A stretch of DNA of 38,629 nt from Dehalococcoidia bacterium (lineage in GTDB: Bacteria; Chloroflexota; Dehalococcoidia; GIF9; AB-539-J10). The position numbers and the translations under genes were made by a program. The notes beneath the pieces are model-generated. The model worked only from the letters and a program-made list of their open reading frames with translations. It did not search any database and was not told where the DNA came from. The stretch covers positions 1 to 38,629 of the forward strand of contig JAGGYM010000065.1 in assembly GCA_021162545.1 (NCBI GenBank), read 5' to 3'. Shown here in pieces: positions 1-38,629 of the stretch (within the stretch, counting starts at the first letter, position 1; every line of letters begins with the position of its first letter).

Positions 1-1
1 A

Positions 2-340
2 TTACCACCTTTGCGGAGCATAAGGACTTACTCCGGGGTAAGGCATTGCCTCAGGTGGTGCTCCTCCGTAGGGCATTGCCCCAGCATAAGCCGGGACTCC
101 ATAGGCGGCAGGGCCCCAGGGCACGCTGTATCCAGCCCCCACCCCAGGATAAGGGACCCCCCTTCCAAAACCTCGTCCCCAACCAAAGCCCCTGCCCAGG
201 CCATACCCACTGCCATAACCTCTGCCAAACCCAACTCCTCCTCCCAAGCCTCTACCATACCCATAAGGATTGCAGAAACCCCTTGCTCCTCCTGTCATCG
301 GCCCCATGCCACGCGGGCCCGTTCCATCAAATCCTGGCAT
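2..340 (-). CDS. DUF5320 family glycine-rich protein
   Basis: A 112-residue protein starting MPGFDGTGPRGMGPMTGGARG, the typical N-terminus of DUF5320 proteins. Residues about 25-62 are almost entirely Gly plus Tyr/Phe/Arg in GYG, GRG and GFG steps, and the rest is Pro/Tyr/Ala rich. No membrane segment or signal peptide is visible. The usual DUF5320 C-terminal coiled coil is absent: the protein ends in APQRW and a TAA stop lies at 2-4, so it is complete. The start is fixed by a strong ribosome binding site (GGAGGTGA) just upstream. It lies 31 bases downstream of the DUF134 gene on the same strand, so the two are probably one operon. DUF5320 and DUF134 genes often occur near NifX/Mrp-like iron-sulfur or molybdenum cofactor proteins (family knowledge); none is visible here. 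The molecular function is unknown. Confidence 0.8.
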   Translation of the reverse strand: MPGFDGTGPRGMGPMTGGARGFCNPYGYGRGLGGGVGFGRGYGSGYGLGRGFGWGRGFGRGVPYPGVGAGYSVPWGPAAYGVPAYAGAMPYGGAPPEAMPYPGVSPYAPQRW

Positions 341-371
341 ATTTCACCTCCTTCTCTTTTTTATTTCCCAA

Positions 372-845
372 TTACCATCTTCCTCCATGAAATTTCCTGC
401 CCCTCCCCCTCCCTCCAAAACCAGAGGGAGGCAAGGGTGCAGGCTGTACATTGCCACTGAAACACATGGGACACGCCAGAGGCCCCCCTCTCGCCATGAC
501 TTCGAAAGGCACCTCCCACTCGTGTCCATCCTCATTGCACCTGAAACGCTGCTGGGGCAAGCCGAAATTTCCCCCTTCTATTTGAATGGCCCTGCCGTTA
601 ATTAAAGCGTCGGCTACCTTCCCTCTCCCCGACTCCAATACGCGATGGAAGGTTGCCCTAGAGATGCGCATCCTTTCGGCGCACTCTTCCTGCCCCAACC
701 CCTCCAGGTCTTTAAGACGAATGGCTTCCATTTCCTCTACCGATAACTGCACCCTCTGTAAAATATTTAGCGGAACGCCAACGGGCTTAAAAAAACTAAC
801 GCTTGGCCACCGGGCAACGCAACGCAACTTAACTGGCCTGGCCAC
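372..845 (-). CDS. DUF134 family HTH / zinc-ribbon protein
   Basis: About 157 residues. The N-terminal half matches DUF134: ARPVKLRCV, then FFKPVGVPL, then a sigma-like helix-turn-helix (LSVEEMEAIRLKDLEGLGQE followed by CAERMRISRATFHRVLE). This suggests a DNA-binding regulator. The second half holds a zinc-ribbon-like CNEDGHEW ... CPMC pattern in which the second position of the first pair is Asp rather than Cys. The protein ends in a Gly/Arg tail (GFGGRGRGRKFHGGRW). I chose GTG at 845 because family members begin M(A/P)RPxK at this point and GAAGGAG lies about 10-12 bases upstream. A TTG at 866 would add 7 residues but sits on that ribosome binding site. It is the first gene of a probable two-gene operon with the DUF5320 gene. 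Family match is confident; target and function are not known. Confidence 0.82.
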   Translation of the reverse strand: MARPVKLRCVARWPSVSFFKPVGVPLNILQRVQLSVEEMEAIRLKDLEGLGQEECAERMRISRATFHRVLESGRGKVADALINGRAIQIEGGNFGLPQQRFRCNEDGHEWEVPFEVMARGGPLACPMCFSGNVQPAPLPPSGFGGRGRGRKFHGGRW

Positions 846-870
846 GGTAAAATAACTCTCCTTCAATACG

Positions 871-897
871 AATTATGAACATATGTCAATAATAATT
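871..897. promoter_or_regulatory. Inverted repeat in divergent intergenic region
   Basis: The 151-base spacer between the divergent DUF134 and CoA-disulfide reductase genes holds AATTAT (871-876) matched by ATAATT (892-897). An 8-base palindrome ACATATGT (879-886) lies between them. On the minus strand TTGACA (889-884) and CATAAT (877-872) are present, but not at ideal mutual spacing. It could be the DUF134 promoter with an autoregulatory operator; this is inference. No clear promoter for the plus-strand gene is seen; TAAAAT near 956 lacks a convincing -35. Confidence 0.3.
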
Positions 898-996
898 TTA
901 GCGCCCTTGAGGGAATCTGTCAAATCAAGGGGATGCAATACAGCCAGGCATGTTCTAAAATAAGACCAGTATCGTTAAAGAAAGAAGGAGCTGATA

Positions 997-2385
997 ATGA
1001 AGGAAATTTTTCTGGTAATAGGCGGAGTGGCAGCAGGGATGAGCGCTGCCAGCAGGTTCAGAAGAAACAAACCTGAAGCAGATGTCACCGTAATACAAAA
1101 CAGAGAATATGTCTCTTACGGTTCCTGCGGACTGCCCTATTTCGTCTCGGGGCTGGTCAAGAACGTGCAGGGACTGGTAGTCTACGACGCCGCTTTCTTC
1201 CAGCAGAAAAGAAATATTAACGTCCTGAAATGGCATGCGGCTATCAAAATAGACCCTTCTGCCAAAGTCGTCCTGGCTCGCGATCTCAGGGGAAACAAGG
1301 AGATAAAACTAAGCTACGATAAACTGGCCATCTGCACCGGCGCCTCTCCCACAAGGCCCGAGCTGCCGGGCAATGAACTCAAGAATATCTTCGCCATCAG
1401 AAGCGCAGAGGACGGCATCGCCCTGAGAAACTTCCTGGACAAAGAAGCCCCCGGAAAAGCAGCTATAATTGGCGCTGGCCCGGTAGGACTGGAGATGGCG
1501 GAGGCCCTCTGCGCGAGAGGAATCGAGGTCACCATGGTAAAGAGACCGGGCAGCATTTTGAAGATGTTCGATGACGACATGGTGGCAATGGCAGAAGAGG
1601 AACTGGAAAGAAAAGGCGTCAACCTGGTTAAAAACGCCCTTATCCAGGGCTTTGCAGGAGACAATAAAGGAAACGTAAGAGCCGTTGTCCTTGCCGACGC
1701 CAGCTATGAGGTTGACTTCGTTCTCCTGGCTACAGGAGCAAATCCCAATTCAAGGCTAGCACAGGAAGCAGGGCTCAAGGTCAACGCCAACGGCACGATC
1801 GCTGTTAACGAGAGGATGCAGACCTGCACCCCCGATGTATTCGCTGCCGGCGACTGCGTCGGGCAGAAACACCTGATGACGGGAAAAGAAGTCTATTTCC
1901 CCCGGGGAACGACGGCCAACAAACAGGGCCGTGTCGCTGGAGAAAATGCCTCCGGCGGGAAGGCTGCTTCCCCCGCTATCGCAGCAACGCTGGTCTCCAA
2001 GGTGTTCAGCCTGACGATTGCCCGCACCGGTCTGAGCTCCCGGGAGGCAGAGGCGGAAAGCTACGACTTCGTCACTTCCACCATCTCCCATCCCGACCAC
2101 GCCTTCACCTATCCCGACCCCGAACCGGAGGACATCACCACCAAACTGGTAATGGAGCGGAAAACGGGAAAGCTGCTGGGGGCTCAAATGATAGGCAGCC
2201 ATAAAAATATGGGGGTGGCCAAGCGGATAGACGTTTTTGCCACCGCGCTCTACAACGGAATGACCGTGGCCGCGGTAAATGAGCTGGACCTGAGCTACTC
2301 CCCTCCCTATTCACCCTTCTACGACAACATCCTTGTTGCCACAGAGGTAGGGCTGAAGAAACTATCTCGCCGAACAGGAGAATGA
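997..2385 (+). CDS. CoA-disulfide reductase-like FAD/NAD(P)H oxidoreductase
   Basis: A 462-residue flavoprotein of the pyridine nucleotide-disulfide oxidoreductase family. The N-terminal FAD-binding motif is VIGGVAAGMSAASRFRR. A single redox cysteine, C44, sits in SYGSCGLPYF, the hallmark of CoA-disulfide reductase, NADH oxidase and NAD(P)H persulfide reductase. A second Rossmann motif (IIGAGPVGLEMAEAL, about 151-165) binds NAD(P)H. The FAD-contacting segment CTPDVFAAGDC follows, and the C-terminal dimerisation domain ends with the characteristic YSPPYSPFYDN. There is no C-terminal rhodanese domain. The likely role is reduction of CoA disulfide or persulfides, or of O2; family members cannot be separated by sequence alone. 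The start has AAGGAG upstream. The gene overlaps mtnA by 4 bases (ATGA), so the two are translationally coupled. Confidence 0.85.
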   Translation: MKEIFLVIGGVAAGMSAASRFRRNKPEADVTVIQNREYVSYGSCGLPYFVSGLVKNVQGLVVYDAAFFQQKRNINVLKWHAAIKIDPSAKVVLARDLRGNKEIKLSYDKLAICTGASPTRPELPGNELKNIFAIRSAEDGIALRNFLDKEAPGKAAIIGAGPVGLEMAEALCARGIEVTMVKRPGSILKMFDDDMVAMAEEELERKGVNLVKNALIQGFAGDNKGNVRAVVLADASYEVDFVLLATGANPNSRLAQEAGLKVNANGTIAVNERMQTCTPDVFAAGDCVGQKHLMTGKEVYFPRGTTANKQGRVAGENASGGKAASPAIAATLVSKVFSLTIARTGLSSREAEAESYDFVTSTISHPDHAFTYPDPEPEDITTKLVMERKTGKLLGAQMIGSHKNMGVAKRIDVFATALYNGMTVAAVNELDLSYSPPYSPFYDNILVATEVGLKKLSRRTGE

Positions 2386-3461
2386 CAGACATGACAGCGC
2401 GCGCAGACAGGGGAAAAACCATACAGCCCATAGAGTGGCTCGACGACAGGTTGCGGATACTGGACCAGAGCAAGCTCCCCCATGAGCAATGCTTTATCGA
2501 ACTTGCTGACTACCACGACGTAGCCCTGGCGATCAAGGAGATGCAGGTGCGTGGAGCGCCTGCTATAGGAATCGCCGCTGCCTATGGCATAGCGCTGGGC
2601 GCACAAAGCATAAAATCCTCGAGCAAGAGCGAATTCACGAACAGGCTGAACCAAATCATGGAGGAATTCGCTGCCACCAGACCCACCGCGGTCAACTTGT
2701 TCCAGGCCATCAATGGAATGGAAAGGGCAAGCACCGGCAGCGACGTTCCTGCCGTGAAGCAGGCTCTCATAGATAAAGCCAGGCAAATCCACCGCGAAGA
2801 AATAGAGGCAACCCGGCAGCTCAGCCACCTGGGGGCTGAACTTATTCACGAGGGCTTCACCATCCTTACCCATTGCAACGCCGGCCCCCTAGCCACTGCC
2901 GGCTATGGCACCGCTCTGGGGATAATCATGGCGGCCAGAGAGCAGGGCAAGAGAATAGAAGTACTTGCCACGGAAACCCGCCCCTTGCTTCAAGGAGCCA
3001 GGCTCACCGTCTGGGAGCTCAAGCAAAAGGACATCCCCGTGACGCTGATCACCGATTCCATGGCGGGATACTTCATAAATCGTAGTAAAGTAAACTGCGT
3101 CATAGTGGGCGCAGACAGAATTGCTGCCAACGGCGACGTTGCCAACAAGATCGGCACCTATACGCTGGCGGTGCTTGCCAGAGAAAATGCTCTCCCCTTC
3201 TACGTCGCCGCACCCACCAGCACCATCGACTTCTCGCTGCCATCAGGCGGCGAGATTCCCATCGAGGAGCGAAGTCCCCTAGAAGTAACTCACTTCCAGG
3301 GGATAGCTTCAGCTCCAGGAGGAGTAAAGGCAGCTAATCCTGCCTTCGACGTCACGCCCCATCGTTACATAAGTGCAATTATCACCGAAAGGGGTATAAT
3401 AAAAGGGAGATATAAGAGAGAACTGGCCAAAATGGCTCCACAAAAACAGACGGGGAGGTGA
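2382..3461 (+). CDS. mtnA: S-methyl-5-thioribose-1-phosphate isomerase
   Basis: 359 residues. Isomerises 5-methylthioribose-1-phosphate to 5-methylthioribulose-1-phosphate in methionine salvage; related enzymes also take 5-deoxyribose-1-phosphate. Visible family signatures are VRGAPAIGIAAAYG, the catalytic cysteine C165 in LTHCNAGPLATAGYG, and the catalytic aspartate D245 in IVGADRIAANGDVANKIGTY. These correspond to Cys160 and Asp240 of the Bacillus enzyme. The related eIF2B-alpha-like proteins lack this pair, so the enzyme call is firm. The start overlaps the stop of the upstream flavoprotein gene; a second ATG three codons in is an alternative. An FmdB-type zinc ribbon gene starts 4 bases downstream. 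No mtnP or mtnK is in the window; a class II aldolase lies 16 kb away. Confidence 0.93.
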   Translation: MTDMTARADRGKTIQPIEWLDDRLRILDQSKLPHEQCFIELADYHDVALAIKEMQVRGAPAIGIAAAYGIALGAQSIKSSSKSEFTNRLNQIMEEFAATRPTAVNLFQAINGMERASTGSDVPAVKQALIDKARQIHREEIEATRQLSHLGAELIHEGFTILTHCNAGPLATAGYGTALGIIMAAREQGKRIEVLATETRPLLQGARLTVWELKQKDIPVTLITDSMAGYFINRSKVNCVIVGADRIAANGDVANKIGTYTLAVLARENALPFYVAAPTSTIDFSLPSGGEIPIEERSPLEVTHFQGIASAPGGVKAANPAFDVTPHRYISAIITERGIIKGRYKRELAKMAPQKQTGR

Positions 3462-3465
3462 TGAG

Positions 3466-3657
3466 ATGCCCACATATGAGTTCTGGTGTCCAAGCTGCAA
3501 GAAAGCGTTCGAAGTTAAAAGACCTTTAGCCGATTTCGACAAACCCGCCTCCTGCCCTGATTGTGGAATGCAGGGAGAAAAGTTAATCTCCAACTTTGCT
3601 TCCAGGACCGGCTACAACTTGCAAGTACCAGGACAACCCTTCAGAAAGAAGGAATGA
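3466..3657 (+). CDS. FmdB-type zinc ribbon protein
   Basis: 63 residues beginning MPTYEFWCPSCKKAFEV and carrying a second pair CPDCGMQ. The two CxxC pairs form a single zinc ribbon of the FmdB/CxxC_CXXC_SSSS family. Such small proteins are called putative regulators, but their biochemical role is not established. An excellent ribosome binding site (GGAGGTGAT) precedes the ATG. Spacing of 4 bases from mtnA and 28 bases to the next gene indicates one operon. Confidence 0.85.
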   Translation: MPTYEFWCPSCKKAFEVKRPLADFDKPASCPDCGMQGEKLISNFASRTGYNLQVPGQPFRKKE

Positions 3658-3685
3658 AATCAATTACCTGCGTGGAGGTGACGCT

Positions 3686-4288
3686 ATGGAACTTTCTCCA
3701 CTGGCCAGAGAACGGCTGGCGCGGATAGGAGCCCTGTCGTCAGAAGAAAGCGAGAAGGTGATCCGGTCGGGGGAACTCGAAGGTATCCTCTCTCGCTATT
3801 TCAGAGGCGACCTTAGTTCTGAGGACCTGTGGAAAGAGCTAAAAGCCCTCAAGGAGCAAAGGGGCGAATCCGTTGTCGAGGAGACACAGGGCAAGCTGGT
3901 AGATACGCTCCGCCTACAGATGAACCAAGAGGACTTCGAACAGCGCCGCAGTGCAGTTCTGGCCTTGGAGACGGTGAAGGTGGAGGGAAAATATACCGCC
4001 CTGGAGCCAGTTCTAAATTCAATAGCTGCCCTTCGCCAGCAATACAAACAACAGAAAGAGAAGGTATACGAACAGCTCAAAACAGCCATGCAGGGGCAGT
4101 TGCAGGCAATGGCGCAAGAAGCCTCAAAACAGGGCGTGAATCTCGATATGGAGAGCTCTCTGGATGCCAACATCAAAGCCAGCCCACAGTGGAAGAACTT
4201 CATCTCCGGGCACGACAAGGCCAGCGAAGAAGCCTTCACCGGTTACGTAGCCAGATTAAGGGAGATCACACAGGCAAACCGAACCTGA
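3686..4288 (+). CDS. Hypothetical helical protein
   Basis: 200 residues, not recognised. The start ATG at 3686 is chosen because GGAGGTGA sits just upstream; an in-frame start at 3596 would lie inside the preceding gene. The protein is rich in Glu, Gln, Lys and Ala, has no cysteine, and has no signal peptide or membrane segment. It appears almost entirely helical, with probable coiled coil at about residues 105-145 (LRQQYKQQKEKVYEQLKTAM). The N-terminal 60 residues (SSEESEKVIRSGELEGILSR, then DLSSEDLWKELKALKE) look like a small helical bundle. It is the last gene of the flavoprotein-mtnA-fmdB cluster. No function is assigned. Confidence 0.75.
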   Translation: MELSPLARERLARIGALSSEESEKVIRSGELEGILSRYFRGDLSSEDLWKELKALKEQRGESVVEETQGKLVDTLRLQMNQEDFEQRRSAVLALETVKVEGKYTALEPVLNSIAALRQQYKQQKEKVYEQLKTAMQGQLQAMAQEASKQGVNLDMESSLDANIKASPQWKNFISGHDKASEEAFTGYVARLREITQANRT

Positions 4289-4307
4289 AAAAGCAACGCC
4301 CCACAGG

Positions 4308-4334
4308 TATGCCCCCTCCCGGGGAAAGGGCATA
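4308..4334 (+). repeat. Inverted repeat after the mtnA operon
   Basis: TATGCCC (4308-4314) pairs exactly with GGGCATA (4328-4334) across a 13-base loop containing CCCGGG. A second G/C-rich hairpin (CCAGG ... CCTGG) follows to about 4363. No T-run follows either stem, so these could be processing or rho-dependent termination sites rather than intrinsic terminators. Confidence 0.4.
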
Positions 4335-4435
4335 ACCAGGTCCGGGGAACTATTGCCCCTGGCAGAGAAATCCCGCCAGCTCAACCAGAGCCAGATTTTG
4401 GTTTACAAATTAGAACGGCAGTTCTTCAGTGTTTT

Positions 4436-4464
4436 TTGCCTATTTCATTTGTTTATGATATGCT
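4436..4464 (+). promoter_or_regulatory. Promoter of the glutamate dehydrogenase gene
   Basis: TTGCCT (4436-4441), a 17-base spacer, then TATGCT (4459-4464) preceded by TGA, giving an extended -10. The predicted start near 4471 leaves a leader of about 73 bases before the ATG at 4544. Confidence 0.6.
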
Positions 4465-4543
4465 ACCTCTCTGTATCAGGCCAGGCGGCAGGTGGTTGCC
4501 GCTGTAGCACATTGGACCAGAAATTAGAAATGGAGGCAAAAAA

Positions 4544-5791
4544 ATGGCCAAGCAAGATTCGTTCGAAATCTCACAAAAACAGCTGGATGCGTGCGCAAAG
4601 CTTATCAATCTGGACGCCGGCACTCTCGCTGTCCTGAGAGAACCGCTAAGAGAGCTTCACGTATCGCTACCGGTGCGCATGGACGACGGCTCTATCAAGG
4701 TATTCCAGGGATTCAGAGTTCAGTACAACGACGCCAAAGGCCCCGCAAAGGGCGGAATCCGTTTCCATCCCGAAGAAACGATCGACACTATCCGGGCTCT
4801 TGCCGCCTGGATGACATGGAAATGCGCCCTCGTTGATCTGCCCCTGGGAGGGAGTAAAGGAGGAGTCATCTGCAACCCCAAAGAGATGTCTCAAGGGGAG
4901 ATGGAGCGTCTAAGCCGAGCATACGTACAAAGCGTGTGGCAGTTTATTGGTCCCGAGAGAGATATCCCCGCTCCCGACGTCTACACCAACCCGCAAATCA
5001 TGGCCTGGATGATGGATGAGTATTCCAAGATCAGTGGCAAGAGCCAGTTCGGAGTCATTACCGGAAAGCCCCTGAGTGTGGGAGGGTCTGCCGGGCGCGA
5101 TGACGCTACCGCCCGCGGCGGGCTGTGCACCGTTCGTGAAGCCGCCAAAGAGTTTGGCATCGACCTTAAGAAGGCCACAGTGGCCGTACAGGGCTACGGA
5201 AATGCCGGATACTTCGCTGCTTCCCTTTGCAAATCCCTCTTTGGCTCCAGGATAATAGCTGTTAGCGACAGCAAAGGGGGTATTTTCAACAAGGGCGGAC
5301 TTGACCCGGAGGCAGTTCGGGCACACAAGGACAAAACCGGCTCGGTAATCACTTATCCCAACGCCACCGCCATCTCCAATGAAGACATCCTGGAACTTGA
5401 AGTGGATATCCTCATCCCGGCAGCCCTGGAAGGCGTCATCACGGGAGCAAACGCAGCAAAGGTCAAGGCCAAGATCGTCGCCGAACTGGCCAACGGCCCT
5501 ACCACTCCAGAAGCAGATGATATCCTGTACCGGAATGGGGTCCATGTAATTCCCGATTTCCTGTGCAACGCCGGAGGAGTAGCAGTTTCCTATTTCGAGA
5601 TGGTGCAAAACTTCTACATGTATTACTGGAGCAAAGAACAGGTCTATGATCTTCTGGACAAGAAAATGACTCCCGCTTACCATTCAGTGCTGGACACTGC
5701 CAAAAAGTACAACACTCACATGCGCATGGCAGCATATGTGGTCGCCGTTGAACGCGTAGCCGAGGCAATGAAAGCCCGCGGCTGGGTTTAG
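4544..5791 (+). CDS. Glu/Leu/Phe/Val dehydrogenase (glutamate dehydrogenase)
   Basis: 415 residues, the normal length for the hexameric NAD(P)-dependent glutamate dehydrogenase family. It interconverts glutamate and 2-oxoglutarate plus ammonia in the cytoplasm. The dimerisation domain has the substrate lysines K69 (GPAKGGIRFHP), K93 (TWKCALVDLPLGG) and K105 (GGSKGG), and the catalytic aspartate D145 (RDIPAPDVYT). The C-terminal Rossmann domain has VAVQGYGNAGYFAA at about 212-225, and later ELANGPTTPEAD and LCNAGGVAVSYFE. GGAGG lies upstream of the ATG. The gene has its own promoter and ends in a bidirectional terminator, so it is monocistronic. Amino-acid and cofactor preference (Glu versus Leu, NAD versus NADP) cannot be settled from sequence alone; glutamate is the best guess. 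Confidence 0.92.
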   Translation: MAKQDSFEISQKQLDACAKLINLDAGTLAVLREPLRELHVSLPVRMDDGSIKVFQGFRVQYNDAKGPAKGGIRFHPEETIDTIRALAAWMTWKCALVDLPLGGSKGGVICNPKEMSQGEMERLSRAYVQSVWQFIGPERDIPAPDVYTNPQIMAWMMDEYSKISGKSQFGVITGKPLSVGGSAGRDDATARGGLCTVREAAKEFGIDLKKATVAVQGYGNAGYFAASLCKSLFGSRIIAVSDSKGGIFNKGGLDPEAVRAHKDKTGSVITYPNATAISNEDILELEVDILIPAALEGVITGANAAKVKAKIVAELANGPTTPEADDILYRNGVHVIPDFLCNAGGVAVSYFEMVQNFYMYYWSKEQVYDLLDKKMTPAYHSVLDTAKKYNTHMRMAAYVVAVERVAEAMKARGWV

Positions 5792-5835
5792 TTCATCCTC
5801 TCATGGCGCTCACGCGCCACCTGCCTGCAAAAACG

Positions 5836-5866
5836 ATAGTCCCACCTTCTTGAAAGGTGGGACTAT
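5836..5866. terminator. Bidirectional intrinsic terminator
   Basis: A perfect 13-base-pair stem (ATAGTCCCACCTT / AAGGTGGGACTAT) with a 5-base loop. On the plus strand TCTTATAT follows; on the minus strand CGTTTTTG follows. It lies between the convergent dehydrogenase and BamA-like genes and should serve both. Confidence 0.85.
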
Positions 5867-5904
5867 TCTTATATAGCCCGATTGCCGTCTCGCGCTCTCA
5901 GCTT

Positions 5905-7068
5905 TTACTGCTTGGGTTTGGGCATGACTGCCTCGTACAATTCGGCCCCCATAGGATGTCCCTGAGCCAACATCTGTCGGTATTTTATAACATCGGCATC
6001 CCTGGTTCCGGTTATCTTGGAAGTATTGAAGGCGCTCATGCCCATATCGAACTCTCCGTAAGGCAGAGCATTTGCCGCCCACCACCAGATTATCTCCGCC
6101 TTGGTTCTCTCGTAGGCCACCTTCTTCTGCGCCCTCACCATGCCCAGCGAAAGACCGACCTGCTGGGGATACAAATTGGCGTACATCCACGTCAGGTCGT
6201 TTACGGCCTTGTCCAGCAGTGAAGCATCGCGCGGCAACTTTTTCACCATCTCGCTGGCCGCTCTTATTTCTTCATCGCCGTAGCCCTGGTCCTTGCTCTT
6301 GAACTCACCGTAGGCAATCTCCCCACCATCAAGCCACTTATCGGTGATAACCTCAGGGTTACGGATGAATTCGCCATCTTTCTTCAGTATGGGCACCACC
6401 TTGAGGATGTAATTTTTCCGCAGCATCTTGTAGGCACTCCACTGCTCGCAGGAAGTGGTGTTCCATATGGCGTCCTCAGGAGTCATGATAACAGACTTGA
6501 ACTGGCAGGCACCGCCCATAGCCGTTGAGCCATGCTTCGGTCCCACCTGTCCGAAAGAAGCCGTATCCGCCGCTACCGTAAGGTCACAGACCCCACTCAC
6601 CTCTTCACCTCCTCCAATGCTCATCCCCTGGACGCGCCGGATCACCGGCTTGGGGGAATACCAGACAATGTCAAAGATGTGCCAGTAAACCGTCATGTAC
6701 TCCTGGCAACTCATCGGCCTTCCCACATAGTATTCGGCGTATTCCTTTACGTTGCCCCCGGTACAGAAGAACCTGTCCCCCTTACCCGTAAGGACGATGG
6801 CTACCACGCTTGGGTCATGGGAAGCTTTGTCAAAAGCACAGGCAACGCCGGCAAGCATATCCAGGGTATAGGAATTGCCCATCTTCTCATTATCCAGAGT
6901 AACCCAGGCAGTGTAGAGGTTCTTCACCTCTTTCCCCTCCGGGTCAAATAAGGGTTTTAACTCATAAGTGGTGCGCGGCGGCTCTGCTCGCTGGAGTCGC
7001 TCCTCGCTGCAGATCTGGTGGACCTGCTTCATGTCCTTGGGAGCCCTTGGTATCCAATCTAAAGCCAT
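5905..7068 (-). CDS. oah: BamA-like 6-oxocyclohex-1-ene-1-carbonyl-CoA hydrolase
   Basis: 387 residues of the crotonase superfamily. The family enzyme hydrates and opens the ring of 6-oxocyclohex-1-ene-1-carbonyl-CoA to 3-hydroxypimeloyl-CoA in anaerobic benzoyl-CoA degradation. The long N-terminal signature is visible (MALDWIPRAP, then ICSEERLQ, AEPPRTTYELKPL). So are the oxyanion-hole and active-site stretch FCTGGNVKEYAEYY (101-114) and SFGQVGPKHGS (about 171-181). GGAGGAG precedes the ATG. It is the third gene after the thiolase and DUF35 genes and is separated from DUF35 by 73 bases. No benzoyl-CoA reductase, dienoyl-CoA hydratase or hydroxyacyl-CoA dehydrogenase gene is in the window. 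Parts of the central region look diverged from what I recall of classical BamA, so the exact substrate may differ. Family call is confident, substrate is not. Confidence 0.8.
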   Translation of the reverse strand: MALDWIPRAPKDMKQVHQICSEERLQRAEPPRTTYELKPLFDPEGKEVKNLYTAWVTLDNEKMGNSYTLDMLAGVACAFDKASHDPSVVAIVLTGKGDRFFCTGGNVKEYAEYYVGRPMSCQEYMTVYWHIFDIVWYSPKPVIRRVQGMSIGGGEEVSGVCDLTVAADTASFGQVGPKHGSTAMGGACQFKSVIMTPEDAIWNTTSCEQWSAYKMLRKNYILKVVPILKKDGEFIRNPEVITDKWLDGGEIAYGEFKSKDQGYGDEEIRAASEMVKKLPRDASLLDKAVNDLTWMYANLYPQQVGLSLGMVRAQKKVAYERTKAEIIWWWAANALPYGEFDMGMSAFNTSKITGTRDADVIKYRQMLAQGHPMGAELYEAVMPKPKQ

Positions 7069-7141
7069 CTCTATCTCCTCCTTGATTTACACTTCCCCGG
7101 AAATCTCACCACGGCACAAAGGTCATGGAGAAATATTCCCT

Positions 7142-7552
7142 TTAGGGCTCAAGGCCATAGGCGAATCTGTCCTCGGACAGCACCACAGGAACCACTCTGA
7201 GCTCCATCCCTATCTTGATGTCCCCAACATCGACCTTCTTCCTGATCTTCGCCAGTACCCGCACTCCTTCAGGAAACTCCACTATTCCCAGGCTGTAAGG
7301 GGCTACGTCCTCAAATCCCGAGGGGCCGTAATTCACCGTGGTAAAGGTAAGCAGTTTCCCCTTGCTCTTAATTTCAACCCATTCCATTTCGCTGGACAGG
7401 CAATACGGGCAATCTGCCCGGGGAGGGAAGTATTTCTTGCCACACTGCTTGCATTCCGTGGCCATCACTTTGCCCTGGTCCAGATAATCTACAAACGGGG
7501 CAACCTTCGCCTGCTTGGTAAAACTCACTACACCGAAATTTGCAAAATCCAT
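7142..7552 (-). CDS. DUF35 (Zn-ribbon + OB-fold) thiolase partner protein
   Basis: 136 residues. An N-terminal helix (VAPFVDYLDQGKVMATE) leads into a rubredoxin-like zinc ribbon with CKQCGKKYFPPRADCPYC. An OB-fold (residues about 60-125, GKLLTFTTVNYGPSGF onward) follows. DUF35 proteins bind SCP2-type thiolases and, in archaea, bridge thiolase with HMG-CoA synthase. In steroid catabolism they are essential partners of thiolase-like aldolases. The start is supported by GGAGG inside the end of the thiolase gene, 6 bases upstream of which that gene stops. It almost certainly forms a complex with the product of the adjacent thiolase gene. Confidence 0.87.
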   Translation of the reverse strand: MDFANFGVVSFTKQAKVAPFVDYLDQGKVMATECKQCGKKYFPPRADCPYCLSSEMEWVEIKSKGKLLTFTTVNYGPSGFEDVAPYSLGIVEFPEGVRVLAKIRKKVDVGDIKIGMELRVVPVVLSEDRFAYGLEP

Positions 7553-7558
7553 TTATCA

Positions 7559-8713
7559 TTACCTCCCAAAGATGATTACATTCGGATATGTGCCGACGCC
7601 ACCCACATTTTGAGCCAGCCCCACTTTAGCGCCTGCAACCTGGGTCTCTCCTGCTTCCCCTCTAAGCTGTTTCACTATCGTTCTAACCTGAGAACCACCA
7701 GTAGCCCCTATGGGGTGACCTTTGGAGAGAAGGCCTCCGTCAACATTAACGGGAATTTTGCCATCATGATAGGTCGCCTTGTCTTCTACCAGCTTGGGAC
7801 CTTCTCCAGGTTTGGCAAAACCCAGGTCCTCATAAGCCAGGATTTCCGATATGGTGAAGCAATCATGTACCTCGGCCACATTTATGTCCTCGGGGCCCAG
7901 GCCCGCCATCTCATAGGCCGTCTTTGCCGCTTCTCTGGTGGCGAGGAAGCTGGTGTTGGAACCTCTAACGCTCCAATTCAGTTCAGCTGTCGCTGCGCCC
8001 ACACCAAGGACCCAAACGGGCTTACTGGTATATTTCTTCGCTTTAGCAGCGCTGGCAAGGATGACACATGAAGCTCCATCGGCATTGGCGCAACAATCAA
8101 ACTTCTTGAGAGGGCTGCAAATCACATCTGAGTTCATTATTTCTTCAAGGCTCAACACCTTTTTGTAATTAGCCTTGGGGTTCAGAGCACCATAGTGGGA
8201 ATTTTTAACCCTTACCTTTGCCAGCTGTTCTTCTGTCGCCCCGTATTTATGCAGGTAAGCCTGGGCATACAGCGCATGTCCCGCAGGCATGGTCGTTCCA
8301 AAGGGAGAACTGAACATGGTATCATCTCCCCTCCCCATCACCTCCGCAGCGTCGCGCGAAGACAGCTCCGACATCTTCTGAAAACCTATCATCACGATGA
8401 TGTCGTGAACCCCCGCCTTTATCATGGAATACGCTACCCTCACTCCCGTCGTACCTGCAGAACAAACGCTCTCCACATAAAAGGCAGGGCTTGGCGTCAA
8501 TCCCAGGTATTCTGATATCAGTGCTGCTGGCGTTCGTTGCTTATCATATTCTGGGGCAGAGGCAATAATCAAGGCGTCTATATCCTTGGGAGAAAGGTCC
8601 AGCCCTTCCACTGCCTCCCTGTACGCCTCAAAGCAAAGCTCTCTGATAGAGACCCCGCAATTACGGGTAAATGCGGTTTGCCCCACACCGATAACTGCAA
8701 CTTCTTCTTTCAT
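7559..8713 (-). CDS. SCP2-type thiolase / acetyl-CoA acetyltransferase
   Basis: 384 residues, cytoplasmic, of the SCP-x/archaeal thiolase branch. It probably cleaves 3-oxoacyl-CoA or condenses acetyl-CoA. The nucleophilic cysteine C84 is in VESVCSAGTTG, a histidine H283 in EVHDCFTI, and the second active-site histidine H333 in GGLLSKGHPIGATGG. With these residues present it should be a true thiolase rather than a Ltp2-like aldolase. The start follows AGGAGGTAA. It is the first gene of the operon thiolase-DUF35-BamA-like, with its own promoter at 8743-8771. Context suggests it works on the open-chain acyl-CoA produced downstream of the BamA-like step; substrate is inferred only. Confidence 0.87.
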   Translation of the reverse strand: MKEEVAVIGVGQTAFTRNCGVSIRELCFEAYREAVEGLDLSPKDIDALIIASAPEYDKQRTPAALISEYLGLTPSPAFYVESVCSAGTTGVRVAYSMIKAGVHDIIVMIGFQKMSELSSRDAAEVMGRGDDTMFSSPFGTTMPAGHALYAQAYLHKYGATEEQLAKVRVKNSHYGALNPKANYKKVLSLEEIMNSDVICSPLKKFDCCANADGASCVILASAAKAKKYTSKPVWVLGVGAATAELNWSVRGSNTSFLATREAAKTAYEMAGLGPEDINVAEVHDCFTISEILAYEDLGFAKPGEGPKLVEDKATYHDGKIPVNVDGGLLSKGHPIGATGGSQVRTIVKQLRGEAGETQVAGAKVGLAQNVGGVGTYPNVIIFGR

Positions 8714-8742
8714 GGGTTACCTCCTGTGCAAGATTTGCAGTT

Positions 8743-8771
8743 ATCCTAGCATGACTGAAAATTCCAGACAA
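8743..8771 (-). promoter_or_regulatory. Promoter of the thiolase-DUF35-BamA operon
   Basis: Read on the minus strand: TTGTCT (8771-8766), a 17-base spacer, TAGGAT (8748-8743) preceded by TGC, which gives an extended -10. Transcription would begin near 8736, about 22 bases before the ATG at 8713, with AGGAGG in the leader. Confidence 0.65.
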
Positions 8772-8843
8772 GTTGCGCGTACGGTACAAACGAGGAGGCT
8801 CTACGACACTTGCAGCCACTCGCGTTGTATTAAAAAATATCCC

Positions 8844-8891
8844 GGGGGAGTATCGTTCCAGGACTTTTTTCAGGACTCGAAGAGCTCCCCC
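8844..8891 (-). terminator. Probable terminator of fmt
   Basis: On the minus strand GGGGGAG (8891-8885) pairs with CTCCCCC (8850-8844) around a 34-base loop with partial internal pairing. GGGATATTTTTT follows. The long loop makes it less certain than a compact hairpin. The rest of the 197-base fmt-thiolase spacer holds only the thiolase promoter. Confidence 0.5.
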
Positions 8892-8910
8892 AGCAGGCAA
8901 ATTAAGTGGT

Positions 8911-9849
8911 TCAGGGCAAAACAGAGCCAATGAAATCTCTTCTTCCCAAGATGAAATCCTTGATGGACACACTCCTTTTCCCCTCTATCTGAAGTTCACG
9001 GAGCCCCAGAACGCCCTCTCTCACGATCACGCCAGCTCGCACTGGTTCCGGCAGAGCCACCACTTCCCCTATCCTGCCCTCTGCCACACTGCCAAGAGGG
9101 ATAACTTTAGCAACTTTGAGGCGCTTCCCCTTCCAGTAAGTATAACAGCCCGGCCAGGGATTATACGCTCTGACGCGACGCCAGAGCTCTTCCGCACACA
9201 GGTGCCAGTCCATCTTCCCTTCGCCACCGGATATCAACGCACTATAGGTAGCCTGAGCCCCATCCTGCGCTCTCGCTTCGATCTCACCTGCAATCCACCC
9301 GGGCAAAGTTTCCCTCAAAAGTTCACCGCCCACGCTGGCCAGCTCAGATGCAAGAACTCCGGCATCACTTTCAGGAGATATGTCAACTGCTCTTTGAGCT
9401 ATAATCGGCCCGCTGTCCAGGCCCTCATCCATCAACATGATGGTAACGCCCGTAGTTCGATCCCCGCAGAGAATGGCGTGGACAACGGGAGACGGCCCCC
9501 GGTGTAAGGGTAACAGCGAAGGATGTACGTTGAGACATCCGTACCTGGGGAGAGACAATAATTCTCCGGGCAGAAGCTGTCCAAAAGCCGCTACCGCAAT
9601 CAAGTCAGGCTCCAATTCAGCTATACCTCTGAGCACTTCTGCCGACTTCAGAGTTTCTGGTTGAACAACGGTGATGCCGTACCCCATGGCAAATTCTTTC
9701 ACCGGAGGCGAGACAAACTTTTGCCCCCTGCCCGCTCGCTTATCAGGTTGGGTATAGACAGCCACCACTTCACAGGAACTATGGAGCAAGGACGCCAGCA
9801 CGGAGACGGCAAAATCTGGAACACCCATGAAAATGAGGCGGACGGACAT
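8911..9849 (-). CDS. fmt: Methionyl-tRNA formyltransferase
   Basis: 312 residues. Transfers a formyl group from 10-formyltetrahydrofolate to Met-tRNAfMet for initiation of translation. The N-terminal formyltransferase domain starts MSVRLIFMGVPDFAVSVL. The catalytic triad is N107 and H109 (LNVHPSLLP) and D145 (DEGLDSGPI), aligned with Asn106, His108 and Asp144 of E. coli when ATG 9849 is used; this fixes my start choice. An ATG at 9876 would add nine residues (MKKRGQNFF) with no ribosome binding site. For 9849 only a distant AAGGGG is seen. In the family's SLLPxxRG motif this protein reads SLLPLHRGPSP. The C-terminal OB-like domain (AYNPWPGCYTYWKGKRLKV) is present. Divergent from dnaA; the two starts lie about 150 bases apart and the spacer shows no clear promoter. 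Confidence 0.92.
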   Translation of the reverse strand: MSVRLIFMGVPDFAVSVLASLLHSSCEVVAVYTQPDKRAGRGQKFVSPPVKEFAMGYGITVVQPETLKSAEVLRGIAELEPDLIAVAAFGQLLPGELLSLPRYGCLNVHPSLLPLHRGPSPVVHAILCGDRTTGVTIMLMDEGLDSGPIIAQRAVDISPESDAGVLASELASVGGELLRETLPGWIAGEIEARAQDGAQATYSALISGGEGKMDWHLCAEELWRRVRAYNPWPGCYTYWKGKRLKVAKVIPLGSVAEGRIGEVVALPEPVRAGVIVREGVLGLRELQIEGKRSVSIKDFILGRRDFIGSVLP

Positions 9850-9996
9850 AAAAAAATTTTGGCCCCTTTTTTTCATTATGTCAAAGATTCCCTAGATAAC
9901 CCTCTGGCATCTTTATAAAATAGTACCCGTGATTTTAACTCCCACCGCGTTTTTTTCTACCCTTCTGCGAGCCATCAGCCAATAAGAAGAGGTTTT

Positions 9997-11334
9997 ATGG
10001 GGAGGAAATTGGAGTCAGCCAGAGATATTTGGGTAAGAGTTTTAGGCGAGCTTCAGGTCCAGGTCAACAAAGCAAACTATAATACCTGGCTCAGAGATAG
10101 CGAAGGCATAAGCTACGAAGATAATGTATTCGTAGTTAGTGTTCCCAATGTATTCATAGCTGAATGGGTCTCTCAACGCCTCAGCTCCCTGATCGAAAAA
10201 TCCCTGAGCAACATAGTGGGGAGCGATGTCAGCATACAAATTGAAGTGCGCTGCCATGAGCCGAAACGGGCTGAACCCCCCATCTGTTCCTATCAGACCG
10301 ATGGGGGCACAAGCAGCAAGATTAGAAAGCGTGGATTTAATCCCAGATATACCTTCGACAACCTCGTCGTCAGCGATTACAATCACCTGGCAGTTACTGC
10401 CGCCAGAGAAGCGGTGGATTATCCAGGACAGGCCTATAATCCCCTCTACATCTATAGTGACACCGGCCAGGGGAAAACCCACCTCCTGCATGCCATTGGG
10501 CAGGAGGCAAAAAGCAAAGGGATAAAGGCAATTTATATAGCCGCAGAGAGTTTCACCAGCGAATTCGTCCTGGCCGTAAGGCAAAAAGAAGTTGAAGCCT
10601 TCCGTAGCAAATTCAGGGACGTACAAATTGTGCTATTTGACGATATGCAATTTATCTGCGATAAGAAGCAGTGTCTGCAGTGTTTTTTGCAAATATTTAA
10701 GGAGTTATACAGCAACGAGCAGCAAATTGTCATTACCGCTGATTGCCATCCCAGAGAGGTGTCTTCTCTGGACGATAAGTTAAAATCACGGTTGCAATCA
10801 GGGTTAGTGACCTCTATCTCATGCCCCGATTTCGAAACGCGCCTGGAGATACTGCACGCCAAGGCAGAAGCGCTCGAAGTGGCAGTTACAGAGGAAGCGC
10901 TTCAAATTATAGCGGGAAAAACACAGGGCAGCATCCGCGAGCTTGAGGGGGCACTGACCTATTGTGCCACCCAGGCCAGATTGAGCGGAACTGACATCAC
11001 CAAACAAACAGTTAACAATTTCTTAACAGGAAATAACAACAACCACGGTGACTCCATAATCAGTACAGTGGTCAACTACTTCAACCTTCCAGCGGAAGAG
11101 ATAAAGGGCCGGAAGAGAAGCAAGGAGGTGGTCCTAGCTCGGCACATCGTGATGTATCTCATGAGAGAAGAAAACGGCAGCTCCTTTACAGAAATAGGCA
11201 GGACGCTGGGAAACAGGAATCACGCCACAGCTATTTACGGTTACAACAAAATAGCCAGCGAATTGAATATCAACTCCACTTTATGCCAGCAAATCGCTTA
11301 TATTCGAGAACAGCTCAGGCCGCATAAATTTTAA
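9997..11334 (+). CDS. dnaA: Chromosomal replication initiator DnaA (divergent)
   Basis: 445 residues with all four DnaA domains: domain I (DIWVRVLGELQVQVNKANYN), a short linker, the AAA+ domain beginning FNPRYTFDNLVVSDYNHLA, and the C-terminal DNA-binding domain. The P-loop is S154-D-T-G-Q-G-K160-T161 where most DnaA proteins have GGTGLGKT or similar. Walker B is VLFDDMQFI (D215, D216). The arginine-finger region is LKSRLQSGL. In domain IV the signature usually GGRDHTTV reads GNRNHATA (405-412), so the base-reading Asp and first Thr are replaced by Asn and Ala. AGAGG precedes the ATG with rather short spacing. The AT-rich spacer to obg follows. It is clearly DnaA by architecture and length; the changes may shift the recognised DnaA box. 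Confidence 0.93.
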   Translation: MGRKLESARDIWVRVLGELQVQVNKANYNTWLRDSEGISYEDNVFVVSVPNVFIAEWVSQRLSSLIEKSLSNIVGSDVSIQIEVRCHEPKRAEPPICSYQTDGGTSSKIRKRGFNPRYTFDNLVVSDYNHLAVTAAREAVDYPGQAYNPLYIYSDTGQGKTHLLHAIGQEAKSKGIKAIYIAAESFTSEFVLAVRQKEVEAFRSKFRDVQIVLFDDMQFICDKKQCLQCFLQIFKELYSNEQQIVITADCHPREVSSLDDKLKSRLQSGLVTSISCPDFETRLEILHAKAEALEVAVTEEALQIIAGKTQGSIRELEGALTYCATQARLSGTDITKQTVNNFLTGNNNNHGDSIISTVVNYFNLPAEEIKGRKRSKEVVLARHIVMYLMREENGSSFTEIGRTLGNRNHATAIYGYNKIASELNINSTLCQQIAYIREQLRPHKF

Positions 11335-11576
11335 TCCCTTCCCCCCGTGGAGAATGCCTGCTCACCCGGGAAAAGCATCTTTAATTCTGATGCGAGGCCA
11401 TGTTAATAGATTGTTAATCTATCCATCTGTTTCTGGTAAAATAACCTCTTTACTATTTATATCCCGGTAGCTATCTGCAAAATTCAGCCTAAAAGCTGCC
11501 TAATTAATATAATTATTCTTATAGTTATATATAATTAATAAGAGTTAATAAGAGAAAATAAAGTAAGAGTATTATT
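11335..11576. other. Candidate replication origin region (dnaA-obg spacer)
   Basis: A 242-base gene-free stretch directly after dnaA. Its last 76 bases (11501-11576) contain only 9 G or C and could be a DNA-unwinding element. It also holds GCATC/GATGC (11375-11393) and a perfect inverted repeat ATAGATT-GTT-AATCTAT (11406-11422). I found no exact TTATNCACA DnaA box in either orientation. Being next to dnaA is typical of origins but not proof. Confidence 0.4.
11535..11554 (+). repeat. Tandem 10-mer in AT-rich spacer
   Basis: TTAATAAGAG occurs twice head to tail (11535-11544 and 11545-11554), and TAAGAG recurs at 11564-11569. It lies in the most AT-rich part of the dnaA-obg spacer. Confidence 0.6.
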
Positions 11577-12632
11577 ATGATAATAAGCACCAGAATCAAT
11601 ATTAAAAGTGGTAGTGGTGGAAGGGGGCTTGTTAAATTTCACCATGAAAAGTATATCCCTCTTGGTGGACCTGATGGAGGTGATGGTGGGAAGGGAGGAG
11701 ATGTTTTTTTCCAAGCCAGTGACAGCGTGACAGATCTGGGAATAATAAAGCATCTTGCGGAATTCTCTGCGGAGGATGGGGAAGAAGGCGGTGGCAATAA
11801 TAGACACGGTCGAAATGGTAAGGATGCGATTCTCCTGGTGCCTAGAGGAACTGCGGTTTTAGAGGTAGCTAATTCAGGGGAAGGGCATTTGGTGGCTGAC
11901 CTGGTCGATAATGGGGACAAAATTATAGTAGCAAAGGGTGGGCGTGGGGGGATGGGTAATTCTCGGTTTGCCAGCGCGGTAAACCAGGCTCCGGAAACGG
12001 CTACCGAAGGAGAGAAGGGAGAGAGAAAGGTTTTCCTGCTTGAGATAAAGCTCCCTACGGATGTTTGTATCATCGGTTTGGCTAATGCAGGCAAGTCCAC
12101 TTTGCTTGCTGCCGTATCACTAGCCAGACCAAAAGTAGCTGAATATCCCTTTACTACACGACAACCCGTGCTGGGAGCAATTCAGGATATCAAAAGAAAC
12201 TTTATCATTGCAGAGATACCATCTCTGGTGAAAGGTGCTCATGATGGTAAGGGCTTGGGGAACGATTTCCTCTGCCATGTGGAGAGGACCAGGTTGATCA
12301 TTTACCTGCTGGATGGAACCTCTCATGATATTCGCAGTGACTGGGCTGTGTTGAGAGAGGAATTGTTCTTGTATCGTCCTGACTTGCTGCGCAAACCCAT
12401 GGTGGTTGCCATCAACAAGATAGACCTGGCACAGGTAAGGAAGCGTCTGCCTGAAATAAAGCGGAGCCTTAGCTCGTTGGGAGTGTCTCTTTTCTATGTT
12501 GCGGCTGCCACTGGAGAGGGTGTTCAGGATCTATTTCTGAAGGTCAGAGAAATTATCGAGGGAGCAGATCAATCAAAAGAGGAGGAATTGCTATCACAGG
12601 TGGCGGTATTTCATCCTAGGCCTAAGAGGTAA
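11577..12632 (+). CDS. obg: Obg family GTPase (lacking OCT domain)
   Basis: 351 residues. Obg GTPases act in 50S ribosome assembly and stress control. The Gly-rich Obg fold is intact (GGPDGGDGGKGGDV at 30-43, KGGRGGMGNSRF near 120-131). The G domain has G1 GLANAGKS (167-174), G2 YPFTT (190-194), G4 NKID (280-283) and G5 AAATGEG. The G3 motif, normally D-x-P-G in this family, is E213-I-P-S216 (IIAEIPSLVKGAHDGKGLG), so both the Mg2+-linked Asp and the gamma-phosphate Gly are changed. The protein stops right after the G domain (VFHPRPKR), where many Obg proteins continue into the OCT domain; nadD follows 4 bases on. Only a weak ribosome binding site is visible. Still a confident Obg by fold. Confidence 0.9.
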   Translation: MIISTRINIKSGSGGRGLVKFHHEKYIPLGGPDGGDGGKGGDVFFQASDSVTDLGIIKHLAEFSAEDGEEGGGNNRHGRNGKDAILLVPRGTAVLEVANSGEGHLVADLVDNGDKIIVAKGGRGGMGNSRFASAVNQAPETATEGEKGERKVFLLEIKLPTDVCIIGLANAGKSTLLAAVSLARPKVAEYPFTTRQPVLGAIQDIKRNFIIAEIPSLVKGAHDGKGLGNDFLCHVERTRLIIYLLDGTSHDIRSDWAVLREELFLYRPDLLRKPMVVAINKIDLAQVRKRLPEIKRSLSSLGVSLFYVAAATGEGVQDLFLKVREIIEGADQSKEEELLSQVAVFHPRPKR

Positions 12633-12636
12633 AGCA

Positions 12637-15188
<2,552 letters not shown>

Positions 15189-15284
15189 TAAATGCCGTTC
15201 TTCGCGTTTTGCTCTACAGGGGGCGCGCTGTGAGCCTTATCGCGAGCGAGGGCGTCGCTGCCCTTTGCTATCGGGCAGGAGAAG

Positions 15285-16574
15285 TTATGTATCGCCGGGA
15301 GACTGACCGCGTTCCAGTGCCCGTGTTTGCCTGAGCGTTGCTACTACCTGGCTTAGCGGAACGAGCCTTTGTTCCCCGCTCTTCATGTCTCGCAACATGG
15401 CAGTTCGGCTTTTCATTTCCTCTTCGCCCAGGATGACTGTGTAGCTGCTGCCACGCGCATTGGCCTGTTTTAACTGGGACTTCAAGCTCTTATTGCCGGC
15501 AGATTCCATGGTGGCGATCTCCGCTCCCCGTAGCACGGAAGCGAGCTTCAGGGATTCTTTCCTCGCTTCTGCTCCCAGGGAAGCGAGGAAAACAGTAATA
15601 TGAGGGGAGGGCGGTACGTTTACCTGTTGTTCCCGCAGGTTTGAAATCAGTCTCTCGATTCCGGCTGCAAAACCAACTCCGGCAGTTGGTTTTGCTCCTA
15701 GGGCCTCAATGAGGTCGTCGTATCGACCTCCTCCTCCCAGGGCGCCTTGAGATGTTTCCTCCTGAGGCTGGACTTCAAAGACCGTCCGGGTGTAGTAATC
15801 CAGACCACGCACCAGCCTGTGGTTGAGGAGGAAGGGCGTCTTCAGGATATTCAGGCATTCCTGAAGGCTTTCAAAGTGGGCTAGGCAGTCGGGGCAGAGA
15901 AAGGCTGTTGTTCTGGGTGCTGCTTCAGCTATTTCCTGGCAGTGGCGCTTTTTACAATCCAGCAGGCGCAGGGGGTTTCTCTCTAGCCGGGCTTTGCAGT
16001 CCGGGCAAAGCTCTCCTTCGAAGCTGGCATAATATCGCTTTAATGCTGATACGTACCCTGGCCTGCAGGTCCTGCAACCGATGCTGTTGAGGTGGATGGA
16101 GAAATCCCGAAGGCCCAGCGAGAGGAGAAAGCGTTGTGCCATTTCTATTATCTCGGCGTCAAGGAAGGGACTGGCATCGCCGATGGCCTCAAAACCAAAC
16201 TGGTGATGCTGGCGGTAGCGCCCTGCCTGAGGACGCTCATACCTGAAGGAGGCGCCGATGTAATAGAGCTTTACTGGCTGGGGCAAGTTAAACAATCCGT
16301 GTTCCAGGTAAGCACGGCAAACGGGTGCCGTTCCTTCCGGTCTTAAAGCCAGTTCCTGCCCTCCTCTATCCTTGAAGATGTACATTTCTTTATCGACGAT
16401 GTCCGTTCCCCCGGCTACCGCATGGGTAAAGAGTCCGGCATCCTCGATCACAGGCGTATTCAGGGGCTGATAGCCATAAAGATCGCAAACGGACGCGGCC
16501 TTTTCTTTTACATATTTCCAGAGCGGTTGCTCTGGGGGCAGAATGTCTGACATGCCACGAGGCGCTTTATACAA
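15285..16574 (-). CDS. hisS: Histidyl-tRNA synthetase
   Basis: 429 residues, class II synthetase that charges tRNAHis. N-terminal KAPRGMSDILPPEQ, motif 2 YIGASFRYERPQAGRYRQHH, the histidine-binding motif LVRGLDYYTRTVFEV, motif 3 GVGFAAGIERL, and a C-terminal anticodon-binding domain. Cysteines occur in pairs in the insertion domain (GCRTC, CPDC, LDCKKRHC, CPDC), common in HisRS of Gram-positive-like and Chloroflexi lineages and possibly zinc-binding. The start is TTG at 16574, supported by AAGGAA 8 bases upstream and by the family N-terminus; the ATG seven codons inside would remove the conserved KAPRG. It has its own promoter (16612-16641) and precedes gyrB by 119 bases. Confidence 0.94.
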   Translation of the reverse strand: MYKAPRGMSDILPPEQPLWKYVKEKAASVCDLYGYQPLNTPVIEDAGLFTHAVAGGTDIVDKEMYIFKDRGGQELALRPEGTAPVCRAYLEHGLFNLPQPVKLYYIGASFRYERPQAGRYRQHHQFGFEAIGDASPFLDAEIIEMAQRFLLSLGLRDFSIHLNSIGCRTCRPGYVSALKRYYASFEGELCPDCKARLERNPLRLLDCKKRHCQEIAEAAPRTTAFLCPDCLAHFESLQECLNILKTPFLLNHRLVRGLDYYTRTVFEVQPQEETSQGALGGGGRYDDLIEALGAKPTAGVGFAAGIERLISNLREQQVNVPPSPHITVFLASLGAEARKESLKLASVLRGAEIATMESAGNKSLKSQLKQANARGSSYTVILGEEEMKSRTAMLRDMKSGEQRLVPLSQVVATLRQTRALERGQSPGDT

Positions 16575-16611
16575 AGAAAATTTCCTTCTTAGACGGATAC
16601 TTCACCTGATG

Positions 16612-16641
16612 ATTATATCTAAAATGCCGCGGGATGAACAA
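16612..16641 (-). promoter_or_regulatory. Promoter of hisS
   Basis: On the minus strand TTGTTC (16641-16636), 18-base spacer, perfect TATAAT (16617-16612). Transcription would start near 16605, leaving a leader of about 30 bases that contains AAGGAA. Confidence 0.65.
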
Positions 16642-16714
16642 TTCAACCTGCTATTTCGCAGTGAACGGAAGGCTACAGGGGGGCGTCTCTCTTCTGGGGG
16701 AAGGGGTTCGCGAT

Positions 16715-16743
16715 TTGTCTTAGCCTCCTTCTTGCGGTATTAT
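16715..16743 (+). promoter_or_regulatory. Promoter of relA/spoT
   Basis: TTGTCT (16715-16720), exactly 17 bases, TATTAT (16738-16743). The ATG at 16755 is only 11 bases beyond. GGAG (16744-16747) sits where a ribosome binding site should be, yet the predicted start of transcription (about 16750) lies after it. Either the transcript is nearly leaderless or another promoter is used. Confidence 0.5.
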
Positions 16744-16754
16744 GGAGTTGACGT

Positions 16755-18917
16755 ATGGAAGCAAAGGCGTTTATCGAAAGGGTCAGGGAATATTTGCCCT
16801 CCGATGCGCACCTGGTAGAAAAAGCGTATGAGTTTGCTGCCATGGCGCATAAGGGGCAAACGCGCAAGTCGGGGCATCCTTATTTAGAACATCCTTTACA
16901 TACAGCTATGGTTCTGTCCGACCTGAAGCTTGATGCCGATACCCTGAGCGCTGCTTTGTTGCATGATGTTTCTGAAGATTGCGGAACGACGCTGCGCGAA
17001 ATTGAGGCTCAATTTAATCCCCAGGTGGCCAAACTGGTTGATGGCGTTACCAAGATAAACAAGATTACGAACCAGGCTGAGAAGGAGAACGCGCGGTCAG
17101 AGTCACAGGCTGAAAATCTGCGCAAGATGCTTCTGGCTACGACCGAGGACGTACGCGTTCTTTTGATTAAGCTAGCGGACAGGCTGGACAACATGCGTAC
17201 GCTGGGGGCGCTGACACAGGACAGACGTCACGCTATCGCACTGGAGACACTGGAGATATATGCTCCGCTGGCACACCGTCTTGGCATGGGGAAGATAAAG
17301 TGGCAACTGGAGGACTTATCATTTCGGTATCTCGAGCCGCAGGAATATCATCGCGTTGCCAGGCTGGTGGCGGGTAAAAGGGAGGAGCGGGAAAGCTTTG
17401 TGGAGGAGGTTAGCCAGTTGCTGGAGCAGGAACTGGGCAAGGCGGGAGTAAAGGCCAAAGTCTCTGGCCGGCCCAAGCACATTTACAGCGTCTATCAGAA
17501 GATAGGAAAATATGCGACGCAGGGGAAGGATTTCAGCGACATTCATGATTTGCTTGCCCTGCGAGTGTTAACGAGTTCTGTCTCAGATTGCTACAAGGCG
17601 CTGGGGGTGGTTCACTCTCTCTGGCGCCCCATCATGGCGGAATTTAACGATTTCGTTGCTAATCCCAAAGGCAATGGATACAAGTCGCTGCATACCACGG
17701 TGATGTATAAGGCAACTCAGCCGCTGGAGATACAAATTCGGACTTACGAGATGCATTGTACTTCTGAGTATGGAGTGGCGGCGCACTGGCGGTACAAAGA
17801 GGGCAAAGAGAGTATCTCTCCCGGCAGAGAGCTTGGCTGGTTGTGCTGGCTTGGCGACTGGAAAGAGGGTCTGGACAGCGAAGATTTTCTCGAGACCGTC
17901 AAAAGCGAGGTTCTCTCGGACAGTGTGTTTATATATACGCCGCAGGGCGAGATAAAGGAATTGCCCAAGGGCGCCACGCCTTTAGATTTTGCTTTTCGCA
18001 TTCACACCGACCTGGGCTACAGGTGTATTGGCTCCAAGGTGAATGGCAAGCTAGAACCTCTGAATCACGTTCTCGGGAATGGTGATGTGGTGGAAATCAT
18101 CGCCAGCAAGGAAAACAAAGGCCCCAGTCTGGACTGGCGCAATCCGGAGCTGGGTTATGTTAAGACAGCTCACTCCAAGGCCAAAATCAGGCAGTGGTTT
18201 AAAAAGCAGGAGCGAAGTCAATGCGTGGCGAACGGCAGGCAGATTTGGGACAAGGAGCTTAGACATTTGGGCGTCAGCGTCCCCAGCCTCGATAAAGCGG
18301 GGTCTCTCTTTGGCTATGTCAGCCAGGACGACTTTCTGGCAGCCTTGGGCAGTGGCAGCCTCAAAGTTTCTCAGGTGGCGCTTAAGTTGAGTGTGGACAT
18401 TGAACCGCCTGAAGAGATAGTCAAAACTGCCTCTCCTGCCAAGATCAGTCCCATAGGGGTTAAAGTCATGGGGGTGGGGGGGTTGCTCACCCGGCTGGCG
18501 AATTGTTGTCATCCTTTGCCTGGAGACAAAATAATAGGCTATATTACGCAGGGCAGGGGTATCACAGTGCACTGTGAGAACTGTCCCAATGTCGTTAATG
18601 AAGAGGAAAGAGAGAGGCTAATCCAGGTAGAATGGGGGGAAGTGGAGCGGGTTTATCCCGTGACCCTTCAAGTTGAGGCCTGGAACAGAGTTGGCCTGGT
18701 AAGGGACATCAGTGCTATTATAGCGGGGGAAGGGGTGAACCTTACCGATGTGAAAGTGGCTCATGAGCGAGGAGATAATATGACTTCGGAATACTTCACC
18801 ATCGAGGTGAAAAATGCAGCGCAGCTGGCTAGAATAGTAGCCAGAGCTTATTCTGTGTGGAACGTAATTAGTGTCACCAGAAAAGGAGAAATGGATGTCA
18901 AGCAAGAAATCGGCTAA
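16755..18917 (+). CDS. RelA/SpoT bifunctional (p)ppGpp synthetase/hydrolase
   Basis: 720 residues, full-length Rel. It makes and degrades the stringent-response alarmone (p)ppGpp. Hydrolase domain: HPLHT (H46) and the metal pair H70-D71 in LLHDVSEDCG, conserved and probably active. Synthetase domain: GRPKHIYSVYQKI, FSDIHDLLALRV, ANPKGNGYKSLHTTV, EIQIRTYEMHCTSEYGVAAHW. TGS domain: IYTPQGEIKELPKGATPLDF. Then a Cys/His zinc-finger-like segment (ANCCHPLPGD, GITVHCENCPNV) and a C-terminal ACT domain (VGLVRDISAIIAGEGVNLTD). The single long Rel in view with both catalytic domains intact suggests a bifunctional enzyme. It overlaps rpsT by 23 bases. Divergent from hisS, each with its own promoter. Confidence 0.94.
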   Translation: MEAKAFIERVREYLPSDAHLVEKAYEFAAMAHKGQTRKSGHPYLEHPLHTAMVLSDLKLDADTLSAALLHDVSEDCGTTLREIEAQFNPQVAKLVDGVTKINKITNQAEKENARSESQAENLRKMLLATTEDVRVLLIKLADRLDNMRTLGALTQDRRHAIALETLEIYAPLAHRLGMGKIKWQLEDLSFRYLEPQEYHRVARLVAGKREERESFVEEVSQLLEQELGKAGVKAKVSGRPKHIYSVYQKIGKYATQGKDFSDIHDLLALRVLTSSVSDCYKALGVVHSLWRPIMAEFNDFVANPKGNGYKSLHTTVMYKATQPLEIQIRTYEMHCTSEYGVAAHWRYKEGKESISPGRELGWLCWLGDWKEGLDSEDFLETVKSEVLSDSVFIYTPQGEIKELPKGATPLDFAFRIHTDLGYRCIGSKVNGKLEPLNHVLGNGDVVEIIASKENKGPSLDWRNPELGYVKTAHSKAKIRQWFKKQERSQCVANGRQIWDKELRHLGVSVPSLDKAGSLFGYVSQDDFLAALGSGSLKVSQVALKLSVDIEPPEEIVKTASPAKISPIGVKVMGVGGLLTRLANCCHPLPGDKIIGYITQGRGITVHCENCPNVVNEEERERLIQVEWGEVERVYPVTLQVEAWNRVGLVRDISAIIAGEGVNLTDVKVAHERGDNMTSEYFTIEVKNAAQLARIVARAYSVWNVISVTRKGEMDVKQEIG

Positions 18918-19176
18918 TAAAACCGCCCGTGCAGCAGAGAGAAAGCGGCTATGTAACCGTTCTGTGAAGAGCAGGGTGAAGACGCGCATAACTGTGGCGG
19001 AAGCGAAGATCGCTGCGGGGGATAGTTCGGTCAGGGAAGAAAGCGAGAGGGCGGTAAGCATCGTGGATAGAGCTGGCAGCAAGGGGATTTTTCACCGCAA
19101 TAAGATCGCCAGAATCAAATCTCGAATGGTGAAGAAGGTAAATGCCCTGGAGGCCAGCGAAGTGGAAGGAGCTTAA
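18895..19176 (+). CDS. rpsT: Ribosomal protein bS20
   Basis: 93 residues, highly basic, starting MSSKKSANKTARAAERKRL and containing FHRNKIARIKSRMVKKVNAL, the bS20 C-terminal signature. It binds 16S rRNA in the 30S subunit early in assembly. The ATG at 18895 is chosen over the upstream in-frame position because AAAAGGAGAA lies directly before it and the family begins here. It starts inside the last 23 bases of the relA/spoT gene in another frame, so it is probably co-transcribed with it and translationally coupled. Confidence 0.93.
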   Translation: MSSKKSANKTARAAERKRLCNRSVKSRVKTRITVAEAKIAAGDSSVREESERAVSIVDRAGSKGIFHRNKIARIKSRMVKKVNALEASEVEGA

Positions 19177-19219
19177 AAAGAGAAAAGTCGTTGTCCTCTG
19201 AATTGTGGGGGTACTTTCA

Positions 19220-19333
19220 TTGGAGCAGAGAAGCGTCGTTAGTTTCACCGATGAAGCGGAGAGCTTTTCCCCAGGTCTGCTTCAATCAAAGATGGAACTG
19301 AGGGGAACGTATGCGCTGCAGGGCGCATGTTGA
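19220..19333 (+). CDS. Possible small upstream ORF of the aldolase gene
   Basis: In the 150-base spacer between rpsT and the aldolase, an open frame begins at TTG 19220 with GGGGG about 8 bases upstream. It encodes 37 residues (begins LEQRSVVSFTDEAESF) and its TGA overlaps the aldolase ATG at 19327 (ATGTTGA). It is unlike any protein I know. It may be chance or a leader peptide coupled to the aldolase, whose own start lacks a good ribosome binding site. Confidence 0.2.
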   Translation: MEQRSVVSFTDEAESFSPGLLQSKMELRGTYALQGAC

Positions 19334-19932
19334 GAGTAGCCATGGAGATGTTATCGCAGTTTCAGACGATAGGCAGTGCCCTCTTTACCCAGGGGCTGAT
19401 ATCTTCCTGTGGTGGCAACCTCAGCGTCAGGTTTGGGGAGCGCCTCATTATCACCCGGAGGGGCAGTATGCTGGGCGCTCTTAGCGGAGCGGACCTGGTG
19501 GAAACGCATATTGACAGGAACGATCAGTCGACGCCGCTGGCCTCAACGGAACTGGCTGTTCACCGCGCTATTTACATGGCGACCTCGACGCAGGCAGTGG
19601 TACATGCGCATCCTTCTTATGCCGTTGCCCTGTCGTTTACCAGGAGCGTGCTTGCACCCCACGATGTAGAGGGGAAAGCAGTCTTGCCCATGGTGCCAGT
19701 TCTGGGAGAGGATGAAGAGATAAAGCCAGGAGATTTTGCTGAGGAAATAGCAGAGGCCCTGAAGCGGGTCAAGCTGGTTTTCGTGCGTGGCCACGGGAGT
19801 TTTGCCGCAGGGCAGTTGCTGGAAGAGGCCTATTATTATACTTCCTGCCTGGAGCACAGCTGCTACCTTTGCTATTTGCTCGAGGCGATGGGCGAAGAGA
19901 AGCAGCTGCCCCGGGCCACGGGTGAGATATAG
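19327..19932 (+). CDS. Class II aldolase/adducin family protein
   Basis: 201 residues of the fuculose-1-phosphate aldolase/ribulose-5-phosphate epimerase/MtnB family. Visible: LISSCGGNLSVRFGERLIIT (phosphate-binding GGN/S), STELAVHRAIYM, zinc ligands in VVHAHPSYAVALS, and a third zinc-binding region VRGHGSFAAGQ. It probably cleaves or dehydrates a sugar phosphate in a Zn2+-dependent way. The exact substrate is unknown; with MtnA in the same window a role in 5-deoxyribulose- or methylthioribulose-phosphate metabolism is possible. ATGs at 19327, 19342 and 19348 are all possible starts; family alignment (MLSQFQTIGSALF) allows the shorter ones. It ends 5 bases from the convergent ilvE stop. Confidence 0.82.
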   Translation: MLRVAMEMLSQFQTIGSALFTQGLISSCGGNLSVRFGERLIITRRGSMLGALSGADLVETHIDRNDQSTPLASTELAVHRAIYMATSTQAVVHAHPSYAVALSFTRSVLAPHDVEGKAVLPMVPVLGEDEEIKPGDFAEEIAEALKRVKLVFVRGHGSFAAGQLLEEAYYYTSCLEHSCYLCYLLEAMGEEKQLPRATGEI

Positions 19933-19937
19933 GAATT

Positions 19938-20849
19938 CTACGGTAGGAAGGTATACCAGTCGGAATAGCGAGGGTTTCTCCCTATCGCCACGTCGCGCAG
20001 GCTCCTTTGTAATTTGGCGGTAAAGGGACCGATTTTGCCCGTACCTATAGGGCGGTGGTCGATTTCCACCACGGGGGCTAGATGAGCTCCCGTGCCGGTT
20101 AGAAAACATTCTTCAGCCAGATAAAGTTCGCTGCGATCCACCTGCCTTTCGATGGTATCCATCTCCAGATCGCTTTTGGCCAGCGTTATCAGTGAGTCCC
20201 TGGTTATTCCCATAAGGATGTTATCGGAAGAAGAAGGCGTGACGAGCTTCTTCTTGCTGACTATGAAGATGTTCTCCGCACTGCCTTCAGCCACGTGCCC
20301 ATCGTGACTTAACAGGATGGCTTCATCGAAACCGTTTTCATGGGCCTCGGTTTTGGCCAGTGCGCTGTTAACATAGGCGCCGCTGATCTTGCCCCTTGCT
20401 GGAATCATGGTATCGTCGATGCGGCGCCAGGATGAAATGCAGCAGCGAATGGTAGCACTGCCCAGGTAGGGGGGCAGGGTGGTGACGATGATAAGGAGAG
20501 CATCCTCCAGGTCATGGAGGCGAACTCCTATGGTTTCGGAGCTTTTGTAGGCCAGGGGGCGGATGTAGACATCTTCTCTATAACCACTTCTGTTGAGAAG
20601 TTCCAGGGTCAACCGGCACATTTCCTCGGCTGAGTAGGGAAGCTTGATCTTGAGGATGCGGCAGCCATCGAGTAATCTTTTGTAGTGATCTGCGAGTCTG
20701 AAGAGACAGAACCTTTCCTTTTCGCTGTCCCAGTTGCCGCGGATGCCCTCGAAACAAGCCGTTCCGTAGTGGAAGGCATGAGTTAAGATTCCGATTTTGG
20801 CTTCGGGCAAAGGCATAAACTGCTTCTGGAAGAAAGCATAAGGTGGCAT
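19938..20849 (-). CDS. ilvE: Branched-chain amino acid aminotransferase (class IV)
   Basis: 303 residues of the PLP-dependent class IV aminotransferases. It carries out the last step of Val/Leu/Ile synthesis. Signatures: FHYGTACFEGIRGNWD, YIRPLAYKSSETIGV, the PLP lysine in IPARGKISGAYVNSALAKTE, and GHVAEGSAENIFIV. The C-terminal LTGTGAHLAPVVEID, which closes the cofactor site, is present. ATG 20849 is chosen because AAGGAG lies 7 bases upstream and the protein begins at the usual point. The frame stays open upstream to about 21506, but that stretch is antisense to dtd and has no family similarity. It has a near-consensus promoter and an adjacent inverted repeat. D-amino acid aminotransferase is a less likely alternative. 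Confidence 0.9.
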   Translation of the reverse strand: MPPYAFFQKQFMPLPEAKIGILTHAFHYGTACFEGIRGNWDSEKERFCLFRLADHYKRLLDGCRILKIKLPYSAEEMCRLTLELLNRSGYREDVYIRPLAYKSSETIGVRLHDLEDALLIIVTTLPPYLGSATIRCCISSWRRIDDTMIPARGKISGAYVNSALAKTEAHENGFDEAILLSHDGHVAEGSAENIFIVSKKKLVTPSSSDNILMGITRDSLITLAKSDLEMDTIERQVDRSELYLAEECFLTGTGAHLAPVVEIDHRPIGTGKIGPFTAKLQRSLRDVAIGRNPRYSDWYTFLP

Positions 20850-20882
20850 GGCAAAACTCCTTAATTTTATTTGTGAGGGTGA

Positions 20883-20911
20883 ATTATACTCTTGCTTGAT
20901 AAGGGATACAA
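20883..20911 (-). promoter_or_regulatory. Promoter of ilvE
   Basis: On the minus strand TTGTAT (20911-20906), 17-base spacer, perfect TATAAT (20888-20883). The predicted start near 20876 leaves a leader of about 26 bases with AAGGAG. Confidence 0.75.
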
Positions 20912-20927
20912 ATATGCGGGGCATATT
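20911..20927. promoter_or_regulatory. Inverted repeat abutting the ilvE -35
   Basis: A perfect inverted repeat AATATGC-GGG-GCATATT (7-base arms, 3-base spacer) touches the ilvE -35 hexamer. It could be an operator for an unknown regulator. The remaining bases of the 186-base ilvE-dtd spacer show nothing distinctive. Confidence 0.45.
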
Positions 20928-21035
20928 GCTGCCAAGGTCCTTATTTGAGGAGAGCCGCTTAATTCGCGACCTGGGCAGGAGCAAGACAGGGTAGTTCCGT
21001 GATAGATGTCCCGTTTTGTTGTACAATTTGACGTT

Positions 21036-21494
21036 GTGAAAGCGCTGGTCCAGAGAGTTGCTGCGGCCTGGGTGAGTGTAAACCATGGAATGGTGGGGAA
21101 AGTTGGCCGCGGCGTGGTAATTTTGCTCGGGGTCGCTCAAGGTGATTCTACAGAAGATGCCCGTTATCTGGTGCACAAGATAGCCAACATGCGCATTTTT
21201 GCCGACGGGGAGAGCGAATTTGCTCTTTCGGCCCTGGATGTGGAGGCGGGGATGCTCGTGGTGAGTCAATTCACACTGCTGGCCGATGTGAGAAAGGGCA
21301 GGCGACCTGGCTTCAGAGAGGCTGCTCCGCCAGATGAGGCAAGGCGACTTTATGAATTCTTCGTTGACCAGCTTCGTTCTACCGGGCTTAAGGTGGAGAC
21401 GGGCATCTTTCAGGAGCACATGATGGTGAGGATCGACAACGACGGGCCCGTGACGCTCCTGGTGGAAAGCAAAGAGCGGCAAAAAATCAACTGA
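21036..21494 (+). CDS. dtd: D-aminoacyl-tRNA deacylase
   Basis: 152 residues. Removes D-amino acids (and Gly from tRNAAla) from tRNA. Core motifs: [15 protein letters not shown] at the N-terminus, [16 protein letters not shown], the catalytic SQFTLLAD (SQFT), and the C-terminal [11 protein letters not shown] with the cross-subunit GP motif. I place the start at GTG 21036, matching the family N-terminus; an ATG at 21006 would add ten residues unlike the family. Neither has a Shine-Dalgarno. TACAAT at 21022-21027 lies only 8 bases before the GTG, compatible with a leaderless message, though its -35 is poor. The Zur-like gene follows on the same strand. Confidence 0.9.
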
Positions 21495-21496
21495 TT

Positions 21497-21520
21497 GCAA
21501 GTGCAACCTGTTGCACTTGC
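21497..21520. promoter_or_regulatory. Putative Zur operator 1 (perfect palindrome)
   Basis: Two perfect 10-base arms, GCAAGTGCAA and TTGCACTTGC, around CCTG. It lies just upstream of the Fur-family gene. Its right arm overlaps the likely -35 (TTGCAC, 21511-21516) of a promoter with -10 TATGAT (21535-21540). The -10 ends 8 bases before the ATG. Alternatively the stem could end dtd transcription, but no T-run follows. Confidence 0.65.
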
Positions 21521-21548
21521 TTGCTCGCTTCTGCTATGATTTCCTCAG

Positions 21549-21968
21549 ATGAGCTGCCACAAGGTGCTCCAGGAGAAAGGTTACCGGATTACACCGCAGC
21601 GCATGCTGGTCATCGAAGCTCTGCACAATGCCGATAGTCACATTAGCGCAGAGGAAATATTCCAGCAATTGCACGCGCGCTATCCCTATAGCAACATTTC
21701 CACCGTCTATCGCACGCTGGAGTTGTTGAAAAAATTGAATCTGGTGACGGAAACTGACTTTGGCGAGGAAAGAGTTCGCTATCATGTGGCGGAAAAGAGC
21801 CACCATCATCACCTGGTCTGTCGCAGATGCGGCAGGGTGATAGATTTAGACGAATCTGCGTTATATCCGCTGAAGGGCGTTTTGCTCCGTGATTATGACT
21901 TTGAAGCTGATTTGAGGCATATGGCTATTTCAGGTGAGTGCAGCGAGTGTCGCAAGAAGAGAGAATAA
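21549..21968 (+). CDS. zur: Fur-family metal regulator, probably Zur
   Basis: 139 residues. An N-terminal winged helix (GYRITPQRMLVIEAL, then NISTVYRTLELLKKL for recognition) precedes the metal-binding dimerisation domain. H85-H88 and C91/C94 occur in SHHHHLVCRRCG, and C131/C134 in CSEC, giving the structural Cys4 zinc site. Zur is chosen over Fur or PerR because znuA, znuC and znuB follow directly and share an operator-like palindrome. It should bind DNA when zinc is replete and repress uptake. No ribosome binding site is visible at the ATG; the -10 is 8 bases away, suggesting a leaderless mRNA. Autoregulation is likely through operator 1. Confidence 0.87.
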   Translation: MSCHKVLQEKGYRITPQRMLVIEALHNADSHISAEEIFQQLHARYPYSNISTVYRTLELLKKLNLVTETDFGEERVRYHVAEKSHHHHLVCRRCGRVIDLDESALYPLKGVLLRDYDFEADLRHMAISGECSECRKKRE

Positions 21969-21981
21969 AAAATTTTAGCCC

Positions 21982-22005
21982 CTTATTGCAATTAGTTGCA
22001 AGTGC
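21982..22005. promoter_or_regulatory. Putative Zur operator 2
   Basis: In the 60-base gap between zur and znuA: TTGCAA-TTAG-TTGCAA (21986-22001) followed by GTGC. It shares the 11-mer TTGCAAGTGCA with operator 1 (21996-22006 versus 21496-21506). Aligned on the centre, the inner TGCAA/TTGCA halves match operator 1 exactly. Confidence 0.55.
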
Positions 22006-22028
22006 ATGAAATCTCAAGGGGGAGAAAT

Positions 22029-22868
22029 ATGAAGAGAAAAATTCTGGGGAGCATGGTAGCGTTATTCCTGGTGGCAGCTTTGCTGCTACCTCTATCCTGT
22101 GCCAGCCCTTCAGCCGACGTCATGGCGGGGAGTTCACTTATAGCAGGCATAGTTCATGACGTGGCCGGTGAGAAGATAGCAGTCCGCACCCTGGTCCCGC
22201 CGGGCATGTGCCCGGGACATTATGACGTCAAGCCCAGCGATGTTGAAGCCCTGGCGGAAAGTAAAGCACTGCTCATTCACGTTTGGCAGCAGAAGATGAA
22301 GAATATAACTGGCCTCATCGAGGCTGCCGACAATCCTGAACTCGTCATTAAAGTTATCGCGGTCGAGGGGAACTGGATGGCACCACCGGTTCAGGTTGAG
22401 GCACTGGATAAAATTGCGCAGGCTTTGGGCGAGATAGATGCGGGGAACGAAAGGTACTATCAGCAGAGGGCAAAGGAACGGCGGCAGGTGATCTTAGATA
22501 AAGGGGAGGAAGTACAGGCCAGACTGCAGGAGGCGAGGCTAGACGAGGTAAAGGTAATTTGCTCCGAAATGCAGCAGGGGTTTGCCGGGTGGGCTGGGTT
22601 TGATGTCGTGGCTACTTATGGCCGGCCGGAAGAACTGAGCGTGGCCCGGGTGGGAGAGCTGATAGAACAGGCCAGAGGGGCAGGGGTGACTCTGGTCATT
22701 GACAATCTCCAGAGTGGTGACACGTCGATGAGCCAGGCCCTGGCAAATGATATCGGAGCTGCTCAGGTAACTGTATCCAACTTTCCCGGGGGGTTTAAAG
22801 GCACCGAGACCTGGGAAAAGGCGATAGACAGGAACGCTGATTTGTTGCTTGAGGCTTTAGCAGGGTAA
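22029..22868 (+). CDS. znuA: Metal ABC transporter substrate-binding lipoprotein (ZnuA-like)
   Basis: 279 residues. N-terminal KRK, a hydrophobic stretch and a lipobox ending LLPLSC with the lipidated cysteine C24. The protein is therefore anchored outside the cytoplasmic membrane. It belongs to the ZnuA/TroA cluster (SSLIAGIVHDVAGEKIAVRT, then VPPGMCPGHYDVKPSDVEAL, usually PPGxDPHxYEPxPSD). The canonical three histidines are not all obvious and no His-rich loop is present, so it is a diverged member. Zinc is inferred from the adjacent Zur-like gene and operators; manganese or iron cannot be excluded. ATG 22029 follows GGGGGAGAA. First gene of the transporter operon, 10 bases from znuC. Confidence 0.83.
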   Translation: MKRKILGSMVALFLVAALLLPLSCASPSADVMAGSSLIAGIVHDVAGEKIAVRTLVPPGMCPGHYDVKPSDVEALAESKALLIHVWQQKMKNITGLIEAADNPELVIKVIAVEGNWMAPPVQVEALDKIAQALGEIDAGNERYYQQRAKERRQVILDKGEEVQARLQEARLDEVKVICSEMQQGFAGWAGFDVVATYGRPEELSVARVGELIEQARGAGVTLVIDNLQSGDTSMSQALANDIGAAQVTVSNFPGGFKGTETWEKAIDRNADLLLEALAG

Positions 22869-22878
22869 AGGAAATAGT

Positions 22879-23664
22879 ATGGGAGATATAGTCATCAGCC
22901 TCAAGGACGCCGTGGTTTCTTACAGGGAGGATGTAGCTTTGCGAGGGGTCTCTCTGGAGGTAGAGAGAGGAGAGTTCATCGGCATCATTGGGCCCAATGG
23001 TGCCGGTAAAACTACCCTGCTCACCGTAGTTAACGATCTGGGCAAACTGGTTCATGGTCAGGCCCGGGTCCTGGGAGTGCCGGTGTGTAGAAGAAATGGC
23101 ATCAAGTTGAGGAAGCGCATTGGTTATGTGGCTCAGGCGGAAAACATCGACCCCAGACTGCCTATCAGCGTCAGGGAGACGGTGATGGTAGGTTACTATG
23201 GTCGCCTGGGGCTATTTCACCGCCCAACGGAAGATCAATGGAAAAATGTAGATCGGGTGCTGGATCTGGTTGGCCTGTCTCACCTTTCTCGCCGCCCCAT
23301 AGGGCACCTCTCCGGAGGTGAATATCAAAGGGCGGCCATTGCCCGGGCTTTAGTTCAGCAGCCCGAGATTTTCCTCCTCGATGAGCCTACAGCTTCTGTA
23401 GACCCGCAAGCCCAGAGGGAGATCTTGAGCTTGATACAGCTTATCCATAGTCAGTATCACATGACCACGCTATTTGTCACGCATGACCTCGAAACGCTGC
23501 CCTCTATATGTCAGCGGCTTGTCCTTATGAGAGAAGGCCAGATATGGAAAGAGGGAAGCCCAGGGGAGATGCTTGGAGAAGAGGTCTTGAGACAGCTGTA
23601 TGAAGCAGGGGTTTCTGTTCCTGCTGAAGGAGGGAGTGGCAAATTCCCTCGTTGTGGCTGGTGA
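22879..23664 (+). CDS. znuC: Metal ABC transporter ATPase (ZnuC-like)
   Basis: 261 residues. Complete ABC ATPase: Walker A GPNGAGKTT (38-46), Q-loop in YVAQAENIDPRLP, signature LSGGEYQRAAIARAL, Walker B FLLDEPTASVD, and the switch histidine in VTHD. It drives metal uptake with the adjacent permease. AAAGGAA precedes the ATG. Its TGA overlaps the likely ATG of znuB (TGATG). Confidence 0.9.
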   Translation: MGDIVISLKDAVVSYREDVALRGVSLEVERGEFIGIIGPNGAGKTTLLTVVNDLGKLVHGQARVLGVPVCRRNGIKLRKRIGYVAQAENIDPRLPISVRETVMVGYYGRLGLFHRPTEDQWKNVDRVLDLVGLSHLSRRPIGHLSGGEYQRAAIARALVQQPEIFLLDEPTASVDPQAQREILSLIQLIHSQYHMTTLFVTHDLETLPSICQRLVLMREGQIWKEGSPGEMLGEEVLRQLYEAGVSVPAEGGSGKFPRCGW

Positions 23665-24506
23665 TGGGAATGGATTTGTCTGTTTTTCAATACCAGTTCA
23701 TGCAAAACGCTGTCCTTGCCGGGTTGTGTGGAGGTGTAACGTGTTCTATCGTCGGCGTTTTCGTGGTCACCATGCACCTCTCTTTCATAGGAATATGTAT
23801 TGCTCATGCAGCTTTTGCCGGCGCCTTACTTGGCGTCTGGTTGGGGTTCAATCCTTTAATCGGAGCATTAATTTTCAGCCTTGCTTCTGCAGGCATCATT
23901 GGCCCCATGGCTGACCGGGGGGAATTAAATCCTGATACTTCTATAGGCATCGTTTTTTCCCTCATGCTGGGACTGGCTTTCCTTTTCATGGGTCTGATGC
24001 CGGGAGCCAGGACGGAAGCCCTGAGCCTGTTCTGGGGAAGCATACTGACCGTCAACGGGGGAAATCTGATATTCCTTGCTACAGTAATGGTTGTAATTGT
24101 TGCCCTGCTGGTTATCTTCTACAAGGAAATCCAGGCGGTAATCTGCCATCGCCAGGTAGCCCTGGCTGTGGGCATCCCGGCAACCCTTGTTTTCTATGGA
24201 TTGTTGTTCTCCACGGGGGTCTCTGTCGCTGCTTCCCTCCCGACCATTGGGGGGCTACTTATTTACAGCCTGATTCTCAACCCAGCCGCAGCCGCTTACC
24301 AGCTTACCTATAACTTAAAAAGGATGATTCTCATTGCCGTTGCCTTCGGCGTCGCTTCTTGCTGGGTTGGGGTGGCAGCATCCTATCTCCTGGACCTCCC
24401 TTCGGGAGCCTCTATTGTAATTACTTCATCTGTTATCTTTGGTCTGGCAGCGGCGTTTTCCCCCAAGAGAAAGGTAAAGAAGTGGCAGCGAGGTCCGGCA
24501 AGTTAG
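23664..24506 (+). CDS. znuB: Metal ABC transporter permease (ZnuB-like)
   Basis: 280 residues, an ABC-3 family integral membrane protein with about 7-8 hydrophobic segments. Family hallmarks: FMQNAVLAGLCGGVTCSIVG near the N-terminus, LSFIGICIAHAAFAG, PDTSIGIVFSLMLGL, and GLLIYSLILNPAAAAYQL. It forms the membrane channel for ZnuA-delivered metal. ATG 23664 overlaps the znuC stop by one base, implying coupled translation. TTG 23652 would add four residues. The C-terminus is short and basic (SPKRKVKKW). A methyltransferase gene starts 2 bases after its stop. Confidence 0.88.
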   Translation: MGMDLSVFQYQFMQNAVLAGLCGGVTCSIVGVFVVTMHLSFIGICIAHAAFAGALLGVWLGFNPLIGALIFSLASAGIIGPMADRGELNPDTSIGIVFSLMLGLAFLFMGLMPGARTEALSLFWGSILTVNGGNLIFLATVMVVIVALLVIFYKEIQAVICHRQVALAVGIPATLVFYGLLFSTGVSVAASLPTIGGLLIYSLILNPAAAAYQLTYNLKRMILIAVAFGVASCWVGVAASYLLDLPSGASIVITSSVIFGLAAAFSPKRKVKKWQRGPAS

Positions 24507-24508
24507 CC

Positions 24509-25105
24509 ATGCAACTACAGGAGTATTTTGACAGATTGGCTCTGACCTGGGACGAAGGGGTTACTCAAGAGGGAGTAGCTCTCCTTGGGGAGATCGTTCG
24601 AGGTCTGGAAATTAGAGCAGGAAGTCGCGTGCTTGACATTGGCAGTGGCACCGGTGTTCTCCTGCCTTTTCTGGCTGAGGCAGTTGGCACAGAAGGGAGA
24701 ATTATAGCGCTGGATTTCTCACGGAAGATGCTCCTTCAGGCTAAAGCCAAGGAATCCTCCTCTGGCGCAGCTTACACTCAAGCTGATGTTATGGCTATTC
24801 CCTTGCAAGGTAACTGTGTTGATCTGGTTCTCTGCAACAGCACCTTCCCCCATTTTAGCGATAAAGTTGGGGCGATGAAGGAAATGATCAGGGTGCTCAG
24901 GAATGATGGCAGACTGGTTATCTGCCACACGATGAGTCGCGAAGCAATTAATTGCCTTCACCGATCTATCGGAGGAGTGGTTGGCAATGACTTCCTGCCC
25001 GGTGAAGTTGAATTGAAAGAAATGGCGAAGCTCGCGGGACTGGCAATAACTTCCCTGGAAGATGGCTCCAGGCGATACCTGGTCATTGGAGAGAAGGAAG
25101 CTTGA
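24509..25105 (+). CDS. Class I SAM-dependent methyltransferase
   Basis: 198 residues, Methyltransf_11 type. Motif I VLDIGSGTGVLLPFL, motif II GRIIALDFSRKML, then QADVMAIPLQGNCVDLVLCN and VLRNDGRLVICHTM. It is complete and soluble. The substrate is unknown. Its ATG lies 2 bases after the znuB stop, so it is almost certainly in the same operon and perhaps under the same zinc control; the ribosome binding site is weak, suggesting coupling. A role in a zinc-binding small molecule or in zinc-limited metabolism is speculation. A longer open frame upstream overlaps znuB and is not used. Confidence 0.82.
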   Translation: MQLQEYFDRLALTWDEGVTQEGVALLGEIVRGLEIRAGSRVLDIGSGTGVLLPFLAEAVGTEGRIIALDFSRKMLLQAKAKESSSGAAYTQADVMAIPLQGNCVDLVLCNSTFPHFSDKVGAMKEMIRVLRNDGRLVICHTMSREAINCLHRSIGGVVGNDFLPGEVELKEMAKLAGLAITSLEDGSRRYLVIGEKEA

Positions 25106-25126
25106 ATTCTACTTGAGTGACGGGGA

Positions 25127-25147
25127 GGCCCTCTCTTTTTGAGGGGC
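25127..25147 (+). repeat. Hairpin after the znu operon
   Basis: GGCCCTC (25127-25133) and GAGGGGC (25141-25147) pair with one mismatch around TCTTTTT. The T-run is in the loop rather than after the stem, so intrinsic termination is doubtful. Confidence 0.3.
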
Positions 25148-25212
25148 GCAGGCGTCTATTCAAAAGTTGTTTTCCTGCGTTTTATCTCCACTCCACGAAA
25201 AGCTCGTCCGTT

Positions 25213-25241
25213 TTGACAAAATTTGATGCCTGTGTTAGCAT
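25213..25241 (+). promoter_or_regulatory. Promoter of rpoBC
   Basis: Perfect TTGACA (25213-25218), 17-base spacer, TAGCAT (25236-25241) preceded by TGT, an extended -10. The start near 25248 leaves a leader of about 100 bases in the 244-base spacer before rpoB. Strong promoter, fitting for RNA polymerase genes. Confidence 0.8.
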
Positions 25242-25349
25242 TGCCTCTTGCAGTGTGTCCTATGTTGCCTCCTATTTGTAAGACCTCTAAATTTCCCTAG
25301 TTTAGTGTCGTGAAGGGCATTTTGATTTTTATTTCAAGGAGAGAGCAGT

Positions 25350-28300
25350 ATGGTTGTTTCTTTGACCTCTGAAGGTAAATTAGTAAAATCCTTTGCCAAG
25401 TTGTCTGAGAAAGTGGAGGTGCCTGATCTCATCAGGGTGCAGCTTGATTCTTTCAGATGGTTTGAAGAAGAAGGCTTGAAGGAGCTATTTGAAGAAGTTT
25501 CTCCCATTCAAGATTACACCGGTGCCAGATTGGACTTGCGCTTTGTCGACTACGAGTTTCGGGAGACACAGCGGTCCGTTGCAGAGTGCCTGGAAAGAGG
25601 GGTGACGTATGCAGCCCCTTTGTACGTAACAGTCCAGTTGATAGTTAAGAGCACGGGGGAGATAAAGCAACAGGAATTGTTTTTCTGTGACTTTCCTCTG
25701 ATGACGGACAGCGGCACCTTTGTTATCTCCGGTGCAGAACGAGTGGTAGTTAGCCAGCTGACGCGCTTTCCCGGCGTTTACTTTACTATGAGCAGGGACC
25801 CATCAAGCGACCGGGAATTGGGCACAGCTAAGCTTGTAGCAGAACGCGGGGCATGGCTTGATTTTGACACATCCGGCAGGGATGTACTCTCAGTAAAGGT
25901 AAGCGGTAAGCGGAAAATACTTGCCACCACTTTGTTGCGCGCTATAGGCTATGAAACGGACGATGCTTTGATTGCTCTCTTCCAGGACGTGGATGATTCT
26001 CCTGAGCACACGTTTATTCGTTCTACTATGGAAAGAGATTCTCTGATTAAGAATAGAGCGGATGCCCTGGCAGACATTTACAGAAAATTGTCTTCTGGAG
26101 AACCCCCCAGCCTTGAGAGCGCCAGGACCCTGTTAAATAATTTCCTCTTCAATCCCAAGCGTTATAGCCTGGGCAAAGTCGGGCGTTACAAAATCAACAA
26201 GAAGTTGGGGCTTGATATCCCTCTGGATAATACCTGCCTGACGCCTGATGACCTGGTGCAGATAGTTCGCCGCCTCATATCTATAAATAATGGCAGGGAA
26301 ATTACCGATGACATAGACCATCTGGCGAATCGACGGGCGAGGACCATAGGATTCCTGCTGCAAAGGCAATTTCGCATCGGTCTGGCCCGGCTCGAGAAGG
26401 CTATTAAGGCGAGAATGAGCGTTCTTGGGCCCGAAGCATCGACTCCTACTTCTCTAATTAACGTTCGCCCCATGGTTGCTACCATAAGGGAATTTTTTGC
26501 CAGATCCCAGCTGTCTCAATTTATGGATCAGACGAACCCGCTGGCTGAGTTGACCCACAAGCGCCGCCTTTCTGCAATGGGGCCGGGAGGACTATCCAGG
26601 AAGCGGGCAGGATTTGAGGTTCGCGATGTACATCACTCACACTATGGCCGGATTTGCCCCATAGAAACTCCGGAGGGCCCTAATATTGGCTTGATTGGCT
26701 CCCTGGCAATTTATGCCAAGATTAATGAGTATGGTTTCATAGAAACTCCCTATCGTAAAGTTACCAACGAGATTCCCAATGTCCAGGGAGAATTGCAGGG
26801 AAGGACGATAAGGGAAGCCGTGCTGGATGGCGATGGGAATGTTGTAGCTGAGGCGGGCACCCTGGTTACGGAAGAAATTGCCAGCAGAATAACAAATCTT
26901 TCTCTTGAAAGAGTGAAAGTTGTTCCTTTTGTGTCTGCCCAGATCGTTTACCTGGCGGCCGAGGAAGAGGAGCAATATGCTATTGCTACTGCCAAAGTGA
27001 ATCTGAGCGGGGGAGGGGAATTTCTTGATAGCGTGGTGGAGGTTAAAAAGGGCAGCAGGTATTTTAAAGAGCAAGTGGACAGGGTAGATTTCATAGATGT
27101 CTCCCCCAGACAAATCTTTAGTGCAGCTGCCTGTCTTATCCCTTTCCTTGAGCATGATGATGCCAACCGGGCCTTGATGGGCTGTAATATGCAGCGTCAG
27201 GCGGTACCGCTGGTGTCCCCGCAGGCGCCTCTGGTAGCTACGGGGATGGAGAAGGAAGTGGCTAAGTACAGCAGCAGGATAATTTTTGCCCTTGATGATG
27301 GGGTGGTGACCTCGGTAACCAGCTCCCGGATCGTGGTCAGGGAAAGGGATGGGAAGGAGCGAACTTATGAGTTGAAGAAGTTTGTCAGGACTAATCAGGG
27401 AACAGCTATCAATCAAACTCCCCTAATGAGCAAAGGCGATGTGGTTAAGAAAGGCCAGGTTTTGGTGGATAGTTTTTCTGTCAGAGACGAGAAACTTGCC
27501 CTGGGGCGCAACGTTGTATGTGCCTTCATGAGTTGGGGGGGCTATAACTACGAAGACGCTATTATTCTCAGCAGCAGACTGGTTAAAGATGACGTTTACA
27601 CTTCTATCCATATTGAGAAGTATGAGGTAGAAGCGCGCGAGACCAAACTTGGACCGGAGGAGATAACCTCTGACATTCCCAATATAAGCGAAGATAGCTT
27701 TAGCGGGCTCGATGAGGCGGGTATCGTAAGGATTGGCGCCGAAGTGGGACCTGGAGATATTCTGGTGGGTAAAATTACTCCCAGAGGGGAAACTGAACCC
27801 ACCGCTGAAGAAAAATTATTGAGAGCTATTTTTGGAGGAAAGGCGCGTGAGGTGAAAGATAGCTCTCTGCGGATGCCTCCGGGGGGAAAGGGCAGGGTGG
27901 TTAATGTCAAAGTGTTCTCGCGAGAGAAAAATGATGAGTTGCCTGGAGGAGTAAGTACTCTCGTGCAGGTATGGGTGGCACAGAAACGCAAAGTTTCGGT
28001 GGGGGACAAGATGTCGGGACGTCATGGGAATAAGGGAGTCGTTTCTGTCATATTGCCGGAGGAAGACATGCCGTTTTTGCCTGATGGCACGCCCGTGGAT
28101 GTCGTTCTTAACCCTCTCGGCGTTCCCTCCAGAATGAATATAGGGCAGGTACTGGAAACTCATCTGGGATGGGCTGCTCGCATATTGGGATTCAGCGCGC
28201 TCACTCCGGTGTTTCATGGAGCTGATACTGTGGATATTGAAGATGCTTTGGGAAGGGTCTGGATAGCATGGGAAGCGGGTGCGGTCAGCTTTAATTCGAG

Positions 28301-28949
28301 AGGAGCAGGCGACAAGGCGGTTGATCAAGAGAAGGTAGCGGAATGGCTCCAGGCGCATGATTTTGGTGGCCAGGAAGTGATGGATGAAAACCGAAGAGGG
28401 GTGGCAAGAAGGGCGGCGCTTGTTTTGTGGCTTGAGAAACAGGGAATGGAGGCGCGCGACCTTGACGAGGAAGACTTGCGGCGTTTGGTACATGATGTCT
28501 ATAAGGAACGGCGAATTTATCCCCCTACTTTTGGCAAAATAGAGCTTCGAGATGGAAGAACCGGTATGCCCTTCGATCAACCTGTAACTGTAGGCTGTGC
28601 TTACATAATGAAATTGATACATCTTGTTGAAGACAAGGTACATGCTCGTTCCACGGGACCATATTCACTGATTACGCAACAGCCTTTGGGGGGAAAAGCT
28701 CAATTTGGGGGCCAGAGATTTGGAGAGATGGAGGTATGGGCATTGGAAGGTTATGGCGCTGCACATATGCTTCAGGAAATGCTTACCGTGAAGTCGGATG
28801 ATGTCGCGGGGCGAGCCAAGGCCTATGAAGCTATTGTTAAGGGAGAGGATATTCAGCAGCTTGGCGTTCCAGAATCAGCGAAGGTTTTGTTTATGGAATT
28901 GCGCAGTCTGGGTATTGCCGTTGAGTTGTTTAGTGAAGCCCCTGTCTAG
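25350..28949 (+). CDS. rpoB: RNA polymerase beta subunit
   Basis: 1199 residues. The beta subunit forms half of the active-site cleft. N-terminal [21 protein letters not shown]; the rifampicin region from about residue 382 ([20 protein letters not shown], then [20 protein letters not shown]), with wild-type Gln, Asp, His and Ser positions. Next come [41 protein letters not shown], and the C-terminal [20 protein letters not shown] and [26 protein letters not shown] precedes the ATG. Two transcribed partners: rpoC follows 49 bases on. No frameshift or large insertion is seen. Confidence 0.97.
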
Positions 28950-28998
28950 TGGGCAGGGAAGATCTGCAGGTTAGGAATTTGAGATTACGGGGAGAAAG

Positions 28999-31900
28999 AT
29001 GGCACAGTTTAATGATGTTCAATCTATTAGAATAAGCCTTGCTTCGCCAGAACAGGTCAGAAGCTGGTCTCATGGAGAGGTGACCAAGGCTGAAACGATA
29101 AACTATCGTACATTGAAGCCGGAAAGGGACGGGCTTTTTTGCGAGAGAATTTTTGGCCCTGTCAAAGATTTCGAGTGTCACTGTGGGAAATATAAGAAAA
29201 TACGCTATAAGGGCGTGATCTGTGATAAATGCGGAGTAGAGGTAGCTCATTCCAGCGTGCGCAGGGAGCGCATGGGTCATATAGAGCTGGCGGCTCCTGT
29301 TGCCCATATATGGTTCGTTAAACTGGTGCCTAGCCGTCTCGGCCTCCTGCTGGACTTATCTCCGCGAAATTTGGAGAGCGTTGTCTATTTTGCGCGGTAT
29401 ATCGTAACCTCGGTTGATGAAGAGGCCAAGCAGAAGAAGATGCAGGAGATTGAGCAAGAGGGGGCTGATAAGGTCTCTGAAATGGAAAGGGAGGTTGAAA
29501 AACTAGAGGCTGAAGTAGACCTGGAAAAAGAAGGAGGCATCGGAGAAGTTAACAGGTTGCGTGCCGGATTTGTAGAGAAGCGGCAGGGATGCGCAGAGGA
29601 ATTAAAGGCGAAGAAAGGAGAACTGGATAAACTTCGGAAACTGAAATTGCTTACTGAAGAAGAGTACAGGAAAATGAAAGACCGGTACGGTGAAATCTTT
29701 GAAGCCGGCATGGGGGCTGAGTCCATTCTGGAGATCCTGAAGGGAATTGATGTGGATGAGTTGCATCAGGAGCTCCGGGAACAGGTACATAATGCGTCGG
29801 GACAACTGCACAAGAAAGCCAGTAAGCGATTGCAGTTGGTGGAAGCGCTTAAGCTCAGCGGGAATAAACCTGAGTGGATGGTGCTAACCGTGCTTCCTGT
29901 ATTGCCTCCTTCTCTGCGCCCCGTGGTTCAACTGGATGGTGGTCGTTTCGTCATCAGCGATCTCAATGACCTCTATCGAAGAGTTATCAATCGTAACAAC
30001 CGTCTCCGCCGGCTTGTGAGGCTGGGTGCCCCTCAGATCATTGTCCGCAATGAAAAGCGCATGTTGCAGGAAGCAGTAGATTCCCTTGTCGATAATGGGC
30101 GCAGAGGGCGCATGGTTACCACGGGCAATAATCATGAACTTAAGTCGCTGGCTGCCATGCTCAGCGGCAAGAGGGGCCGCTTTCGCCAGAATCTGCTGGG
30201 CAAGAGAGTGGATTATAGTGGCCGGTCGGTTATCACTGTGGGGCCCGGTCTCAAGCTCCACCAGTGTGGTTTGCCCCGACATGTTGCACTGGAGTTGTTT
30301 AAACCGTTCGTTATTCATAAGCTTATCATGAAGGGTTTTGCTACCAATCTGAAGATTGCCAAGAGGCAGATAGAGAAGGATAGGCCCGAGGTCTGGGATG
30401 CGCTTGATGAAGCAATAAGAGAGCGTCCTGTCTTGCTTAATCGTGCTCCTACCCTCCACCGTCTCAGCATCCAGGCCTTTGAACCGGTATTGATTGACGG
30501 AGATGCCTTTCAGCTGCATCCTTTGGTCTGTACTGGCTTTAATGCCGATTTTGATGGCGACCAGATGGCAGTTCATGTGCCGTTGTCGCGTGCGGCGGTG
30601 AAGGAGGCACGGGAGCTTATGCTCAGCATCTACAATGTGTTACTGCCGAGCAATGGAGAGCCCGTAATGTCTCCTACCCTGGATATGGTCCTGGGTTGCT
30701 ATTATTTAACCAGTATCAGGAAGGGGGCTAAGGGAGAAGGGAAAAATTTCGCTAACTTTGAAGAGGCGAAGCTGGCCTGTGAACTTGGAGCCGTAGACTT
30801 TTGTGCCGGAGTCGTGATACGGGATGAGGGGGGAAAAAGAATAAATACCTCTGTGGGGCGGGTTCTGTTCAACGATGCTCTGCCTCCGCAACTGCGTTTC
30901 TGCAATGAGGCGGTAGGCAAGTCTACTCTGAGGTCGCTGGTATCGGAGTGCATACGGTTGCTGGGCAATGAGACTACAGCTGCAGTACTGGATGACTTAA
31001 AACAGCTGGGGTTTGAGCAGGCTACCAAGTCGGGGGTATCCATGGCGATGAATGACCTCGAAGAGCCCGTAACCAAGCCCGAGATCATTAAAGCAGCAGA
31101 AGAGCAGGTTGGCGTTGTCAAGGATGACTTTGAGCGAGGATTGATTACAGAAGACGAGCGCTATGAAAGTACGGTTCAAATATGGATGGAAACCACGGAT
31201 AAAATCACGGAGGAAGTAGCTCATTCTCTGGATACCTATGGTGGCATTTACATGATGGTTACCTCGGGCGCCAAGGGAAATATCTCTCAAATCAGCCAGA
31301 TGGTAGGTATGAGGGGACTGATGACTGACCCTACGGGCAAGATAATAGACTTCCCCATTAAATCGAGCTTCCGTGAGGGACTGGATCCCATGGAATACTT
31401 CATTTCGACCCACGGAGCCAGGAAAGGTTTGGCTGATACAGCCTTGAGAACATCAGATAGTGGCTATCTTACCCGACGCCTGATAGATGTAGCACAGGAT
31501 GTCATTGTGTCCGAAGAAGACTGCGGCACTCCGGAAGGGGTCTGGATATCCAGGCAGCAGAGAGATAATTCTCTGCCTCCCTTTGCAGAGAGGATTCTGG
31601 GATATCTGGCGGCAGCTAGAATTGTTGACCCAGGCACCGGTGAAGTTATTGCCGAGCGCAATGAAGAAATTGATGAGGACAGGGTGAAACGAATTGTTGA
31701 GGCGGAAATAGAGAGAGTTTATTTGAGGTCGCCGCTTACCTGTCGGTCTCGAGGAGGTATTTGCCAGTATTGCTATGGCAGAGATCTGGGCAAGAGGAAG
31801 CTGGTAGAGATGCGCACAGCTGTTGGGATCGTTGCGGCACAGAGCATCGGGGAACCCGGGACGCAGCTTACTTTGCGCACCTTTCATACAGGAGGAGTGG

Positions 31901-32868
31901 TAGGTCTTGATATTACCACGGGCTTGCCCCGCGTGGGGGAGCTTTTTGAAGCGAGAAATCCCAAGGGGAACGCTATCATTTCCGAAATCGGGGGCACTGT
32001 CGAACTGGTTCGAAATGGGAAAACCACCGTCAAGATCAGTAATACGGAATCGTATCTGGACGAATATACCATTCCGCCGGGGGCAAATCTTCTCGTGGGT
32101 GAGGGGCAATGGATCAACGTTGGAGCTCCGTTGTATTCGCTGGATGAGGGGGAGGGATACTTGCCATCAGCGATGGCCAAGATTTCGGGACAGGTGGACT
32201 TTTTGACTGGAGAGGAAGAGGATGAGGCAGAACCCGGGACAAAGAAGATTTGCATTAGATATGATGAGAGCGAAAGCAGGGAATATACTGTACCTGCAGG
32301 GGTATATTTGATGGTGAAGACAGGGGATGAGGTAAAGGCGGGGCAAAAGATCACGGAAGGCGTTGTTAACCCTCAGGATATCCTGCATATCATGGGGAAA
32401 GAGGAGGTGCAGAGGTATTTAATTGATGAGGTGCAGAAGGTATATCGTTCCCAGGGGGTTAATATCCACGACAAGCATATTGCCGTCATTGTCCGGCAGA
32501 TGCTGACCTATGTCAGGATTACTTCTCCTGGTGATACAGAGTTGTTGCCGGGAGAGATGGTAGACAGGTTCGTTTATGCGGATGTGAATGCCAAGATACT
32601 GGCTGAGGGAGGCGAACCGGCAACAGCTCAGGCTGTGCTTTTGGGGGTGACCAGGGCCAGCCTGAGTAAAGATAGCTGGCTGGCTGCGGCTTCCTTCCAG
32701 GAGACCGGCCGCGTTCTTGTCGATGCTGCCCTTAAAGGCAAGACGGACAGGCTTGTAGGCCTTAAGGAAAGCGTCATCCTGGGAAAACTTGTCCCTGCTT
32801 GTGCTCTGGAGGAGAAGGAGGAGGAGGAGGAGGAGCATAAGCTTTTCGAACAGGTTCCCTCTCTTTGA
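28999..32868 (+). CDS. rpoC: RNA polymerase beta' subunit
   Basis: 1289 residues, undivided. N-terminal zinc site C60, C62, C75, C78 (ECHCGKYKK ... VICDKCG). A strongly charged coiled-coil-like stretch (about 135-225) follows. The catalytic metal site is [12 protein letters not shown] (D517, D519, D521), with bridge helix and trigger-loop parts following. The second zinc site is formed by EEDCGT with [37 protein letters not shown] appears here as [16 protein letters not shown]. It ends in an acidic run ([13 protein letters not shown]). GGGGAG precedes the ATG. Forms the core enzyme with RpoB and alpha. Confidence 0.97.
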
Positions 32869-32920
32869 AGGCAACATCATTTTGGTGGATGGGGGATATC
32901 TTTACTGAGAAGAGGCTAAA

Positions 32921-33955
32921 GTGGACCAGAACGGAGAGAGGAGAGTTGTTTCCGGAGAAGCCGTGGCTCAGGATAGCTTTATAGATTCTGAGCTCCGCCC
33001 CAGGAGGCTGAAGGAATTCATAGGGCAGGAAAAGGTCAAAGACAACCTGAGAATAACTATTTCTGCTGCTCAAAAGAGGGGAGAGCCCTTAGACCATGTC
33101 GTTCTTCACAGCCCTCCCGGGCTGGGGAAGACCACCCTCGCCTGCATTATTGCTGCTGAGATGGGAGTCAGCATCAGAGTCACTTCGGGCCCAGCAATAG
33201 AGAGGCCTGGAGATCTGGCGGCGATGCTCTCCAGTTTGCGGGAAGGGGATATACTTTTCATTGATGAAATTCACAGGCTCAGCCATACGGTAGAGGAAAA
33301 GCTCTATCCTGCTATGGAAGATTTCGTCTTTGACATCTTTCTGGGCAAAGGACCTGCGGCGAGGAGTTTGCGGTTGGGTTTGTCCCGCTTTACCCTGATT
33401 GGAGCTACCACGCGTTTTGCCATGATGAGTCCCCCTCTCCGGGATAGATTTGGCTCAAGATATCACCTTGAGTTTTATGAAGGGGCAGCGATGTTGAAGA
33501 TTCTGGAACGTTCCGCAGTTATCCTTAAGGTAGCAGTGGAGAGGGAAGGGCTTATTCAAATTGCACGGTGTTCCAGAGGAACCCCCAGGGTAGCCAACCG
33601 CCTTTTGAAGAGGATACGGGACTATGCACAGGTTATGGGGGATGGCGTGATCTCAGAGGAAACGGCCCTGAGAGGGCTTTCTATGATGGAAATAGATTCC
33701 ATGGGACTGGATGACGTTGACCATAAATTGTTGCACACCATAATTGATAAATTCGATGGGGGTCCTGTGGGACTGGACACCATCGCTGCTTCCATCAGCG
33801 AAGATGCTGATACCATTATGGATGTTTATGAGCCCTATCTCCTGCGGTTGGGTTTCCTGGATCGCACCCCTCGAGGCAGAGTTGCCACCAGACTTGCTTA
33901 TGAGCATCTGGAGCTATCGAGGAAAGAAAATACCGCGCAGGGCTCCTTTTTATAG
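32921..33955 (+). CDS. ruvB: Holliday junction branch-migration helicase RuvB
   Basis: 344 residues. The AAA+ motor drives branch migration of Holliday junctions with Ruv[21 protein letters not shown]-loop S64-PPGLGKTT where nearly all RuvB proteins have [24 protein letters not shown]; Walker [12 protein letters not shown]; sensor 1 IGATTR; arginine finger [10 protein letters not shown]; winged helix with [16 protein letters not shown] and RTPRGRVAT. The start is GTG 32921 with AGAGG upstream. It follows rpoC by 52 bases and may be co-transcribed. No ruvA or ruvC is in the window. Converges with the HAAS gene; a short repeat (AGCGCT at 33954-33959 and 33968-33973) lies at the junction. Confidence 0.95.
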
Positions 33956-33980
33956 CGCTGCAGAGTGAGCGCTGGCAAGT

Positions 33981-34916
33981 TCAGGAAGTTCCCCACTTCT
34001 CCTGTCTTTTGGGCAGAGAAAAAACCTGCTCAGTTCGTATGAAAAGCGGGCTAATGAAGGCACATAAAAAGATGGCCTGCAAGACCCAGCTCCCAAAGCT
34101 GGCATTTCCCCCTCCTTCCAGGGCTATCAAGAGGGGGATGATAATTGGAGGAATCAAAAGGATGGCAATTTTATACTGACGCTGTCTGAGGCGAACAAAG
34201 ATAGCAGTTGCTATTGCCAGGGACAGGAAACTGATTATGACCCAGAGGATCCTCGATTCCATCTGTTCTATAACGACACTGCCCGTGGAAAACTCTTCTC
34301 CTGTGCCCAGCGAGAGCAGCCAGCTGAACGCCACTAGCATGGGGGACAGCATCAGTAAGGCATTGAGCTTGTCCTGTTGCGCAACTTGTCTTGCTATGTA
34401 GATGATAGCGGAGAGAGCAAGAGTGATGTAAATGAGCGTTGCTATCCAGCCCCAACCTGCAGAAAGATAGATTAACAGCACTCCTCCGATTATTACCGGG
34501 AGCAGATAATATCCCAGCCAGGGCATGAGCCATGTGGGCTTATTCTGATACCAGCCATAGACCGTCACCACGGCGATCGCTATCAGCGTGATTAGCAAAC
34601 AGGCGATGCTCTGCCAGTAATATGAAGCGACAATGAGCAGTGCTACTAATAAGTGGGGCAATGCGGCCAGAAATGATTCTTGCCAGCTGCCTTGAGCATG
34701 CGTTTCATAAATTTCCTGGGCGATTGTTTCTGGCGAACCGAGAGCATGAAGGGCAAGTTCTTCCGCCTCTTCCTCATTGAGGTCGTTCCTCTTCAGCTCC
34801 TGGATTCTATCCTCAAGGTGCGTATAAAGTTCCCGGACGGCACTCTCTTTAATGCCAGGGGTAACGTGAAGATGAGATTGGAATCGAATTAGGTAACGGC
34901 TTATCCTGTTGTTCAT
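33981..34916 (-). CDS. HAAS-domain (DUF1700-like) multi-pass membrane protein
   Basis: 311 residues. The N-terminal 75 residues are a soluble helical HAAS-type domain (ISRYLIRFQSHLHVTP, then AVRELYTHLEDRIQEL, then EEAEELALHALGSPETIAQE). The remainder is a run of about eight hydrophobic segments separated by short charged loops. HAAS proteins are typically encoded just after a PadR regulator, as here (6-base gap), and such pairs are thought to sense or respond to membrane stress; the biochemical role is unknown. The ATG overlaps no other gene; the ribosome binding site is weak, suggesting coupling to padR. Confidence 0.75.
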   Translation of the reverse strand: MNNRISRYLIRFQSHLHVTPGIKESAVRELYTHLEDRIQELKRNDLNEEEAEELALHALGSPETIAQEIYETHAQGSWQESFLAALPHLLVALLIVASYYWQSIACLLITLIAIAVVTVYGWYQNKPTWLMPWLGYYLLPVIIGGVLLIYLSAGWGWIATLIYITLALSAIIYIARQVAQQDKLNALLMLSPMLVAFSWLLSLGTGEEFSTGSVVIEQMESRILWVIISFLSLAIATAIFVRLRQRQYKIAILLIPPIIIPLLIALEGGGNASFGSWVLQAIFLCAFISPLFIRTEQVFSLPKRQEKWGTS

Positions 34917-34922
34917 TGTAGC

Positions 34923-35258
34923 TCAAGCTGTCTCTGGCTGGATAATGGCTTTCACCGCTGAGGAAAAGTCCTGCCAGATGGTTAATCTTTTAGCCAGTGC
35001 CTCCTGCCCTGAGGGAGTTATGGAATAGTACCTTCTCTGTTGCCCGTTGGGCAGCAATTGCCACTCGCCCCGTACGAGTTCATCTCTCTCCAGGCGATGC
35101 AGAGCGGGATAGAGAGTGCCCTCCCTGAAGCGGAAGTAACCATTGCTCCTTCTCTCCAGCTCCTTTATTATCTGGTATCCGTACATGGGCTGGTAGCTGA
35201 TGAGAGAAAGCAGCAAAGAATCGGTGTTGCCTTTTAGTAACTCTCGAGCTGAATCCAT
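34923..35258 (-). CDS. PadR-family transcriptional regulator
   Basis: 111 residues. A winged-helix domain with the family pattern SLISYQPMYGYQIIKELERR, then FREGTLYPALHRLERDELV and RRYYSITPSGQEAL, and one short C-terminal helix, giving the small PadR-s2 type. It probably represses its own operon (padR plus HAAS gene). Possibly it also affects the divergent TRAP transporter genes 267 bases away. A promoter is visible at 35285-35314. The ligand is unknown. Confidence 0.9.
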   Translation of the reverse strand: MDSARELLKGNTDSLLLSLISYQPMYGYQIIKELERRSNGYFRFREGTLYPALHRLERDELVRGEWQLLPNGQQRRYYSITPSGQEALAKRLTIWQDFSSAVKAIIQPETA

Positions 35259-35284
35259 TCGTTTATCGCGACAACCTCACGTTC

Positions 35285-35314
35285 ATTGTAACAGATGTGG
35301 TGAAAGCAGGGCAA
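35285..35314 (-). promoter_or_regulatory. Promoter of padR-HAAS operon
   Basis: On the minus strand TTGCCC (35314-35309), 18-base spacer, TACAAT (35290-35285). The start near 35278 leaves a leader of about 20 bases with GAGG. Confidence 0.5.
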
Positions 35315-35349
35315 AAGGGAGTTTTTTCTGTAATTCCGCAGGACATCTA

Positions 35350-35387
35350 TTGACTTCTTTCCCTGTGAAGTGTTAAGTTAGCCTTAA
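35350..35387 (+). promoter_or_regulatory. Possible dctP promoter with inverted repeat
   Basis: TTGACT (35350-35355) is followed 17 bases on by TTAAGT (35373-35378), a poor -10. An inverted repeat TTAAG/CTTAA (35373-35377, 35383-35387) overlaps it. The remaining leader to 35525 is strongly purine-rich (about 35408-35483) and holds a second unused GGAGG near 35450. Confidence 0.3.
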
Positions 35388-35525
35388 GCATTTGGATGTG
35401 CTTTGCAGGGGGCAAGTGAGGGAAGATAGCAGCCAGGAGAAAGGTGAAAGGAGGTAAGAAGAAAGAGAGAAAAATAAGGAAGTTGCTCTGGAGATTAAAT
35501 AAATATACAACAAGGAGGCGGAATT

Positions 35526-36599
35526 TTGAAACACAGGAAATGGTTGGTAGCAATGGCTATAGTGTGTACTTTAGGTTTGCTGGCAATAGGGTGTGCTCCT
35601 GCACCAGCGCCAAGTCCCTCACCAAGTCCCTCACCAAGTCCCTCACCAAGTCCTACGGCTGAACCGATAACGCTGACCTTTGCCGACTTTACTCCGGCGA
35701 CTGCTTTCCCTGGTGTGGCGATGCTGAGATGGGCCGATGAGGTAGGCAAGCGCACCGATGGACAGGTTACCGTTGAATGTTTCAGCGGTGGAAGTTTACT
35801 TGGGGCAAAGGAAATGTTCGATGGAGTGCTCGCGGGCACCGCCGATATAGGTCAATCCTGTCCCTCTTACGAGCCGGGCAGGTTCCCTCTCATTCTGGGC
35901 ATGGAAACGCCTGCCGTTAAGTTTGATTCTGATAAGGTGGCCAGCCGCTGCCTCTGGGAAGCTGTGCAGGAGTTCCAGCCGGCATCTCTGGAGGACTTCA
36001 AGGTAATCTATATGTACAACGCGGGACCGAACCATATCGTCACGATAGACAAGGTGACGAAGCTGGAGGACCTCAAGGGCCTCGAGCTGAGATGTTCCGG
36101 TGCGGTTACGAGCATGATGCAGGCCCTGGGAGCTGCTCCCGTGGGCATGCCCCAGTCGGAGGTTCCCGAAGCACTGCAGAAGAAAGTCGTTAAGGGATAC
36201 GTTTCTTCTCTGGAAACGCTGCTTGATTTCAAATACGCTGAGATCTGTCACTACGCTACCGACTGGTCTCCTTCCATAGGTTGTCTCTTTGCGGTGGTGA
36301 TGAACAAGGACACCTGGAACTCTCTGCCGGCTAACGTGCAGAAGGTCATAGATGACCTCTCTGTAGAGCAGTCGGAATGGACCGGTGCATACATGGATAG
36401 CCACACCGAGGAGTCCATAGCGTGGGCAGTAGGCGAGCAGGGATTCGAGATAGTCGCCATTTCCGATTCCGAGAAAGCGGCATGGGATGCCTTGCTTCAA
36501 CCTGTAGTTGACCAGTATCTGGCTGACACGGAAGCTGCCGGGCTGCCAGGCCAGGAGTGGCTCGACAGGATGGCCGAACTCCAGGTCGAGTACAGCTAG
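35526..36599 (+). CDS. dctP: TRAP transporter solute-binding lipoprotein (DctP family)
   Basis: 357 residues. Signal sequence with lipobox LLAIGC (C23), then a PSPSPS linker encoded by a 12-base repeat. The DctP domain follows: ITLTFADFTPATAFPG, EVGKRTDGQVTVECFSGGSLLGAKEM, GTADIGQ, and the conserved substrate-carboxylate-binding arginine in LKGLELRCSG. PANVQKVIDDLS is typical near the C-terminus. It binds an organic anion outside the membrane; the substrate is unknown. Start is TTG 35526 with AAGGAGG 7 bases upstream, giving a proper signal peptide (MKHRKWLVAMAIV). First gene of the dctP-dctQ-dctM operon. Lipid anchoring fits an organism without an outer-membrane periplasm. Confidence 0.92.
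   Translation: MKHRKWLVAMAIVCTLGLLAIGCAPAPAPSPSPSPSPSPSPSPTAEPITLTFADFTPATAFPGVAMLRWADEVGKRTDGQVTVECFSGGSLLGAKEMFDGVLAGTADIGQSCPSYEPGRFPLILGMETPAVKFDSDKVASRCLWEAVQEFQPASLEDFKVIYMYNAGPNHIVTIDKVTKLEDLKGLELRCSGAVTSMMQALGAAPVGMPQSEVPEALQKKVVKGYVSSLETLLDFKYAEICHYATDWSPSIGCLFAVVMNKDTWNSLPANVQKVIDDLSVEQSEWTGAYMDSHTEESIAWAVGEQGFEIVAISDSEKAAWDALLQPVVDQYLADTEAAGLPGQEWLDRMAELQVEYS
35610..35653 (+). repeat. 12-base tandem repeat in dctP
   Basis: CCAAGTCCCTCA occurs three times in tandem (35610-35645) with a partial fourth copy to 35653. It encodes the Pro-Ser linker after the lipidated cysteine. The repeat number could vary by slippage in whole codons. Confidence 0.85.
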
Positions 36600-36726
36600 T
36601 AGCATAGATTCTTGCTGCGAAAAGAGTGCGTTTTAGAGGGTGCTCTCAAAACTGACTCTCAGTAGAGAGGGCTCCCTCTTTCCCCGTGGTGGGGTGGGGG
36701 CAGAATTGATAAAGCGAGGTTAAAGA

Positions 36727-37212
36727 GTGATTCTGTTAGAAAAAATCAGCGACAAGTTAAATTTTGGGCTTAACTGGGTGGCGGGGGGGCTCATGGTGGG
36801 GATGATGGCTCTCCTCGTGGGGAACATGATCGCCCGCCAGGTCGTTGTGCCCTTCGGTGGTACCTCTGAGATCGTAGGATTCATGGCAGCCATGGTGGTT
36901 GCCTTCGCCCTGGGCTATACCCAGATCAAGGGAGGGCACGTTGCTATAGATCTGGTGGTGACGCATTTTCCCCGGCGGGTTCAGAGGGTAGTGGAAGCGA
37001 TAATGTCCCTGCTGAGCCTGGTATTATTTGTCTGCATAACGTGGCAGTGCATAGTGCTGGGTAACCGTTACCTGGAGCTTGGTTCGCTGGCTGAGACGAC
37101 GAAGATAATCTTTTATCCTTTCATATATGCGGTGGCTTTCGGCAGTGCGTGTATGTCTCTGGCCCTGCTGGTTCAATTCTTGAAATACCTACTTCAGGCG
37201 GTGAAGAAATGA
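36727..37212 (+). CDS. dctQ: TRAP transporter small permease (DctQ family)
   Basis: 161 residues with four hydrophobic segments, the DctQ topology. Characteristic features: SDKLNFGLNWVAGGLMVGMM, GGTSEIVGFMAAMVVAFALGYTQ and the following GGHVAIDLVV. It pairs with DctM in the membrane. The start is GTG 36727 with GAGG upstream. The 127-base gap after dctP contains AGAGGG/CCCTCT (36666-36679) and may cause partial termination, lowering membrane-subunit levels relative to DctP. Its TGA overlaps the dctM ATG by 4 bases. Confidence 0.9.
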   Translation: MILLEKISDKLNFGLNWVAGGLMVGMMALLVGNMIARQVVVPFGGTSEIVGFMAAMVVAFALGYTQIKGGHVAIDLVVTHFPRRVQRVVEAIMSLLSLVLFVCITWQCIVLGNRYLELGSLAETTKIIFYPFIYAVAFGSACMSLALLVQFLKYLLQAVKK

Positions 37213-38510
37213 ATCCCAACACCGTCGCCATTATTGGCATTATAGTTATGCTGGTATTCATGTTCCTGCTGAAGATGCCTGTTGGTTTTGCCATGGGGCT
37301 GGCAGGATTCCTGGGGATGATGTACTTCGTTTCTTACCAGTCGGCCTTCCACATGCTGAGCACCGATGTCTGGGGGAAGTTTGGCTCTTATGGGCTCAGC
37401 GTCATTCCTCTTTTCATCTTTATGGGCGAAATTACCTTCCATTCGGGAATAAGCGCTTCGCTCTATGACGCGGCCTATAAGTGGGTGGGGCGTCTCCCCG
37501 GGGGCATAGCGATAACGACGGTGCTGGCCAGCACCGGGTTTGCTGCTGTCTGTGGCTCCAATTCGGCCACGGCGGCCACCATGGGCACTATGGCCCTCCC
37601 CGAGATGAAGAAGTACCATTATGATAAAGGGTTGAGTGCTGGTTGTGTCGCTGCCGGGGGCACCCTAGGCATACTTATCCCTCCCAGCGTGGTGCTTATC
37701 GTCATTGGCTTGCAGACGGAGCAGTTTATCGGGGACCTGTTTGTGGGCAGCATTTTCCCAGGGTTGCTTCTGGCCGTTCTCTTCGTAATCACCGTATTCG
37801 TTATGTGCAAGCGCAATCCTGCCCTCGGTCCCGCGGGGCCTAAATTCTCCTTTAGGGAAATGGTGGCAGCTCTCCCTGGAACTGCGGCGATCCTGATACT
37901 CTTCTTCTTCGTTATAGGAGGGCTTTACGTGGGCTGGTTTACCCCCACTGAAGCTGGAGGAGCGGGAGCCTTTGGCGCCATAATTATTGCCCTGGCCTTC
38001 AGACAGCTCACCTGGGGAGGATTCAAGAAAGCTGTCCTTGAGAGCGTAATGATATCGTGCATGGTCATGGTGCTCGTTACGGGGGCAGTGATGTTCGGAC
38101 ATTTCCTCACTGTGACCAGGCTTCCCTTCTTCCTGGCCGAGTGGGCAGGAGCGCTGCCCGTTCCCCCGGTAGTTATATTGATCGTTATCCTGGTCATCTA
38201 TCTCATTGGTGGCTGCATCATGGATGCACTGGGCTTTCTCGTGGTTACTATACCCATCTTCTTCCCCCTGATCATGGCCCTGGGCTACGACCCCGTGTGG
38301 TATGGGGTGACTATCTGCCTGGTTACGTCCATGGGCGCGATTACTCCCCCGGTGGGGGTTTGCGCCTATGTCGTTGCGGGAATAGATAAGACTACTCCCA
38401 TTGGCACTATCTTCAAGGGAGCAGCCTTCTTCCTTGCGGCCTATGTAGTCTGTATAATCCTGGTGGTGGTCTTCCCCCAGATAATTCTCTTTTTGCCTAA
38501 CTTTGGTTAG
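37209..38510 (+). CDS. dctM: TRAP transporter large permease (DctM family)
   Basis: 433 residues, very hydrophobic, about 12 membrane segments. The family pattern is visible: MPVGFAMGLAGFLG, SVIPLFIFMGEITFHSGIS, GFAAVCGSNSATAATMGTMA, GTLGILIPPSVVLIVIG, WFTPTEAGGAGAFGA, and MGAITPPVGVCAYVVAG. It forms the cation-coupled transport channel. ATG 37209 overlaps the dctQ stop (ATGA). It is followed by a strong terminator. Substrate unknown; typical classes are C4-dicarboxylates, other organic acids and amino acids. Confidence 0.94.
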   Translation: MNPNTVAIIGIIVMLVFMFLLKMPVGFAMGLAGFLGMMYFVSYQSAFHMLSTDVWGKFGSYGLSVIPLFIFMGEITFHSGISASLYDAAYKWVGRLPGGIAITTVLASTGFAAVCGSNSATAATMGTMALPEMKKYHYDKGLSAGCVAAGGTLGILIPPSVVLIVIGLQTEQFIGDLFVGSIFPGLLLAVLFVITVFVMCKRNPALGPAGPKFSFREMVAALPGTAAILILFFFVIGGLYVGWFTPTEAGGAGAFGAIIIALAFRQLTWGGFKKAVLESVMISCMVMVLVTGAVMFGHFLTVTRLPFFLAEWAGALPVPPVVILIVILVIYLIGGCIMDALGFLVVTIPIFFPLIMALGYDPVWYGVTICLVTSMGAITPPVGVCAYVVAGIDKTTPIGTIFKGAAFFLAAYVVCIILVVVFPQIILFLPNFG

Positions 38511-38511
38511 C

Positions 38512-38560
38512 ATCAAAGGGGCAGAAGGCATTGTCGTGTCTTTTGCCCCTTTGATTTTTT
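38512..38560 (+). terminator. Intrinsic terminator of the TRAP operon
   Basis: A perfect 12-base-pair stem (ATCAAAGGGGCA / TGCCCCTTTGAT) with a 20-base loop, followed directly by six T's. It starts one base after the dctM stop. Confidence 0.93.
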
Positions 38561-38576
38561 GTAATGTGTGCTTTTC

Positions 38577-38605
38577 TTGACTCACCTGGTCTCTGTTGTT
38601 AACAT
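38577..38605 (+). promoter_or_regulatory. Promoter of the SRP RNA gene
   Basis: TTGACT (38577-38582), 17-base spacer, TAACAT (38600-38605) preceded by TGT. It resembles the rpoBC promoter in -35, spacing and extended -10. Seven bases after it the GGGCCGTGC of the RNA begins. Confidence 0.75.
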
Positions 38606-38612
38606 TGTCCCC

Positions 38613-38629
38613 GGGCCGTGCTAGGCGGG
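38613..38629 (+). ncRNA. ffs: Signal recognition particle RNA, 5' end (cut by window)
   Basis: The last 17 bases, GGGCCGTGCTAGGCGGG, match the start of the bacterial SRP RNA consensus as I recall it (GGGCCGUGCUAGGYGGGGAGGUAGC). They begin at the position predicted for the start of transcription from the promoter just upstream. Only the 5' end lies in the window. Confidence 0.7.

Follow-up and report, generated by a model that had tools for sequence, protein, structure and literature searches.

The window analysed here, a stretch of 38,629 nucleotides from a Dehalococcoidia bacterium (contig JAGGYM010000065.1), carries a Fur-family regulator gene followed by the operon of an ABC importer, with a palindromic site upstream of each (Table 1).

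Table 1. Coordinates of the regulator and importer genes and of their candidate control sites, as positions in the window.
Feature	Position	Strand	Details
Operator 1 (candidate)	21495..21520	.	TTGCAAGTGCAACCTGTTGCACTTGC; TGCAA-N4-TTGCA core 21502-21515; outer TTGCA half-site on left
Putative sigma-70 promoter of regulator gene	21511..21540	+	-35 TTGCAC 21511-21516; 18-bp spacer; -10 TATGAT 21535-21540
Nur-like Fur-family regulator, 139 aa	21549..21968	+	PF01475 E 5.7e-31; best PDB match 3eyy, 107.6 bits
Operator 2 (candidate)	21986..22006	.	TTGCAATTAGTTGCAAGTGCA; TGCAA-N4-TTGCA plus outer TGCA half-site on right
Substrate-binding lipoprotein, cluster A-I fold	22029..22868	+	PF01297; AlphaFold2 pLDDT 90.9; canonical Zn/Mn ligand set absent
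ABC transporter ATPase	22879..23664	+	PF00005
ABC-3 family permease	23664..24506	+	PF00950 E 8.5e-55
SAM-dependent methyltransferase	24509..25105	+	PF13847; usual fourth gene of relatives' ABC operon

Read directly from the sequence, positions 21497-21520 of operator 1 form a perfect 10-4-10 palindrome, GCAAGTGCAA-CCTG-TTGCACTTGC, in agreement with the original prediction. Operator 2 has the composition TTGCAA-TTAG-TTGCAAGTGCA and stops 23 bases short of the likely ATG (22029) of the ABC binding-protein gene, which was preferred over the mechanical TTG start at 21996 because GGGGGAG stands before the ATG. The earlier description of a second site shortly before 'znuA', sharing an 11-mer and TGCAA-N4-TTGCA with the first, is thus correct: the core is exact in both sites, and the 11-mer TTGCAAGTGCA lies at 21495-21505 and 21996-22006. 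In the 1,388,427-base (1.39-Mb) genome, exact TGCAA-N4-TTGCA occurs only at these two sites and the reversed-pattern control does not occur at all, so that the palindrome observation stands. Apart from these two sites, the genome has a single near-match, at C1:5554 with one mismatch, which begins within or just upstream of a ribosome-hibernation-factor-like ORF and is probably due to chance; the same probably holds for GCAATTAATTGC at 24944-24955 of the window, which falls within the methyltransferase ORF. A third half-site, TTGCA-N2-TGC, is present at sites upstream of importer genes, which explains the 11-mer common to both window sites. Most sites carry such an extra half-site (TTGCA-N2-TGCA), so that two dimers might bind there in overlap.

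The -35 hexamer TTGCAC of the regulator gene is also part of operator 1, as had been claimed, and the same geometry was found in homologues, where 31 of the 41 scored upstream sites have a -10-like hexamer (a match to TATAAT at four or more of six positions) exactly 17 bp past the right half-site TTGCAA. The right half-site is usually a -35 box, with a -10 at promoter spacing, so that the operator shares sequence with the -35 box of the regulator gene. Such a double use of the right half-site would be consistent with autorepression.

A search of related genomes revealed that the site is conserved upstream of the regulator. Close homologues of the regulator are present in 46 of 61 relatives, and 40 of the 79 named regulator homologues (loci L092-L171) have GCAA-N4-TTGC in the 150 bp upstream, against 0.18 expected from 160-bp windows drawn at random from these loci; the remaining half or so have no such match in that interval. 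Other spacer lengths gave 0-4 matches each (three for N5), with the exception of N10, which gave 20 because extra half-sites overlap. Across the 61 genomes, TTGCAA-N4-TTGCA yielded 94 matches over the two strands and the reversed control 11, counts that are not independent, since a palindrome is matched once on each strand. One homologue is preceded by a perfect 12-4-12 palindrome, TTGCAAATGCAA-CTTG-TTGCATTTGCAA (L023). Sites were also found before ABC and CbiM genes of relatives, including two loci (L174 and L176) in which the distance to the ABC gene is the same as for operator 2; many substrate-binding protein or CbiM genes of relatives have no N4 site in the 220 bp upstream. Away from the regulator, N4 sites precede two small membrane proteins (132 and 98 aa, no Pfam match) at L072 (497-1191), L074 (692-1407) and L098, accompanied at L072 by a CbiO-like ATPase fragment; these membrane proteins are possible further members of the regulon.

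The regulator is probably Nur-like and nickel-responsive, rather than a Zur. Compared with solved structures, it matched best the Nur of S. coelicolor (107.6 bits; PDB 3eyy, PMC7055735), followed by Fur at 88.6 bits and Zur structures at 62 bits or less, and a recognition-helix stretch of 12 residues, NISTVYRTLELL, is the same in the window regulator and Streptomyces Nur. The Streptomyces Nur box, tTGCaa-N5-ttGCAA (PMC3919588), has the same TTGCAA half-sites, and nickel-uptake genes would be targets in both systems. The window sites differ in having an N4 spacer and an extra outer half-site, and in place of nikABCDE or sodF the regulon would contain an importer of the A-I-type ABC or CbiMNQO kind. 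Spacer length describes the DNA site rather than the Nur protein family. In a Thermoleophilia MAG (L170, 2724-2740), TTGCAA-N5-TTGCAA lies upstream of a regulator homologue with CbiM downstream, as if the spacer were phylum-dependent.

The sensory ligands of S. coelicolor Nur appear to be only partly kept. H31, H86, H88 and H124 are conserved and aligned with Nur sensory-site positions, while the remaining M-site and Ni-site positions differ; of the ScNur Ni-site histidines, presumably just one is retained. His79 replaces the Zur sensory Cys (ScZur C79, EcZur C88) and is invariant across all sequences of alignment A1, whereas this Cys is essential in characterised Zur proteins (PMC6103462). 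Three more Fur-family genes above the cut-off are encoded in the genome, namely Zur-like, PerR-like and Fur-like, and the Zur-like paralogue retains Cys at the sensory position. Phylogeny was dropped as proof of Nur: neither the 91-row nor the 27-row tree separates Nur from Zur decisively, and the grouping of the Chloroflexota regulators with Zur was not rejected in a comparison with long branches and few columns (AU test, p = 0.198).

In relatives, the genes downstream of the regulator are either those of the window-type operon, for binding protein, ATPase, ABC-3 permease and methyltransferase, or those of CbiMNQO. The binding protein was found in 15 and CbiM in 23 of the 61 relatives, and the regulator is also present in 15 of these 15 and 22 of these 23 genomes, respectively. 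The two importers rarely share a genome, as only three regulator-bearing genomes have both (one-sided Fisher p = 0.009, indicative only, because the genomes share ancestry). In CbiMNQO-type loci, CooT (PF10133) and a 72-aa protein often stand between regulator and importer; the latter, of about 72 aa (LLDYWIEHN...; L043 2482-2715 and homologues), has no Pfam match and lies between regulator and CooT in many relatives. One locus (L048) encodes a [NiFe]-hydrogenase large subunit within the same 8 kb as the regulator. In another case (G044), a window-type operon follows hypD and hypE, both identified from their sequence and not by profile search, away from the regulator and with N4 sites between. 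At L036, L039, L040 and L097, the next genes after the regulator or a site encode proteins with an FmdE domain and/or a DksA-type zinc finger. The original prediction had suggested looking for the motif near zinc genes: at the homologous loci examined, with neighbours labelled by a limited reference set, no zinc-gene context was recognised, and CbiMNQO, CooT and hypDE were found instead.

The binding protein had been labelled ZnuA, which holds as far as the profile is concerned (PF01297), although the usual metal ligands are missing from the protein's family. The solved fold nearest to its AlphaFold2 model is AztC (Z 25.6 over 248 residues, rmsd 2.9), and PsaA scores Z 23.6. Like ZnuABC, AztABC and PsaABC, the importer thus has the fold, Pfam family and ABC-3 permease of cluster A-I, from which it differs in its changed ligand positions, a shorter loop and a methyltransferase in the operon. 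The ligands of PsaA are H67, H139, E205 and D280, of which E205 and D280 are also named in PDB titles. In the sequence alignment, the His67 position is an invariant Gly63 in the binding-protein family, that of His139 falls inside a deleted loop, and Glu205 aligns with a non-conserved position; the Asp280 segment, judged as such and not by structural superposition, reads SNFPGG (Asn/Ser). Since the canonical His-His-Glu/His-Asp ligands are gone, zinc binding in the ZnuA manner is unlikely. H84, M117, N226, Q228 and N251 are invariant in the family. We propose the protein as a candidate receptor for nickel or a nickel chelate, the chelate being a guess, and the methyltransferase could possibly help to synthesise or modify a metal chelator.

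Regulator, box and gene context together point to nickel as the effector metal. Nickel is favoured over zinc because of the Nur best match, the Nur half-sites, the sensory His, the Zur-like paralogue and the gene context of relatives. The genome encodes the beta subunit of acetyl-CoA synthase, C-terminal domain included, and acetyl-CoA synthase is a nickel enzyme. It is the only one among the nickel enzymes sought, since searches of the genome for hydrogenase (PF00374), CODH (PF03063) and LarA were empty. At L213 (G000:C34), acetyl-CoA synthase is encoded, yet no PF03063 (CODH/prismane) protein was found in the genome.

The same architecture could sense Co2+ to supply the corrinoid proteins of the Wood-Ljungdahl pathway, which we consider unlikely. 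Anaerobes of this type need corrinoids, and CbiMNQO, an annotated cobalt transporter that can carry cobalt, holds the same place in many relatives; however, protein and half-sites are Nur-like, and CooT and hypDE are nickel-enzyme genes. The window importer is a different transporter from the CbiMNQO/NikMNQO ECF systems that share its type of regulator and operator in relatives, and a search of the genome for CbiM was negative. Cobalt acting through B12 control was rejected, as no cobalamin riboswitch was found in the window or in 11 homologous loci; cobalt itself is an unlikely rather than a rejected effector.

A zinc switch, with the regulator sensing zinc and repressing a ZnuABC importer by way of the lineage-specific Zur box suggested in the original prediction, is very unlikely. 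The part of that prediction that stands is a conserved, lineage-specific operator of the adjacent Fur-family regulator; zinc does not, the features being Nur-like instead. In common with the Zur systems of E. coli, Streptomyces and Bacillus, the regulator belongs to the Fur family and, on the first reading, has a PF01297-type importer as its target: it adjoins a PF01297/PF00950 ABC operon, the structurally nearest solved receptor, AztC, binds zinc, and the tree does not reject a grouping with Zur. Zinc was nevertheless rejected as the default reading on the sensory Cys, the separate Zur-like paralogue and the gene context, with CbiMNQO, CooT and hypDE in the regulon of relatives; the half-site also differs from that of these Zur systems, and the receptor family has no canonical Zn/Mn ligands. 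It is hardly credible that another factor binds the sites or that they are kept as promoter elements only, for even though the right half also serves as a -35 box, sites with a third half-site also precede ABC and CbiM genes, they track the regulator gene, and the reversed pattern is rare.

The locus quite probably encodes a Nur-like, nickel-responsive Fur-family repressor with two operators, controlling the regulator itself and the importer operon. With sufficient nickel, a metal-loaded regulator dimer would occupy TGCAA-N4-TTGCA. At operator 1, it would cover the -35 box of the regulator's own gene, and at operator 2, just before the ribosome-binding site, it would block either initiation or elongation into the importer operon, that is, the genes for binding protein, ATPase, permease and methyltransferase. 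When nickel is short, regulator gene and importer operon would be derepressed, and the importer would then supply nickel, at least for acetyl-CoA synthase.

We propose that this represents a nickel regulon of the Nur type whose box has an N4 spacer and which drives a candidate, previously unrecognised importer of nickel or a nickel chelate. For Chloroflexi or Dehalococcoides, the open-access literature searched yielded no account of a regulon for nickel or under Nur, which is not proof of absence. More tentatively, the Dehalococcoidia may possess a nickel-specific branch of cluster A-I, in which a receptor without Zn/Mn ligands binds a nickel chelate, perhaps modified by the co-encoded methyltransferase, under Nur-type control through the N4 box. 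Cluster A-I ABC importers are described as zinc, manganese or iron importers (PMC7731109), and the operon would thus add a candidate class of nickel importers to this family. If the proposal is correct, genes annotated as zur and znuABC in Dehalococcoidia would have to be reassigned to nickel, Nur would reach beyond the Actinomycetota with an altered spacer, and a nickel switch would be available to anaerobes that rely on nickel enzymes.
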